From a bacterium GBS-1 (GTDB taxonomy: Bacteria; Synergistota; GBS-1): DNA of 64,000 bases. Position numbers and translations under genes: made by a program. The notes beneath the pieces were generated by a model. The model was not told the DNA's origin and did no database searches. It saw only the letters and a list, made by a program, of their open reading frames with translations. Location: the NCBI GenBank assembly GCA_001443005.1, contig LEKQ01000015.1:62001-126000 (forward strand), given 5' to 3'. Positions 1 through 64,000 of this stretch are shown here, one piece after another. Each line of letters opens with the position of its first letter. Position 1 is the first letter of the stretch.

Positions 1-74
1 ATAAGGCCAATTTCTATAGGCCAAGCTTCGAGGATATCAGGGGTCAGTCCAGCTGATATATCCCTTCTTACCAT
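1..74 (-). CDS. Start of an unidentified protein (runs off the window)
   Basis: An ATG at 72-74 on the minus strand opens a reading frame that stays open to the window edge and encodes at least 24 residues beginning [19 protein letters not shown] stop codon lies directly before the ATG in the same frame, so this is the only start. It sits 3 bases after the radical SAM gene's stop and an AAAGG stretch precedes it, so it would be the next gene of that operon. I do not recognise the family from this short N-terminus, and it could still be a chance frame. Confidence 0.4.
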
Positions 75-1040
75 TTACCTTTCAACTAGAGGACAGAGTT
101 CCTCCTGAGATAAACCTAACCTTAACCTCCTTCCCTGCCAGCTTCCTCGACGCTCAAGCTCCCTTTCTATGCTATTTATCACCACACTCTTCCTAAGCGT
201 CCAACTTGGAGCGAAAAGCTCCTCAGCTTTTGTTTCACCGGTTATCCTATGGACGACTACCTCCGGAGATAGGTTTTCCAAGAAGGAAACGCATATTTTA
301 ACATACTCCTCAAGCTCAAGGGGCTTATACTCACCCCTTATAACCATCTCCTCCAGGGGGGTTCCCTTAACCACATAAAGAGGGTGTATCTTCACACCAT
401 CAACCTTTAAGGCTGATAAAACACGCGCCATTTCAATCGCATCTTCCTCATCCTCTCCCGGTAAACCCAAGATGACGTGAGCACAGACCTTTATTCCCCA
501 TCTCTTGCAACGCAAGACCGCATCTATAAACTCAGCAAGCGTATGCCCCCTATTGATAAGCTTAAGGGTCCTATGGTTTATGCTCTGCAGCCCCAACTCG
601 AGCCAAAGTTCATCCACATAAGAGGCTAGGGATGAAAATCGCTCAGGGAATGGATCAGGAATGCAATCTGGTCGTGTTCCCACGGCTAACCCTACAACCT
701 TAAATAGACTCTTTGCTTCATCAAGACATTCTTTAAACAAATCTATACACTTGTCTATAGGGGCATAAGTATTAGTGAAAGCTTGAAAGTAAATTATAAA
801 AAGATCGGTTTCGTATCTTTCCTTTAATAAAGCGTAAGCTCGGTTCAGTTGATCTTTAAGACTCAGTAAACCATATTCTCCCGTTCCACTTCCCCTGCTA
901 TCGCAGAATATACAACCTCCTTTACTTATCCGACCATCCCTATTGGGGCAGAAAAAACCAGCATCTAAGGTTATTTTCTGAACCCTCTTTCCATACTTAT
1001 TTTTGAAATACTCATTTAATGAGTTATATCTCCTCTTCAC
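75..1040 (-). CDS. Radical SAM protein, YhcC/TIGR01212 family
   Basis: The protein has the radical SAM cysteine cluster in the form typical of the YhcC/TIGR01212 family: a Cys in FFCPNRDG, then 11 residues, then CIFC. The conserved N-terminal [10 protein letters not shown] block precedes it, and later segments [13 protein letters not shown] and [13 protein letters not shown] fit the family. A longer frame opens at a GTG at 1073, but that has no Shine-Dalgarno site and starts 50 bases inside the upstream gene. The GTG at 1040 sits behind a GGGAA stretch and gives the usual N-terminus, so I chose it (321 residues). The overlap with the upstream stop (17 bases) implies translational coupling. 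The family is expected to bind a 4Fe-4S cluster and cleave S-adenosylmethionine. Its substrate is not evident here. Confidence 0.88.
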
Positions 1041-1431
1041 GAACGGGTTCCCAATTCCTAGACTCAATAACACAAGCTATAGAAAGCCTCACCCCAAGGA
1101 CCTTCTGAAAAACCCTCTCTATAAACTCCCTCACTTTCGGATCCTCAACGTAATCTATAAAGCTTATATCAAGTCCCCTGAAAAATACCTTAACAAAGCT
1201 GTCTTCATATGAGACTCTTACCGCCTCAGCTCCCCTAAAATAAGCGAATACGATCCTATCCTCCCGCTTGAACTCGTCAAGTATCTCAAGCCACCTTTTT
1301 CTTATCTCCTCCAAAAGCTCATCCTCACTATACATGATCCTTTCCCTCTTTTCCTCCTCTCTTCTCTTTATCTGACTCAAAAGCTCTCCCCTAATTTCTT
1401 TTTCTCTCTCTTCCCTTTCCAAGCCTTCCAT
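1024..1431 (-). CDS. Small protein resembling the C-terminal (tau) domain of DnaX
   Basis: This 135-residue protein starts with a highly charged helix (residues 1-35, Glu/Arg/Lys rich) followed by a compact domain at about 45-125. That domain starts RWLEILDEFK and runs through strand-like segments to a C-terminal VLGVRLSIACVIE. The order of a Trp-led helix, a short helix with AYFRGAEAV, a hydrophobic strand, a helical PKVREFIERVF segment and a final strand matches the tail of DnaX encoded at 22558-24129 (WEELLSKVKER to ADIEISIVP). The resemblance is by eye only. A GGGGGTGAG stretch lies 8 bases before the ATG. It lies between tRNA-Gly and the radical SAM gene, overlapping the latter. It may be a free-standing clamp-loader tail or an unrelated protein with the same fold. 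Confidence 0.7.
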   Translation of the reverse strand: MEGLEREEREKEIRGELLSQIKRREEEKRERIMYSEDELLEEIRKRWLEILDEFKREDRIVFAYFRGAEAVRVSYEDSFVKVFFRGLDISFIDYVEDPKVREFIERVFQKVLGVRLSIACVIESRNWEPVREEEI

Positions 1432-1467
1432 AGCTAGAGCTCACCCCCTTCCTTAAAATAAAAAAAG

Positions 1468-1543
1468 TGGAGCGGATAACGGGATTCGAACCCGCGACCC
1501 TCGGCTTGGGAAGCCGATGCTCTACCACCTGAGCTATATCCGC
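1468..1543 (-). tRNA. tRNA-Gly(CCC)
   Basis: Read on the minus strand, a full cloverleaf is visible: acceptor arm GCGGATA paired with TATCCGC, D-arm with GCTCAGGTGGTAGAGC, anticodon stem TCGGC/GCCGA with loop TTCCCAA (anticodon CCC), and T-arm CGGGTTCGAATCCCG. The discriminator base is T and CCA is encoded. A consensus promoter lies just upstream. Confidence 0.97.
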
Positions 1544-1555
1544 ACCACCATTCTA

Positions 1556-1584
1556 ATTATAATAGAAGATTGGCTAAAAATCAA
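1556..1584 (-). promoter_or_regulatory. Promoter of tRNA-Gly
   Basis: On the minus strand a -35 box TTGATT (1584-1579) is separated by 17 bases from a perfect -10 box TATAAT (1561-1556). The predicted start of transcription lies about 6 bases before the mature tRNA 5' end at 1543, as expected for a tRNA promoter. Confidence 0.75.
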
Positions 1585-1599
1585 GAGAGCGATTCCCTT

Positions 1600-1851
1600 T
1601 TATCCTTGAGCCTCAAAGCTTTGTCCAGGGGAAATATATGGGACTCTTTGCCCTTCCCTATTATAAGTTTGACTTTCTTGGGAGCGCTCAGAGCTTTCCT
1701 GGTGAGCTACCTTAATGAAAAGTCGCCCTTCAACCCTATCGTTATTAGCAGGGTTAGCCTGATTTTGATCACCAACCTTGGTGCTCTCCCCTATCCTCTT
1801 GTACTGATCAAGCAAAAACCACATGTTTAACTGCCCACGCTCAATCCTCAT
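1600..1851 (-). CDS. Small hydrophilic protein of unknown function
   Basis: This gene encodes 83 residues starting MRIERGQLNMWFLLDQYKR. The rest is rich in Gln, Glu, Asn, Arg and Ser, without membrane segments or cysteines, and is probably largely disordered. I do not recognise the family. It looks real because GGAGGG lies 8 bases before the ATG, and an extended -10 box (TGCTATAAT, 1879-1871) lies about 20 bases upstream, giving it its own promoter. It ends just before the tRNA-Gly promoter. An 86-residue frame on the opposite strand has no such signals and was not chosen. Confidence 0.65.
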   Translation of the reverse strand: MRIERGQLNMWFLLDQYKRIGESTKVGDQNQANPANNDRVEGRLFIKVAHQESSERSQESQTYNREGQRVPYISPGQSFEAQG

Positions 1852-1925
1852 TTTCTACCCTCCCACTCTTATTATAGCACTCAAGAGCAAAAAATAAAGC
1901 TCTCATGATTTTTTAGCTCTAAGTA

Positions 1926-1978
1926 TTGACTTTACATATAAAGCTCTGCTATCATCCTATAGGACATTTGATACATCA
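1926..1978 (+). promoter_or_regulatory. Promoter and possible operators of the GntR gene
   Basis: A -35 box TTGACT (1926-1931) and a -10 box TATCAT (1950-1955) are separated by 18 bases. Immediately downstream are two short palindromes, CCTATAGG (1956-1963) and TGAT-AC-ATCA (1969-1978), that overlap the likely transcription start. GntR-type regulators bind such inverted repeats, so autoregulation is plausible, but the operator role is inference. Confidence 0.5.
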
Positions 1979-1991
1979 GAGGTGGTAAAAG

Positions 1992-2648
1992 ATGAAAAGA
2001 AGAAAAACCTTAGCTGATAAGATCTATGAAAAGTTAAAGGAGGAGATAATATCTCGTAAAAGAAAGGTTGGAGAGAAGCTCGTGGAGAGGGATCTTGCCC
2101 AAGCGTTTAAGGTAAGCATAACACCAGTAAGAGACGCGCTAAAAAAGCTTGAGGATGAGGGATTAGTAGTTAAAAGGGGGAAACTAAGAACTGTAAGAGG
2201 AATAAGCGCGATAGAGCTTCAAGATTACTATGAAGTTCGCATATTACTTGAGCCTAAAGCCGCTGAGAAAGCCGCTAAAAACATATCTGAGGAGCAAAAG
2301 AAAAAGCTGGAAGATATAATCTCCAGGATGGAGCTTGCAGCGAAAGAGGAAGATTACAACACATTAGACATATTAAACAGAAATTTCGATGAAGTAATCT
2401 ATGAGGCCTGTGGAAATCACTATCTTAAGAAGGTTTTGTCAGAGATACTTGCTATAACACTTCCCTATCGAGAGATAGCAAGCAGAATCCCTGAAAGGAC
2501 TTACTCTATGCTCAAGGAACACAAGGAAATATATGAAGCTATAAAGAGCGGTGATGATAAAAAGGCTGGAGATCTAACCGAAAAGCACATAAAGGAAGCA
2601 GCAGAAAGAGTCCTTCGAGTACTAAGGGAACTAGAAGAAAAGATATAG
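1992..2648 (+). CDS. GntR-family transcriptional regulator (FCD/FadR type)
   Basis: The 218-residue protein has an N-terminal winged helix-turn-helix (residues about 8-75) with the GntR signature GEKLVERDLAQAFKVS and the recognition-helix segment TPVRDALKKLEDEGLV. An all-helical C-terminal domain (about 85-215) of the FCD type follows, with the YYEVRILLEPKAAE entry and later His residues (KEHKEIYEAI and EKHIKEAAE) that usually bind metal and ligand. GAGGTGG precedes the ATG. The next gene, 12 bases downstream, encodes a methylisocitrate-lyase-type enzyme, so this regulator most likely controls that enzyme in response to an organic acid. The ligand is not evident. Confidence 0.93.
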   Translation: MKRRKTLADKIYEKLKEEIISRKRKVGEKLVERDLAQAFKVSITPVRDALKKLEDEGLVVKRGKLRTVRGISAIELQDYYEVRILLEPKAAEKAAKNISEEQKKKLEDIISRMELAAKEEDYNTLDILNRNFDEVIYEACGNHYLKKVLSEILAITLPYREIASRIPERTYSMLKEHKEIYEAIKSGDDKKAGDLTEKHIKEAAERVLRVLRELEEKI

Positions 2649-2660
2649 GAGGTGCAACGG

Positions 2661-3575
2661 TTGGAGAGAAAAAGCATCACAAAAAAAGCGAGAGAGCTCA
2701 TAGAAAGAAAGGGGATCGTGGTTGTCCCTGGAACCTACGATGCGCTAACAGCTAAGATAGCAGAAAGCGTCGGCTTTGAGATGATTTTTCACTCAGGATA
2801 TGGAACAGCCGCTTCCCTTTTAGGCCAGCCAGATGTAGGACTAGTATGCTTTAAGGAGATGTGTGAGAGGGTCAAGTATATGGCCAGAGCTATAAATGTG
2901 CCTCTTTTATGCGACGCAGATACAGGTTACGGAAATGCCATAAACGTCTATAGAACGGTGAAAGAGTATATATGGGCAGGCGCTGGAGGACTCTTCATAG
3001 AGGACCAGCTTTGGCCCAAGAGGTGCGGACACATGGAAGGTAAGCAACTTATAAGCCTAGAAGAAATGGTGGGAAAGATAAAAGCAGCAGTGGAAGCTAA
3101 AAACGAAGAAGATCCTTACTTTCTTGTAGGCGCCAGAACCGATGCCATAGCAGTTTACGGCTTTGAAGAAGCTATAAGAAGAGGGAGAGCCTATAGAGAA
3201 GCGGGAGCCGACTTTATATTCATCGAATCGCCTACATCCTTAGAACAGCTTGAAAAGATCCCAAAGCTTATACCAGATACCCCCCTAATGCTAAACCTAA
3301 TAGAGAAAGGCAAAACCCCGTTTATAACCGTTAAAGAGGCGGAGGAGCTCGGCTATAAAATAGTAACCCATTCCGTATTCGTCTTATATACCGTAGCTAA
3401 AGCAGCTAAAGATGCATTAACTTATCTAAAGGAACACGGAATTACTCCAGGGTATGAAAACATGATGCCATTTCCAGAGTTCGCAGAGTTCATAGGTCTG
3501 CCCAAGATAAGAGAAATGGAAAAGAAATTTCTACCCAAAGATGTCTTAGAGGAAAAGTACGGGGGTCGGCTTTAA
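2661..3575 (+). CDS. Isocitrate lyase/PEP mutase superfamily enzyme (2-methylisocitrate lyase-like)
   Basis: The 304-residue TIM-barrel protein has the superfamily hallmarks: VVPGTYDALTAKIAE, DADTGYGNAINVYRTV for metal binding, and FIEDQLWPKRCGHMEGK. The last holds the catalytic Cys in the K-R-C-G-H form found in lyases such as 2-methylisocitrate lyase and 2,3-dimethylmalate lyase, rather than in phosphonopyruvate mutases. GARTDA and ADFIFIESPTS follow as expected. The frame can be read from a GTG at 2652, but AGGAGG at 2647-2652 overlaps it. The TTG at 2661 has 8-base spacing and is the better start. It is co-transcribed with the GntR gene and ends in a terminator hairpin. The exact substrate is uncertain. 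Confidence 0.88.
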   Translation: MERKSITKKARELIERKGIVVVPGTYDALTAKIAESVGFEMIFHSGYGTAASLLGQPDVGLVCFKEMCERVKYMARAINVPLLCDADTGYGNAINVYRTVKEYIWAGAGGLFIEDQLWPKRCGHMEGKQLISLEEMVGKIKAAVEAKNEEDPYFLVGARTDAIAVYGFEEAIRRGRAYREAGADFIFIESPTSLEQLEKIPKLIPDTPLMLNLIEKGKTPFITVKEAEELGYKIVTHSVFVLYTVAKAAKDALTYLKEHGITPGYENMMPFPEFAEFIGLPKIREMEKKFLPKDVLEEKYGGRL

Positions 3576-3587
3576 GTCCCGACCCCC
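3561..3587 (+). terminator. Rho-independent terminator after the lyase gene
   Basis: A 9-base perfect stem GGGGGTCGG (3561-3569) pairs with CCGACCCCC (3579-3587) around a 9-base loop that contains the TAA stop codon. A T-rich stretch (TCATTTAAATT) follows. On the minus strand no T tract follows, so it serves the plus-strand operon. From here to 3726 I see no gene. Confidence 0.8.
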
Positions 3588-3726
3588 TCATTTAAATTAA
3601 ATTAAACTTATAGTAGGGGTAGGTTTAAAATTCTGCCCTTTGGCAAAAGCAAAAGGACATATAAGGTTAGTGGATAAAGCTATGAAATCATAGATGAGTC
3701 GGGTACCATGTTGGAAAATTCAAAGA

Positions 3727-4599
3727 CTAAAGCATATCCAATAAAAGGGGAATGCTCCTTTCCGCGCCTATAGCCATAATGTGTATACCATGTGCTAAAC
3801 CGTGTTCTCTCACCTTTCTTATAAGCTCAGCTGCGATTCTTAAACCTTCAAGCTTTGGATCAGGAGCGCTTTCAAGACGATGAATCAATCCTTGAGGAAC
3901 CTTAACGCCTGGGATCATCTTGCTAACGAAATGAGCTGACCTAACGCTGCGAAGGGGAATTATCCCTATGAGAATCTTTACATTAAGCCTTGACGCTTCT
4001 TTCATAAACCTATCAGCTATATCTATCTGATAAACCGCTTGTGTCTGAAAAAAACGTGCTCCAGCGTGTATCTTCTTCTCCATCTTTATTAACTCTATCT
4101 CCAACGGTTCAAAATTTGGATTAACCGTCGCACCCAAGTAAAAGCTGGGAGGCTCACCCTTAAGGGGATTCCCAGCGAGATCCCTACCTTCCATAAGCGA
4201 GGAAGCAGCCAAGAGTATTCCCACGGAATCAAGGTCGTAAACCGGCTTAGCGCTTGGGTTATCTCCAAGCGTAGGATAATCACCGGTTATAGCAAGTAGA
4301 TTCCTCACGCCAAGAGCGTAAGCCCCTAAAAGCTCAGACTGAATGGCTATCCTATTTCTGTCTCTCCCCGTCATCTGCATCACGGGTTCAGCGCCTTCCT
4401 GGAGTATGGCGACACAACCCGCTAGCGAGGATAGCTTCATCGAGGCTCCCTGACCATCGGTAACATTAAGAGCATCCACACCGCCCTTAAGCAACCTCAC
4501 TATATCTTTAAACTCTCTCAGATCCGCACCCTTTGGAGGACCAACCTCAGCGGTTATAACGAACTTTCCTCTCTCAAGCAAATCCTTAAGTTGGCTCAT
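3727..4599 (-). CDS. metF: 5,10-methylenetetrahydrofolate reductase
   Basis: The 290-residue protein is a MetF-type TIM barrel. Residues near the start include the conserved VITAEVGPPKGAD, followed by DALNVTDGQG, a PVMQMTGRDRNR block, and LLAITGDYP, which shapes the flavin site. FFQTQAVYQ and IIPLRS follow in order. It reduces methylene-tetrahydrofolate to methyl-tetrahydrofolate in the cytoplasm, feeding methionine synthesis or the methyl branch of the Wood-Ljungdahl pathway. The gene overlaps metV by 14 bases, which implies coupling. In acetogens and related anaerobes MetF pairs with MetV, and the arrangement here suggests the same complex. Confidence 0.95.
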   Translation of the reverse strand: MSQLKDLLERGKFVITAEVGPPKGADLREFKDIVRLLKGGVDALNVTDGQGASMKLSSLAGCVAILQEGAEPVMQMTGRDRNRIAIQSELLGAYALGVRNLLAITGDYPTLGDNPSAKPVYDLDSVGILLAASSLMEGRDLAGNPLKGEPPSFYLGATVNPNFEPLEIELIKMEKKIHAGARFFQTQAVYQIDIADRFMKEASRLNVKILIGIIPLRSVRSAHFVSKMIPGVKVPQGLIHRLESAPDPKLEGLRIAAELIRKVREHGLAHGIHIMAIGAERSIPLLLDML

Positions 4600-5257
4600 T
4601 TGTCACACTCCTTTGTACCTTATGTTGGCCAGGTTTAATCCTGAGCGAATGGTCAATAGGTGGATTAATCCTCCTGAGCTCATTAAGTCTGTTCATCTTC
4701 TTGAGCTTATAGTATATATCAACCCAGACACACCTCTGCTCTGGGTTAACTTCGCAATGTTCATCTTTAGCTCCACCGCAAGGACCATTAACCATTCCCT
4801 TAGGGCACCTTGAAATCGGACAAATAGCCACCCCATTGGTTAAAAGACACTTACCACATATGGAACATCTCTCCTCAAAGACCCCAAACCTCTTTATCTC
4901 ACCAAGAAACAACGTATCATTCGCAGGGAAGACAGGTATATCCTCCACTATCTCTCCCAAGGTTTGAAGACCATTTCCACAAGCCATGCAAAGAATGGCT
5001 TCGCTTTTAGATATCTCTACACCAAAATCTTTTAGATCTCTTTTGCTTTTTTGAAGATTGCAAACTGGGTCAAGAACCACGCTTCCAGTTATAATCTTCC
5101 CACACTCGGATAGTTTCTTTTTCATCTCCTCTACTTCTTCTTCCCCACCAGTTTTGCTAGCGGTAGCACATAGAGAACAACCAACTATAAACACTCTTTC
5201 GTAACTTTTAAGCTCATCAATGACTTCTTCCAAGGGTTTTTTCTTCGTTATTATCAA
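4586..5257 (-). CDS. metV: MetV-type iron-sulfur/zinc partner of methylenetetrahydrofolate reductase
   Basis: The 223-residue protein matches the MTHFR_C/MetV family. It is rich in cysteines arranged in motifs: VGCSLCATAS near the N-terminus, LDPVCN, LCMACGNG, then RCSICGKCLLTNGVAICPISRC and the diagnostic GPCGGAKDEHCEV. The clusters fit iron-sulfur or zinc binding. It starts at a TTG (5257) with GGAGGG 10 bases upstream. In known systems MetV binds MetF and is needed for electron input to the reductase. The stop overlaps metF and both follow the phosphofructokinase gene by 19 bases, so one transcript is likely. Confidence 0.9.
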   Translation of the reverse strand: MIITKKKPLEEVIDELKSYERVFIVGCSLCATASKTGGEEEVEEMKKKLSECGKIITGSVVLDPVCNLQKSKRDLKDFGVEISKSEAILCMACGNGLQTLGEIVEDIPVFPANDTLFLGEIKRFGVFEERCSICGKCLLTNGVAICPISRCPKGMVNGPCGGAKDEHCEVNPEQRCVWVDIYYKLKKMNRLNELRRINPPIDHSLRIKPGQHKVQRSVTNEPT

Positions 5258-5276
5258 CCCTTAAAAACCCTCCTCT

Positions 5277-6374
5277 CTAATCACCAAAGGATATACCAAT
5301 AGCACGAGCAACATTAATGAGCTCACAATCTGGCGGAACCAACTTGAGGCGCCCGACCGCCATCTCAATTGGAACGGAGCTTATCTCTCCTCCCCTGATA
5401 CAGACCATCTCCCCAAAACGTCCCTCAACGGCTAGCTCAACCGCTTTAACTCCAAAGCGAGTCGCAAGAAGCCTATCCATAGGCGTTGGAGATCCTCCTC
5501 TCTGAAGATGCCCCAAAACCGTAACCCTAGTCTCAAGCTCGATCATCTTCTCTATCCTATCAGCTATGTACTTTCCTATCCCTCCTAAACGAATGGGATC
5601 AGGGCTTCCTTCGACCACTTTCTGAATCACTAAGTCCTTACCCTTCTCCCTTGCCCCCTCAGCTACCATGACCAGGCTGAATCTCTTCCCCTCCCGTTTC
5701 CTCTGTTCGATCTTCTCACAAACTTTCTCTAAATCGAAGGGAATCTCCGGAATAAGAATTATATCAGCACCACCAGCTATACCCGCAACAAGCGCTATCC
5801 AACCGGCGTATCTACCCATAACCTCGAGAATCATGACCCTATGATGAGACTCCGCAGTAGTGTGAAGCTTATCAAGAGCCTCCGTCGCAGTTAAAACAGC
5901 GGTATCGAAACCAAAGGTTACATCGGTAGCATCAAGGTCATTATCTATAGTCTTAGGTATTCCTATAACTGGCATATTTTTTTTCCTCCAAAAATCCAAG
6001 GCTATCTTCAGACTACCATCCCCTCCAACAACTATCAGAACGTCAAGCTTATATTTCCTAAAATTTTCCACAGCAACATCTGACATATCCTTATAGATAA
6101 GTCTTCCCTCCTCAAGCAAGGGAAAATGAAAGGGATCATCTCTATTAGTTGTTCCAAGGATCGTTCCTCCTCGAGGGAGTATTCCTGAAACATCACTTGG
6201 TGTTAAAGGTCTAATCTCCCTTTTAACCAAACCTCTAAAACCGTTCTCTATCCCCCAAACCTCTAACCCATACTTACCTATGGCGCTTTTAACAACCGCC
6301 CTTATAACCGCGTTTAACCCCGCACAATCCCCTCCACCTGTCAATATACCGATCCTCCTAACCCTACCTTCCAA
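5277..6374 (-). CDS. 6-phosphofructokinase, ATP-type with Lys at the 124 position
   Basis: This is a PfkA-superfamily kinase that phosphorylates fructose 6-phosphate. It shows LTGGGDCAGLNAVIR at the N-terminus, VVGGDGS at the phosphate-donor site, the catalytic loop PKTIDND, and the sugar-binding MGRYAGW and [10 protein letters not shown] segments. The donor-site Gly (second G of GDGS) is the ATP-type residue, while the Lys in PKTIDND is typical of PPi-type enzymes. That combination is known in ATP-dependent group III enzymes, so ATP use is likely but not certain. A GTG start at 6392 would lie on the GGGAGG site (6385-6390). The TTG at 6374 has 10-base spacing and gives 365 residues. A second pfk lies at 17010-17981. 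Confidence 0.93.
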   Translation of the reverse strand: MEGRVRRIGILTGGGDCAGLNAVIRAVVKSAIGKYGLEVWGIENGFRGLVKREIRPLTPSDVSGILPRGGTILGTTNRDDPFHFPLLEEGRLIYKDMSDVAVENFRKYKLDVLIVVGGDGSLKIALDFWRKKNMPVIGIPKTIDNDLDATDVTFGFDTAVLTATEALDKLHTTAESHHRVMILEVMGRYAGWIALVAGIAGGADIILIPEIPFDLEKVCEKIEQRKREGKRFSLVMVAEGAREKGKDLVIQKVVEGSPDPIRLGGIGKYIADRIEKMIELETRVTVLGHLQRGGSPTPMDRLLATRFGVKAVELAVEGRFGEMVCIRGGEISSVPIEMAVGRLKLVPPDCELINVARAIGISFGD

Positions 6375-6392
6375 GTTCCCCACACCTCCCAC

Positions 6393-7136
6393 CTAAGGGA
6401 TACCAAGAGCACACGGATAAGTTATACATTTACCACAAATGTCAGTTTTAGGCAAGTCACCAAAATAAAGATCCATCTCACGGCAATGTTTATAACAGAT
6501 ATACCTATCAAAACCATCGACTCTCAAAGCTCCCACAGGACATCTTTCCACACATGCCTTACACTTACCACCCCTTTTGAAGAGACAAAACTCACCCAAA
6601 GGTCTACTATCAGGTTCAAGAGGAGCATCGGTTACAAAAGAGTTAAATCTACCACCACAACCCCTTTCAGTTATGAGCATATTGTTCAAACCGAAAGTTC
6701 CCATGCCAGCGATATACCCTACATGTCTATGAGACCACCTGCTTAAGAGCTCCTTTTCATCAAAGTTATGCGTAGGCTTAACGATAACGCCTTTATAACC
6801 ATGCTCTTCAAGCAAATTAAGCATATCCTTAGATATCTCATATAAAAGAGCATTCGTTTCAACATAGGCTATCGCCCATTCTCTTGAAGAGTAGTAACCC
6901 CCCTGATTGCTCTCTATTATTTCCCTTGAAAATGGTAAAAAGAAGACAACGATGCTTCTTGATCCTTCAAGGAGCTCCCAGGGCATAAAATGAGAAGGGA
7001 AAACCTCCTTGAGCTTTCCCCAAAGAGGATCGCCAGCTGAAGCAACTCGTAAGATCGGTTCCCTATACGCAGTCTGTCCACCCCACCCTTTAACCTTCTC
7101 AAACAACAAACTTTTTAGTTTCTCTTTTAAACTCAA
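6393..7136 (-). CDS. Iron-sulfur protein related to epoxyqueuosine reductase (QueG/COG1600-like)
   Basis: The 247-residue protein has an N-terminal QueG-like domain with SIVVFFLPFSREI and the GYIAGMGTFGLNNMLIT motif. Two ferredoxin-type clusters follow: CKACVERCPVGAL and, further on, CYKHC...CGKCITYPCALG. The full set suggests two 4Fe-4S clusters. QueG proper is longer (about 350 residues) with a C-terminal HEAT-like domain, which is absent here. The substrate is therefore doubtful, and a general corrinoid- or redox-linked role is possible. An extended -10 box lies at 7161-7169, and GGAGGAG precedes the ATG. The downstream pfk follows the stop closely. Confidence 0.8.
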   Translation of the reverse strand: MSLKEKLKSLLFEKVKGWGGQTAYREPILRVASAGDPLWGKLKEVFPSHFMPWELLEGSRSIVVFFLPFSREIIESNQGGYYSSREWAIAYVETNALLYEISKDMLNLLEEHGYKGVIVKPTHNFDEKELLSRWSHRHVGYIAGMGTFGLNNMLITERGCGGRFNSFVTDAPLEPDSRPLGEFCLFKRGGKCKACVERCPVGALRVDGFDRYICYKHCREMDLYFGDLPKTDICGKCITYPCALGIP

Positions 7137-7160
7137 GATTTATCTCCTCCTTTAGGTAAA

Positions 7161-7169
7161 ATTATACCA
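7161..7169 (-). promoter_or_regulatory. Extended -10 promoter of the iron-sulfur gene
   Basis: On the minus strand the sequence TGGTATAAT forms an extended -10 element 25 bases before the ATG at 7136, in the 70-base divergent space shared with pdaD. No good -35 box is visible. For pdaD, TATGAT at 7178-7183 is a weak candidate. Confidence 0.5.
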
Positions 7170-7208
7170 CCTAAGCTATGATAAAATTACTTCCCGGAGG
7201 TGGTGAAA

Positions 7209-7673
7209 TTGTTAATTGTTCCAAAGAAAGCAACCCTTGTCGTAGGTAAAGGAGAGGGAAAAACCCATTTAACAGCTTTTGACAAAGCCCTACTTTCAGC
7301 AGGTATAGGTAACTATAACCTCCTTAAGGTTAGTAGCATACTTCCCCCACACGTTGAGATAACCGAGAGCTTCTCCGTTCCCTTTGGCGCTCTTTTACCC
7401 GTGGCTTATGGAAGCATTACGAGCGAGGAACCTGGTCAAAGGATATCAGCAGCGATAGGTATAGGCATTCCTGAAAACCCAGATGATGTAGGGCTTATAA
7501 TGGAGTTTACCGGTTTCTGCTCTGCAAAAGAAGCTATGGAAATAGTTGAAGATATGGTCAGAGAATCTTTCGAAATGCGAGGACAAGCCCTAAAAGAGGT
7601 AAGGAGCAAAGCTATAGAGCACATCGTTGAAAAGATAGGTTGCGTTATCGCCGCCACAGTGCTATGGGGTTGA
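7209..7673 (+). CDS. pdaD: Pyruvoyl-dependent arginine decarboxylase
   Basis: The family cleaves itself to form a pyruvoyl group and converts arginine to agmatine. Here the sequence shows TLVVGKGEGKTHLTAFDKAL, AGIGNYNLLKVSSILPP with the Ser-Ser autocleavage site (Ser42-Ser43 in my numbering), PVAYGSITSE, and the MEFTGF segment that carries the catalytic Glu. GGAGG at 7196-7200 overlaps the GTGs at 7200 and 7203. The TTG at 7209 has 8-base spacing and gives 154 residues, close to known archaeal enzymes. It overlaps speB, which uses its product. This pyruvoyl route is common in archaea and scattered in thermophilic bacteria. Confidence 0.92.
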   Translation: MLIVPKKATLVVGKGEGKTHLTAFDKALLSAGIGNYNLLKVSSILPPHVEITESFSVPFGALLPVAYGSITSEEPGQRISAAIGIGIPENPDDVGLIMEFTGFCSAKEAMEIVEDMVRESFEMRGQALKEVRSKAIEHIVEKIGCVIAATVLWG

Positions 7674-8500
7674 AGTTCATAGGGGCCTCTCACAAACTGA
7701 GGGGCTCCAAGATCATTCTCTGGGGAGTCCCCTTAGATGAAACCACGAGCTTTCGCCGAGGAACCTCTTCCGGCCCTGAAAGAATAAGACTGATGTCCTA
7801 CGGGCTTGAAACATACTCCCCTATTTCCGATAGGGATCTATCGGAGATTATCTTCTTCGACGCCGGAGATATACTTATTCCCCGAGGAAACATCGAAAGA
7901 AGCGTTAAAAACATAGAGAGCTTCGCTTACAGTTTCCTAAAGCGCGGATTTAAGCTCCTAACCCTCGGCGGAGAGCACCTGATCTCCCTTCCCTTAGTAA
8001 GCGCAGCTTTCAGGATCTTTCCCAACCTTAAGGTCATACATCTTGATGCTCACGCGGATCTGCGCGAACACTACCTCGGAAATCACCTATCCCACGCGAG
8101 TGTAATGAGAAGGATATGTGATTTCTTACCCCCTTCAAATCTCTACCAGCTAGGGATAAGATCCGGTACAAAGAAAGAGTTTGAATTTGCTAAAAATAAC
8201 GTCAGCTTACTCTCGCCGAGCTTAACTGATATAGAAAAGATAATCGAAAGCGATTTGAAAGAAAGCCCGATCTATTTAACTTTAGATATAGATGTGGTGG
8301 ATCCAGCGTTCGCGCCAGGCACGGGAACACCCGAACCTGGCGGAGTTACGCCCAGGGAGATCTTTGACTTTCTGAAAAAGCTAAGGGGGCTAAACATAAT
8401 AAGCGCTGATGTAGTTGAGATCTCTCCCCCAAACGACATCTCCGATATCACATCTTTACTTGGAGCAAAGATAGTTAGGGAAATACTCTTTCTCCTTTAA
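7664..8500 (+). CDS. speB: Agmatinase
   Basis: This belongs to the arginase/agmatinase family of two-Mn enzymes. The metal-binding motifs are visible in order: GGEHLISLP, VIHLDAHADLR with HLSHASVM after it, and LTLDIDVVDPAFAPGTGTP. It hydrolyses agmatine to putrescine and urea. The longer frame starts at a TTG at 7640, well inside pdaD. The ATG at 7664 overlaps the pdaD stop by 10 bases and gives 278 residues; a TTG at 7670 is also possible. There is no separate Shine-Dalgarno site, so translation is likely coupled to pdaD. Its 3' end overlaps the convergent amidohydrolase gene by 26 bases. Confidence 0.92.
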   Translation: MGLKFIGASHKLRGSKIILWGVPLDETTSFRRGTSSGPERIRLMSYGLETYSPISDRDLSEIIFFDAGDILIPRGNIERSVKNIESFAYSFLKRGFKLLTLGGEHLISLPLVSAAFRIFPNLKVIHLDAHADLREHYLGNHLSHASVMRRICDFLPPSNLYQLGIRSGTKKEFEFAKNNVSLLSPSLTDIEKIIESDLKESPIYLTLDIDVVDPAFAPGTGTPEPGGVTPREIFDFLKKLRGLNIISADVVEISPPNDISDITSLLGAKIVREILFLL

Positions 8501-9929
8501 CATAGGTAGCTTTAACCTCTGAAAGATCAGGGGAGACAACCGCAAAATCCGCACGCATTCCCTCTTTGATGTCTCCCCTTTCCTTCTCCATAAAGACCGC
8601 GTAAGCACCGTTATAAGTAAAGAGTCTCACCGCATCATCAAAATCTAACCTTTCATCCTCATTAGGTAGGTTCATTGCAGATCTCATGCCAAGTAATGGA
8701 TCCATTGGAGTAACATCGCTATCAGAACCACCAGCGAGAATTAATCCCTTCTTAACCATAGTCCTCAAGGGGTTTGTTCTTTTCCATCTATCCCCAAGCC
8801 TTAGAGCGTACATACCGTTTTCTCCCCCCCAGAGAGTCTCAAAGGTAGGCTGAACGCTTATAACTATACCGAGCTCAAGCGCTTTATCTATACCATTGCT
8901 AGGAGGAAGCTCAAAGTGCTCTATCCTATGCCTATGACCAGCCGTAGGAACTTCCTTCAAAACTCTTTCATAGCTCCTTAAAACCAAATCTATAGCTCTA
9001 TCCCCTATAGCATGAACAGCTATCTGAAGACCTGCTTCATGAGAGCGTAAGAAAAAGTTATAAAGAGAATCCTCATCAAAGTAAAGCCTACCATAGTTAG
9101 ATGGGTCATCCCGATAGGGCTCAAAAAGGGCAGCTGTCCTTGACCCAAAGGAGCCATCAACAGTGATACATCCACCTATCCTGCGAAAGCCCATGTTTAT
9201 AACCTTTTCCACATCAACAAACTGCGGGAAAATAATCACATCAATCGGAAGATTATCTTTCATCTCTAGCAGAAGCCTTAAGGCTCTATCGCTAAACCAC
9301 TCCCCTCCCTCAAGGGCATTAACCATGGTAATCCCCTTAGAGAGAGCAAAGTCTACAGCTTTCTTTATCCCTTCCTTAACCATCTCATCTGGAACTCTCT
9401 CCCAAAACTTAGCCCTAACCAGCTCATTAGCCTCTGCCTTAAGCCACCCTGTTTCAATACCCTCAAGATCCTTAGGCAGGTCAAGAAGCTCTATAGCCCT
9501 GTCATTAACCAAACAGGAATGATGATCTATCCTTAAAAGCATAACTGGGTTGAAAGGGGAAACACGCGTAAGCTCCTCGCGTGAAGGTATAGATCTGTCC
9601 CTAAACTTACTTTCATCCCAACCCACTCCCCAAATCCATTCGTCTTTACATCTTTTACTTGATTCCTCTCGAATAAGGTCAAGAAACTCTCCCTTGCTGG
9701 TTAACCCCTTAAGGTCTAAAGCGAGAAAATCGACACCCGTAGCCGTAAAATGGGTATGAGAGTCTATAAACCCTGGAAATATGAAGTTATCCCCATAATC
9801 ATGAATCTCGCTGAAAGCCCCCTCCTCAAAGGGAGGATTCATACCAACCCAGGATATCTTCCCAGAATCGGCAACAACTGCTTTATACTCCCCACTAGTT
9901 GTCCAAACCCTACCCTTAAGCAGCTTCAA
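8475..9929 (-). CDS. Amidohydrolase family protein (YtcJ-like, amidohydrolase 3)
   Basis: The 484-residue protein has a metal-dependent hydrolase barrel. Motifs are FPGFIDSHTHF (HxH metal site), the conserved GVGWDESKF segment, DHHSCLVND, AVHAIGDRAID, HRIEHFELPP, and GGSDSDVTPMDPLLGM with the metal-binding Asp. Such proteins hydrolyse amide, imide or similar bonds, but substrates of the YtcJ branch are mostly unknown. The stop is 4 bases before the speE gene's 5' side, so it lies directly downstream of speE on the same strand. Its 3' end overlaps speB from the other strand. The location among polyamine genes invites, but does not prove, a role with polyamine derivatives. Confidence 0.88.
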   Translation of the reverse strand: MKLLKGRVWTTSGEYKAVVADSGKISWVGMNPPFEEGAFSEIHDYGDNFIFPGFIDSHTHFTATGVDFLALDLKGLTSKGEFLDLIREESSKRCKDEWIWGVGWDESKFRDRSIPSREELTRVSPFNPVMLLRIDHHSCLVNDRAIELLDLPKDLEGIETGWLKAEANELVRAKFWERVPDEMVKEGIKKAVDFALSKGITMVNALEGGEWFSDRALRLLLEMKDNLPIDVIIFPQFVDVEKVINMGFRRIGGCITVDGSFGSRTAALFEPYRDDPSNYGRLYFDEDSLYNFFLRSHEAGLQIAVHAIGDRAIDLVLRSYERVLKEVPTAGHRHRIEHFELPPSNGIDKALELGIVISVQPTFETLWGGENGMYALRLGDRWKRTNPLRTMVKKGLILAGGSDSDVTPMDPLLGMRSAMNLPNEDERLDFDDAVRLFTYNGAYAVFMEKERGDIKEGMRADFAVVSPDLSEVKATYVKGERVFP

Positions 9930-9933
9930 AAGC

Positions 9934-10743
9934 TCACACCTCCCAGAATAAGGAGAAGTTTATTACGGCTCGATGAAGATCTGGAGAGTAAACCCTAGTC
10001 TTAACGCGAGAATCCCTTCTAAAGTTGATGGGATCTACCGATTTAGACCCTAAGGAGAAAGTCCATAAACCACCTGGATAAGTGGGAACAACAGCCCAAT
10101 AGAGGGTCTTAAACTTAAAGAGTTCGCCCAGATAGTTTTGAACCCTTCCTATCAACTTGCCCATTATAAACGGGTTCTCAGTTTGAGAGCAACAAACACC
10201 ATCGCTTCCCAAGATCCTATAAACGGAATCGAAGAACTCCTTGCTGAAGAGCTGTTCAGCAAAATCGTAAGGATCGGTGGAATCAACTAAGACTACATCG
10301 AAACTCTCCTTCGTCTCTCTAACAAACTTCACGCCATCCTCAAACAAAAGCTCAAGGCGAGGATCAGATAAAGCGGAAGAAACCTCTGGGAAGAACTCCC
10401 TACAAACATCAACTACCCGCTTATCTATCTCAACCATAACTACTCTCTCAACTTGGGGGTGCTTAAACACCTCTCTAACTGCACCTCCATCCCCCCCTCC
10501 TATTACTAACACCTTTTTAGGGGAGGGATGAGTAAACATAGGAACATGGACAAGCATCTCATGATAAAAGGCCTCATCCTTTTCAGAAAGCTGAACCGCT
10601 CCATTAAGAACGAGAACCTTGCCATGATTCTCCGTAAGAACTACCGCTATCTCTTGATAATCGCTCCTTTCCAAGTGCAAAACTTTAAGAACTTTTAGAG
10701 AAGATGTCTGTCCCTCTATCCTATCGTTCAACCATAACTCCAT
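9934..10743 (-). CDS. speE: Spermidine synthase (polyamine aminopropyltransferase)
   Basis: This 269-residue protein transfers an aminopropyl group from decarboxylated S-adenosylmethionine to putrescine. It contains the substrate-lid segment LNGAVQLSEKDEAFYHEML, the nucleotide-binding VLVIGGGDGGAVREV, VVMVEIDKRVVDVC, and the catalytic DSTDPYDFAEQLF. The usual Gly-Pro after DSTDP is replaced by Tyr-Asp, a small departure from most family members. The gene begins with ATG and is 14 bases from the DUF763 gene upstream. The decarboxylase that feeds it (speD) is at 29710-30111, away from this cluster, while putrescine comes from pdaD-speB opposite. Confidence 0.94.
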   Translation of the reverse strand: MELWLNDRIEGQTSSLKVLKVLHLERSDYQEIAVVLTENHGKVLVLNGAVQLSEKDEAFYHEMLVHVPMFTHPSPKKVLVIGGGDGGAVREVFKHPQVERVVMVEIDKRVVDVCREFFPEVSSALSDPRLELLFEDGVKFVRETKESFDVVLVDSTDPYDFAEQLFSKEFFDSVYRILGSDGVCCSQTENPFIMGKLIGRVQNYLGELFKFKTLYWAVVPTYPGGLWTFSLGSKSVDPINFRRDSRVKTRVYSPDLHRAVINFSLFWEV

Positions 10744-10757
10744 ACTCTAATCACCTC

Positions 10758-11813
10758 TCAGGATGATATTAATATTAACCTTTTAAATACCTTCTCCTTC
10801 TCACCTCTGCTCAGCTCAGCCCTTCTAATTATACTTTCAAGCATATCTATAGTTTTGCCATAGGTCTCCCTATCCACGGGAAATGGATACCCATCCTTAC
10901 CTCCATGAGCATAGGCATATCTCACAGGGTCTTTATAGCTAGGAGATTTTCCCGTCAAGAGCTCCGCAGTTAAGGATAACGCTCTAAGTACCTTCGCCCC
11001 AACTCCCTTAACCAAAAGCAACTCCTTAAACTCCTTGGGCTTTAAAGCCCTAACCTCTTCGAGCTTCCTTAAAAATCTATTGGGATCCATATCCTCGTCT
11101 AAAATAGGGTTCTCCCTTCTTAAGAAGAGCCTTCGGAACTCCTTAAAGCTTAGGTCATTTATAACCTCAAGGGTAGCAACTCTATTGTCCGCGCTCTCAG
11201 AAGCGACCAAGTTCAAAACCTTATCATGTCTGACAGGAGAAACTATACCCGAGTGAGGTTCGTTAACGAAATCATTAAGGCTTAAAGAAAACCAATGATA
11301 TCTCCTAGCATACATAAGCGACAGGTTCATCCCCTGCTGAACAACAGCCCAGTTCCCTTTCTGATCGAAGAAAATCATATGTTGATAAAGGGAATAACCA
11401 TCTTGCACCGCAGAGTTATCAACCTTAGCGGATAACCTACTTGCCAAAACTAAAGAGTTTCCATCAAGCCCAATAACATCCGCCCAGTAGATCACCTCCT
11501 CCGGTGTCTTAAGCGCCCTTTGCCCCTTTCCACCAGCTGCGAAAAAGCCTAATGTCTTCTCCTTACCTCGCAACCCTTCTTTTATAGCTGCACAAACCGT
11601 CGTTGTCAAGCCACTTGAATGCCAATCAAAGCCCAAAAGGCAACCAAAAGACTGAAACCAAAAAGGATCTGAAAGTCTCCGCAAGAGCTCCTCCGTCCCA
11701 TAAAGCTCTATCATAGCCTCGATTAAGATAGAGGAGAGTCTCTTCATACTATCTAAAAGCCACTTGGGAGCCTTGCCATCGTGAAGCGGTAAAAAAGCTT
11801 CTCCAGTCTTCAT
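10758..11813 (-). CDS. DUF763 domain protein
   Basis: The 351-residue protein begins with the conserved MKTGEAFLPLHDGKAPKWL and carries LLGFDWHSSGLTT, LGFFAAGGKGQ, VDNSAVQDGYSLYQH and QGMNLS. All of these mark the DUF763 family of archaea and thermophilic bacteria. A C-terminal helical part contains a helix-hairpin-helix-like LLLVKGVGAKVLRALSL, which suggests nucleic-acid contact. The family's biochemical role is unknown to me. It lies between the Opp-type ATPase (2 bases away) and speE. Confidence 0.88.
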   Translation of the reverse strand: MKTGEAFLPLHDGKAPKWLLDSMKRLSSILIEAMIELYGTEELLRRLSDPFWFQSFGCLLGFDWHSSGLTTTVCAAIKEGLRGKEKTLGFFAAGGKGQRALKTPEEVIYWADVIGLDGNSLVLASRLSAKVDNSAVQDGYSLYQHMIFFDQKGNWAVVQQGMNLSLMYARRYHWFSLSLNDFVNEPHSGIVSPVRHDKVLNLVASESADNRVATLEVINDLSFKEFRRLFLRRENPILDEDMDPNRFLRKLEEVRALKPKEFKELLLVKGVGAKVLRALSLTAELLTGKSPSYKDPVRYAYAHGGKDGYPFPVDRETYGKTIDMLESIIRRAELSRGEKEKVFKRLILISS

Positions 11814-11815
11814 AA

Positions 11816-12802
11816 CTATATCTTCTCCTTAAATTTATGGCAGGCAACCCTGTGCCCACCAAAATCTACAAGCTCAGGTTCAACTTCACGACATACGTCC
11901 TTAGCCTCAGGACACCTCGGATGGAACCTACAACCAGATGGTGGATTTATAGGATTAGGAACATCTCCCTCAAGGATAACCCTTCTTTTACGCAACCTTG
12001 GATTAGGCATAGGAAGAGCATTCAACAGCGTCTTAGTATAAGGGTGAAGAGGCTCCTTGAAAATTCCCTCTTTACTCCCTTCCTCAACTATCTTACCTAG
12101 GTACATAACCCCTATCCTATCACCTATATATTTAACCACAGAAAGATCGTGAGATATAAAAAGATAGGTCAAATTAAACTCCTCTTGAAGATCTTTAAGG
12201 AGATTTAAAACCTGAGATCGAACAGAAACATCAAGGGCAGAAAGAGGCTCATCACAAACCAACAAGGATGGTCTTAAAGCTAATGCTCTCGCTATAGCTA
12301 TTCTTTGCCTTTGTCCTCCTGAAAACTCATGAGGATATCTCTCCAAATGCTCCTTACTTAAACCCACTTTTTCAAGAGTCTCCGCTGCAATATCATAGGC
12401 TTCCTTTTTCGTCTGAACAAGCCCATGTATGATTAACCCTTCTCCAATTATATCCTTTACCTTAAGCCTAGGATTAAGAGAGCTATAGGGATCTTGAAAA
12501 ATCACCTGTATGAACCTTCTTAAAGGTCTAATCTCAGCTCCTTTCAAGGAAGAAATCTCCCACTTCCTATCCCCATTATAAAAGAAAACCTTACCTTCAT
12601 CTACAGGCAAAAGAGCGAGGGAAACTAAACCAAGGGTAGTTTTACCACAACCAGATTCACCAACGAGCCCGAAGGTTTCCCCTCTCTTAACGGAAAAACT
12701 CACACCATCAACCGCCTTAACCCATCCGACAACCCTCCTAAATACTCCTTTAAGTACGGGAAAGTATTTTCTGACGTTCCAAAGTTCTAAGATCTCATCC
12801 AT
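11816..12802 (-). CDS. Peptide/nickel-type ABC transporter ATP-binding protein (OppF/DppF family)
   Basis: The 328-residue ATPase has Walker A GESGCGKTT, the signature FSGGQRQRIAIARAL, Walker B LLVCDEPLSALDVS and switch His ISHD. The C-terminal tail LHPYTKTLL, then CRFHPRCPEAKDVC, is the cysteine-bearing extension of OppD/OppF/DppF proteins. The 5' side faces a 105-base divergent region. No permease, binding protein or partner ATPase is adjacent, so the rest of the transporter must be elsewhere or it pairs with another system. Confidence 0.92.
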   Translation of the reverse strand: MDEILELWNVRKYFPVLKGVFRRVVGWVKAVDGVSFSVKRGETFGLVGESGCGKTTLGLVSLALLPVDEGKVFFYNGDRKWEISSLKGAEIRPLRRFIQVIFQDPYSSLNPRLKVKDIIGEGLIIHGLVQTKKEAYDIAAETLEKVGLSKEHLERYPHEFSGGQRQRIAIARALALRPSLLVCDEPLSALDVSVRSQVLNLLKDLQEEFNLTYLFISHDLSVVKYIGDRIGVMYLGKIVEEGSKEGIFKEPLHPYTKTLLNALPMPNPRLRKRRVILEGDVPNPINPPSGCRFHPRCPEAKDVCREVEPELVDFGGHRVACHKFKEKI

Positions 12803-12907
12803 AGACCTACCTCCAAAACCAGAAGAAGGTATAGTAAAATATTTTAAGCTGCGGCTTACAATTTTATAATACCATGTTTCTTGAAAGATTAAAAGGAGGC
12901 GTAAATC

Positions 12908-13387
12908 ATGAAGATAAGAACCTTAGATGAGGAAGATTTTAAGAAGCTTTTACCAAAACTTATTGACCTTTACATAGAAGCTTATAGGGATCTACCCGAA
13001 TACGGTTATCAAAACAGGAACGAAACCAAAAGATATCTTAAATGGCTTTATCGAGGAGATCCTCAGGGCTTCATCGTTGGTTTCGAAGGAGAAGAACCAA
13101 TAGGTTTCATATCTTGTCATAGCAATTGGTGGGATTCCAAACTCGAAAAGATCATTGGAGAGATCCACGAGTTCGTTGTTCATCCTTCTTTCCAACGAAA
13201 GGGTATAGGTAACGCCCTATTTGAAGAAAGCATAAAATACTTAACGGGCAAAGGGCTAACTACCATAGGACTGTGGGTTGGAGAGAATAATGAAAAGGCA
13301 AAAAGGTTCTACGAGAAAAGAGAGTTTAGATATATAGGAAGCTGGGGAAAGTGGAGGAGGATGATAAAAGACTATGGAAATAGCTGA
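12908..13387 (+). CDS. GNAT-family N-acetyltransferase
   Basis: The 159-residue protein shows the GNAT fold, with the acetyl-CoA-binding motif FQRKGIGNALFEESIKYL (Q-x-x-x-G-x-G/A pattern) after EFVVHPSF, and the C-terminal FYEKREFRYIGSW. AGGAGG sits 8 bases before the ATG, and a TATAAT at 12865-12870 is a possible -10 box. It overlaps the M20 gene by 14 bases. The acceptor substrate is not evident; the coupled M20 hydrolase suggests that one acylates and the other deacylates related amino compounds. Confidence 0.9.
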   Translation: MKIRTLDEEDFKKLLPKLIDLYIEAYRDLPEYGYQNRNETKRYLKWLYRGDPQGFIVGFEGEEPIGFISCHSNWWDSKLEKIIGEIHEFVVHPSFQRKGIGNALFEESIKYLTGKGLTTIGLWVGENNEKAKRFYEKREFRYIGSWGKWRRMIKDYGNS

Positions 13388-14426
13388 TATAGCTAAAAGG
13401 CTAATAGCTATAGAAAGCACCTCTGGCAAAGAGAGGGAAGTACAGGAATGGATAGCAACCTACTTAAGCTCTAAAGGATTCAATGTAGAACTAGTAGAAG
13501 TTTTACCTGGAAGACCAAACCTATACGCGCGGAGAGGCGAATCAAAGATATTATTTGCAACTCATTGCGATACCGTTCCCGCATGGGAACACCCTAACGC
13601 CTTCAACCCTATAGTAAAAGGGAATATGATCTTCGGCAGGGGCGCACTAGACGCCAAAGGGCAAATCGCATCGCTCCTTAAGGCAGTCGAGGAGTGTAGT
13701 TACCCCTGTGACATAGCTATCTTTATAGATGAGGAAAAGGATGGCACCGGATCCAAGGAGTTTTTGCCTAACAAAAAGTATGAAGGAGCCATAGTACTTG
13801 AGCCAACAGAGCTTAAGGTCGCAGTGGGAGAGCTTGGGGGAATCAGTTTAGAAATCAAGGTAAAAGGTACCTTTGCTCATGGAGCAACCCCTTGGGCAGG
13901 AAAAAACGCTATTAAGGAGGCCTTAAAGATAGTTAAAAAGTTAGAAGATATCGTAAGAGAGCAAAAGGGAAACTCTGAACTTCTACAACCATGGATCAAC
14001 TTAGGCAAGATAGAAGGAGGAAGGGATAGTTATGTTGTGCCTGACCAATGTAGTTTACTTATTGAGTTAGCTATATTACCTGGAAATAGAGCAATAGATA
14101 CCTTCGAAAGGATAAAACCCGTTTTGCAGGGAACAGAGTATAATCTAAAAGACCTTGATGACCCAATAGAGATAGAAAGGGAATCACATCTACTCAGTAT
14201 AGTTGAAAGAACGTTTAAAAACCTCAAGTTAGAGTTCAAGGAAACCTTCTTCCCCTCATGGAGCGACGCTCATAACCTTCACGCAAAAGGAATCCCCTGC
14301 ATTATCCTGGGAAGCGGTAAACTACAGCTCGCTCACACTCCCTATGAGTTCGCAGATCTAAAGGAACTTGAAACCTTAAAGGAAATAATAAAAGGTATCT
14401 TAGCCCAAACTAAGCCTGGCACTTAG
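13374..14426 (+). CDS. M20-family metallohydrolase (LysK/ArgE/DapE-like deacylase)
   Basis: This 350-residue protein has the full M20 di-zinc site: FATHCDTVP, RGALDAKGQ, the catalytic Glu in IFIDEEKDGTG, VLEPTE, and the C-terminal His in LAHTPYE. The dimerisation-domain His is at FAHGATP. It resembles acetyl-lysine or acetyl-ornithine deacylases such as LysK, which release the amino acid from an N-acyl or carrier-bound form. The ATG lies inside the GNAT stop region, so the two are translationally coupled. No lysine or arginine pathway genes are adjacent. The end overlaps mutM from the other strand by 17 bases. Confidence 0.85.
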   Translation: MEIADIAKRLIAIESTSGKEREVQEWIATYLSSKGFNVELVEVLPGRPNLYARRGESKILFATHCDTVPAWEHPNAFNPIVKGNMIFGRGALDAKGQIASLLKAVEECSYPCDIAIFIDEEKDGTGSKEFLPNKKYEGAIVLEPTELKVAVGELGGISLEIKVKGTFAHGATPWAGKNAIKEALKIVKKLEDIVREQKGNSELLQPWINLGKIEGGRDSYVVPDQCSLLIELAILPGNRAIDTFERIKPVLQGTEYNLKDLDDPIEIERESHLLSIVERTFKNLKLEFKETFFPSWSDAHNLHAKGIPCIILGSGKLQLAHTPYEFADLKELETLKEIIKGILAQTKPGT

Positions 14427-15216
14427 GGCAAAAGTAAGTTCCTCTCCCCCCAATTTTTATCCTAGCTATCTTCGCTCTACACCTTAAGCAAGGCTCCCCT
14501 TCCCTTCCATGAACCCTTAAGGAGTTCTCAAAATTTCCAACATCTTTATCTTCGGGGCTTAAAGATGTATATTTCCCAACTCCCTTATGCTCTATCGCTT
14601 CCCTTAAGATATCTTTTATGGAGATATAAAGCTTCTCCATCTCAGAAGCTGAAAGCTTATTAGCCCTTCTTTCAGGGTGGATACCCGCCCGATAAAGTAT
14701 CTCATCAGCGTATATATTCCCTATGCCAGCCACAAAGGACTGATCCATAAGGAGAGCCTTTATCGATTTACCGCTTTTTGTTAATTTCTCCTTGAAGTAC
14801 TCAAGGCTAAAGGCAGAATCAAAGGGCTCTGGCCCCATATCAGCTATAGCTCCTATCCCACTCAAATCTCTCACGCAGTCAAGGGTAGCCATCCTTCTTA
14901 CATCCCCAAAGAAGAGACTCCTACCAGTATCAAAATCTATCTTTATCCATGGATTTTGCAAATCATCATTATCATGCCCATAAACGAGCCTCCCATTAAG
15001 CCTCAGATGAAATACGAGCTTATCACCAGAGGAAAGCTCAATGTAAAGGTGCTTTCCCCTCCTTCCAACCCCCAGCACGACCTCCCCTCTAAGGGAAGCC
15101 GGATTTAATCCACTTATCCTCGAGCTATCATAAACCTCAACATCTACTATCCTTCTTCCCTTTAGAAGGTTTTCCAACTTCTCCCTTAAAACCTCCACCT
15201 CTGGAAGCTCAGGCAA
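14410..15216 (-). CDS. mutM: Formamidopyrimidine-DNA glycosylase
   Basis: MutM removes oxidised purines such as 8-oxoguanine and nicks the DNA. It must begin Met-Pro-Glu, since the mature N-terminal Pro attacks the lesion. The TTG at 15216 gives exactly this (PELPEVE), with AGGAGG 10 bases upstream, whereas the TTG at 15225 would add three residues and sits too close to the Shine-Dalgarno. I therefore chose 15216 (268 residues). Other motifs are GRRGKHLYIEL, FVAGIGNIYADEILYRAGIHP, and a C-terminal zinc finger CLRC...CPKC with the lesion-binding Arg in GGRGTYFC. It is the last gene of the dnaX-dnaE-pfkA-pyk group. Confidence 0.96.
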   Translation of the reverse strand: MPELPEVEVLREKLENLLKGRRIVDVEVYDSSRISGLNPASLRGEVVLGVGRRGKHLYIELSSGDKLVFHLRLNGRLVYGHDNDDLQNPWIKIDFDTGRSLFFGDVRRMATLDCVRDLSGIGAIADMGPEPFDSAFSLEYFKEKLTKSGKSIKALLMDQSFVAGIGNIYADEILYRAGIHPERRANKLSASEMEKLYISIKDILREAIEHKGVGKYTSLSPEDKDVGNFENSLRVHGREGEPCLRCRAKIARIKIGGRGTYFCPKCQA

Positions 15217-15233
15217 AACCCTCAAACCTCCTT

Positions 15234-16988
15234 CTATATCAGCTTTACCTCACCCTCATATACCACTCCTCTTTCAGCATCCAAAGAGATTATCATGCCG
15301 TCTCTAATAGCCTTTATAGCCCCTTCCGCCCCCACTATAACTGGAATACCATACTCAAGTCCAACTATAGCTGCGTGGGATGAAAGCCCAGACTCCTCAG
15401 CAACTATGCCAGAAACTTTGTCAATGATAGGTATATAGTCCTTATCAGTCTCCTTAACTATCAAGATGCAACCCTTCTCTGCCTTACAGATTGCATCCTC
15501 TGGGCGCAGAGCGACCACAGCCTTACCAACGACCTTCCCCCTTCCAATTCCAATTCCTTTAGTGAGTATTTTGGCTACTATGTGAACCTTAATAAGGTTA
15601 GTCGTTCCAGGAACTCCCACAGGAACGCCAGCGGTTAAAACCACCACATCCCCATCTTTAATGTATCCAGCCTCCAAGGCCCTGTTAATACTAGCCTCAA
15701 GAAGCTTATCTGTGCTTCTTATATCATCTATCTTCAGGGGGTAAACCCCCCAAGTTAAGACTAATTCTCTTAAGGTCTTAATTGACGGAGTCGTAGCTAT
15801 TATGGGACAATTAGGCCTATACTTGGCTACCATCCTAGCTGTGGAACCAGACTGAGTAGCAGTTATTATGGCGGAAGCTCCCAAGTCATGAGCTATGGTA
15901 CATGAGGCGTGGCTAACTGCATCTGGAACGGAGAAGGATATATAAACCGCAGGGTTTCCACCGTCTTTAAGTATTTCCTCTTCAGTTTTCTCTATTATCT
16001 TTCTCATAACCCTGATAGACTCAACAGGGTATCTACCCTTCGCGGTTTCTCCTGATAGCATAACAGCATCAGCCCCATCAAAGATAGCATTAGCAACATC
16101 GTTGGCCTCGGCTCTGGTCGGCCGTGGGTTATAGATCATCGTCTCAAGCATCTGGGTAGCGACTATAACTGGCTTCCCAACCTTTTTACAGCTGTTTATA
16201 AACCTCTTTTGAAGTATGGGAACCTCTTCAGTCGGAAGCTCAACTCCCAGATCACCTCTCGCCACCATTATCCCATCGGAAACGTTCAATATTTCATCAA
16301 AGTTCTCAACAGCTTGTCTCGTCTCTATCTTAGCTATTACCTTGGTGCTTCCCCCTGCCTCCTCTATTACTCTCCTAACGTTGATAATATCACTAGCCTT
16401 TCTAACGAAGGAGATGGCAAACCAGTCTACATCGTTTTCAACTCCCCACCTTATATCACTTATATCTTTTTCTGAAAGAGAGGGCAGAGAGATATCAACG
16501 CCAGGAACATTAACCCCTTTTTTCTCGCCAAGCTCACCACCTACGATGACCCTACAGTATATATCGCTATCCTTTATATCAACTACCTCAAGGTCTATCT
16601 TCCCATCATCTATGAGGATGTGGTCCCCAGCCTTAACATCCTTAGCAAGATCAGGAAAAGATATGGATACTCTCCTCTCGTCCCCATCAACATCCTCAGG
16701 TGTTAATACGATTACGCTTCCTTCCTTCAAGAAAACCGCCTTCTCCTTCAACCTACCCGTTCTAATCTCAGGCCCCTTGGTATCAAGCATCACAGCTAAG
16801 GGAACATTTAATATCTCTTCAAGTTTTCTGATCTTTCTTAAAGATTCTCCATGAGTCTCATAGGTTCCATGAGAGAAGTTTAACCTCGCAACGTTCATTC
16901 CCTCCTTTATCATCTTTGAGAGGATAGCTTCATCGCTTGATGCGGGTCCCAAAGTAGCTATTATCTTCGTTCTCCTTAACGCTGACAT
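15234..16988 (-). CDS. pyk: Pyruvate kinase with C-terminal phosphohistidine-like domain
   Basis: This 584-residue enzyme converts PEP and ADP to pyruvate and ATP. It shows ATLGPAS, LNFSHGTYETH, MLDTKGPEIRTG, the metal-binding IAKIETRQAVENFDEI, and MVARGDLGVELP. The segment MLSGETAKGRYPVE and the regulatory C domain follow. An extra 100-residue tail holds EESGLSSHAAIVGLEYGIPVIV, resembling the mobile phosphohistidine domain of PEP-utilising enzymes, as seen in Geobacillus-type kinases. GAGGAGGGG precedes the ATG. The pfkA gene lies 21 bases upstream, so both form a glycolytic segment of the operon. Confidence 0.97.
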   Translation of the reverse strand: MSALRRTKIIATLGPASSDEAILSKMIKEGMNVARLNFSHGTYETHGESLRKIRKLEEILNVPLAVMLDTKGPEIRTGRLKEKAVFLKEGSVIVLTPEDVDGDERRVSISFPDLAKDVKAGDHILIDDGKIDLEVVDIKDSDIYCRVIVGGELGEKKGVNVPGVDISLPSLSEKDISDIRWGVENDVDWFAISFVRKASDIINVRRVIEEAGGSTKVIAKIETRQAVENFDEILNVSDGIMVARGDLGVELPTEEVPILQKRFINSCKKVGKPVIVATQMLETMIYNPRPTRAEANDVANAIFDGADAVMLSGETAKGRYPVESIRVMRKIIEKTEEEILKDGGNPAVYISFSVPDAVSHASCTIAHDLGASAIITATQSGSTARMVAKYRPNCPIIATTPSIKTLRELVLTWGVYPLKIDDIRSTDKLLEASINRALEAGYIKDGDVVVLTAGVPVGVPGTTNLIKVHIVAKILTKGIGIGRGKVVGKAVVALRPEDAICKAEKGCILIVKETDKDYIPIIDKVSGIVAEESGLSSHAAIVGLEYGIPVIVGAEGAIKAIRDGMIISLDAERGVVYEGEVKLI

Positions 16989-17009
16989 TCTGCTCCCCTC
17001 CTCATAAAG

Positions 17010-18204
<1,195 letters not shown>

Positions 18205-18216
18205 TATCCTCCCCCC

Positions 18217-21200
18217 TCAGAACTTTATTGTAACTTCTCCTTTATTAAAAATTCTTTGGATTTCCTCCCTCAATGAATCCGAAGGAGAAACCCTATACCT
18301 TGAACTAAGGTCAAGAACTACCCTTCCACAAGTATCTCTAACCTCCAACAATGTCCTACTCCTTCCTCTATACTTCCTAAGGAGCTCTTCAAGCTCAAAG
18401 AGTTTCTCTTTGCTAACCAGCGCAGCGTCTAAAGATATCCAGAAACAAGGGTCAAAATGCTTAGATGCTTCCTCAATGGGAACTATCTTAGAGGCAACTA
18501 TGCGAGTTCTATCACCACTTCTATCTACATCACCCTCAACCAATATAACCTTCCCCTTGTTAAGAAGGTCAGTGTTTATGTTCTCAAGACCAGAAAATAT
18601 CACAACATCCATAGAACCGTCAAAGTCTTCCAGCGTAACGATAATGGCCCCTTTCCTTTTGGAAACCTTTGTAACTAGCCCTCCAGCTACAACCTTCCTA
18701 TCCCCCTTTATAGAGGATAATCTCTTACTCGTTACAGTAACATATTTAAAGAACTCGTTCGTCCATATATCAAGGGGATGACAAGTTATATAAAATCCTG
18801 TAACCTCCTCCTCCCATGCTAGAACTTCCTCTATGCTTGGCTCAGGAACTTCAGGCATTTCGATATCAAATATAGACCTCTGGAACAATTTATCCTCATC
18901 AGCTGAAGAAAGAAGCCTCGGTAGTAGCTTCAATTTCTGAGCCCTCGAGCCTGGCATAGAGTCAAAAGCCCCAGCCTTTATAAGGCTCTCCATAACTCTA
19001 CTATTAACTACCTTCAGATTAACTCTTTTACAAAAATCCTGGATACTCTTAAACTTACCTCCCCTTTCCCTCGCTTTTATTATTTCAGAGATGGCACTCT
19101 CTCCTACGTTTTTAACGGCAGCCAATCCAAACCTTATACCGTTTTCAGTAACCCTAAAGCCCATATCGCTCTCGTTTACGTCAGGCGGAAGTACCTTTAT
19201 TCCCTTCCGTCTCGCCTCCCTTATATAAAAAGCGATCTCTTCCACCTTGTTCATCTTGCTTGATAAAAGTGCAGCCATAAACTCAACCGGATAATGAGCC
19301 TTAAGATAGGCAGTCTGATAAGAAAGGAGCGCATAGGCTGCACTGTGAGATTTATTGAATCCATAGCCAGCAAAGTACTCCATTAATTCAAATATCTTAC
19401 TAGCATCGTCTTTATCGATACCTCTCTCAACAGCTCTTCTGACGAAATCATCCTTCATCTTTATCATTATCTCGGGCTCTTTCTTCCCCATAGCGCGCCT
19501 TAAGAGATCAGCCTCACCCAAGGAAAAACCAGCTAACAAGGCCGCTATCTGCATAACCTGTTCCTGATAAAGGATAACGCCATAGGTCTCCTTAAGAATG
19601 CCTTCCAGCTTAGGATGAGGATAAACTATGGGTGCGATGCCATGCTTCCTCTGGATATAATCATCGACCATACCACTACCCAAGGGACCAGGTCTATACA
19701 AAGCTAAAACTGCTATCAGATCCTCAAAGCAATTAGGCTTAAGTCTCTGTAAAAGCCTCCTCATCCCCTCGCTCTCAAGCTGAAATACGCCAGTGGTATC
19801 ACCCTCTTGGAGAAGTTCATAAGTCTCCTCATCATCAAGAGGGATATTATCTATGTCTATTATGACACCCTTACTCTTACGAACGTTTTCGATCACGTCG
19901 CTAACCATGGTTAAGGTTCTTAATCCCAAAAAGTCGACCTTTAATAAGCCGAGCTTCTCAAGAGGCTTCATAGAATACTGAGTAACTATAGATCCATCGG
20001 ACATCTTCTGTAAGGGTGTAAACTCTGTCAGAGGAGCAGGAGCTACTATGACCCCAGCTGCATGTTGAGAAGCATGCCTTGGAAGCCCCTCTATCTTCTT
20101 AGCCACATCTATAAGCTTTGCAACCTGAGGGTCCTCCTTAACTCTCTTGGCCAGTTCAGCGCTTTCTGAAAGTGCCTCCTCTATCGTGACCTTAGGACCA
20201 GCAGGAACGAGCTTAGCTATCCTATCTACCTCCTTATATGGCAAACCTAAGACCCTTCCCACATCTCTTATCGCTCCTCTCGCAGCCATGGTACCAAAAG
20301 TTATTATATTAGCTACCCTATCTTCCCCATACTTACGCCTGACATAATCTATAACCTCATCCCTTCTTCTATCACAGAAGTCAACATCAATATCAGGGGG
20401 AGAAACCCTTTCCGGATTGAGAAATCTCTCGAAAAGAAGACCATATTCAAGAGGATTAAGTATAGTTATGCCAAGTAGATAAGCCACTAAACTACCAGCA
20501 GCAGAACCTCTCCCAGGACCGACGGGAATGCCAACGCTCTTAGCATAGTTTATGAAATCAGAGACTATAAGGAAATAGCCAGAGTAACCAGTCTCCCTTA
20601 TTACCCTAAGCTCATAGTTCATCCTGTCTACGACCTCAGATGGTGGATGGTCCCCGAACTTCTCCCTCAAGCCCTTTTCACATAGATGAACTAAATAACT
20701 ATGAAGGTCGTATCCAGAAGGAACATCATACTGAGGCAAGTGAAGTTTCCCAAACTCAAGGTTAAGCTCACACATCTCAGCTATTAAAACCGTGTTTTTC
20801 AGAGCCTCTGGAACCTCCTCAAAGCTCCTCTTCATCTCCTCATGACTCTTAAAGTAAAACTCATTTGTAGGAAACTTCAGCCTATCCTCATCATTTAGAT
20901 TAGCATTCGTTTGAACGCAAAGCAGGATATCATGCCAGAAAGCATCTTCTCTGTTAATATAGTGAACATCGTTTGTTGCAACAAGAGGTATACCTGTTCT
21001 CTTACCTAATGCAACCAAACCTCTGTTAACCTCATCCTGTTGTGGTATACCATTTTTCTGAATCTCCAAATAGAAGTTCCCCTTGCCTAAGATTTCTTGA
21101 TATTTAAGAGCACGCGCTTCAGCCTCTTCATACCTACCTAAGAGTATGAGAGATGGGATCTCACCAGCTATGCAACCGCTGAGAACTATCAATCCATCGC

Positions 21201-21582
21201 TATATTTCTCCAAAAGCTCAAGATCTATCCTGGGCTTATAATAGAACCCCTCGACGTGAGATATCGTCACAAGTTTCATAAGGTTTTTATAGCCAACTTC
21301 GTTTTTAGCCAATATGGTGAGATGATACAAGATCTGATTTTTGTTTCCCTTATTCTTGTATCCATCAGGTGTAATATAAACCTCACAACCTATTATAGGC
21401 TTTACCCCCTCAGAAACACAGGCTTCGTAAAACTCTATAGCTCCGTAAAGAACTCCGTGATCGGTTATAGCAACCGCAGGCATCCCTTCTTCACGAGCTC
21501 TCCTCGCAAGGTCCTTCAGCCTACAGGCTCCGTCAAGTAAGCTGTATTCACTGTGAACATGAAGATGAACGAAATCACTCAT
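18217..21582 (-). CDS. dnaE: DNA polymerase III alpha subunit
   Basis: The 1121-residue protein is the replicative polymerase subunit of the DnaE1 type. The N-terminal PHP domain begins FVHLHVHSEYSLLDGACRL, followed by AITDHGVLYGAIEF. The polymerase core contains VGPGRGSAAGSLVAYLLGI with its catalytic PDIDVDFCDRRR acidic pair, and later YGFNKSHSAAYALLSYQTAYLKAHY. A helix-hairpin-helix and an OB-fold (KGAIIVTLEDFDGSMDVVIF) follow. The frame opens 30 bases earlier at a TTG, but the ATG at 21582 gives the normal N-terminus. It overlaps the upstream dehydratase gene by 8 bases and precedes mtrB. Confidence 0.98.
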   Translation of the reverse strand: MSDFVHLHVHSEYSLLDGACRLKDLARRAREEGMPAVAITDHGVLYGAIEFYEACVSEGVKPIIGCEVYITPDGYKNKGNKNQILYHLTILAKNEVGYKNLMKLVTISHVEGFYYKPRIDLELLEKYSDGLIVLSGCIAGEIPSLILLGRYEEAEARALKYQEILGKGNFYLEIQKNGIPQQDEVNRGLVALGKRTGIPLVATNDVHYINREDAFWHDILLCVQTNANLNDEDRLKFPTNEFYFKSHEEMKRSFEEVPEALKNTVLIAEMCELNLEFGKLHLPQYDVPSGYDLHSYLVHLCEKGLREKFGDHPPSEVVDRMNYELRVIRETGYSGYFLIVSDFINYAKSVGIPVGPGRGSAAGSLVAYLLGITILNPLEYGLLFERFLNPERVSPPDIDVDFCDRRRDEVIDYVRRKYGEDRVANIITFGTMAARGAIRDVGRVLGLPYKEVDRIAKLVPAGPKVTIEEALSESAELAKRVKEDPQVAKLIDVAKKIEGLPRHASQHAAGVIVAPAPLTEFTPLQKMSDGSIVTQYSMKPLEKLGLLKVDFLGLRTLTMVSDVIENVRKSKGVIIDIDNIPLDDEETYELLQEGDTTGVFQLESEGMRRLLQRLKPNCFEDLIAVLALYRPGPLGSGMVDDYIQRKHGIAPIVYPHPKLEGILKETYGVILYQEQVMQIAALLAGFSLGEADLLRRAMGKKEPEIMIKMKDDFVRRAVERGIDKDDASKIFELMEYFAGYGFNKSHSAAYALLSYQTAYLKAHYPVEFMAALLSSKMNKVEEIAFYIREARRKGIKVLPPDVNESDMGFRVTENGIRFGLAAVKNVGESAISEIIKARERGGKFKSIQDFCKRVNLKVVNSRVMESLIKAGAFDSMPGSRAQKLKLLPRLLSSADEDKLFQRSIFDIEMPEVPEPSIEEVLAWEEEVTGFYITCHPLDIWTNEFFKYVTVTSKRLSSIKGDRKVVAGGLVTKVSKRKGAIIVTLEDFDGSMDVVIFSGLENINTDLLNKGKVILVEGDVDRSGDRTRIVASKIVPIEEASKHFDPCFWISLDAALVSKEKLFELEELLRKYRGRSRTLLEVRDTCGRVVLDLSSRYRVSPSDSLREEIQRIFNKGEVTIKF

Positions 21583-22570
21583 CCCCTCTTTTCGCCTCCC
21601 ACCATTCCTCAAGGAACTTTCTTATCTTTTCCTTTGTCAGAAATTCTTCCTCAGTGAAGGTAGCTGGTTTTCCCTGTTTATCTGAAACCAAGTAAAACTC
21701 ATCTAGTTCCCTAAGCTTAACAAGCTCCTCCTCCGAAAATAGCCTCTCATCCACCCTCTCACCTACCTGCGCGCCAACCACCTCTATCTTTATATCCTTG
21801 GGTGAGAAACCAAACTTGGGAGCAAAAAGCTCTATCATAACTTCGGCAAGGTCATAAATCCAAACCTTTGGCATCTTGAGTATAAATATCTCCCCTCCTA
21901 ATGTTAAAAAAGCGGCTTTAAGCACAAGGTTGATCGCCTGAGGAAGGGTCATCATATATCGCCTCATGGAGGGGTGTGTTATGGTAACGGGTCCCCCTTT
22001 TTTAATCTGCTGAATAAACTTAGGAATAACTGAGCCACGAGATCCAACGACGTTGCCAAATCTCACTACCGAAAATCGCGACTTCCTTCTTCCTTTATAT
22101 TGATTAGCAGAGATGGTAAGCTTTTCAGCAAGTAGTTTGGAAGCTCCGAGAGTGGTAGTCGGATTTACAGCCTTATCTGAGCTAATTGTAATAAATACAG
22201 AAACTTCCTCTTCCAAGGATACCTCAATTAGGTTTTGGGTTCCAAGGACATTGGTTTTTACGCTTTCAAAGGGGTTATACTCACAAAAAGCAACGTGCTT
22301 AAGAGCGGCAGCATGAAAGACTATATCTATATCCTCAACCGCCCATCTTAGCCTCTCTTTATCCCTTACATCTCCGAGAAGATATCTCACACGACTATCT
22401 TCACCCAGCTCCTCCTTAAGCTGGAAGAGCTTATGCTCATCGCGGGATAAAATTCTCACAACTTGAGGATTTAACCTCAAAAGCCCATGAACTAACTCTC
22501 TTCCTATCGACCCCGTACCACCACTTACAAGTATCTTCTTCCCCTCAAAAAAGTCTCTTAAGTTCTCCAC
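21575..22570 (-). CDS. Sugar-nucleotide 4,6-dehydratase of the PseB/CapD (FlaA1) type
   Basis: The 331-residue Rossmann-fold protein starts with VSGGTGSIGRELVHGL (NAD(P) binding), and has FHAAALKHV, SSDKAVNP (Asp132-Lys133) and RFGNVVGSRGSVIP. C-terminal RRYMMTLPQAINLVLKA fits PseB-like UDP-GlcNAc 4,6-dehydratases, which make nucleotide sugars for surface glycans or protein glycosylation. At the catalytic Tyr141 position (Y-x-x-x-K in PseB), this protein has Leu, with Lys145 kept (LGASK). In the CapD/WbpM branch this residue is Met, so it resembles that class. It overlaps dnaX upstream by 13 bases and dnaE downstream by 8. No other glycan gene is near. Confidence 0.85.
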   Translation of the reverse strand: MENLRDFFEGKKILVSGGTGSIGRELVHGLLRLNPQVVRILSRDEHKLFQLKEELGEDSRVRYLLGDVRDKERLRWAVEDIDIVFHAAALKHVAFCEYNPFESVKTNVLGTQNLIEVSLEEEVSVFITISSDKAVNPTTTLGASKLLAEKLTISANQYKGRRKSRFSVVRFGNVVGSRGSVIPKFIQQIKKGGPVTITHPSMRRYMMTLPQAINLVLKAAFLTLGGEIFILKMPKVWIYDLAEVMIELFAPKFGFSPKDIKIEVVGAQVGERVDERLFSEEELVKLRELDEFYLVSDKQGKPATFTEEEFLTKEKIRKFLEEWWEAKRGDE

Positions 22571-24129
22571 TCCTCCTCACCAGACTCCTTTTCTACTTCC
22601 ACTATTTCCCCACCGAAGAGCTTCAAGACCGTTTGGAAGGTCGGGTGTTCAAGAATATTAGATGGCTTTTCCTCTCTTACGCTCTCCGAAACGCTAACCC
22701 TCTCCTGGGATTCCGATGGAACAATGGAGATCTCTATATCAGCCTCATCTCCAAAAACGTCCCTTAATATTTCTCTCAACAAAGAGATGTTTTCGGGTCT
22801 TCTTATTTGCTCATAGTGGAACCTAAGGGAAGAGGGGTATCTTATTATAAGCTTACCATCTTGCATGACTTTTTCTGCCTCTACAAGGAAAGCGTAAAGG
22901 GATATCTTCCTCTCCTTAACCTTACTTAAGAGCTCCTCCCACCCACTAGCTCTATCCTCAACAGGTTTAGAAGATTCAACCTCCTTAATTGGAACAGTCT
23001 CTTTCTCCTTAGCTTCTTCAACCTTAGCTATTTCCTTAGACTCCTCTAATTTTCTCTTCAGATCCCAAAAGAGCATTTCCAACTCCTTGAAGGGAGAACT
23101 TCCTCCCCTAACCCTATCGTTTCTCCTTTCCAATATATTTAAGAAAGTCCATAAAGAGCCTTCGTTCCAATGTTTGCTTTCAGAGATATAAAACTCCCTC
23201 TCTTCTTCGGAAAGGTCAAGTATTTCGGAAACCTTACTAGACAGGGAGAACAACCACAATCTCCTTAAAACCTCACCAAAATCCTCAAAAAGATAAGGAA
23301 CCATAACTCCCCTATCCTTAAGGGAACGAAGCCAAAGGAAAAGCTCTTCCCACCTTCCCTGTCTGATTAAAGATAACTTGCCTCTAACTTCAGCCCTTGA
23401 AAGAATTCCGAAGTTCCTTTCCAAAGATTCTATCGTTATATTCTCTCCTAAAGCCAAGAGCTGCTCCAAAAGCGAAATAGCATCTCTCATAGAACCATCG
23501 GCACGCCTAGATATCTCCAACAAGACTTCTTCGGAAGCCGATATCCCTTCATTTTTCAAGATATCGCTTAACTTGGCAACCATGTCCCTCGGCTCAATAG
23601 GTCTAAAAGCCAAGAACAAGCAACGGGACCTTATGGTTAGAGGGAGCTTATGAGGCTCCGTGGTAGCCAGGATAAATACAACGTGAGGCGGCGGCTCCTC
23701 TAGGGTCTTAAGCAATGCGTTGAAAGCCTCAACAGTAAGCATGTGAACCTCATCTATTATATAAACCTTGTACCTACCCTCAACGGGAGCGAGGTTAACC
23801 CTTTCCCTTAAAGCTCTTACCTCATCTACCCCCCTATTAGAAGCTCCGTCTATTTCAAGCACATCAAAGGAGCTTCCATCCGTTATTTTCTTACATACGG
23901 AACAGGAATTGCAGGGTTCGGGAGCAGGTCCATTCTCACAGTTGAGGGCCTTTGCAAAAATCCTGGCTACCGACGTTTTACCCACACCTCGGGATCCTGC
24001 GAAAAGATAAGCATGAGCTATACGATTACTTTTTATAGCATTCTGAATAATTTTAACAACAACATCTTGCCCTACAACTTCAGAAAATTTTTGAGGTCTC
24101 CATTTTCTATAAAGAGCGAGATAGGCCAT
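22558..24129 (-). CDS. dnaX: DNA polymerase III gamma/tau subunit
   Basis: The 523-residue protein is the clamp-loader ATPase. The AAA+ domain begins YRKWRPQKFSEVVGQ, with Walker A GSRGVGKTS, the zinc site CENG...CNSCSVC, Walker B with YIIDEVHML and the sensor region ATTEPHKLPLTIRSRC. A lid and collar domain follow, then a charged linker (about 385-405) and a C-terminal alpha/beta domain with WEELLSKVKER. GGAGGGGAAGAGG precedes the ATG, and a TATAAT at 24148-24153 is a likely -10 box. It is the first gene of the run that includes dnaE. I saw no clear slippery site for a shorter gamma form. The C-terminal domain resembles the small protein at 1024-1431. Confidence 0.97.
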   Translation of the reverse strand: MAYLALYRKWRPQKFSEVVGQDVVVKIIQNAIKSNRIAHAYLFAGSRGVGKTSVARIFAKALNCENGPAPEPCNSCSVCKKITDGSSFDVLEIDGASNRGVDEVRALRERVNLAPVEGRYKVYIIDEVHMLTVEAFNALLKTLEEPPPHVVFILATTEPHKLPLTIRSRCLFLAFRPIEPRDMVAKLSDILKNEGISASEEVLLEISRRADGSMRDAISLLEQLLALGENITIESLERNFGILSRAEVRGKLSLIRQGRWEELFLWLRSLKDRGVMVPYLFEDFGEVLRRLWLFSLSSKVSEILDLSEEEREFYISESKHWNEGSLWTFLNILERRNDRVRGGSSPFKELEMLFWDLKRKLEESKEIAKVEEAKEKETVPIKEVESSKPVEDRASGWEELLSKVKERKISLYAFLVEAEKVMQDGKLIIRYPSSLRFHYEQIRRPENISLLREILRDVFGDEADIEISIVPSESQERVSVSESVREEKPSNILEHPTFQTVLKLFGGEIVEVEKESGEEEWRT

Positions 24130-24147
24130 CCTCTTCCCCTCCTAACC

Positions 24148-24195
24148 ATTATACTACACAGGGTATTGGAAATCTTCAAATAAATATGGTATCAT
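24148..24195. promoter_or_regulatory. Divergent promoters for dnaX and the repeat-protein gene
   Basis: On the minus strand TATAAT (24153-24148) is a good -10 box for dnaX, 19 bases before its start, without a convincing -35. On the plus strand TTGGAA (24166-24171) and TATCAT (24190-24195), 18 bases apart, could drive the exported repeat-protein gene. Both are by eye. Confidence 0.45.
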
Positions 24196-24233
24196 TAACT
24201 TAAACCTAAGACAAACTCATAGGGGGTGAGAAA

Positions 24234-24938
24234 ATGAAAGGGAAATCTAAAAAGATAGTTTTATCTTTGATAACATTAACCCTTTTAGTCTTATTATCCC
24301 TTCCAGCTTACGCTGAACTGAACCTTTTCGTGGATAAAAACACCGTCAGGGTATATGACCCTCAACTTAAAAACTGGTCTATTCTGAACGATTTCAAACC
24401 CACAGCTTGGAGAAGTGGAAACTACTTCGCTTTAGTTTGGAATCAAAACCATGCATATATATATGATGTGAGAATTCATCAATGGCACCCTTTATTAGAC
24501 TGTAATCCAGTCAACGGCGTGGTAAGAAACAACCTCGCTGTAGTTTGGAGTCAAAACAGAGCTTATGCCTATGATGTTAACCTAAGACAGTGGATACCTA
24601 AGGATACAGTTGACCCTATAACAGCAGCGAACGCTACCGATTCTTTGGTAGCTATAGTAACTGTAGCTTCAGTATATGTTTACGACGCTTTTCTCAAACA
24701 GTGGATAGGTCTGGATGACATAGACCCAACAGGTTGGGCAATGAATGACAACTTCCTACTGGTATGGAATCCCGAAAACGCGTATGTATACGACCTTTCA
24801 CTTCACCAATGGGCAACCGCCGAGGGTATAAAACCTCAAAGCGGAATGGTAGAACCGGAGCAAGTAGTAGTCTACACCGTAGATAAGATCTTCTTCTATG
24901 ACAGAAATACACACAGATGGAGGGCGACCTACCGTTAG
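24234..24938 (+). CDS. Exported protein with six 36-residue repeats (propeller-like)
   Basis: The 234-residue protein has a signal peptide (residues 1-27, Lys-rich start, hydrophobic core, ending PAYAE). The rest is a regular repeat: YD motifs fall at residues 41, 77, 113, 150, 186 and 222, spacing 36-37, each in the form V/I/F-Y-D followed by six residues and Trp (e.g. YDVRIHQW, YDLSLHQW). Most units also carry a conserved Pro and a VVW strand. Such beta-strand repeats suggest a small propeller or Kelch-like fold. I do not recognise a named family. GGGGGTG precedes the ATG. The lgt gene overlaps its end by 41 bases, so the two are likely co-transcribed. Confidence 0.75.
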   Translation: MKGKSKKIVLSLITLTLLVLLSLPAYAELNLFVDKNTVRVYDPQLKNWSILNDFKPTAWRSGNYFALVWNQNHAYIYDVRIHQWHPLLDCNPVNGVVRNNLAVVWSQNRAYAYDVNLRQWIPKDTVDPITAANATDSLVAIVTVASVYVYDAFLKQWIGLDDIDPTGWAMNDNFLLVWNPENAYVYDLSLHQWATAEGIKPQSGMVEPEQVVVYTVDKIFFYDRNTHRWRATYR

Positions 24939-25791
24939 AGAGTACAGATTATATCTAATTCCAATAGCCCTTTTTCTATCTACCCCAGTTATACTCCATA
25001 AGGTATTCAGTGGAGAGATCATACTAAAGCCCTACATATTTAAGGTAGGAAGCTTTGATTTGCGATGGTATGCTATCTTGATCATAGCAGGGTTTCTGAT
25101 AGGAGCTCGCTTAGTATATAAGCGAGCTCCTTACTATGGCTTAAGCTCAAGAGATATAGACCAACTTCTAATCTTAGGATACATAGCTGGACTCATAGGC
25201 GCGAGGCTTTACTATGTCACCTTTACGTGGGACTATTATTCCCAAAAACCTTGGGAGATAATAGCTTTTTGGCACGGTGGTCTAGCTATACACGGCGTAT
25301 GGATAGGTGCTCTTCTAACTGCGATAATATTCGTAAAGGTTAAAAGGTTATCCTTCTTCAAAGTAGCAGACTTATTCGCGGTAGCCTTTCCCATAGCTCA
25401 AAGCATAGGAAGATGGGGAAATTTCTTCAACTATGAGGCTTTTGGAACCCCCACGGATCTCCCATGGAAGCTTTTCATACCAAGGGGAGCTAGACCTTTG
25501 GCTTACAAGAATTTCTCTTACTTCCATCCAACGTTCCTTTATGAATCAGCATGGGACCTCTTCGTCTTTATATACCTTTGGCATCTGGAGAAGAAAAATC
25601 CCCCCTCAGGGATGCTCTTCCTAAGATACCTGATGCTTTACTCCATAGGGAGGTTTTTCATAGAGTTCATAAGAACCGATAGCTTATACTGGGGGAGCAT
25701 AAGGGTAGCTCAGCTAATCAGCATCATCGCCATCGGAGTAGCTATCTATCTCGAGAGAACTCTTAAGAAAAGCCTTAATAGTCAAAGCTAA
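24898..25791 (+). CDS. lgt: Prolipoprotein diacylglyceryl transferase
   Basis: Lgt attaches diacylglycerol to the lipobox Cys of prolipoproteins in the inner membrane. The 297-residue protein has the family signature GRWGNFFNYEAFGTPTDLPW, the FWHGGLAIHG active-site segment, and several membrane helices. C-terminal SIGRFFIEFIRTD also fits. The frame has no ATG/GTG/TTG other than the ATG at 24898, which lies inside the repeat-protein gene (41-base overlap), so the start is less certain. A tail-to-tail overlap of 78 bases with uvrC at the 3' end is notable. Confidence 0.95.
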   Translation: MTEIHTDGGRPTVREYRLYLIPIALFLSTPVILHKVFSGEIILKPYIFKVGSFDLRWYAILIIAGFLIGARLVYKRAPYYGLSSRDIDQLLILGYIAGLIGARLYYVTFTWDYYSQKPWEIIAFWHGGLAIHGVWIGALLTAIIFVKVKRLSFFKVADLFAVAFPIAQSIGRWGNFFNYEAFGTPTDLPWKLFIPRGARPLAYKNFSYFHPTFLYESAWDLFVFIYLWHLEKKNPPSGMLFLRYLMLYSIGRFFIEFIRTDSLYWGSIRVAQLISIIAIGVAIYLERTLKKSLNSQS

Positions 25792-27183
25792 CTTCTCTCC
25801 TATATTATCAACGCTAGCGATCTCCTCAATGGATGCCCTCTTAAGGCCTTCTATAGACTTAAAGGCTCTTAACAGTTTTTTAGCTCTTTCCTTACCTATG
25901 CCAGGTATCTCCTCGAGAGCGATTTTAAACATCTCCTTCTGCCTCAACTTTCTATGATAGCTCAAAGCGAATCTGTGCGCTTCATTTCTTACCCTCTGAA
26001 GAAGGTGAAGAGCTGGAGAATCCTCGGGGATCTTTAGCGGGTGAGAATCCCCAGGGAAATATAAAAGCTCCTCTCTTTTAGCTAAACCCACGACAGGTAT
26101 TTCAATTTCGGCTTCATCCAAGACCTTCTTAGCCGAATTGACCTGGCTTATCCCACCATCCACAAGAATTAAGTCTGGAAGTCCCTCTTCACGATGCTTA
26201 ATATATCTCCTTCTCACTACTTCAGCGATCATCGCAGGATCATCTATACCCTCGACCTCTTTTATTTTATACTTCCTATAACCTCTTTTGAAGGGAACAC
26301 CCCCCTTAAAGCAAACCACCACACCGACAGCTTCTCTTCCATAAAGATTTGAGATATCTATACCCTCAATAATATAGGGAATGAAATCTAACTTAAGCAA
26401 ATTTCTAAGTTGAGAAAGAGAGCTCTCAAGATAATCAACTGGATGATCAAGGTAGATACGAGGCTGTTTAAAAACTTTCTCCAGCGCCCTTATTTGATCC
26501 CTTATATTGGCAGCTTCCTCAAACCTCAGCTCACTTGCGAGCCTCTGCATTTCTTCAGCTAAACTCTCTATCAATTCCTTATTTTTACCTGAAAGGAAAA
26601 GCGTAAGATCATCAACCATCTTCTTATACTCTTCTTCACTAATCAACCCCACACAGGGAGCTTTACATTTACCCATATAGTAATTTATACATGGGCGTTC
26701 TCTCTTCACCAACCTTGAACAGTCTCTAAGAGGGTAAAACCTCTCTATGAACCTCAATAGCTCCCTCACTTTCCTAACCTTTGTGTAAGGACCAAAGTAG
26801 AGGTTGCCATCTCCCTCCTTAAAAATCCTAGTAACTACAACGCGAGGAAAAGTTTCGCTTGTAGTGACGCATATATAGGGATATTTTATGCCAAACTTAA
26901 GCATGGTATTATACTTAGGCTTATGTTTCCTTATGAGGTCGGATTCGAAAATCAAAGCTTCGGCCTCAGTCTCAGTAGTTATATAAGTGAATGAAGCTAT
27001 CTCATCTATAAGCCTCCTCATCTTGGGAGAAAAATCGAAGGATCGAGTGAAGTAAGAGCTAACCCTTTTTTTAAGACAGCGAGACTTACCTACATAGATT
27101 ACCTCTCCCTTTCTATTTAACATTAGATATACCCCAGGGCTCTCTGGAAGAGAGAGTGCCTTCTTCCTTAATTCTTCCTTAAT
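25714..27183 (-). CDS. uvrC: Excinuclease ABC subunit C (apparent ATT start)
   Basis: UvrC makes both incisions in nucleotide excision repair. The GIY-YIG domain is clear only when translation begins upstream of the first ATG (27123): in frame one reads LPESPGVYLM then VIYVGKSRCLKKRV, so starting at the ATG would delete the GVY half. No ATG, GTG or TTG exists between the in-frame stop and 27123. The codon ATT at 27183, 11 bases after AGGAGG (27195-27200), gives a normal N-terminus (489 residues). Other parts are the UVR segment RLASELRFEEAANIRDQI, the RNase H-like domain with SNLYGREAVGVVVCF and LVDGGISQVNSA, and a helix-hairpin-helix EEIPGIGKERAKKLLRAF. ATT use is inference; a sequencing error is possible. 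Confidence 0.9.
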   Translation of the reverse strand: MKEELRKKALSLPESPGVYLMLNRKGEVIYVGKSRCLKKRVSSYFTRSFDFSPKMRRLIDEIASFTYITTETEAEALIFESDLIRKHKPKYNTMLKFGIKYPYICVTTSETFPRVVVTRIFKEGDGNLYFGPYTKVRKVRELLRFIERFYPLRDCSRLVKRERPCINYYMGKCKAPCVGLISEEEYKKMVDDLTLFLSGKNKELIESLAEEMQRLASELRFEEAANIRDQIRALEKVFKQPRIYLDHPVDYLESSLSQLRNLLKLDFIPYIIEGIDISNLYGREAVGVVVCFKGGVPFKRGYRKYKIKEVEGIDDPAMIAEVVRRRYIKHREEGLPDLILVDGGISQVNSAKKVLDEAEIEIPVVGLAKREELLYFPGDSHPLKIPEDSPALHLLQRVRNEAHRFALSYHRKLRQKEMFKIALEEIPGIGKERAKKLLRAFKSIEGLKRASIEEIASVDNIGEKLALTIKAFLKSSLEIDSYSDGDDAD

Positions 27184-28121
27184 ATCTCTTCCAACCTCCT
27201 TAACCCATTTTCAATCTCAACCATTATCTCAGCGTGTAACCTTTTCGTAGCCGCTGAAACCCCTGAAACTAAACCGTTTATCGACCAATCGAGCAAACTC
27301 CTATCATCATAAGAAACACCATAAGCATCGGTTATTGGGATTTCAGCTTCTCTCAATATTAGATTCACAGCCGCAAGATCATAGGGAAACATGCCCACTG
27401 GTTTCCCTCGCGTTATCTCGTGAAATTCATCCCTCAACTCAGGAAAATCTCTGTAGAGCCTGTTACCCACATCAATCCAGGCGTGAAATTGTCCTCTCAA
27501 AATACGAGTCAAAGAGTAGGTGCAGCTATTTAAAACAAAAAAACCTCCTCTCATAGCCGATCTATTTATCAGGTTCTCCATGCATATAGATACCCAACGG
27601 GCGGGCCTTCCAACAAAGCCAAGGCTCCAAAATAGACCATCTAAACTATCTGGCTCAGTAGGAGTTGGCTCGTAGATTCGCTCACCCTCCTCCACCCAAG
27701 CCCCCTTACCCTTCTCAGCCCAAAACATTCTATCATCCTTAAGCTCAAGGATACACGCTAAAAACACATCATGATACTTTGGGTCCTCGTAGAATGGGCT
27801 AACAGCTATAGAAACGGTACAAGCTTCTAAACCAGCAGCGGCCGAACGAGTTCCGTCTATAGGATCTATAACTAAAAGATACTCAGGATTACCCTTCTTA
27901 ACCAGCCCCTCGTCCTCCGTACAATAACAGATTTCCCCTCTATCAACGAAGGGCTCTAACATCCTCCTAACTTCTCGCTCCGCAATCATGTCTATGCCAT
28001 AACTTACATCCCCACTATAGGCTATCTTTTCTATCTCCTTTGCGAACTCAGTTCCCAAAAAGGGTCTAACGGCAGATTTAACTCCATAAGCTACTTCTTT
28101 TACCAATCTTTTAATGTCCAA
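27168..28121 (-). CDS. Inositol-monophosphatase-family protein
   Basis: The 317-residue protein is a Mg-dependent sugar or inositol phosphatase of the SuhB/FBPase IV superfamily. The metal site is visible: a Glu at YCTEDEG and LLVIDPIDGTRSAAAG. The matching C-terminal motif would be in the region ITDAYGVSYDDRSLLDWS, which departs from the usual WDxAAG pattern. It begins with TTG at 28121 behind GGGGGTG. The end overlaps uvrC (16 bases by the ATT start). The substrate is unknown: inositol phosphate, fructose 1,6-bisphosphate or 3'-phosphoadenosine phosphate are all possible. Confidence 0.83.
   Translation of the reverse strand: MDIKRLVKEVAYGVKSAVRPFLGTEFAKEIEKIAYSGDVSYGIDMIAEREVRRMLEPFVDRGEICYCTEDEGLVKKGNPEYLLVIDPIDGTRSAAAGLEACTVSIAVSPFYEDPKYHDVFLACILELKDDRMFWAEKGKGAWVEEGERIYEPTPTEPDSLDGLFWSLGFVGRPARWVSICMENLINRSAMRGGFFVLNSCTYSLTRILRGQFHAWIDVGNRLYRDFPELRDEFHEITRGKPVGMFPYDLAAVNLILREAEIPITDAYGVSYDDRSLLDWSINGLVSGVSAATKRLHAEIMVEIENGLRRLEEILRKN
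27195..27200 (-). promoter_or_regulatory. Shine-Dalgarno site for uvrC
   Basis: AGGAGG on the minus strand, inside the end of the phosphatase gene, is the only strong ribosome site for uvrC. It lies 11 bases before the ATT at 27183 and 71 bases before the first ATG, so it argues for the upstream start. Confidence 0.55.
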
Positions 28122-28155
28122 CTTAACTTACACCCCCTTCTTATTTTTCGCCATC

Positions 28156-28184
28156 ATTATATATGGTATAATTTTTTTAATCAA
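28156..28184. promoter_or_regulatory. Overlapping divergent promoters (phosphatase gene and cysS)
   Basis: For the minus-strand phosphatase gene, TTGATT (28184-28179) and TATAAT (28161-28156) are separated by exactly 17 bases. For cysS, the extended -10 TGGTATAAT (28164-28172) lies in the same interval on the plus strand. The two therefore overlap, and RNA polymerase may compete for them. Confidence 0.65.
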
Positions 28185-28202
28185 GAAGGGAGGTGCAAGG
28201 CA

Positions 28203-29618
28203 ATGGAACTGGTCTTTCAAAACACCTTAACCAAGAGAAAGGATCCCTTTAAACCTATAGAGTCGGGAAAGGTGAGGATGTATGTTTGTGGACCAACGGT
28301 GTACAACTACTTTCACATCGGAAACGCGCGCCCCTTCATTATATTTGATATAGCGAGGAGATACTTAGAATATCGAGGCTACAGTGTGAAGTACATACAA
28401 AACTTCACAGATATAGATGACAAGATAATAAAGAGGGCTCATGAAGAGGGTAAAAGTTGGAAAGAAATAGCCGAAAAATACATAGAAGCTTACTTTGAAG
28501 ACGCAGATGCGCTTAAGATAAAGAGGGCTTCTTTCTACCCACGTGCAACAGAGCACATAAAAGAGATGATCGAGATAATATCAAGGCTTATAGAGAAAGG
28601 GCATGCTTACATAGTAGATGGAGATGTATATTACGACGTGTTGAGCTTTCCCGAGTATGGGAAGCTTTCAGGCAAGTCAATAAACGAGCTTGAAGCTGGC
28701 GCCAGAGTAGAACCAGACCCCAAAAAGAAAAATCCATTAGATTTCGCCCTTTGGAAGAGAGCGAAAGAGGGAGAACCTTACTGGGAAAGCCCATGGGGAA
28801 AGGGTAGACCAGGTTGGCATATAGAGTGTTCTGCTATGTCAATGAAGCACCTTGGGGAAACCATCGATATACATGCTGGTGGGGAGGATCTCATCTTTCC
28901 ACATCATGAAAATGAGATAGCTCAAAGTGAAGGAGCCACCGGTAAACCCTTCTGCAACTATTGGCTTCACAACGGTTACCTACTAATAAATGAGGAAAAG
29001 ATGTCAAAATCCCTGGGTAATATCTTAACAGCGAGGGAACTAAGAGAAAAGTATCCCGCTGAGGTTTTAAGGATGTTCATGCTTTCAGCTCATTATAGAC
29101 ATCCGATAAACTTCAGCGATGATACCTTAAAGCAAGCGGAAAGCGGTCAAAGAAGGATCCAAAACGCCTTCTTAAACCTAAAAGAAGCCTTAAGCGCAAG
29201 CGAACTTGTAAACCCAGTTTCCAAAGAAGATTTCAAATTCAGCGGAGAAATAGAGGAAATCAAGCTAAAGTTTGAAGAGAGCATGGATGACGATCTAAAT
29301 ACTCCTGAAGCGTTAGCGAGCATATTTGACCTCGTGAAATCGATTAACCTCTACCTCGGAGAGACAACCAATCCCAAAAGAAGCATCTTGGAAAAGGCAA
29401 TCAACCTATTAGAGGGCATAAACGATGTCTTTGGAATAATAAAGATGGATGAAAAGTTGCCCCTTGAAGTAAGCGAGATCGAGAAACTCATAAAGGAAAG
29501 AGAGTTAGCAAGAAAGGAAAGAAATTGGGAAAAAGCCGATTCTATAAGGAGCTTCCTACTATCTAAAGGGATAATCTTAGAAGACACCCCAGCAGGAACA
29601 AGGTGGAAGCTGAAGTAA
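28203..29618 (+). CDS. cysS: Cysteinyl-tRNA synthetase
   Basis: The 471-residue class I synthetase charges tRNA-Cys. It contains the HIGH element as YFHIGNARPF, KMSKSLGN, the zinc-site CGPTVYN at residue 29, and WHIECSAMSMKHLG. The C-terminal half has the helical anticodon-binding domain. AGGGAGG lies close before the ATG. It is a single gene, followed at once by a bidirectional terminator and preceded by its own promoter. Confidence 0.98.
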   Translation: MELVFQNTLTKRKDPFKPIESGKVRMYVCGPTVYNYFHIGNARPFIIFDIARRYLEYRGYSVKYIQNFTDIDDKIIKRAHEEGKSWKEIAEKYIEAYFEDADALKIKRASFYPRATEHIKEMIEIISRLIEKGHAYIVDGDVYYDVLSFPEYGKLSGKSINELEAGARVEPDPKKKNPLDFALWKRAKEGEPYWESPWGKGRPGWHIECSAMSMKHLGETIDIHAGGEDLIFPHHENEIAQSEGATGKPFCNYWLHNGYLLINEEKMSKSLGNILTARELREKYPAEVLRMFMLSAHYRHPINFSDDTLKQAESGQRRIQNAFLNLKEALSASELVNPVSKEDFKFSGEIEEIKLKFEESMDDDLNTPEALASIFDLVKSINLYLGETTNPKRSILEKAINLLEGINDVFGIIKMDEKLPLEVSEIEKLIKERELARKERNWEKADSIRSFLLSKGIILEDTPAGTRWKLK

Positions 29619-29620
29619 AG

Positions 29621-29665
29621 GCTAAAATTGCTCCCCGCTTTTTCTAAGCGGGGAGCAATTTTAGC
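29621..29665. terminator. Bidirectional terminator between cysS and speD
   Basis: A perfect 20-base inverted repeat (29621-29640 and 29646-29665) closes on a 5-base loop. Its inner core is GCTCCCCGCTT/AAGCGGGGAGC, and in both directions the core is followed by AATTTT, so it can terminate cysS on plus and speD on minus. Confidence 0.9.
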
Positions 29666-29709
29666 AACGCCACTTCCTCAAAAATCTAACCCTCACCAAA
29701 GGAGGGGAT

Positions 29710-30111
29710 TTAGGATGTGGCCTCATCAAAAAATTGGGTAGGGGTTAGATCTTTGTGCCTCCCCCGTTGCACCTCCAAAGTTGTTACTTTCTTGCTTTCC
29801 AAAACCTCCGTAAGATAATCAAAAGCTTTCCAGGGGTCTGCGGTTTCACCGCAGGTAAACAAATCAATAGCTGCGTAACCGTACTCAGGCCAGGTATGGA
29901 TGGCCAGGTGGGACTCCGAGATAACCACAACACCACTCACCCCATAGGGTTGGAATTTTCTAAAAACAACATCAACTACTTCGGCTCCTGTTCTAACAGC
30001 AGCCTCCACCATAACTTCTTGCAAAAATTGGATGTTATCAAGTAATTCAGGGTTACACTCGTAAGCCTCCACCAGGACATGCCTGCCCAAGGCCTTGTCG
30101 GTTACCCTCAA
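29710..30111 (-). CDS. speD: S-adenosylmethionine decarboxylase proenzyme
   Basis: SpeD makes decarboxylated S-adenosylmethionine for spermidine synthesis. The prokaryotic-type sequence matches the Thermotoga enzyme closely: [37 protein letters not shown], and [17 protein letters not shown]. Self-cleavage is expected between Glu66 and Ser67, with His72 and Cys87 as helpers. The reading frame opens at a TTG at 30135, but AAGGAGG precedes the TTG at 30111 by 8 bases, giving a normal 133-residue protein. A consensus promoter and structured leader lie upstream. speE and pdaD-speB are 19 kb away on this molecule. Confidence 0.95.
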
Positions 30112-30150
30112 TCCAACCCCCTCCTTTCTTTTCAATCTGCAAATTTAAAA

Positions 30151-30185
30151 ACGGGAAGCCGCCCACTCCGGGCTTAACCCCCCGT
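30151..30185 (-). promoter_or_regulatory. Structured leader with attenuator-like hairpin upstream of speD
   Basis: In the untranslated leader of speD, ACGGG (minus strand, 30185-30181) pairs with CCCGT (30155-30151) and AAGCC (30175-30171) with GGCTT (30160-30156), with a 5-base bulge between. Immediately after, the sequence TTTTTAAATTT follows, as in a Rho-independent terminator. An alternative small hairpin (GCCC/GGGC around GGAGT) shares bases with it. The element ends about 40 bases before the start codon. It may be an attenuator or a riboswitch platform, but I recognise no known riboswitch class. Confidence 0.45.
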
Positions 30186-30204
30186 CCATATTCATGCTAA
30201 GATA

Positions 30205-30232
30205 ATTATAACGACATTGTTCTAGATGTCAA
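30205..30232 (-). promoter_or_regulatory. Promoter of speD
   Basis: A perfect -35 TTGACA (30232-30227) and a perfect -10 TATAAT (30210-30205) are separated by 16 bases. This is the strongest promoter in the window. Transcription would start near 30198, giving a leader of about 87 bases before the TTG at 30111. Confidence 0.85.
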
Positions 30233-30261
30233 CCCTTTTGATAATTTTTTTTAAAAAATCT

Positions 30262-30687
30262 TCAAAGCCTCTCAGCCATAGGTTGGCCAAAGGCTATCTT
30301 TTCGATCTCCTCAAAGCTATACAGTCTCCCTCGGTTGATGCCAGGACACTCCTTAGCTAACTCTTCCCAAGCCTCCCGAGAAACTAAATTAGATGGCCAA
30401 AAGGGAAAGCTTACACACTGAGCAGGCCTAACCTCGTATATCATACACTTTGAGCTTTCCCTATCATAAAAGATACAGCTTCCATCCAAGCGTTCCTTAA
30501 GCGACCATCCACCCCTGACAAGCCTCGAAAAGTTTTGAATAAAATGATGGAGAGGAACCCCCAAAAAGGAGGATATCCTCTCCATCTCCTCAAAGCTACA
30601 CCAAACATATCCTGGTGCCCCTCGACAACACCTCCCACAGGAGAGGCACTCGAACCTTAACCCAGAGCTATACCACTTCTTTAACAT
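30262..30687 (-). CDS. YkgJ-type cysteine-cluster protein
   Basis: This 141-residue protein belongs to the YkgJ/CxxCxxCC family, thought to bind zinc or iron. The N-terminal [15 protein letters not shown] holds the first cysteine cluster, then SCIFYD, SKCMIYE and [11 protein letters not shown] hold the rest. It overlaps the preceding FAH-family gene by 20 bases, so it is the last gene of the rpoB-rpoC run. Its function is unknown. Confidence 0.85.
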
Positions 30688-31435
30688 AATTCTTAAGACT
30701 TCCTATGCCCTCTATCTCAACGATAACCTCATCCCCGTCCTTTATCGGACCTATCCCCGAAGGGGTTCCCGTAGCTATTATATCGCCAGGCTCAAGGGTC
30801 ATTATCCTAGAAACGAAGGAGACTATCTGGTAAACGTTAAATATCATCTTAGAGGTTCTACTATTCTGTCTAACCTCTCCGTTAAGGTAGAGCTTTATGG
30901 AGAGATCCAAGGGATCTAAATCTGTAGCTACCCATGGACCTATTGGAGCAAAGGTGTCAAAAGACTTGGAGCGAGTCCATTGTCCGTCCTTCTGCTGAAG
31001 GTGACGGGCAGTAACATCGTTAAAGCAAGTATAACCCAGGATATAGTTACGAGCCTCAAGCTCATCAACGTTCTTACACCTTCTACCTATAACTATAGCG
31101 AGCTCCGCCTCATAATCTACTCTCCCGATGCCCTTTGGAACCACTATGGTATCACCACTACCTATAACTGCCGATGGAGGTTTTAAGAAGATCAAAGGTT
31201 CCTTAGGTATAGGATAACCTGTCTCTTCAGCATGGTCCTTATAGTTAAGCCCAAGAGCAACTATTTTTGTAGGCGAAACCGGCGGAAGGAGTTTAAGACC
31301 AGAAAAGGGCACCTCTTTATCAAAATCCATCTTACCAGTAAGCCATGGCTCTCCTTTAAGTATTCTCACAACCTCTCCGTCAACCAATCCCCACTTTAAA
31401 GCCCCATCAAGCGATAACCGCACTATAAAAGCCAA
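30668..31435 (-). CDS. Fumarylacetoacetate hydrolase family protein
   Basis: The 255-residue protein has the FAH fold: [31 protein letters not shown], the metal-site [24 protein letters not shown], and the C-terminal [13 protein letters not shown]. Such enzymes cleave or decarboxylate acyl-pyruvates or hydrate similar acids. The frame begins with a TTG at 31462, but AAAGGAG precedes the TTG at 31435 by 10 bases, which I take as the start. It follows rpoC by about 30 bases. Substrate not evident. Confidence 0.88.
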
Positions 31436-31468
31436 AGCATCTTCACTCCTTTCGCAAAACAATCTCTA

Positions 31469-34400
31469 CTAAGAAATTGCAGCTTTTTCAGCCTCAACAA
31501 CTTCCAACTCCTTAGGCTTCTCTTTTACCTTAACCTTCCTATAAAGTTCTATCCCAGTTCCAGCTGGTATCAGATGCCCTATTATAACGTTCTCCTTGAG
31601 TCCAAGTAGAGAATCGTAACTTCCCTTAACAGCAGCTGAAGTTAGAACTTGAGCTGTCTGCTGGAAGGATGCTGCCGAAAGGAAGCTCTCCGTTGTTAAA
31701 GCAGCCTTAGTTATTCCCTGAAGCAATGGCCTAACGACCGGTTTTCTCTTCTGACGTCCTGCATACTCTAACCTCTGCTCTAACTGATAGAGCTCAGTGC
31801 CAGAGAGCATGCTCCTCACAACTACCTCACCAACGGATGAATGCGCTATCTCTTGAAGGACTTTCTGATTAAGCTCTTGACCAGCAGGGAAGAGCTCTCT
31901 TCCAGTAGCATCAAGCACTGGCTGAGCCAAAATCTTACCGTAAACCTCATCTGTAAGTATATTCATCTTGATCTCAACAAGATCTATAAGCCTACCATCA
32001 ACCTCAATGGCTGAAGGATTAGCATCTATTATGGCATCTATCATATTTGAAGCATCTATCCTTTGCCCTTTATCAATAATTACTCCCTTTTCTCCCTCTA
32101 TAGGCGCAGTTAAAGTTCCACCAAAGATTATCGACAACAGCCGTTCCCTAAGCTTTTCTTTGATGGAGAGACGCTCTACCCTTCTCCAAACCTTTATCTC
32201 CTTAATCCTGCTTCTCCGAATGAGGTCCTCATGATCCTCAGTAATGAGCGTATTAGGAGGAATCAATTCCTCACCTGTTTCAGTGTCAACGACAGCCTCA
32301 GCTGTTATCTCACCAATTACATCCTTAAGGATGCTCTCATCGCGTACGGATATCTGCCTTACTTCTCTCTCAAAGATCTTGTTTAAGATCTCACGCGTTA
32401 TAAGGTCACCTTTATCTGCTATTAAATTTCCATCGCTATCTATAACAGGCTCAGCAAGCGTCTTACCAAGCACCCTCTGAGAGAACTCCAACTCACCGAA
32501 GATGACGTGAATCAAGGAATCTTCCTTTTCCTCCAAAACTATCTCCTTAACGTTACAGTCCGGAGAGCTTAAACGAACAACATCGCTTTCCTCTAAGATA
32601 TCTCCCTTGTGTAGGCTCATACCATCCTCTTCCTTACCTCTAATGGTTTCCCCGAGCTTTCTCCCAACGAGAAGCGATATATTGTCCTCCAATACCTTTT
32701 TATTTTCCAAATCTATAAACCTCTCAATAGCTTCCAAATCTTCAGTGTAGATTATCTCACCAGGTAGAAGGTGGGTATCACCTTCACTGACGACTCTAAC
32801 TTTATTAGGTGGCACGATCTTCCTTATTATAGTTTCTATATGTTTGTCATTTATGACAACGCCTTGAGATCTATAAACCATCTGAATCTGATCGACCAAG
32901 TATCTCTGAACTGCATTTACGCCCTGAACCGCAAGTATCTCTTGAGGATCAAGATCTCCCTCAGTCAGAAGCTCTCCCTTCTTAACCTCATCACCCTCGT
33001 CGACGATCAAGGGGAGAGTAACAGGTATGCTGTAGACTTTCCTCATCCCATTTTCACCCTCAAGCGTGACCTTGTATCTACCATCCTGCTGCCTCACTTC
33101 AGTAATAACTCCATCGAACTCAGCAATGAAAGCAGCCTTCTTAGGCCTCCTAACCTCAAAGAGCTGCTCCGCCCTAGGCAAACCTTGGGTTATGTCTTCC
33201 GCTGTCCTTATTCCACCTGTATGGAACGTTCTCATGGTAAGCTGAGTTCCCGGTTCACCTATAGATTGAGCAGCGACAATTCCTACAGCTTCACCTATAT
33301 CAACCTTCCTGCCAGTAGCTAAGTTCCTTCCATAGCATTTAGCACAAACACCATGGCGAAGAGCACATGTCAGAGGAGACCTAACCTTCACCTTCTTTAT
33401 ACCAACCTCTGATATAAGTTTAGCCTTCTCTTCAGTTATTTCCTCTCCTTTAGAAACTATGACATCTCCCGTTGATGGATTAACCACATTCTCTACCGCA
33501 TATCTTCCGACTATCCTTTCCTCGAGAGGAATTATAACCTTACCTCCTCTGACCAATGCAGAAATCTCAATGCCATTATCAGTTCCACAATCCTCAGCGT
33601 TAACTATTATGTCATGAGCTACGTCCACAAGCCTTCTCGTCAGATATCCTGACTTTGCGGTCCTCAAAGCGGTGTCAGCCAATCCCTTTCTAGCACCATG
33701 GGTAGATATGAAATATTCAAGGACGCTCAAACCCTCCCTAAAGTTCGATCTGATTGGGAATTCTATAACTCTACCTGAGGGATCAGTCATAAGCCCTCTT
33801 ATTCCAGCCATCTGTCCTAATTGAGCGCGACTTCCTCTCGCACCTGAAGAAACCATCATTCCAAAGGGATTAAGTATATCCATTTCCTCAAGCGTCATAT
33901 CCGTTAGCTTATTAACAACTTCACTCCAGATCCTTTCCTTTTCCTTGGTCTTCTCTTCCTCGGTTATAACCCCCTTCTTAAACCTTTCATCCACTATCCT
34001 GGTCCTCTCATCCGCTTCCTTTAAAATCTCAGCCTTGCGAGAAGGTATATGAACATCCACTATAGAAACCGAAAGTCCCATCTTGGTTGCCATACGGAAC
34101 CCAACTTCCTTTATTCTATCAAGAAGCTCAACTGTTACTCTCTGTCCGCATTCTTTATAACAGCGCTCTATTATAGACGAAAGCTTTTTCTTATCCACAA
34201 TTTCATTTACATACCTTAGCTCCCTTGGGAGTAAACTATTAAAGTAAACTCTACCAACGGTAGTCTTAAACCATCCGTCATCCGCTTGATCAACCCTAAC
34301 TTCCCCATCCTCAAAGAGGATAAATCCATTCTTTGCCCTTAAATATATCGGTGTATGAAGATGAATAGTCTGATGCTCATAAGCTAGCAACACCTCCGCT

Positions 34401-36475
34401 ACATTCATAAATCTCCTTCCCTCTCCCCTGACACCACTTCTCTCTATTGTCAAGTAGTAGCACCCTATAACCATATCTTGAGTAGGTGTAACTATAGGAG
34501 TCCCACTCGCAGGAGATAGAAGATTATTGGCCGAAAGCATTATTATTCTACTTTCAGCCTGAGCCTCATAAGATAGAGGCACGTGAACCGCCATTTGATC
34601 TCCATCGAAGTCCGCGTTATAAGCGGTACAAACCAACGGGTGAATTCTTATGGCCTTTCCATCCATAAGAACGGGCTCAAAGGCTTGTATGCTCAATCTG
34701 TGTAATGTAGGAGCACGGTTAAGAAGCACAGGATGCTCCTTAACAACTTCCTCGAGAACATCCCAAACTTCAGTTTTACCACGCTCTATCATCTTACGAG
34801 CACTCTTAATATTAGGTGCAATCCCTTTTTCAACGAGCCTTCTTTTAACAAAAGGCTTAAATAGCTCTAGGGCCATCTGTCTTGGCAAACCACATTGGTA
34901 TAGCTTTAACTCTGGCCCGACAACTATAACCGATCTACCAGAGTAATCTACACGTTTACCAAGAAGGTTCTGACGAAATCTTCCCTTCTTACCTCTTAGC
35001 ATATCCGTTAAGGACTTAAGAGGTCTATTACTCGCACCAACCACAGGTTTAGCTCTCCTACCATTATCAAGAAGAGCATCTACGGCCTCCTGAAGCATCC
35101 TCTTCTCATTTCTAACTATTATCTCGGGAGCTTTAAGCGACAAAAGCTTCTTCAGTCGATTATTCCTATTTATCACTCTTCTATAAAGATCGTTCAAATC
35201 TGACGTAGCAAATCTACCACCATCTAGAGGAACCATTGGCCTGAGCTCTGGCGGTATAACTGGAATAACATCCAAAACCATCCATTCAGGTTTATTTCCA
35301 GAGTATCTGAAAGCCTCTACAACCTCAAGTCTCTTTATAAGCTTACTCCTCTTTTGCCCGGTGGATTCCTTTATCTGAAGCCTTAGCTCTTCAGCAAGGT
35401 GATCCAAATCCAGATTCTGAAGAAGCTTTTTTACAGCTTCAGCACCAACGCCCGCCTCGAAGGATGGATCATACCTCCTGCAAAGCTCATATTCGCTCTC
35501 TATTATTATCTCTCCTAACTTAAATGGAGAATTACCAGGATTTATAACTATGTAACAGCTTTCTTCGACATTCGTTGTCTCCAAGCGAACCTTAAATTTA
35601 TCACCATATCTTTTTCTATAAAGATCATATTCTGATGCACTTAAGAAATCTCCCTTCTTAAAGGGCATCTTCAAAACCCTAGTTAATATTCGTGTCTCTT
35701 CGCCTCTAAGAAAAACAAGTTCTGCCTTAATCTTGTCTGCACCCACTTTCTCCCTAATAGCTTGGAGATCAGAAAGGGAAATTAGATCTCCAACCTTATA
35801 GGGAACGTTTGCCAAACCACCCTCTATGTCAACTATCTCATAACAAGGTTCTCCATCGATCATGTCCCCGAACTCTGCCTTAAGGCGCTCAAGCTGCTTG
35901 GCAGTTACAACCTCTCCCTTGTCTAATGGGATTTCCGTCAAATCCGTAACTTTATAGGCCTCCTCAGCCTTAAACTGCTTATCAAAATGAGAATGAATTC
36001 TGTATTGGGATCCCGTTATTATATCCCCTCTTTTACATACCCCTCTGCTTTCATTCATAACTTTGTAAAGCTGTTCCTTCCTACGAAGGGAGGCAAAATA
36101 AACGACCTTCTCAAGATCCTTAGATGGTATCCCAAGGAGAAGACTTAGCTTGCTCGGGATTCCCTTAAGATACCATATGTGAACTACAGGGACGGCAAGC
36201 TCTATATGACCCATTCGTTCCCTTCTAACGCGAGACTCAGTTACCTCAACCCCGCACTTCTCACAGACGATGCCTTTATACTTTATGTGTTTATACTTAC
36301 CACAATAGCATTCATAGTCGCGAGTTGGTCCAAATATTCTTTCACAGAAAAGACCATCTCTTTCAGGTTTCAGGGTTCTATAGTTTATGGTCTCCGGCTT
36401 TTTAACCTCCCCACGCGACCATTTCCTTATCTGGTCAGGAGAAGCCAACTTTATCCTTATACCTCTAATCTCCAT
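31469..36475 (-). CDS. rpoC: RNA polymerase beta' subunit, with two blocks of repeated modules
   Basis: The 1668-residue catalytic subunit shows the N-terminal zinc ribbon (four Cys in DYECYCG and VCEKC), the Mg-binding [10 protein letters not shown], the second zinc site [11 protein letters not shown], and the trigger-loop [16 protein letters not shown]. It is long for RpoC because of two inserts. Residues about 147-348 hold five units of a P-x-K-x-G-(D/E) plus SEY...YG(D)KF type where Bacillus has one. Residues about 1237-1579 hold five units of a GK-x-LAEPV-D-x-x-G type before the C-terminal [19 protein letters not shown] precedes the start; the ATG at 36475 and a GTG three bases earlier are both possible. 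It overlaps rpoB by 11 bases. Confidence 0.98.
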
Positions 36476-39400
36476 CACCAGTTAACCCTCCCTTTTCCTC
36501 CTCCTGATTTTCCTCGCCCTCCTCACCTTCAACCTCAACATCGAGACAAAGTCCCTGAAGTTCTTTAACTAGAACCTTGAACGATTCCGGTAAACCAGGT
36601 TCTGCAATCTCTTCTCCTTTAACTATAGCCTCGTAGGTTTTCATCCTGCCCGATATATCATCCGACTTTATGGTCAAAATCTCCTGAAGGGTATAAGCAG
36701 CGCCATACCCCTCAAGAGCCCACACCTCCATCTCCCCAAACCTCTGACCACCAAATTGGGCTTTTCCACCAAGAGGCTGTTGCGTTATGAGTGAGTATGG
36801 ACCTGTTGAGCGAGCATGGATCTTATCATCAACCATATGAATAAGCTTCATCATGTACATGTATCCCACCGTCACCTCTTGATCAAAGGGCTCACCTGTT
36901 CTACCATCGTAGAGAATCGTCTTACCTGTAGGTTTAAACCAAGGCTTTACTTCAGAAACCTTCCTTAATCCCTCTAACACATCTTTCTCTGTAGCCCCCT
37001 CAAATACCGGAGAGGCAACACTAAAACCAAACTCCTTCGCAACCACTCCTAAGTGAGCCTCAAGCACCTGACCAAGGTTCATTCTCGACGGAACGCCCAG
37101 AGGATTAAGAATGATGTCAACAGGCGTTCCATCAGGAAGATAAGGCATGTCCTCAACAGGTAATATCTTAGATATGACTCCTTTATTTCCGTGTCTACCA
37201 GCCATCTTATCACCAACAGATATCTTTCTTATCTGCGCAACATAAACTCTCACAAGTTTATTAACACCAGGGGGCAGCTCATCATTATTCTCACGGGAGA
37301 AAACTTTAACATCGACAACCTTCCCCCCCTCACCATGAGGAACCCTTAGTGATGTATCTCTAACCTCTCTCGCTTTTTCACCAAAGATCGCTCTAAGAAG
37401 CCTCTCCTCCGGAGTTAAATCCGTCTCCCCCTTAGGAGTAACCTTACCTACGAGTATATCCCCAGCCTTTACTTCAGCACCAATCCTGATTATTCCGTTC
37501 TCATCAAGATTCTTAAGCATGTCTTCCCCAACATTGGGAATATCTCTAGTTATCTCTTCTGGACCGAGCTTAGTCTCACGAGCCTCTATCTCATACTCCT
37601 CTATGTGAATTGAGGTATAAAGGTCTTCTTTAACCAACCGTTCACTTATAACTATTGCGTCCTCAAAGTTATAACCCTCCCACGGCATAAAAGCTACCAA
37701 AATGTTATTACCTAAAGCAAGCTCACCGTTATCAGTAGCCATACCATCTGCAATTACATCACCAGCTTTAATCTCCTCACCTTTACTAACGATGGGTCTT
37801 TGATTTATGCAGGTTCCCTGGTTAGACCTCTTAAACTTGAGAAGTTTATAGACATCTCTTTCGCCCTGAGGTGTCCTTATAACTATCTCATCAGCGCAGA
37901 CCTTCTCAACTATCCCACCCCTTTTAGCTATGACGACAGCACCGGAATCTATAGCAGCTTTCGCCTCTATACCTGTCCCTACGAGAGGGGCTTTAGGCTT
38001 CACAAGAGGAACAGCTTGGCGCTGCATGTTTGATCCCATAAGGGCTCTGTTGGCATCATCGTGCTCCAAGAAAGGTATAAGAGATGTGGAAACGCTAAAT
38101 ACCTGCTTAGGAGAGATATCGATGTAGTTAACCATTTTAGCATCAACCCATTCGATCTCTCCGCGATGACGCACTATAACTCTATCTTCCACGAAGTAAC
38201 CGTTTTCATCAACAGGGGTATTTGCCTGAGCTATATAATACTTATCCTCCTCATCAGCGGTAAGGTACTCTATCACCTCTGTAACCCTACCATCTACCAC
38301 CTTCCTATACGGAGTTTCTATAAAACCAAAATCGTTCACACGAGCATAGGTACTTAGAGATGTAACGAGTCCAATGTTCGGACCTTCAGGAGTCTCTATC
38401 GGGCATATCCTCCCATAGTGAGTATAATGAACATCCCTAACCTCAAAGCCAGCCCTCTCCCTCGTCAATCCTCCTGGTCCTAAAGCGCTCAACCTCCTTC
38501 TATGGGTTAACTCGGCCAGAGGATTGGTCTGATCCATAAACTGGGATAGCTGGCTTGAACCGAAGAACTCCTTAATAGCAGCAACAATGGGCCTCACATT
38601 TATCAATACTTGGGGTGTAACGCTCTCTATGTTCGGCTGAATGGTCATCCTTTCCCTAACAATTCTATCTACCCTCAAAAGCCCTACCCTAAACTGGTTC
38701 TGAAGAAGCTCTCCAACAGCCCTTACCCTTCTATTCCCTAAGTGATCTATGTCATCTATCTCCCCTTTACCATCCCTAAGCTGAAGAAGATAATCAACAA
38801 CCCCACAAATATCCTCCTTTTGTAAGGTCACAACCTCCAATGGAATGTCAAGCCCCAGCTTCTTATTAAGCTTGAATCTCCCAACTCTTCCCAGATTATA
38901 TCTTCTGGGATCAAAGAAAAGACTATTAGCGAATAGCTTTGCATTCTCAAGCCTCGCAGGCTCACTAGGCCTCAGCCTCCTAAAGAGGTCTATCAATGCA
39001 TCTTCCATAGTGGTTGTAGGATCTCTCTCCAATGTGTTAACTATAGCGGAGTCAATCTTATATAGGACAACCTTGGTAACACCTCTCTCAAGGAATAGCT
39101 CAAGATCCTCCTTAGTCAGTCGCTCCCCCTTTCTTGCAAGAACCTCCCCTGTTTCCGGATCTAAAACAGGCTCAGCGAGTATCTTACCTTTAACTAGATC
39201 TTCAAGTATCTCAGACTCATAAACCCCATCAGAAAAATGCTCGAGTATCTCCTGATTATCCCTAAAGCCAAGGACCTTGAGCAAAAGCGTAACGGGGACC
39301 TTCTTCCTTCTATCAACCTTAACGGATATTACCTCTCCTGGGGTGAGTTCAAATTCAAGCCACGCACCTCTATCAGGAATCAAACGTGCCGTAAATATCT

Positions 39401-39863
39401 CCCTACCCTGCGCTCCTGTTTCTTTGTCAAAATAAACGCCAGGCGATCTTATAAGCTGATTAACTATAACTCTTTCCGTTCCATTAACGATAAAGGTACC
39501 TCGCTCCGTCATCATGGGAAGCTCTCCCATGTAAACATCCTCTTCTTTGACCTCTCCAGTCTTACGGTTAACGAGCCTGAGTCTGGCAAAGAGCGGAGCT
39601 TGGTAGGAAAGATCCTTCTCCTTAGCTTCATATTCGTTATACTTTGGCTCCCCAAAGTAATAATCAACGAACTCTAGAACCAAATCTTGCTTGGCATTTT
39701 CAATGGGGAAAACCTCATCGAAAACCTCTCTAAGCCCTTTTTCCAAAAACCACTTGAAGGAAGATAATTGAACCTCTACGAGATTAGGCAGGGGGATCGC
39801 ATCCGAGGCCTTACCAAAAAGCAAACGCTTCTTTCCCCTTCCCACATCAATAAAATATCCCAT
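36465..39863 (-). CDS. rpoB: RNA polymerase beta subunit
   Basis: The 1132-residue subunit has [40 protein letters not shown] (rifampicin region), [15 protein letters not shown], the Lys-rich [19 protein letters not shown] and [17 protein letters not shown]. The frame opens at a TTG at 39887, but GAGGTGA lies 8 bases before the ATG at 39863, which gives the normal start [15 protein letters not shown]. The last 25 residues are very acidic (many Glu). The upstream ribosomal genes rplKAJL usually found beside rpoB are absent; tRNA-Arg and a terminator stand there instead. Confidence 0.98.
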
Positions 39864-39942
39864 GCACAAAATCACCTCACCGGGCAATAAGCTTGGGAGG
39901 GAACAGGTGACGACAAGTTATGATACTAACAAAGGGAGGAAT

Positions 39943-39975
39943 AAAAAAGCAAGCATGGAATAACCCCACGCTTGC
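39943..39975 (-). terminator. Terminator between tRNA-Arg and rpoB
   Basis: On the minus strand GCAAGCGTGG (39975-39966) pairs with CCATGCTTGC (39958-39949), with one G-T wobble, around a 7-base loop, followed by TTTTTT. It likely ends the transcript carrying tRNA-Arg; it could also act as an attenuator of rpoBC. Between it and rpoB, TTGCTT and TAGTAT (18 bases apart) form a weak promoter candidate. Confidence 0.85.
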
Positions 39976-40061
39976 CTAAAAAACACACTTTTAACCTCTT
40001 TTACGTTTCCTTTTAAGTTATTACTTACGTTTAGGCTCAAAACCTTTTAATCAACCTCCAT

Positions 40062-40137
40062 TGGCGTGCCTGGCGGGAGTCGAACCCGCGACCTTTGGAT
40101 CCGGAGTCCAACGCTCTATCCACTGAGCTACAGGCAC
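40062..40137 (-). tRNA. tRNA-Arg(CCG)
   Basis: Read on the minus strand, acceptor GTGCCTG pairs with CAGGCAC, then discriminator G and an encoded CCA. The D-arm is GCTCAGTGGATAGAGC. The anticodon loop is CTCCGGA (anticodon CCG) on stem TTGGA/TCCAA, and the T-arm is CGGGTTCGACTCCCG. It lies 60 bases after the response-regulator gene and before a terminator. Confidence 0.97.
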
Positions 40138-40197
40138 GCCTTACACAAATAAAGCATACTCCAAAAACCCTTTCATGTCAAGCTGCTCAGAATATTA

Positions 40198-40578
40198 CTA
40201 AACTTTGCTCTTACCCTGCTTGAGGTATTGTTGAATGGTAGTCCTAAGTTTTGCTGGGCTAAAAGGTTTAAAGAGAACATCTTTAACGCCAAAGGCTCTT
40301 ATCTTATCAATCAACGATCTTTCACTTAAAGCAGTTAAAACAATAACAGGAATGTTTTCATACCCCTTAATCTTTACGAACTCCTGCATAAAGGAGATTC
40401 CGTCCATCTCTGGCATCATTATATCTAAAAGAATTAAAGATGGCTTAATCTTCTTAAGGATATCTAAAGCTTCTCTGCCATTGGAGGCTTCGAGTATAGT
40501 TATACCTTTCTCTGAAAGAACCTGATTTATCAAATCCCTAACTAAAGGAGAATCATCCACCACAAGAATGGTGTTCAT
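40198..40578 (-). CDS. Response-regulator receiver protein, CheY-like
   Basis: This 126-residue protein is a lone receiver domain. The acidic pair is Asp8-Asp9 (VVDDS), the phosphorylation site Asp52 (LLDIMMPEMDG), the switch Thr82 (VLTALSE), and Lys104 (FKPF). There is no output domain. It overlaps the ARPP-1 gene by 4 bases. No kinase is nearby, so the partner is unknown. It could act on flagella, or as a phosphate relay, or by binding other proteins. Confidence 0.95.
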   Translation of the reverse strand: MNTILVVDDSPLVRDLINQVLSEKGITILEASNGREALDILKKIKPSLILLDIMMPEMDGISFMQEFVKIKGYENIPVIVLTALSERSLIDKIRAFGVKDVLFKPFSPAKLRTTIQQYLKQGKSKV

Positions 40579-41492
40579 TTTTTAACCTTAAAAACAGAAA
40601 GGTGAAGGAATCCATCTTCAAGGAATAAAACCTTTCCGATCATCATACCTTTCTCTTCAAACCTAAGCTCCTTTCCAGAACCACAGGGGGCATCATAAAC
40701 CCTGGCCTTTCCTAAAGGTAAAGAACCGATGAACCCCCTTATCTTATTGATCGACACACTTATTTTACCTTTAATTAAAAAACCCTCCAAAAGGTAACTC
40801 CTTAAAAGCTTTCTCCAAAGCTTCAATAGAAGATCCCTACTTCCAAAGAGATCAAAAGAGGTAAGAGCCGGTGTATCAACGATAAGTCCGGAAATCTCCC
40901 CACCCAGATCCCCAAACTCAGTCAAGTAGCTCTCTATTTCTTCTCTCAAGCTCCTATAAGCATCGTTAATTGAACGAGTTTTAGAGGAAACCTTCAAAGT
41001 TGATAGAGTCCTTTCTATGTTCTCCCACAGAGATCTTTGATCAGACTTATAACCTCTATTTTCAGAGAGAGACCTACTTACACCTTTGCATAAAATCATC
41101 CTTAAGGACGGATTAAGTAGTGCAAGCGCAGGTATGAAATCCATGCTTCCACTCCATCTCTTTTCCTCCACGCAAGAAACAGGTATCTCGTACTCTTTCC
41201 CGCCCTCAAGCCACAGCGAGGTATTAACCACCCTATCTTGACGTGCTCCCATAATCCCCTCCCCATCAACTATAAAGGTTGGCTTATCCGACAGGTTTCT
41301 AAACCTCACAGCATCAACGCGGGGGGGTTCAAGTTCAGATATAACGAAGTTGCCTTCTTCCAAAGTGAGAAAATCTCTTTCTACTCCAGCTTGAACAGCC
41401 TTAAGGGGGTAGAGGATAACGTTTCTTATAAATATAGGTTCCTGAATCTCCACACTTCTTAGAAAATCTCCCAACTCCTCAACTTTCACCAA
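40575..41492 (-). CDS. ARPP-1 domain protein (DUF6569-like), unknown function
   Basis: The 305-residue protein shows the ARPP-1 pattern: FIRNVILYPL near the start, FLTLEEGNFVISEL, IVDGEGIMGARQDRVVNTSLWL, and the diagnostic EIPVSCVEEKRWSGS. The C-terminal part contains helices and RVYDAPCGSGKEL. The family name reflects genome neighbourhoods, and its function is not known. It overlaps livF by 14 bases and the receiver gene by 4, so it sits in the liv transcript. No signal peptide. Confidence 0.8.
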   Translation of the reverse strand: MVKVEELGDFLRSVEIQEPIFIRNVILYPLKAVQAGVERDFLTLEEGNFVISELEPPRVDAVRFRNLSDKPTFIVDGEGIMGARQDRVVNTSLWLEGGKEYEIPVSCVEEKRWSGSMDFIPALALLNPSLRMILCKGVSRSLSENRGYKSDQRSLWENIERTLSTLKVSSKTRSINDAYRSLREEIESYLTEFGDLGGEISGLIVDTPALTSFDLFGSRDLLLKLWRKLLRSYLLEGFLIKGKISVSINKIRGFIGSLPLGKARVYDAPCGSGKELRFEEKGMMIGKVLFLEDGFLHLSVFKVKK

Positions 41493-42183
41493 GGTACACC
41501 TTCCTTACCCTATCATCATTAAGGAGATCGGAACCAGTACCCTCCATAGTTATTTTACCAGTTTCAAGAACATAACCATAATGGGCTATCTTCAAAGCAG
41601 CGCGAGCATTTTGCTCTATCAAAAGGATAGTTCTCCCTTCCTCATTAATGTGTTTTATGACCTCAAAAACCTCCCTAACAAGTAAGGGTGCCAAGCCCAA
41701 AGAAGGTTCATCCATCATTAGGAGCTTAGGTCTGCTCATCAGCGCTCTTCCCAAAGCTAACATCTGCTGCTCTCCACCTGAAAGGGTACCCGCCTTTTGC
41801 CAAGCCCTCTCCTTAAGACGAGGAAAAAGCTCAAAAATCCAACGTAAATCTTCTTCTACCTCATCACGGTTATCTCTATGGTAAGCGCCCATAAGTAAGT
41901 TTTCCATAACTGTGAGATTGGGAAAAACCCTCCTGCCCTCCGGAACCATAGATACTCCCATCCTCACTATTTCATGGGTGGGCTTACCAACCAACTCTAC
42001 ATCATCGAGCCTTATCGACCCTTTAGCATCGACTAAACCACAAATAGCCTTCAAGGTAGTGGTCTTACCAGCACCATTTGCACCTATCAGCGTTACAATT
42101 TTGCCCTGAGGAACGTTGAAAGTTATACCCTTTAAAGCATGTATTCCTCCATAAAAGACATGAAGGTTCTCTACTACGAGCAT
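41479..42183 (-). CDS. livF: Branched-chain amino acid ABC transporter ATPase (LivF)
   Basis: This 234-residue ATPase has Walker A GANGAGKTTTLKAICG, signature LSGGEQQMLALGRAL, Walker B KLLMMDEPSLGLAP and the switch region ILLIEQNARAAL. It is the smaller of two Liv ATPases. It is adjacent to livG (no gap) and overlaps the ARPP-1 gene. As part of the Liv-type importer it powers uptake of branched-chain or other amino acids. Confidence 0.95.
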   Translation of the reverse strand: MLVVENLHVFYGGIHALKGITFNVPQGKIVTLIGANGAGKTTTLKAICGLVDAKGSIRLDDVELVGKPTHEIVRMGVSMVPEGRRVFPNLTVMENLLMGAYHRDNRDEVEEDLRWIFELFPRLKERAWQKAGTLSGGEQQMLALGRALMSRPKLLMMDEPSLGLAPLLVREVFEVIKHINEEGRTILLIEQNARAALKIAHYGYVLETGKITMEGTGSDLLNDDRVRKVYLGES

Positions 42184-42954
42184 CTAAGCCTCAGCCTCCC
42201 CCAAGTAAGCCTCTATAACCTTGGGATCCCTCTGTATAGCCTCTGGTGGGCCCTCAGCTATACTGACACCGTGATCCATAACCCTTATCCTTTCACATAT
42301 ACCCATAACAACCTTCATATCATGTTCTATCAATAATATTGTAACACCAAACATCTCACGGACCATCTTTATAAAATTCATGAGATCCTGAGTCTCATAG
42401 GGATTCATACCAGCAGCTGGTTCATCCAAGAGTAAAAGCTTGGGATGAGTTGCCAAAGCTCTCGCTATCTCAAGCTTCCTCTGCTGCCCATAAGGTAAAG
42501 CCCCCGCGATAAAATCCTCATATCCAGAGAGTCCCACCTTCCTTAAAAGCTCCAGTGCCTCTTCCCTGAAGGTTTCTTCCTCCCTAGAATATCTCGGAAG
42601 TCTCAAGACAGCCTCAAGGAGACCAGATTTAAGCTGATGGTGGAACGAAACCATAACATTGTCAAGAACCGTAAGGTCCTTAAAAAGCCTTATATTTTGA
42701 AAGGTTCTGGCTATCCCTCTTGAAATTATATAGTTCGTTGGCTTACCTGTTATATCCTCTCCATCAAAGTATATTCTACCTGAAACTGGCGTATAAACCC
42801 CTGTAATTAGGTTAAACACCGTCGTCTTACCAGCACCATTAGGCCCAATCAATCCAACCAACTCGCCCTTCTTAATATCTATGCTGAAGTCATTGACGGC
42901 TCTTAAACCACCAAAGTCCATAGTTACTCCCTCAAGTTTTAGAAGAGCTTCCAA
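42184..42954 (-). CDS. livG: Branched-chain amino acid ABC transporter ATPase (LivG)
   Basis: The 256-residue ATPase has Walker A GPNGAGKTTVFNLITG, Walker B LLLLDEPAAGMNPYE, signature region LPYGQQRKLEIARAL and switch ILLIEHDMKVVM. The LivG-specific C-terminal extension is present. It starts with a TTG at 42954 that overlaps the end of livM by 23 bases. Confidence 0.95.
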   Translation of the reverse strand: MEALLKLEGVTMDFGGLRAVNDFSIDIKKGELVGLIGPNGAGKTTVFNLITGVYTPVSGRIYFDGEDITGKPTNYIISRGIARTFQNIRLFKDLTVLDNVMVSFHHQLKSGLLEAVLRLPRYSREEETFREEALELLRKVGLSGYEDFIAGALPYGQQRKLEIARALATHPKLLLLDEPAAGMNPYETQDLMNFIKMVREMFGVTILLIEHDMKVVMGICERIRVMDHGVSIAEGPPEAIQRDPKVIEAYLGEAEA

Positions 42955-44032
42955 GATCCTCCACCCCCTTAACCGGGTAAATGCGGTTTATTATGAAGTC
43001 CCAAGAAAGCTCCTTTCTACCCATAAGCCCCTTCTGCCAATAAAGCATTATGAATATCAGAAGGACCGAGAAAACAACCATTCTCATGCCAGGAATCCCA
43101 GGAATGTGGATAGACCCTATGTTTATGGGATTTTCAACGGACCTTAAAAGCTCTGAGAGCACAACGAACACTAATGAAGCGAAAACAGAACCTGTAAAGC
43201 TTCCTAACCCACCAAGAACTATTATTATGAGAAGATTGAAGGTAAAGAAGAAAGAAAAAAGCTTCGGGTCTATCGTCCCCAGCAGGGAAGCAAGAAGCCC
43301 CCCTCCTATACCTAAGAAAAATCCCGATATGACCAAAGCAAGAAGCTTATGCTTTTTAACATCTATACCTACCGCCTCAGCTGCTATTTCATCCTCCCTT
43401 ATCGCTTCAAAGGCCCTTCCATAGCTCGAGCTCCTAAGCAACCTCATGAAGAAATACGTTAGGATGGCCCAACCACATGTCCAATAAAGGTTTACATATC
43501 TTGGTATATCCTTGAGCCCTAAGGATCCATTGGTGATGAATATCAGGTTATTAGCTAAAACCACGATTATCTCACCAAAGCCAAGCGTGACTATAGCAAG
43601 GTAATCTCCCCTAAGCTTAAAGGAAGGGATACCAAGCAAATAGGCAAAAATGGCCCCGAATACCCCTGCGAGCATAAGAGATGGCAAAAAGGGTAGGCAA
43701 ATGGAGTTTAATGGCCAGATCAAGGGTTCTATTATGTAGGAAATGGCCTTATTATCAACCGGCATCGTTAACAAAGCAACGATGTAAGCTCCCAAAGCTA
43801 TAAAGGCATTTGGCCCCAGCATAAACTGTCCTAAAACCCCATTTACGAGATTATAAGCCATAGCCATCGTCATATAAACAGCGGAAACGTTTATAATCCT
43901 CACGGTGTAAGGATCAAGAATCTCCTCAGCTTTAGACAAAAAGAGAAAAATAGACCCAACTAACAATAGGTTCAAGATTAACCTAACCTTGTTCCTCTTC
44001 TTGAATATAATCTTCTTTTCAGAGAAAGTCAT
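42932..44032 (-). CDS. livM: Branched-chain amino acid ABC transporter permease (LivM)
   Basis: This 366-residue permease has about nine membrane segments, and the LivM patterns GQFMLGPNAFIALGAYIVALL, KLRGDYLAIVTLGFGEI and FEAIREDEIAAEAVGID. It forms the channel with LivH. It lies 7 bases after livH and overlaps livG. Confidence 0.94.
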   Translation of the reverse strand: MTFSEKKIIFKKRNKVRLILNLLLVGSIFLFLSKAEEILDPYTVRIINVSAVYMTMAMAYNLVNGVLGQFMLGPNAFIALGAYIVALLTMPVDNKAISYIIEPLIWPLNSICLPFLPSLMLAGVFGAIFAYLLGIPSFKLRGDYLAIVTLGFGEIIVVLANNLIFITNGSLGLKDIPRYVNLYWTCGWAILTYFFMRLLRSSSYGRAFEAIREDEIAAEAVGIDVKKHKLLALVISGFFLGIGGGLLASLLGTIDPKLFSFFFTFNLLIIIVLGGLGSFTGSVFASLVFVVLSELLRSVENPINIGSIHIPGIPGMRMVVFSVLLIFIMLYWQKGLMGRKELSWDFIINRIYPVKGVEDLGSSSKT

Positions 44033-44039
44033 TTCAGCA

Positions 44040-44933
44040 TCACACCTTCTCTCTCAAGGGTTCTCCCAGAAGTCCGGTCGGTTTAAAGAGAAGCACAGCT
44101 ATTAGAATTGCGAAAGCTATGGCATCTCTATACCCTGCTATGTGAGGCATAAATGCAACTACAAGGATCTCTATCATCCCCAAAAGAAAGCCACCCAACA
44201 TCGCCCCGAATATATTCCCTATCCCACCAAAGACAGCTGCTATGAAAGCCTTAAGTCCAGGCATAATACCCATATAAGGATTTATCTGAGGAAACCTTAT
44301 CGCCCACATTATACCCCCAGCAGCAGCCAAGGCGGACCCCACAGCGAAAGTAATGGCTATAACTCTATCAATGTTGACCCCCATAAGGCTAGTAGTCTCC
44401 ATATCGGTTGCCACAGCTCTCATAGCCATACCAACCTTAGTCTTATAAACTAAGAAAACCAAGCATAAAAGAAGAACCCCCGCTATTACAGGTATCCATA
44501 TCGTGAACGACATAATATAAACTCCTTTCAAGTTTAACCCTATATCAAGTATTGGTGGACGCGGGAAAGCCTTAGGCCTACCTCCAAATATAACAAGACC
44601 AAGGCTCTCCAGCAAAAAGGAAACACCTATAGCCGTTATTAAAGCTGATATTCTAGGCGCTCTCCTCAAAGGTCTATAAGCTCCAACATATATCGAAACC
44701 CCTAAAAGACTTGTCAACCCAATAGCTACTATCCAAGATATCTGCCAAGGCATGTGAAACATAAGCACACCAAAGTAAGCCAAATAGCAACCCACCATCA
44801 TAACATCGCCATGAGCAAAGTTTATCAATCTAATTATCCCATAAACCATGGTATAACCTATAGCCACAAGAGCATATAGGCTACCTAAAGAAACCCCATT
44901 AGCTAATTGCTGAAGCAAATCTACAAATCCCAC
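44040..44933 (-). CDS. livH: Branched-chain amino acid ABC transporter permease (LivH)
   Basis: The 297-residue permease starts LQQLANGVSLGSLYALVAIGYTMVYG, followed by the family motif INFAHGDVMMVG. The ATP-coupling segment RAVATDMETTSLMGVN and the C-terminal VFGGIGNIFGAMLGGFLLG fit LivH. It lies 110 bases downstream of livK, with a hairpin between. Confidence 0.95.
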   Translation of the reverse strand: MGFVDLLQQLANGVSLGSLYALVAIGYTMVYGIIRLINFAHGDVMMVGCYLAYFGVLMFHMPWQISWIVAIGLTSLLGVSIYVGAYRPLRRAPRISALITAIGVSFLLESLGLVIFGGRPKAFPRPPILDIGLNLKGVYIMSFTIWIPVIAGVLLLCLVFLVYKTKVGMAMRAVATDMETTSLMGVNIDRVIAITFAVGSALAAAGGIMWAIRFPQINPYMGIMPGLKAFIAAVFGGIGNIFGAMLGGFLLGMIEILVVAFMPHIAGYRDAIAFAILIAVLLFKPTGLLGEPLREKV

Positions 44934-44968
44934 CTTTTAAATCGCCTCCTTATTAAAGACAAAAGAGG

Positions 44969-45001
44969 ACCGGTGGCTCTCTTAGCCAAGAGGCCACCGG
45001 T
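44969..45001 (-). promoter_or_regulatory. Hairpin between livK and livH
   Basis: ACCGGTGGC (44969-44977) pairs with GCCACCGGT (44993-45001), and inside it CTCTT pairs with AAGAG, giving a 14-base-pair stem with one bulge and a 4-base loop. On the minus strand only a weak T-run (CCTCTTTTGTC) follows. Such hairpins after binding-protein genes often reduce downstream expression or stabilise the upstream mRNA. Confidence 0.6.
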
Positions 45002-45043
45002 ACATTAACGTTCGAAAAGCGAAGCCTTCTTAAATCCTAAGTC

Positions 45044-46162
45044 TTAGGGTTTAACTATATCAAGATAGGCAAACTGCCCATCCTTAACAGTTTGAATAAC
45101 CACAGGTCTTATAGCGTTGTGATTCTCATCAAATCCGAATTCGCCCATCAATCCAGTGAAGCTCTTTATATTCTCAAGGGCATCTCTTATCTTAGCAGGA
45201 TTTGCCTCTCCAGCCTTCTCAATAGCATGTACCAAGACGAAGTAGGCCTCTGCAGCTAAAGCCGCAAAGGAGTCGGTATCCTTATTAAACTTCTTGCGAT
45301 ATGCCTCGACGAACTTCTTGCCTATATCGGTAGCTACAGCCTTCTGATCATAGAAGTTAGTGAAGTATATACCCTCTACGGCTTTGCCTCCTATCTGTAT
45401 AAGCTCTGGTGCATAGGAACCGTCAGCCGAGAATATGATGGACTTAACACCTAGCTCACGAGCCTGCTTGGTAAAAAGCGCTATCTCCGAATAGTACCCA
45501 GGAATGTATATGATGTCAGGCTCCTTAGCTTTAACGGCAGTAACCTGAGCAGTAAAGTCCTGATCGCCCGTTCTATACATAACCTTAGCAACTATCTCGC
45601 CCCCAAGCTTCTTAAAGTTCTCCTCAAAGAAGTTAGCTAAACCAACGCAGTAGTCCTGCTGGACATCCACAACTAGGGCTGCCTTTCGAGCTTTCAAGGT
45701 CTCATAAGCGTATTTTGCAGCTATCTGCCCTTGGAAGGGATCTATAAAGCAAACACGGAATAAATACTTCTTCCCTTGCGTAACAAGAGGATTCGTAGCG
45801 GTAGGTGAAATCATAGGTACACCATACTGCTCGGCTATAGCTCCACCGGACATCGTAACTGAACTAATCGCTTCACCTATGATAGCGCAAACCTTCTCAA
45901 GCTTAATAAGCCTTTCAACAGCGTTTGCTCCTTCAACCTTATCTCCCTTGCTATCAACAAGGACAAGTTCAACTTCCTTCCCTAAGACGGTTGGGAACAT
46001 TTCTTTCGCCACCTGAATACCGGCCCATTCCATCTGCCCATATGCTGCCACAGGACCAGTCATAGGTAGACACACGCCTATCCTTACCTTATCAGCAGCC
46101 CAAGCTAATGAAAAGGAAGAGAAAACCAATCCAAGGATCACAAGTAACCATACACGCTTCAT
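45044..46162 (-). CDS. livK: Branched-chain amino acid ABC transporter binding protein (LivK/LivJ family)
   Basis: The 372-residue protein has a signal peptide (residues 1-22, ending AWAADK). The mature part begins VRIGVCLPMTGPVAAYGQMEW, and includes AIIGEAISSVTMSGG and VPMISPTATNPLVTQG. It binds amino acids in the periplasm and delivers them to LivHM. GGGAGGGG precedes the ATG. A near-consensus promoter is upstream. The exact ligand (Leu/Ile/Val or another amino acid) cannot be told from the sequence. Confidence 0.95.
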   Translation of the reverse strand: MKRVWLLVILGLVFSSFSLAWAADKVRIGVCLPMTGPVAAYGQMEWAGIQVAKEMFPTVLGKEVELVLVDSKGDKVEGANAVERLIKLEKVCAIIGEAISSVTMSGGAIAEQYGVPMISPTATNPLVTQGKKYLFRVCFIDPFQGQIAAKYAYETLKARKAALVVDVQQDYCVGLANFFEENFKKLGGEIVAKVMYRTGDQDFTAQVTAVKAKEPDIIYIPGYYSEIALFTKQARELGVKSIIFSADGSYAPELIQIGGKAVEGIYFTNFYDQKAVATDIGKKFVEAYRKKFNKDTDSFAALAAEAYFVLVHAIEKAGEANPAKIRDALENIKSFTGLMGEFGFDENHNAIRPVVIQTVKDGQFAYLDIVKP

Positions 46163-46206
46163 TTGAAAAACCCCTCCCTTCTTATTAGAAGTAGTACTTA
46201 GAATGA

Positions 46207-46235
46207 AGTATACATATTATATTCAAGGAAGTCAA
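46207..46235 (-). promoter_or_regulatory. Promoter of livK
   Basis: On the minus strand a -35 TTGACT (46235-46230) and a -10 TATACT (46212-46207) are separated by exactly 17 bases. The start would lie near 46200, about 38 bases before the ATG. An inverted repeat TTTTAGC...GCTAAAA (about 46239-46281) brackets the upstream side and could be an operator. Confidence 0.75.
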
Positions 46236-46308
46236 CTATTTTAGCCCAAGATCTCTATTACAATTTAGATGATCAGCTAAAAATATCAAGTGTATAAACC
46301 GATAGCTG

Positions 46309-46317
46309 TGATATAAT
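46309..46317 (+). promoter_or_regulatory. Extended -10 promoter of the exported coiled-coil gene
   Basis: TGATATAAT is an extended -10 element, 35 bases before the ATG at 46353. No -35 match is seen. It is divergent to the livK promoter in the 190-base space. Confidence 0.6.
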
Positions 46318-46352
46318 TTCAGTTGAGAACTTGAAAGGGAGGGATAGCTAAG

Positions 46353-47141
46353 ATGAGAAAGGGCCTGCTTTACATAAGTTTAATCCTCATAACCATAATC
46401 CTCAACTTTGCACCATCATCTTACGCCAAGGAGAAAAGCCCCGGTCTTGAAGCTTATGAAAAAGCCATGTCACGCTGGCAAAAATCCATAACCGATACTA
46501 CTTCAAGGGTAACGGTAACAGTCACCTACTACTCTATGGAACTGATAAGAGCTATAGTAGCTTACGAATCTGAAAAAAACTTATGGACCAAAGATGAAGC
46601 GGAAAACTTCAAATATAGGCTCCTCGAAAACATAAGGTTCGCTGATTGCCTACCGTTCAAAGTAGAAATCACCAATAATGGCCCTGCAATGCACATGGGG
46701 CCATTTGATAGGAAGATCAAGCTTAAAGCTGGAAATAGGGAGCTTACTCCAATAGATTATGATAAGATCTTCAACTTCAAGCTACTTGGGAAGGTAGAGG
46801 GAATGGTCTTTTTCCCACGTAGAGATGAAAAAACAGATAAAGATATATTAACACCTGATGTTAAAATTCTAACCCTTACGATATCCAAAGATATCAGTCC
46901 CCTAACGGCAGAAAAGGGGTTCGACTTCGTGTTCAGATGGGACAACCCGTACGAAAAAATATCACTTGAGGAGTATAGCACCGGTGAAGCGAAGATAGAA
47001 CTTGAGAGACTAACTAAGAGAATAGAACTCCTCATGGAAAAGAAAAAGGATCTCTTAAAGCAGATAGAGGAAATAGAAGAGGAGCTAAAAAAGGTTAAAT
47101 CGAGAATCGCGGAACTTGAGAAGATAATCTACAAAAATTAA
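46353..47141 (+). CDS. Exported protein with C-terminal coiled coil, unknown function
   Basis: The 262-residue protein has a signal peptide (residues 1-25, ending SSYAK). A mixed alpha/beta domain follows (about 30-205), and a C-terminal coiled coil (about 208-260, heptad pattern with RIELLMEKKKDLLKQIEEIE). The middle domain, with NLWTKDEAENFKYRLLEN, ADCLPFKVEITNNG and GMVFFPRRDEK, resembles the first domain of the protein at 56812-58041 (GWSDVEKEEFRRNVEDAL, ATAFLITVENVG, GLIFFPLIPKG). The two look like paralogues. GGGAGGG precedes the ATG. It overlaps the Lnt-like gene tail-to-tail by 57 bases. No family name known to me. Confidence 0.78.
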   Translation: MRKGLLYISLILITIILNFAPSSYAKEKSPGLEAYEKAMSRWQKSITDTTSRVTVTVTYYSMELIRAIVAYESEKNLWTKDEAENFKYRLLENIRFADCLPFKVEITNNGPAMHMGPFDRKIKLKAGNRELTPIDYDKIFNFKLLGKVEGMVFFPRRDEKTDKDILTPDVKILTLTISKDISPLTAEKGFDFVFRWDNPYEKISLEEYSTGEAKIELERLTKRIELLMEKKKDLLKQIEEIEEELKKVKSRIAELEKIIYKN

Positions 47142-48458
47142 AAAGCCAAGGGAAAGGGGCCAGTAATAACCCAACTTAACAAAAGGGGTTTTATAAGAGG
47201 TTAGGGGAACCTCACCAAACAGAGTAGAGGGAGTAAAAGCTGATGTGCTCTTACTCCCTCCGTTAGGTGATATAAAAGATGAAGGGCCATAATTGCTAGA
47301 TAGAACAAAGTATAGTCCAGTCTCCAAGGACCTTATGATAGCGTTAGCCCATAAGATCTCCCTTAGAAAGTCCTCTTGAATACCAACCAAGAAGTGACAC
47401 CCCTCAAGAGCAAATCTCCTCGAGAGAAAGGGATGCCCTATCTCCACTCCTTTCAAGGGAGCGAAAGAAAACTTATCCGTCTTTATAGTCCTTTCAACAC
47501 TCCTCCCAACAAACCCCAAGTTTAAAAGCTCTTTAAGAGATGGAACTGCATATAAGCTTTTGAAAGAGACCTTGACCTCACCGCTTAATGAATAAAAGGA
47601 GATTCCACCTTCCTCATCATCATCGATCCCAGCAAGAATGTAGCAGTGATACTCTTTAGCGAAGTTTGAAATATATCTCTCAGCAGAATCACTGAAGAAA
47701 TCGGTCTTAACATAAGAAACAGGCCATATTATTAAATCCAAGCTCTTTTGAAAGAAAAGAATACCCGAAAGCCTTGTATTCCTAGACAAAGCGGCAGTTG
47801 GAAGGTTCCTTCTGTCCTCACTGAGAGAAGGCTGAACCATGCCTATCCTGACACCGGGGGAAACCTGATACGTCGGCTTGGGGGAAAAATCAAGTGAGAT
47901 CAAAAGAGAAATAAGCACAATCAGTAAAACTACCCTTTTTCTCAAAAGTAAATAATGTATTAAGCTTCCAACCACAAGTATAAGAAAGGAAAGCCCCCAG
48001 ACACCTAAAAGGGAAGCAATGTAACGTAAGGGATGGGAGTACAAAGCAACTCCTATAGAAAGCCATGGAGCAGAAAGATCTTTAAAAAATGAAAATGGAA
48101 TGCTAAGAAACCCCCTATCTTGCATAAATTCGAAGATAACCCAAAGAGAAGATAAAATCACATATGGAGAAAAAGCAAGGCTACTTCTTAAAAGCCTTTC
48201 CATAATTAAACCCCAAATCAAGACCTGCAATATAAGAGCCCCCGAAAGGATCACAAAGGGCTCAAAGGGTAAGCTCCGAAGCCCAAAGGGGAAAAAAGCT
48301 AACCCCCAACCTAACAAAGCTAAAGCCATTGATCCACCCTTATGGTAGGCTTGAAATAAGAAGAAAGGGAAGAACCATATCAGGTAAGATAAACTAAAAG
48401 GAGGAAAAGCTAATATAGTAAGAAATCCACTTAATAGACCATAAAGCAAGCTATACAT
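47085..48458 (-). CDS. Apolipoprotein N-acyltransferase-like protein missing catalytic residues
   Basis: The 457-residue protein has the Lnt layout: about seven N-terminal membrane helices (1-190), then a nitrilase-like domain (about 200-420), then a last helix. The normal catalytic triad is Glu-Lys-Cys. The WPE motif reads IIWPVSYV (Glu to Val247). The Cys motif ICYE aligns with IGHP (Cys to Gly341), judged from the following GC-HFLVGIQED block. Lys300 (SFKSLYAVP) is kept, as is the RSLETG segment. If the alignment is right, it cannot acylate by the usual mechanism. It overlaps the phosphohexomutase gene by 8 bases. It may be a diverged transferase or a scaffolding relic. Confidence 0.75.
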   Translation of the reverse strand: MYSLLYGLLSGFLTILAFPPFSLSYLIWFFPFFLFQAYHKGGSMALALLGWGLAFFPFGLRSLPFEPFVILSGALILQVLIWGLIMERLLRSSLAFSPYVILSSLWVIFEFMQDRGFLSIPFSFFKDLSAPWLSIGVALYSHPLRYIASLLGVWGLSFLILVVGSLIHYLLLRKRVVLLIVLISLLISLDFSPKPTYQVSPGVRIGMVQPSLSEDRRNLPTAALSRNTRLSGILFFQKSLDLIIWPVSYVKTDFFSDSAERYISNFAKEYHCYILAGIDDDEEGGISFYSLSGEVKVSFKSLYAVPSLKELLNLGFVGRSVERTIKTDKFSFAPLKGVEIGHPFLSRRFALEGCHFLVGIQEDFLREILWANAIIRSLETGLYFVLSSNYGPSSFISPNGGSKSTSAFTPSTLFGEVPLTSYKTPFVKLGYYWPLSLGFLIFVDYLLKFRDSRFNLF

Positions 48459-49890
48459 TTAAGACAGCTTCTTTTGCCTTAAGCAAGATATTCTCCAGCC
48501 TTTCAATCGATGGAGCTTGAGCATAAAGCCTCAAAAGGGGCTCAGTTCCCGAAGGTCTGATGAGAAGCCAGCTTTCATCAGAAAAATGGATCTTTATCCC
48601 ATCTATATCTTCCACCTTCGCGGGCTCTTCCCTAAGAAGGTCATGAATCGTATCCATCAGTTTAATCAGCTTCTCCGAAGGAAACTTATGATCAAGCTTC
48701 AAGTCTATTCTCCTATAGTAATAAGGGCCAAAATCTTTATAAAGCTCTTTAACAAGCTCCTTCATTGTCTTCTTCCTCTCAGCCATCATCTCAATGAGAA
48801 GGAGAGCTGACATTGAACCATCCCTCTCAGGAAGATGCTCAACGTAACCAAAGCCTCCGCTTTCCTCTCCACCTAGTAAGACTCCATCCTGAAGGATATG
48901 CTCACAAACGTGCTTAAAGCCAACTGGCGTTATACAATACTCAACACCGTACAACTGAGCAAGCTTTTCTGGCTCCCTACCTAGCGAACAGGTCCAAACT
49001 ATCTTTCCCCTCTTTCCTCTATCTTCTATAAGATGCTTCATAAGAAGGGCAAATATCTGATGAGGGTTAACGAAGATACCATCCTCATCTACCGCCCCTA
49101 TTCTATCAGCATCTCCATCTAAAACTATTCCTACATCGCTTTTCCTGTCAAGTATAACCTTAGAAAGCTCATCGGTGTTAGGAGGTATAGGCTCAGGATG
49201 CATACCTCCAAAGTAAGGGTTAATCTCCGCGTGTATTTCTTCAACCTTTATACCTAAAGAATCTAATATCTCAGATAAAAGATTACTACCAGAACCATAC
49301 ATTGCATCTATGATTATCCTAAAGCTAAAACTCCTAAGCTTACTCAAAGAAACTTTGCTTTTCAACGCATTCACATATTCGCTCTTTAAGTCGATCATCT
49401 CTATCAAGGCAGGCTTATTTGCAGGCCTGATATCTACATCGAGCAGCTTTTCCACCAGTGATGTTACCTCTGGAAGAGCAGGTCCACCATACTCAGGCTT
49501 AAGCTTTACACCATTATACTTAGGAGGATTATGGCTCGCGGTTATCATAACCCCAAGCGCAGCTTTCCTACTAATGACACCATAGGAAACAGCAGGCGTA
49601 GGAACTGCCTCCTTCGAAAGAAAGGAAGGGATTCCATACTTAGCCAACTCCTCAGCGAAGGCTTTAGCAAACTCATCCGACATAAATCTCCTATCATAAC
49701 CTATGATTACTCCACTTTCAAAGCTTCTTAAGGGGGCCTTCCAAAGGCTGTACATCTTAAGCTTAGGCCTTTCCTCCGAAGTAATGTAAGCTGCAACTCC
49801 TCTTGCTACCCTCCTAACGTTCTCAAAAGTGAAGTCTAAAGCTATGACTCCTCTCCACCCATCTGTTCCAAACTTTATATCCCCACTCAC
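48451..49890 (-). CDS. Phosphoglucomutase/phosphomannomutase family protein
   Basis: The 479-residue protein belongs to the alpha-D-phosphohexomutases, which shift phosphate between C1 and C6 of hexoses. The phosphoserine loop is MITASHNPPKYNG, the Mg site LDGDADRIGAVDEDG, the sugar loop GGEESGGFGYVEHLPERDG, and the phosphate-binding RPSGTEPLLRLY. The start is GTG behind GGGGGGG. Substrate (glucose, mannose or glucosamine) cannot be told. It lies between prmC and the Lnt-like gene. Confidence 0.94.
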   Translation of the reverse strand: MSGDIKFGTDGWRGVIALDFTFENVRRVARGVAAYITSEERPKLKMYSLWKAPLRSFESGVIIGYDRRFMSDEFAKAFAEELAKYGIPSFLSKEAVPTPAVSYGVISRKAALGVMITASHNPPKYNGVKLKPEYGGPALPEVTSLVEKLLDVDIRPANKPALIEMIDLKSEYVNALKSKVSLSKLRSFSFRIIIDAMYGSGSNLLSEILDSLGIKVEEIHAEINPYFGGMHPEPIPPNTDELSKVILDRKSDVGIVLDGDADRIGAVDEDGIFVNPHQIFALLMKHLIEDRGKRGKIVWTCSLGREPEKLAQLYGVEYCITPVGFKHVCEHILQDGVLLGGEESGGFGYVEHLPERDGSMSALLLIEMMAERKKTMKELVKELYKDFGPYYYRRIDLKLDHKFPSEKLIKLMDTIHDLLREEPAKVEDIDGIKIHFSDESWLLIRPSGTEPLLRLYAQAPSIERLENILLKAKEAVLNV

Positions 49891-49905
49891 GATGACCCCC
49901 CCTAT

Positions 49906-50736
49906 TCAGCTATTCTTCCTAAGAATAATAACCCTATCTCTCCCCTCATAGTCCTTCCGTAGGGATAAAACCGAGAAATCCTCAAGCTCAAAAAATAGAC
50001 TGAGATACTCCTCCTTACCAAGCTCAACGGCCAAGATTCCACCTCTTTTAAGAGATACCCTTGCAAGATCTATGGTTCTCCTATAAAAAAGAGTTCCATC
50101 CTCTCCACCGTCTAAAGCCTCAACCGGTTCGTAAAGCAAAACTTCAGGTTCCAGATTCCAAATCTCTCCTTTAGGAATATAAGGAGGGTTTGAAACTATC
50201 ATGTCAAACTCAAACCAGCCCTTTAAAGACTCTCCCCAATCGCAGTTAATAAACAAAACCCTATCTCTCAAGCCAAGTCTCTCCGCGTTTTCCATGGAGA
50301 GCATAATGGCTTTCGCTGAAAGGTCAACACCTACTCCCTTAAACCCCTTAGCTTTGGCTAATAAGGAGAGAAGAATGTTTCCGCATCCTACCCCTAAATC
50401 TAAGATTAACCCATCTTTAGCAAACTTAAGAGCCTCTTCAACCAAGATCTCCGTCTCTGGGCGAGGGATGAAAACCCCCCTTTTAACCTTAAATTTAATG
50501 CCAAAAAACTCAACCTCACCTAAGATATACTGGAGAGGCTCCCTGCAGCATCGCCTTGCAACCCTCAACTTATACTCCCTTTCCTCCAAAAGCTCCTCAT
50601 CAGGATGTAAGATAACGTAAGAAAGGTCTTTATCTAAGAAAGTAGAAAGCAAAATCTCGCTTTCTCTCTTTGCAGAGGATATCCCCGCCCTTGAAAGAGC
50701 TTCTTCCGTCCACTTTAAAGCTTCTGCCAAATTCAT
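49906..50736 (-). CDS. prmC: Peptide chain release factor N5-glutamine methyltransferase
   Basis: PrmC methylates the Gln of the GGQ motif in release factors. The 276-residue protein has the N-terminal helical domain, the [15 protein letters not shown] cofactor site, and the catalytic [12 protein letters not shown]. It overlaps the prfA stop by 4 bases (ATGA), a standard coupling. This gene pair is conserved across bacteria. Confidence 0.96.
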
Positions 50737-51800
50737 GCCGCTACTAACCTCGACAACTTCTCCGACCTATCAGCAACTATAAGAGCTTCTATGATCTCGT
50801 CAAGATCCCCATCTAAAACCTCCTCAAGGTTATAAACCGTAAGCCCTATCCTATGATCGGTAACCCTGTTTTGAGGAAAGTTATAGGTTCGTATCTTCTC
50901 ACTCCTCTCTCCAGTTCCAACTTGGCTCTTCCTCATCGAAGCTATCTCACTTTCCTTCTTCATCCTTTCCATCTCATAAAGCTTTGCCCTTAAGATGCTT
51001 AGCGCCCTCTGCTTGTTCTTATACTGTGAACGCTCATCCTGACAGGAAACCACTATACCCGTTGGAATATGGGTTATCCTAACAGCCGTATCAGTCTTAT
51101 TAACATATTGACCTCCTCTGCCACTCGCTCTAAACGTTTCTATCTTAAGGTCCTCTTCCCTTACCTCCACCTCAACCTCCTCTACCTCGGGAAGAACTGC
51201 AACTGTTGCTGTGGAAGTATGGATCCTACCGCTTGATTCAGTTACAGGAACCCTTTGAACTCTATGGACGCCGCTTTCGAACTTTAACCTACTATAGGCA
51301 CCGAAGCCATCTACCCTGAAGACTATCTCCTTGTAGCCACCTATGCCTGTCTCATTCTTATCGAGTATCTCAACCTTCCAACCCTTTCTTTCAGCATAGC
51401 GAGCATACATTCTGAAGAGATCTGCAGCAAATAACGCAGCTTCTTCTCCTCCAGCTCCTGCCCTTATCTCCATTATTATGCTTCTTTCATCCATCGGATC
51501 CTTGGGAAGAAGAGCCATCTTAATCTCCTCCTCCAGCCTTGAAAGCTCGCTTTCCAGAAGCTTTACCTCCTCTTTAGCCAAATCCCGAAGCTCCTCATCT
51601 TCCTCAGCAAGAAGTTTAGCCTCCTCAAGCTCCTGAAGAAGCTTTTTATACTCTCTATACTTACTAATTATTTCTTCAAGTTCCGCATGAGCCTTAGCTA
51701 TCCTCTGAAACTCCTTTGAGTCAGAAACGATATTAGGATCAGCCAATTTTTTCGACAAGCTTTCATATTCCTCTTCAAGCTTCTTTAACTTCTCCCACAT
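50733..51800 (-). CDS. prfA: Peptide chain release factor 1
   Basis: The 355-residue factor reads UAA and UAG. It shows the anticodon-like RVPVT (PVT form of RF1), followed by [15 protein letters not shown], and the GGQ catalytic motif in [21 protein letters not shown]. An N-terminal coiled-coil ([15 protein letters not shown]) fits RF1. It overlaps DUF1385 upstream by 26 bases and prmC downstream by 4. Confidence 0.97.
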
Positions 51801-52683
51801 CTCCCAAAGCCCCCTTTAGCGCAGCTATACCAACCTCAATCTGCTCTATCATCGGCTCTCTGGTGGTCAAATATTGAAGCCACAAACCAGGCAGAGCTAA
51901 AAATCTAATTATCTTAAAGGAAAAGCTCAATCTGAGCACTTCATAAGATATACCCGCTATAAGGGGTATCAAGGCCAACCGCATAAAAAGCCTTCCGATT
52001 ACATTCTCTCGCTCAAAAAGGGTAAAACAAGCTATGCTTATGATCAACACTAAAAGCATAAAGGAGGTCCCACATCTATAGTGAAATCGACTATAACTCT
52101 GAACCACCTCAGGTGTTATCTCGGACCGCAAAGCCTCATAAGCATTGATAGTTTTATGCTCAGCACCATGGTAAGAAAAAATCCTCCTTACCTCCTTGGA
52201 AAAGCTTATGATCAAAAGATAAGCGATGAAAGTTAAAACCCTAAACCCTCCTTCAATTAAGTTTAAAGATAGCTTTCCCAACTCCATATTAACCTCAAGC
52301 AGATGAGCTAAAAGGGCAGGAAGGATGACGAAAAGTCCTATAGCCAAAGCGAAAGCTAAAACTACACCCCCTACAACTTCCTTAAGCGAGATCTTTTCAC
52401 TATCGTCTAAAGCCTCATTCGCAGAATAAAATAACCCCTTTATACCCCAATAGATAGCATCATAAAGAGCAACCAGTCCCCTAATTATGGGAAAACCCAA
52501 TATAGGATTTATACTGGTGTAGGGTTTAACCCCCCAGCTTTTAACCTTGATTGAACCATCCTTTCCTCTAACCGCTATAGCAATCCTCTCCTTACTTCTT
52601 ATAACCACTCCCTCTATTACAGCTTGCCCTCCGATAAACGCATCCTTAGAGCTCAGGAGGATTCTGGCAAGACTTTTCCTCAA
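51775..52683 (-). CDS. DUF1385 membrane protein
   Basis: The 302-residue protein has the DUF1385 start [16 protein letters not shown], about four membrane segments (105-250), and conserved [15 protein letters not shown] and [12 protein letters not shown]. The frame opens at 52725 inside thyX, but GGAGGG lies 8-9 bases before the TTG at 52683, which I chose. The family stands next to prfA in many Firmicutes; its function is unknown, though the conserved His and Cys suggest a metal site. Confidence 0.9.
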
Positions 52684-53311
52684 AACACCTTCCCTCCGTA
52701 ACACAAGGTGGCCCAACTTTCTCAAATATTATAGGAGCCACTTTCCTAACTTCAAGAAGAGCAAGCATCGCAAGCTCCCTAATCTCCCACTGAGCTCGAG
52801 AGCATAACCTTACTTTGAAGAAATGGTGAAGCTCACGCGCATTCATAGTGAAAACGATCTTGGTAGCAACACCCTGCGGTATTATAAATCTAGCGTCCTC
52901 CTTAGGTATGCCAAGATTCAAAAGCTTATGATAAGCTTCCTTACTCTTTAAAACCATATCCTCAAAAATCATTACAGCTTCTGGGTTGTTCATTATAGTT
53001 GGAGGAACCACTATCTCCATATTCTCCGCGCTTACCCATCTTAAGCTTTGCTGTGAATAACTGGCTATCCTATGCCTAACCAGTTGATGGGTCGTAACGC
53101 GCGACACCCCCTCAACCCCAAAGGTAAAAGAAGCATGTTCCAAAACCGAATGATGACCCGATGCGACTACCCTCCTTATAAGCTCTTTTATCTTCTCTTC
53201 CTTCACATCTCCTTTAAGCTCATCTATTCCAATCTTAGAGTAACATATCCTTGCTGCAAGGTAAACGGTAAGATCTGGATCGGGAGTGAAGTTAAGAAGT
53301 TGAACTTTCAT
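52646..53311 (-). CDS. thyX: FAD-dependent thymidylate synthase
   Basis: The 221-residue enzyme converts dUMP to dTMP using folate and FAD. The ThyX motif [13 protein letters not shown] is clear, along with [16 protein letters not shown] and LRWVSAENM. An ATG at 53323 is also possible, but the start at 53311 (MKVQLLNF) matches the family's usual beginning. It overlaps rpmE upstream and the DUF1385 gene downstream. No thyA is seen in the window. Confidence 0.95.
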
Positions 53312-53510
53312 CTTGAGACTCATATTTCTTAAGGAACTTCTCTACCTTGCCCGTAGCAGCTACAACCTTCTGCTTACCAGTATAAAAAGGGTGGCAGCTT
53401 GAACAAACCTCAATCCTTATAAGCTTTTTAGTAGAACGAGTCTTCCATGTGTTACCACAAGCACATATCACTGTGCACTCACCATACTGAGGATGAATTC
53501 CTTTCTTCAT
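53292..53510 (-). CDS. rpmE: Ribosomal protein L31, zinc-binding type
   Basis: The 72-residue protein has the L31 start [20 protein letters not shown] and the second half [13 protein letters not shown]. Cysteines 16, 18, 36 and 39 form the zinc site of the C+ paralogue. AGGAGG precedes the ATG at some distance. It lies in the long minus-strand run before thyX, as in many genomes where rho, rpmE and prfA are close. Confidence 0.96.
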
Positions 53511-53536
53511 TTTCCCTGAGCACCTCCTGAAAAGAT

Positions 53537-54565
53537 TTATTTACTAAAGGGACAAAATCTCTCTATATTGAACATAAAGGAGCAAACCGCTCCCATGGGA
53601 CCATAAATAACCATAGGTTTCCCAGCAGTGAGAAACTTCGAGATCATCCCATTTAAGAAGGCTTCACCGGTTAAAACAAAAACCTCCGCCCACTCTAGCA
53701 CCTCTGACTCATCTTCTTCTAAATCAATAAGCCTAACTTTAAAGGCCTTTTTAAACCTTTCTAAAAACACCTCATTATATCCCACCAAGCATACCTTCGG
53801 CCTACCCCAGAGCTTAGATACAAAGGAAACGAACTCATCACCACAGGATAGCCATTCAGAAGGGCTACAGTGAATCGTGCCATTCACTTTTCCGAGATAT
53901 CTATAAATAGCATTTAACAGAGCCAAAAACTGAACCCTATCTTTATAGGAGCTCAGATTAGAACCAAATATCTCTCGTAACTTCACTTCACCATCCTTAA
54001 GCTTAATGCGAGTAAACGCTCGTCCTTTCGTCCCTCTGAAAGAAACTTCTAAAACGTATCCTTCCTTAGAGAGACCCTCACAACAGTCCATGGCAAAACT
54101 GTTGAGAGAAAAGCTCTCATTCCAAAGGTCCTGATCTCCTCCCATATCCTTTAAAACGGTCTCTCTCATAAACATATAAATTCCCTCTAAACTATTAAGG
54201 AACCTCTTACCTATAATTACAGCAGCGAAATCATCAACCGCTCTTTCCGGAACCCTCAAACCTTTCGGAAGAAGTTTCATTAACCCCTTAGGAGGATTTT
54301 CAGAAAAATAAAGATCACGTGCCTCCAAAGTCGTATCCATCTCACTTACCGTAATTATATTTATATCCTTCAAAAAGGCCAGATTCTCCAACGCACCTCT
54401 TCTTCTCCCAACTACTATGAAATCAGGCTTCTCACGCAATCTTATTCTCAATAAGGTCTCCTCCAAAGCATCTGACTCTATAATCCCTTTATCAATTACC
54501 TTTCCATCATCAAACAAAGCATAACCCCACTTTTTACTGCCAGAATCCAACGCCAGAAACTTCAA
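53537..54565 (-). CDS. RNase H-fold (YqgF/RuvX-like) protein fused to a DUF364-like domain
   Basis: The 342-residue protein appears to join two domains. Residues 1-125 resemble a YqgF/RuvX-type RNase H fold: [19 protein letters not shown] with Asp7, [15 protein letters not shown] with Glu75, and [16 protein letters not shown] with Asp111-Asp112. Residues about 155-342 resemble DUF364, a putative metal-chelating domain: [47 protein letters not shown], and [18 protein letters not shown] with the final MVIYGPMG. The RNase H part usually processes 16S rRNA or Holliday junctions; here its function is unknown. It sits between rpmE and the lptD-like gene. Confidence 0.7.
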
Positions 54566-54582
54566 TTTATTATATACCCCTT

Positions 54583-56298
54583 TCAGGGAGGAATCAAGCT
54601 ATCCTCCTCTGGAACACTACCAGAAACCAAAGATAAAGAAGATGGGTAAAGATATAACCTAAGCCACAGAACATCGTCGTTTTCCTTCCTCATATCATCA
54701 TGAAAATCGATCCTTAGGCTCGTACAACCGCAGGGACATAGGTAATAAGTGAGACCATAATCTATCTCTCTCCATTTACCCTCATCGAGATAAAACCATG
54801 GCTTAAGCGAAAAATATAACCTTCCTTTAAGGTTGAATGAGATCTCACCCTTCAAATCCCTCAAACTTTCATTTAAATCATCGTAATAAAGATAGCTCTT
54901 AAAGATAACATCCCCTAGAGAGGTTTCAAATCCTAGCAGATATTTCCGTAAAGGATCGTACTTGTCAAAGTAAAATGGAGTATGGCCGAAAACCTTTCTT
55001 TCCATATATCCTCCTTTAATAGTAAAACCATCAAGCTTCCACGCCAGCAATCCATAATAATAGGCTATTTCTCTCTCATCACCTCCGTCATAATAATCCT
55101 TAAGATAGATCAGCTTAGAAGAAACGGAAATGTTGCTTCCCAATTTTCTTTCCACATCTAAAGCAGCACCCAAGGTTAGCTTATCCCTATTAATACCATA
55201 CTCCTCATAGCTTCCAAACCTAACGAAGAAAAGGAAAGGATTTAAAGCATACTTAACATATACCTCAGGTGTAGCCGAGTAAATCGTCTTCACATCTTCG
55301 TCGTCTCGCAAAACCCAATACTTCTTATCCTTAAGGTAATTTAAGCGGAACTTAAACTTATCCTCCTTAAGTTCAAAACTAAGGTCTGTTCTCCATCTCA
55401 TCTTAAATGTATCCCAATCCTCCGATCTTTCCAGCCCCAAAGAGGCCTCTGAGCTCTCCGAAATCTTAAAGCCAACTTTTGCTCTACCAACTAAGCCTTG
55501 TTTCTCAGAGTAAAGAAGGTTAAAGCTAAAAGTAAAATGATTATAGAAACTCTCCACAGACATCCCACCGTACCACCCAAGGGTTGAGGTAAAACCTACA
55601 GAAGGCATTAGCATAAATATCTGAGCTTTTTTAACGCTAAAGTTATAATCAAAGGGCAAAGAAATAACTTTCTTCCCTCCTAAAAAGAGCGAAGGCTTTA
55701 CAACCTTAACCTTACCATTAGGGTATATAACTATTCTATCTCCCGAAACAAAATAAGTGGGCTCGAAAAGCTTACAGGTGGTGAATCTTGCATCAACTAA
55801 GGAGATCTCAAAGTCGGGTTGAGGAAGTTTCTCAGGCTTAGTCCTGAAAAATAAAAACTTATCTCTCGGGATTATGTCTATAAAAGAGACCTCAAACCTC
55901 TTCCCCTTGAAAATAACCCCGGCTTCCTCAGCCTCCGCATCCTCAATAAATCCCCTCTTTTCCATGAAATTATAATATAGCTTCTTTCCATATAGGATAT
56001 GTCCATCTTTGGATATTCTAACAAACCTTCCTAAGAGAGCTTCAGCAAAGGCCTCCCCTTTATCTGCGAAGTAAACTATCTTATCAGCCCAAACATTGAT
56101 ACCCTCATGTTTAAGTAAAACATCGCCCTCACCTACGACCTTGGACTCCGAAGGGTAATAGGAAAGACTTACAGCTTTTATCTCTACCGCTCCAGTTTCA
56201 ACTTGAGAAAAACAACATTTAACCCCACTAAAGGCCAAGGTTAAATAGAAAAAAAACAATATAACCAATAGCTTCTTAAGGTTTATCCTCAGCAACAA
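54583..56298 (-). CDS. LptD/OstA-like outer-membrane protein
   Basis: This protein (571 residues) has a signal peptide (LLVILFFFYLTLAFSG start), then an OstA-like N-terminal domain (about 55-160) with short strands such as EIKAVSLSYYPSESKVVG and KIVYFADKGEAFAEA. The remaining two thirds have alternating hydrophobic strands typical of an outer-membrane barrel. LptD places lipopolysaccharide or a related lipid in the outer membrane. The frame continues upstream to 56400, but GGGGGAG (56305-56312) lies 6 bases before the TTG at 56298, which starts a good signal peptide. It overlaps the LptC-like gene by 23 bases. Confidence 0.78.
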   Translation of the reverse strand: MLLRINLKKLLVILFFFYLTLAFSGVKCCFSQVETGAVEIKAVSLSYYPSESKVVGEGDVLLKHEGINVWADKIVYFADKGEAFAEALLGRFVRISKDGHILYGKKLYYNFMEKRGFIEDAEAEEAGVIFKGKRFEVSFIDIIPRDKFLFFRTKPEKLPQPDFEISLVDARFTTCKLFEPTYFVSGDRIVIYPNGKVKVVKPSLFLGGKKVISLPFDYNFSVKKAQIFMLMPSVGFTSTLGWYGGMSVESFYNHFTFSFNLLYSEKQGLVGRAKVGFKISESSEASLGLERSEDWDTFKMRWRTDLSFELKEDKFKFRLNYLKDKKYWVLRDDEDVKTIYSATPEVYVKYALNPFLFFVRFGSYEEYGINRDKLTLGAALDVERKLGSNISVSSKLIYLKDYYDGGDEREIAYYYGLLAWKLDGFTIKGGYMERKVFGHTPFYFDKYDPLRKYLLGFETSLGDVIFKSYLYYDDLNESLRDLKGEISFNLKGRLYFSLKPWFYLDEGKWREIDYGLTYYLCPCGCTSLRIDFHDDMRKENDDVLWLRLYLYPSSLSLVSGSVPEEDSLIPP

Positions 56299-56830
56299 TT
56301 TCGACTCCCCCCGAAAACTCCACAACTTTCTTATCCAGATGTATAACCATCTTATCAGACTTACCCTTCCATCTGCCCATACTGTAAGAAACACCCTCAC
56401 CTATCTCAACCTCGTCGAGATTTGTTTTCCAGAAAAGACTAGAGCTCTTCCATGAAACCCTCCCAAAGCTACCCTCTATATCCTTCTCCATCCTCACCTC
56501 ACCCTTAGATAGATCCCAAAACCCTTTACTTCCATTCAGACTCAAGACAACCCCTTTTTCCTTCTCCATCAGCTCTATATGAAGATCTTCTCCATTAAAT
56601 AAGCTATTAAGTTTAATTAACCTTTGAGCCACAAGCTTTAAACTCCTATCCTTTCCCACTCCCTCCTGGAGAACAACGCTTTCCATAATCAAGCTCTCCT
56701 TCCTATCTGGGTCCTTAAGGCCTTTACCTAACCTCAAATCTTCAAGAAGCATAAAAACATAAAACATAAAGAGCCCCAAAACAATAAGAGATATGTAAAG
56801 GGTCTTTTTCCTTATAATTGGATCCTCCAC
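56276..56830 (-). CDS. LptC-like membrane-anchored protein
   Basis: The 184-residue protein has one N-terminal membrane helix (about 9-29, TLYISLIVLGLFMFYVFMLL), followed by a periplasmic beta-rich domain with repeated strand segments (ESLIMESVVLQEG, KGVVLSLNGSKGFWD, DKMVIHLDKKVVEFSGGVEIVAE). This layout matches LptC or the LptA/OstA fold and would bridge the inner and outer membranes. It is coupled with the lptD-like gene after it. The sequence is diverged, so the assignment rests on fold pattern and context. Confidence 0.75.
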   Translation of the reverse strand: MEDPIIRKKTLYISLIVLGLFMFYVFMLLEDLRLGKGLKDPDRKESLIMESVVLQEGVGKDRSLKLVAQRLIKLNSLFNGEDLHIELMEKEKGVVLSLNGSKGFWDLSKGEVRMEKDIEGSFGRVSWKSSSLFWKTNLDEVEIGEGVSYSMGRWKGKSDKMVIHLDKKVVEFSGGVEIVAEDKP

Positions 56831-58041
56831 CCCTCTTTATCTAAAACTAAAGAGAAGCTCTTAGTATCCACTATCTTAATGAAACCAAGCCTTACCGTCG
56901 AAATTAAGCTGATGTAAACCCCCTTATCCGTCTTCTTGGGAGGTAAAAGCCTATAATTCCCACTTTTAACCCAGCTGGGTATCTCCCCCTCCACAACCTT
57001 CTTAAATTCGGGGAAGGATAGCTTAGCCTTAGTGGCACTAGATAAAAGAGAGTACATCTTGCCATAATCCTCTCTCCCCCAAGCTTCCAAGTACTCCTTA
57101 AGAACCTCCATAGGGTCCAAGACCTTTGCCTTCTCAACATCATCAGCTAAGAGAAAGGTATCCTTTCCCTCTTTCTCACTGGAAACAACGTTTACTGGAA
57201 CTTTCTCCTCCTTAACCTTGTCCTTGCCGTCACCCTTATTCTTGCTATCCTCGTTCTTTGATGGAGGATTGCTAGGCTTGGAAGGAGAAGATGGAGGAGA
57301 TGGAGGATTCGGCTTAATAACGGTCTTTATTTGCCCCTCGGGCTTAACTACCTTAACCTCTACTTTTTTCCCCTCAGGCTTAGGTTGGTTAGGCTTAGTA
57401 CTTGAAATTTGCTCCCACGTTAGCTCACTTTTCTTCTCCTGAGCAACCTCCCTATCCTTAACCTCTAGGGACCAGGAAAAAAGGGCATCTCCATCGGGTA
57501 AGCCAACAATCTTAAGCTTTAACTCCCCAACCCCTTTAGGAATAAGAGGGAAAAAGATTAACCCCTGAGCTTTGTCCGATATCGGTGAATCAAGATGATT
57601 CTCATAGCTCACCACCTTATACTCATTACCATTAGAATCCTCGAGGACTATCTTTTCCGCTAAGGGCGAAAGGGATATCGCCTCTTTCCCCACATTCTCC
57701 ACGGTTATCAAAAAAGCGGTAGCCCTCCCAACCTTAAGAGCATCCTCAACGTTCCTCCTAAACTCTTCTTTCTCTACGTCACTCCAACCATTAAGCTTCG
57801 CGTTTAATTCCACCCAAGGTCCAACTATAGACGGATCATAGTAAAGCACGTAAATTACACAATTTAACCCCCATCTGAAAGAAACCCAGCGATTCATCAA
57901 ATTAACGAAATTCCTCTTCAACGAAAGAATATCTAAAGAAGGCTTATCCTCCGCACAAGCTGAAGAATAGAAAAAAGCCAATATCGCTAATATAGCTAAA
58001 AAATTACTCAGCCTTCTTAACCTTAATCTCCCCTTCACCAT
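56812..58041 (-). CDS. Exported two-domain protein with a Pro/Lys-rich linker and NTF2-like C-terminal domain
   Basis: The protein (409 residues from the ATG at 58041) has a signal peptide ([20 protein letters not shown]). Its first domain (about 50-195) matches the middle domain of the protein at 46353-47141. A 100-residue linker rich in Pro, Lys, Ser and Glu follows. The C-terminal 100 residues start EVLKEYLEAWGREDYGKMYSLLS and look like an NTF2-like/lumazine-binding fold seen in bacterial envelope proteins. It lies next to the 58004 protein and the lpt-like genes. The first frame start (58092) is in the upstream gene and has no strong ribosome site. Confidence 0.7.
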   Translation of the reverse strand: MVKGRLRLRRLSNFLAILAILAFFYSSACAEDKPSLDILSLKRNFVNLMNRWVSFRWGLNCVIYVLYYDPSIVGPWVELNAKLNGWSDVEKEEFRRNVEDALKVGRATAFLITVENVGKEAISLSPLAEKIVLEDSNGNEYKVVSYENHLDSPISDKAQGLIFFPLIPKGVGELKLKIVGLPDGDALFSWSLEVKDREVAQEKKSELTWEQISSTKPNQPKPEGKKVEVKVVKPEGQIKTVIKPNPPSPPSSPSKPSNPPSKNEDSKNKGDGKDKVKEEKVPVNVVSSEKEGKDTFLLADDVEKAKVLDPMEVLKEYLEAWGREDYGKMYSLLSSATKAKLSFPEFKKVVEGEIPSWVKSGNYRLLPPKKTDKGVYISLISTVRLGFIKIVDTKSFSLVLDKEGWRIQL

Positions 58042-59011
58042 CACCCTTAGGTTCCACTTCCTTCTTCGGTTCTGAAGGCTTCCTAATAGCAACCCCCTCT
58101 AAAACCAAGCCCCTTGTTTTTACATCCTCGCTAACCTCAAGGTAAAACTTTGCTCCCGCTGGAATTTTAGCTTCCTCACCGTGAACAAAAGCCCCCGCTA
58201 CAAGCCCAACTGGGCCAAAAACCCCCAAACCAACGAAGCTGGTTACGACCGCCCAAGCTCTACCCTCCATCTCTTTCTTACTTTCCTCAGCGGCTCTTTC
58301 TCCCATGTAAATGGGAATCTCCTCTGCCAGCAAGCTTTCGATGTACTTGAACTTAACATCAACTTTCCCAGACTTGCCAAAGGCTCCTGCCCTTTCCACA
58401 TTAACGACCTCCCCTACACCCATAGAACCCCTTGGAGCCACTAAAATACCGTTAAAGATCAAATCATCAACCAACCTTACCCTAACCTGATCCCCAGTTT
58501 TATTGTTCCTTGAGTCTAAAGGAGTTAAAAGCGCAACCTTAACCAATTGCCCCCTGGGTACGTCAACTTCGCTCATCTTTATCTCACCGGTCGGAACACA
58601 GAGCTTCATAAGGTTCTCGATCCTCCACGCTACCGGCTTATCAGTTCGCTTACTACCCAAGATCATCTCCTCAAGCTTATCTATTCTATTGGCCAGAGGT
58701 CCCGGAAATACCTCCTGTAAGACTATCCACTCTAAAGAGGCGACCTTAAAAGCTAAAGGATACTCTTCACCTGCTCCACCAAATACGAAATCCACAAGCC
58801 TTTTTTGCCTCTCAGCTACAGTTCCAGGAAGAGACCTACCAAAGAGCAAGTTCTCTATCCTATCTAACCTCTCAATAACCGCACCTTTCTGAGGTTCACC
58901 ATAAACCAGACTTTCAACCCTCACAAGATCCCCCACAAAGGGCTCTTGCGCACTCAAAATACCACTGAACAAAAGCAGGCTAACAAGAAACGAGATCCAA
59001 AGCTTCCTCAT
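58004..59011 (-). CDS. Exported protein with short N-terminal repeats
   Basis: The 335-residue protein has a signal peptide (residues 1-21, ILSAQEP). Residues 29-138 hold about six 20-residue repeats of the form R-x-x-x-L/I-E-x-L-x-F/Y-G, e.g. [11 protein letters not shown] at 48-58, [11 protein letters not shown] at 68-78 and [11 protein letters not shown] at 109-119. The second part (about 150-240) has [26 protein letters not shown] and [14 protein letters not shown], a beta-rich domain known in several exported proteins. A Gly-rich segment, [22 protein letters not shown], may associate with membrane. The end is charged. No named function is evident. Confidence 0.7.
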
Positions 59012-60612
59012 AATATCCCCTCCCTATATTTCACACACGATCTTATAAAATCCCTAAACAATGGATGAGGTTTCGAAGGCCGGGATTTAAACTCCGGGTG
59101 AAATTGAACTCCTACGAACCAGGGATGCCCATAAAGTTCAACTATCTCAACGAGCTCCCCATCGGGAGAAACGCCCGCTATTCTCAACCCGTGAGATGAT
59201 AAAACCTCCCTATAATCGTTATTAAACTCATACCTATGTCTATGCCTCTCATAAACCATATCTCTACCATAAGAATCACGAGCGATGGTTCCATCCAGAA
59301 CTCTGCAAGGATAGCTTCCTAAACGCATCGTTCCACCGAGGTTCCTTAAATTACGCTGCGCTGGAAGAAGATCTATAACAGGATAAGGAGTAGAAGGATC
59401 TACCTCTGTAGTATTAGCCCCTTTAAGCCCGCAAACGTTTCTCGCAAACTCTATAACGGCGCACTGCATTCCAAAGCATAAACCTAAAAATGGTATCTTC
59501 CTCTCTCGAGCATACCTTATGGCTCTCACCTTTCCATCGATTCCTCTAAAACCAAAACCCCCTGGTACCAAAAGGCCATCAACGCCCTTTAAAAGATCTT
59601 CCTCTTTCCCTTCTTTTATCTCTTCGGCATCCACCCACCTTATGTTAAGCCTCCTCCTCCAATAAACGGAAGCATGCGTTAGCGCTTCAACTACACTTAT
59701 GTAAGCATCCTTATGCTTCACATACTTTCCCACTATAGCTACATTCACCTCTCCCAAGGGGTTTGACCAAGACTCGAGGAAGTCAATGAAAACGCTTAAA
59801 TCAGAAGCCTTTGATGGAAGATTGAGCTTCGTAGATATAAGCTCCCCTATCCCCCCTCTCTCCAGGTCCAACGGAACCTCATATATGAGTTTCGCATCTT
59901 TCGCCTCAATAACTGCTTTAACAGGAAGATTGGAAAACAGAGCTATCTTTTTCATGGCATCCTCAGGCAGTGCCCTCTCCGTTCTACAAACTACTATATC
60001 AGGCTGAATTCCTATTCTTCTCAACTCATTTACGCTATGCTGAGTAGGCTTCGTCTTAGCCTCGCCCGCCGTCTTAAGGTAGGGAACAAGAGTAACATGA
60101 ATATATAGGGTGTTATCAAAACCCTCCTCAACTCTAAACTGCCTTATGGCTTCAAGAAAGGGTAAGCCCTCTATATCCCCCACCGTTCCTCCAACCTCAA
60201 CTAACAAGAAGTCCAAATCCTTAGAGACCTTCCTTATCCTTTCTTTTATCTCGTCAGTCACATGAGGTATTACTTGCACTGTAGCCCCTAAGAATTTACC
60301 CTCCCGCTCCTTAGCTATAACCGTTTGATACACCTTCCCCGCTGTAACATTATGATCCGAAGTCAACGACACGTCCATAAACCTCTCGTAATGCCCCAAG
60401 TCAAGGTCGGTCTCAGCACCATCTTCTGTAACGAAAACCTCACCATGCTGATAAGGGTTCATCGTGCCTGCATCAACGTTAAGATAGGGATCAAACTTCA
60501 GAGCACTAACATTAAAACCCCGAGCCTTAAGGATGGCACCTATCGAAGAAACTGTTATCCCTTTGCCTAGGGAAGAACATACACCACCCGTGACGAATAT
60601 GTACTTAGCCAA
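59008..60612 (-). CDS. pyrG: CTP synthase
   Basis: This 534-residue enzyme makes CTP from UTP with glutamine and ATP. The synthetase domain begins [17 protein letters not shown] (Cys replaces the usual Val before Ser-Ser), with [23 protein letters not shown] and [11 protein letters not shown]. The glutamine amidotransferase domain carries [20 protein letters not shown] with catalytic Cys, and VQFHPEF. The ATG at 60618 is only 3 bases from AGGAGG; the TTG at 60612 has the better spacing of 9. The HEAT gene upstream ends at 60618. Confidence 0.97.
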
Positions 60613-60617
60613 GACCA

Positions 60618-61052
60618 TTATCCTCCTTTCGCTTTCTGAATAACGCTTAAAAGTCTCTCCTTCATCTCAATGATCTTAAGTGCCTCATTTGCATAATGCC
60701 TAACGAACCCATCGGGATCCTCACAAGCTCTCTTTATAGCCTCCTTAGCATAGACACTACCTAACTTGCCGAGAGCCTTAGCAGAAAACCCTCTGACAAA
60801 GCTGTCAGGATCATTAAGAAGAGCCTTTATAAGGGCCTCAACAGCTTTATCATCATCACTATCAAGCTCTTCTAAGAGCTCTGTGGCCTTGATTCTAACC
60901 AACCTATCAGCACAATTAAGCAAAAGCTCTATAACCCTATCTCTTACACTGGAATTTCTCACAAAGGGCTTAAGAGAATCTAACAAGCTTAGAACTTTAG
61001 AGCTCTCTTTTTCTTCGTCAAGATCCTTCAGTATATCCTCTAAGCTACCCAT
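60618..61052 (-). CDS. HEAT-repeat protein
   Basis: The 144-residue helical protein has HEAT-like repeats with the Asp-Pro-Asp turn: [21 protein letters not shown] and [19 protein letters not shown] are two clear units, and [18 protein letters not shown] is a third. Such proteins bind other proteins, and some scaffold phycobilin- or ferredoxin-like enzymes. Partner unknown. It lies between the M23 gene and pyrG. Confidence 0.85.
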
Positions 61053-61071
61053 CGTTAAACTCTCCTATCCT

Positions 61072-62265
61072 TTAGCGAAGATGATAAAGAGGATCTACCG
61101 GATTACCATTATTTCTTATCTCAAAGTGAAGATGCGATCCCGTTGTCCTACCAGTACTTCCCACCCTGCCTACAATCTCACCTTGTGCTACATATTGTCC
61201 CACTCTAACATTTATTCTACTACAATGTCCATACCATGTTTCCCAACCATCACCATGATCTACAATTACCAAAAGCCCATAACCGGTCCTCCAACCAGCG
61301 TAAATAACTCGGCCGCTTCGAGAAGCCCTTATAGGAACTCCCGAAGGCGCACTTATATCTATTCCCGTGTGGAACTCCCTTCTTCCTGAAAAGGGATCAC
61401 GTCGCCAACCAAACTTAGAGGTTATCCTGCCATTAACAGGCCAGACAAATTCTCTACGGGATCTTCGAGAAGCAATCCATCTAGGCTTAGAAGGATGCGT
61501 CTCCTCAAGAAGCTTTCCTCCAGGTATAAAAACTAAAGAACCTGCCTTAACCTCCCTTAAACCGGTGTTATATTTCCTGATTTGCTCAAGGTCAACTTTA
61601 TAAACCTTAGCAATCTTTTCTAAGGTCTCTCCTTTGGCAACCTTGTGAAATACACCAGAGACGCTCGGAACCTTCAAAACCTGACCAATCTTAAGCATAT
61701 CCACATGTTCAAGCTGATTGGCACTTATTATGGTGTCCAGAGTTATATTAAACCTCTTAGCTATATCCCATAAAGTATCTCCAGGCTTAACTACATACTG
61801 GGTGATCTTCAACAACTCTCCCTCAGCTTTAGCAAAGGCCCCTCCTTTCACTTCTAAGGAGGCAGAAGCCCTTTTGGTGAAACCTGCCTTTAACCCGTAG
61901 CTAAATCCTGCTGAAAAAAAGCTCTTAAGCTTACCGACCGAAATCCCTATATCCAGTCCTCTACCAGTTCCTCCATCCACCTTGTAGGCCACAAATGGCA
62001 TGCTCTTAAGTTCCGGAATGGCAGGGACTTCCACAAAGGTAGCAGAAGAAATCCCAAGCCTCGCAATCATAATCATATCAACCATCTCATAAGGGATTCC
62101 TCGAGGAATCATTCTTATGCTCTCCTTCTCTAACTCATACCTCGCTTCACTGTATAGATTCCGTCTAGCTATCCATAGTCTACCGCACTCTCTCCAAGCC
62201 AAAAACAGGAAGAGCGAGGATACCCCGATCACCAAAATGGCAACCTTAGAGAAAGATAGCCTCAC
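61072..62265 (-). CDS. Murein DD-endopeptidase of the M23 family with two LysM domains
   Basis: The 397-residue protein has an N-terminal anchor or signal segment (residues 6-25). Two LysM domains follow (about 155-245), with QYVVKPGDTLWDIAKRF and HKVAKGETLEKIAKVY, which bind peptidoglycan. The M23 domain (about 280-395) has the zinc ligands in FHTGIDISAPSG, the YAGWRTGYGLLVIVDHG block, and SHLHFEIRNNG. It likely cleaves peptide cross-links in the cell wall. The GTG start has AGGAGG upstream. Confidence 0.92.
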   Translation of the reverse strand: MRLSFSKVAILVIGVSSLFLFLAWRECGRLWIARRNLYSEARYELEKESIRMIPRGIPYEMVDMIMIARLGISSATFVEVPAIPELKSMPFVAYKVDGGTGRGLDIGISVGKLKSFFSAGFSYGLKAGFTKRASASLEVKGGAFAKAEGELLKITQYVVKPGDTLWDIAKRFNITLDTIISANQLEHVDMLKIGQVLKVPSVSGVFHKVAKGETLEKIAKVYKVDLEQIRKYNTGLREVKAGSLVFIPGGKLLEETHPSKPRWIASRRSRREFVWPVNGRITSKFGWRRDPFSGRREFHTGIDISAPSGVPIRASRSGRVIYAGWRTGYGLLVIVDHGDGWETWYGHCSRINVRVGQYVAQGEIVGRVGSTGRTTGSHLHFEIRNNGNPVDPLYHLR

Positions 62266-62277
62266 CTAAACACCTCC

Positions 62278-63519
62278 TTACTTGATGGCTCCCAAGAACT
62301 CCGCATTATTCTTAGTCTCCTGCATCTTCTTTATTAAAAGCTGCAAGACTTCTGCCTCATCGAGGTTCGCCATTCTCCGCCTCAGAAGCCAAACTTTCTG
62401 AAGTTCATCTTGTGTAAGCAAAAGCTCCTCCTTTCTCGTCCCAGATTTCTTAAGATCTATCGCTGGAAATATCCTCTGATCCGCTAGTTTTCTGCTTAAG
62501 TGAATCTCCATATTACCTGTTCCCTTAAACTCCTCATAGATCAAGTCGTCCATTCTGCTACCCGTATCTATTAAAGCGGTAGCTATGATAGTAAGGCTTC
62601 CGCCTTCCTCAATGTTCCTCGCAGCCCCTAAAAACCTCTTGGGATAATGAATTGCAACTGAATCCATGCCACCAGACAGCGTTCTCCCACTTGGGGGAAC
62701 CGTAAGGTTGTAAGCCCTTGCTAAACGCGTTAGGCTATCTAAAAGTATCACCACATCCTTACCATATTCCACCAACCTCTTCGCCTTCTCGAGAACCAGT
62801 TCAGCAACTTTAAGATGCTCATTTATCGGCCTGTCGAACGTAGAACTTACTACTTCACCCTTAACAGATCTCTGCATATCAGTTACCTCTTCTGGCCTCT
62901 CATCTATAAGAAGAACTATTAGAAAGACCTCAGGATGGTTAGCAGTTATACTGTTAGCGATATTCTTTAAAAGCGTGGTTTTACCAGCCTTAGGCGGAGA
63001 AACTATAAGTCCCCTCTGCCCTTTCCCTATGGGAACAAAGAGATCAACGAGACGCGTGGAAACCTCCTCTGGATTACTCTCAAGCCTAAACCTCTCACAA
63101 GGATATATGGGAGTTAGCTCATCAAAGTAGGGTCTAGTTCTTGCCTTCTCAGGGTCCTCAAAGTTAACAACCTCAACTCTAAGTAGGGAGTAATAGTGCT
63201 CCTGCTCCTTGGGAGGCCTAGTTTGTCCCCAAACTACGTCACCCGTCCTGAGATTAAAGCGCTTTATCTGTGAAGGAGAAACATAAATGTCTGAGGATGA
63301 GGGAAGATAACCGTTCGTTCTCAAAAAGCCGATACCCTCAGGAACTATCTCGAGAACACCCCCCCCAAAGAGCAATCCCTTGCTTTTGGCTTGCGCCTTA
63401 AGTATCTCAAATATAAGCTCTTGCTTCCTTAACCGAGAATATCCTGTAACACCTAACTCCTTAGCTATAGCCTGTAGCTCCGATATAGTCTTAGTGCTAA
63501 GTTCACTGAACTCAAACAA
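62278..63519 (-). CDS. rho: Transcription termination factor Rho
   Basis: The 413-residue hexameric helicase ends transcription. The N-terminal domain starts with helical [17 protein letters not shown] and an RNA-binding cold-shock-like fold ([21 protein letters not shown]). The ATPase carries Walker [29 protein letters not shown], and Walker [17 protein letters not shown], plus the Q-loop region [13 protein letters not shown]. It starts with TTG at 63519, behind AAGGGGG. Its adjacency to rpmE-prfA region genes is typical. Confidence 0.97.
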
Positions 63520-63522
63520 AAC

Positions 63523-64000
63523 TTATACCCCCTTACCAAGAAGAGATATAACCATTAAATATATCAAAACAGGAAAAAGCCTTATCTTTTTAAAAGCGAA
63601 AGACAAGGAAACGAAGAGCAAAAGACTCGATATAAGCAAACCCATCGCTGTAAGCATGTGAGCTTGCGAGGAAACTTTAACCATTGGATCCTTAAAGAAA
63701 AAGGCAGCTATTGGAAGTATGAAGAAGTTTAAGACGTTACTCCCCAAAACATTCCCTACGCAAAGCCCATGAGCTTTCCTCAAAAGAGCGGTAAAGGAAG
63801 TCGAAAGCTCTGGAGCAGAGGTAACAATAGCGACAAAAAGCGTACCAATGAAAGTATTAGAGAGATTCATTAATTCCGACAGCTGAGCACCCGAAACTAT
63901 TAAAAAGTAACCTGAACCTATAACTAAAGTGATCGCAAAAATAAAATAATATTTTAACCTCCTTCCTCCATTATCTCCCTCAAAGCTCGTCTTATCCCCA
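63523..64000 (-). CDS. Sodium/calcium-exchanger-family membrane protein (5' end outside window)
   Basis: The reading frame continues upstream of the ATG at 63870 to the window edge without a stop, so the gene is partial. The C-terminal half of a CaCA exchanger is visible: the alpha-2 repeat TLFVAIVTSAPELSTSFTAL, then GLCVGNVLGSNVLNFF and three membrane helices. The N-terminal alpha-1 repeat should lie beyond 64000. Such proteins swap Na+ or H+ for Ca2+. The last codon is 3 bases from rho. Confidence 0.85.
   Translation of the reverse strand, partial: GDKTSFEGDNGGRRLKYYFIFAITLVIGSGYFLIVSGAQLSELMNLSNTFIGTLFVAIVTSAPELSTSFTALLRKAHGLCVGNVLGSNVLNFFILPIAAFFFKDPMVKVSSQAHMLTAMGLLISSLLLFVSLSFAFKKIRLFPVLIYLMVISLLGKGV

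Follow-up and report, generated by a model that had tools for sequence, protein, structure and literature searches.

The speD leader in the 64-kb window (the whole stretch of DNA that was analysed) is, judged from its sequence, a family-specific, terminator-bearing leader. On balance, we somewhat favor reading it as a transcription attenuator by anatomy, with a ribosome at the 5' end as its most plausible controller. Whether the speD message is completed is probably decided by the cell once transcription has begun. Transcription from the strong speD promoter would mostly end in the U tract, approximately 50 nt in, and read-through would follow if the 5' strand of the hairpin stayed occupied during the passage of RNA polymerase. 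The 5' end would most likely be held by a ribosome or by some other bound factor; such a ribosome would be translating a 16-codon frame that extends across the terminator, in the manner of pyrBI-type attenuation.

Promoter and predicted terminator of speD

The speD gene is located on the minus strand (29710..30111), with a conserved TTG start codon (30111-30109), and its 133-aa product, S-adenosylmethionine decarboxylase, matches TIGR03330 (E 1.2e-45, 154 bits). A perfect TTGACA/TATAAT promoter with 16-base spacing had been described ahead of speD in a first-pass annotation of the window, and it was recovered here as the sole 12-of-12 promoter match within 7 kb. The hexamers do not differ in the relatives (Table 1), whereas the spacer does, with 6-10 of its 16 bases alike. 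From this promoter down to the TTG start the sequence reads AGCATGAATATGGACGGGGGGTTAAGCCCGGAGTGGGCGGCTTCCCGTTTTTAAATTTGCAGATTGAAAAGAAAGGAGGGGGTTGGA. An inverted repeat over the -35 element (GACAT...ATGTC) was taken as chance and is absent from G001.

Table 1. Features of the speD leader and 3' end, in window coordinates
Feature	Position	Strand	Basis or state in relatives
-35 element TTGACA	30227..30232	(-)	Identical in G001 and G002
-10 element TATAAT	30205..30210	(-)	Identical in G001 and G002
Predicted speD leader, ~87 nt	30112..30198	(-)	Start A30198 predicted from the -10 position
Possible leaderless uORF ATG..TAA, MNMDGGLSPEWAASRF then stop	30145..30195	(-)	Spans terminator; open in three genomes
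Bulged terminator-like hairpin CGGGGGGUU-AA-GCCC-GGAGU-GGGC-GGCUUCCCG	30152..30184	(-)	Terminator score, consensus fold
Alternative early 5' hairpin CGGG/CCCG	30169..30184	(-)	Prefix folds; exclusive with terminator stem
Inner stem-loop GCCC-GGAGU-GGGC	30161..30173	(-)	Relatives GUCCUG-NNNN-CAGGGC; pairing kept
U tract UUUUU	30147..30151	(-)	UUUUU in G002, UUUU in G001
speD ribosome-binding region AAAGGAGGGGGTT	30115..30127	(-)	Identical in three genera
3'UTR stretch AAUCCCCUCCUUU, 13-base complement of the speD ribosome-binding region	29698..29710	(-)	Duplex energies

Terminators were scored by using a Carafa-type d, with a 400-kb sample of stretches as the genome background. The bulged hairpin followed by TTTTT that had been annotated in a leader of about 87 bases was confirmed as a GC-rich element of 33 bases, recurring in G001 and G002, with scores of +25.0 in the window, +23.6 in G002, and +19.6 in G001. 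Only two sites on both strands of the window reached d of at least 20 (the speD leader and 39949, minus strand), and 26 sites reached at least 15 in 464 kb of the same genome, 19 of them intergenic. Because its score lies far above background in both the window and the genome, the speD hairpin with its U tract is, by this measure, a real terminator-like element. As in an intrinsic terminator, the GC-rich hairpin stands directly before the U tract in all three genera; as in an attenuator, a promoter lies 5' and a start codon 3' of it with no gene between, and the same holds in G001 and G002. The leader fold was 2.6 sd better than shuffled sequences (3/200 shuffles were equally good).

The hairpin is rather unlikely to be a constitutive 5' stem-loop that terminates weakly or not at all and serves to stabilize the speD mRNA or adjust its translation. 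Its location at the extreme 5' end and a U tract 4-5 long that is followed by AAAUUU would suit that role, but terminator scores of +20 to +25 over a low background do not, and a sequence identity beyond what pairing needs (described below) would be unexpected for a mere stabilizer.

The other strong terminator of the window (39949-39975, minus strand, d 42) lies in the gap separating a tRNA gene from rpoB, 62 nt ahead of the rpoB frame, and may be a tRNA terminator or an rpoB attenuator. An agmatinase/arginase-family gene (7640-8500, plus strand) and a spermidine synthase gene (9934-10743, minus strand) each lie approximately 20 kb from speD, and neither carries a copy of the speD leader.

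Distribution and conservation of the leader

A DNA search and a covariance search were run over 188 genomes of the phylum. The leader was present in three (G000, G001, and G002), which represent three genera of one family and are all of the family genomes in which speD was found; in a fourth family member, 77% complete, no speD was seen. Promoter, hairpin, and T run all recur in G002 and G001. Of the 60 columns in the block TGAATA...TTTGCA, 47 are invariant across the three genera versus 24 of 52 fourfold-degenerate speD sites (binomial probability of the leader count 3.5e-7, with columns taken as independent). The 3' terminators after speD, located in each genus between the same pair of convergent genes, have no sequence in common. 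Since leader identity exceeds that of silent sites while the 3' terminators are unrelated, the leader hairpin is, on this comparison, selected for its sequence and not merely for being a hairpin. Its outer stem (ACGGGGGGUU/GGCUUCCCGU) is invariant in the three genera, four G-U pairs included, and its inner stem is GCCC/GGGC in the window and GUCCUG/CAGGGC in the relatives, differing in length and sequence with pairing intact. Covariation among the leaders of relatives, which the first-pass annotation had proposed as a check, was nearly absent (1 of 24 pairs changed on both sides, with only three sequences available).

No other copy of the leader was found in its own genome by pattern search, in the other phylum genomes, or in viral contigs. 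The three best of the weak covariance matches were rejected: a pyrB leader, the terminator belonging to a leader that resembles a SAM riboswitch and precedes a metY-like gene, and an intergenic terminator. A peptide-degenerate pattern run over 84,980 genomes returned nine scattered matches, about the number expected by chance by our own estimate.

In several other genera the hairpin upstream of speD is a different one, [A/G]GCUAUCC...GGAUAGC, with a U run after it; in most cases it is placed 47-116 nt 5' of the speD domain match. The stem sequence of these hairpins is conserved and their loops vary. At nine such loci (L079, L082, L084, L086, L087, and L094-L097) promoter-like sequences precede the hairpin, some with a divergent upstream gene. 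At L013, L073, L077, and L081 a tRNA-Ala gene lies directly before speD with a terminator after the tRNA, and at L003 and L005-L009 speD follows an agmatinase-like frame with no terminator. Given the unrelated hairpins before speD in other genera, terminators upstream of this gene therefore recur with unrelated sequences, which suggests several origins of premature termination at speD.

Candidate modes of control

That the leader belongs to no known riboswitch class, as first annotated, was borne out by Rfam searches at gathering and permissive (E<=10) thresholds, which returned no riboswitch family and nothing relevant in the speD leader. A small alternative hairpin sharing bases with the terminator had also been proposed. 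It is present in the window, where CGGG (30184-30181) pairs with CCCG (30172-30169) at -7.3 kcal/mol before the 3' half of the terminator exists, but the relatives form another helix, AGGAC/GUCCU, at -6.4 kcal/mol. In all three genera the early hairpin and the terminator are mutually exclusive, and in prefix folds the terminator (-19 to -27 kcal/mol) overtakes. Of the claimed attenuator look, then, the architecture (promoter, terminator, and start codon in three genera) holds up, backed by the similarly placed terminator-like hairpins ahead of speD in other genera of the phylum, but the covariation is nearly absent and the alternative helix is not shared.

Only approximately 14 nt lie between the predicted 5' end and the speD hairpin, which leaves no space for a separate upstream aptamer or antiterminator. 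With covariation near nil and the alternative hairpin paired differently in relatives, a classical aptamer/antiterminator switch is not supported by these comparisons, and sensing of SAM or polyamines by the leader would be a guess. RNA control of bacterial speD in the literature found consists of rare spermidine riboswitches, SAM-I variants with a separate aptamer and antiterminator (PMC10853860). These likewise place polyamine-synthesis genes under a 5' intrinsic terminator, but have a SAM-I-like aptamer and an antiterminator, whereas the speD leader neither matches SAM-I in Rfam nor leaves space for an aptamer before the hairpin.

Among alternatives to ribosome control, control by a ligand or protein is the main rival. 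The hairpin, whose lower stem is rich in G-U and does not vary, would then be a metabolite- or protein-recognition element and the short frame accidental, a bound ligand or protein stabilizing or melting either the terminator or the early 5' hairpin. We give this a limited chance. The invariance of the outer stem goes beyond what pairing needs, an early 5' hairpin (-6.4 to -7.3 kcal/mol) precedes the terminator in all three genera, and the gapA leader of the same genomes indicates that RNA-only attenuators probably exist here; but the early hairpins pair differently between genera, no Rfam family matches, and no copy stands before other genes in the same genome or the 188 phylum genomes.

Ribosome control, the favored reading, would depend on the putative uORF (16 codons), which starts approximately 3 nt from the predicted transcript start. 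Its start codon is at the same place in all three genera (ATG at 30195 in the window, GTG in G001 and G002), and a 3-nt indel among them leaves it in frame. The product in G002 would be MNKDGGLSPVSRAASRF followed by a stop; the frame in G001 (MNKDGGLSPGSRAASRFK...) has no stop at that place. The three differences that fall in the alignable L, S, and P codons are synonymous and other differences are non-synonymous; the three third-position changes show no excess over other changes in these three sequences. Eight third positions carry no change at all, which therefore points to RNA-level constraint besides any coding. The frame has no ribosome-binding site (SD), and its coding is regarded as possible. 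Neither mark of a trp-type attenuator is seen: no run of regulatory codons was found in the leader frame, and MNMDGGLSPEWAASRF ends after the U tract instead of before the terminator. No U-rich pause tract precedes the hairpin, just AGCAUGAAUAUGGA.

Attenuation at speD is credible because the same genome makes wide use of leader-peptide attenuators. The gene names used for these leaders were read off translations. Two Trp leaders of this genome contain NWWWQ (MFKKKEKTLSLSNHIMNWWWQAYKPAAA and ...KSNNWWWQVL, each followed by a stop), and the ilvN leader peptide MQASRCERGFVSIIALLVLVIIISLRRG (IIALLVLVIII; L132 ~3052, minus strand) is accompanied by a strong terminator (d 68). The speD leader is like these trp and ilv leaders in having a leader frame and a terminator ahead of a biosynthetic gene, but it has no regulatory codon run and its frame overlaps the terminator itself. 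The two Trp-run leaders, which have terminators, are located at L117 (~12555, plus strand) and L127 (~12310, minus strand), one of them before a transporter-like gene.

The layout of the putative speD leader frame recalls the pyrB leader found in these genomes. The pyrB frame starts at the predicted 5' end of its transcript, and in all three genera it stays open across the terminator even though indels occur. The pyrB leader loci (L104/L107 at G000:C12:13745-13825, L108, and L109; peptide MSGCRVKRMGDATRSLNKVGGLPREKGKPPIF...) have the form of a pyrBI-like attenuator. In PMC4824070, the E. coli pyrBI attenuator is given a 135-bp leader gene (Roland et al. 1988, as cited there). By that account, speD and pyrBI share a short leader, a frame through the terminator, a terminator less than ~100 nt from the start, and a gene immediately 3'; the speD frame differs in being 16 codons long, putative, nearly 5'-terminal, and without an SD, and the U-rich pause tract placed before the E. 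coli pyrBI hairpin does not precede the speD hairpin.

The gapA (GAPDH) leader (L118 ~2888, plus strand; L134 and L135) combines a GUGGC...GCCAC antiterminator with the terminator GCCACAUCUC...GAGGUGUGGC, kept in three genera, and no match was found for it (L118) in Rfam. It looks like an RNA-only attenuator, possibly a new one. In one genome an open frame runs through the gapA terminator and is not conserved as a peptide; caution is therefore needed against over-reading frames through terminators, and against the uORF reading at speD it can be said that such a frame can arise by chance.

Eukaryotic AdoMetDC (AMD1) is preceded by a very short upstream frame, MAGDIS, near the 5' end, which acts on translation. 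In both cases a gene for the same enzyme activity has such a frame ahead of it, but the frame sequences are unrelated, and the effect is on translation there and on transcription termination in the proposal here. We consider it improbable that the predicted leaderless peptide (M-N-x-D-G-G-L-S-P...A-A-S-R-F) is translated in a polyamine-responsive manner that sets speD transcription termination, as a bacterial counterpart of the AdoMetDC uORF. If the short frame does matter, this leader would provide a simple system in bacteria for studying how polyamine synthesis is controlled in a translation-coupled way.

Possible pairing between the 3' end and the ribosome-binding region

Directly after the speD stop codon (29710-29690, minus strand), CCCUCCUUUG..GAGGG is kept in the three genera. 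An unbroken run of 12-13 bases in this 3' stretch is complementary to the ribosome-binding region of speD itself (AAAGGAGGGGGUU); the duplex energies, one per genus, are -22.6, -21.8, and -25.2 kcal/mol. In a sample of 390 genes from the same genome, speD ranked third for such complementarity by duplex energy. The uninterrupted match is missing from most other speD loci of the phylum. Pairing between the 5' and 3' UTRs at speD is thus a possible, newly noticed feature, separate from the leader.

It is highly improbable that pairing of the 3'UTR element CCCUCCUUU with the ribosome-binding region is the main control and the 5' hairpin auxiliary. Besides the contiguous pairs in three genera and the high rank of speD, two of the three variable positions keep pairing, but the same element is readable as a local hairpin (CCCUC/GAGGG), and complementarity to G-rich SDs is not rare (speD ranks third, not first). 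In Staphylococcus aureus, a 3'UTR element of icaR is reported to pair with the ribosome-binding region. Within the speD leader, GGGGGGUU is the same 7 bases as in the SD, a possible case of SD mimicry.
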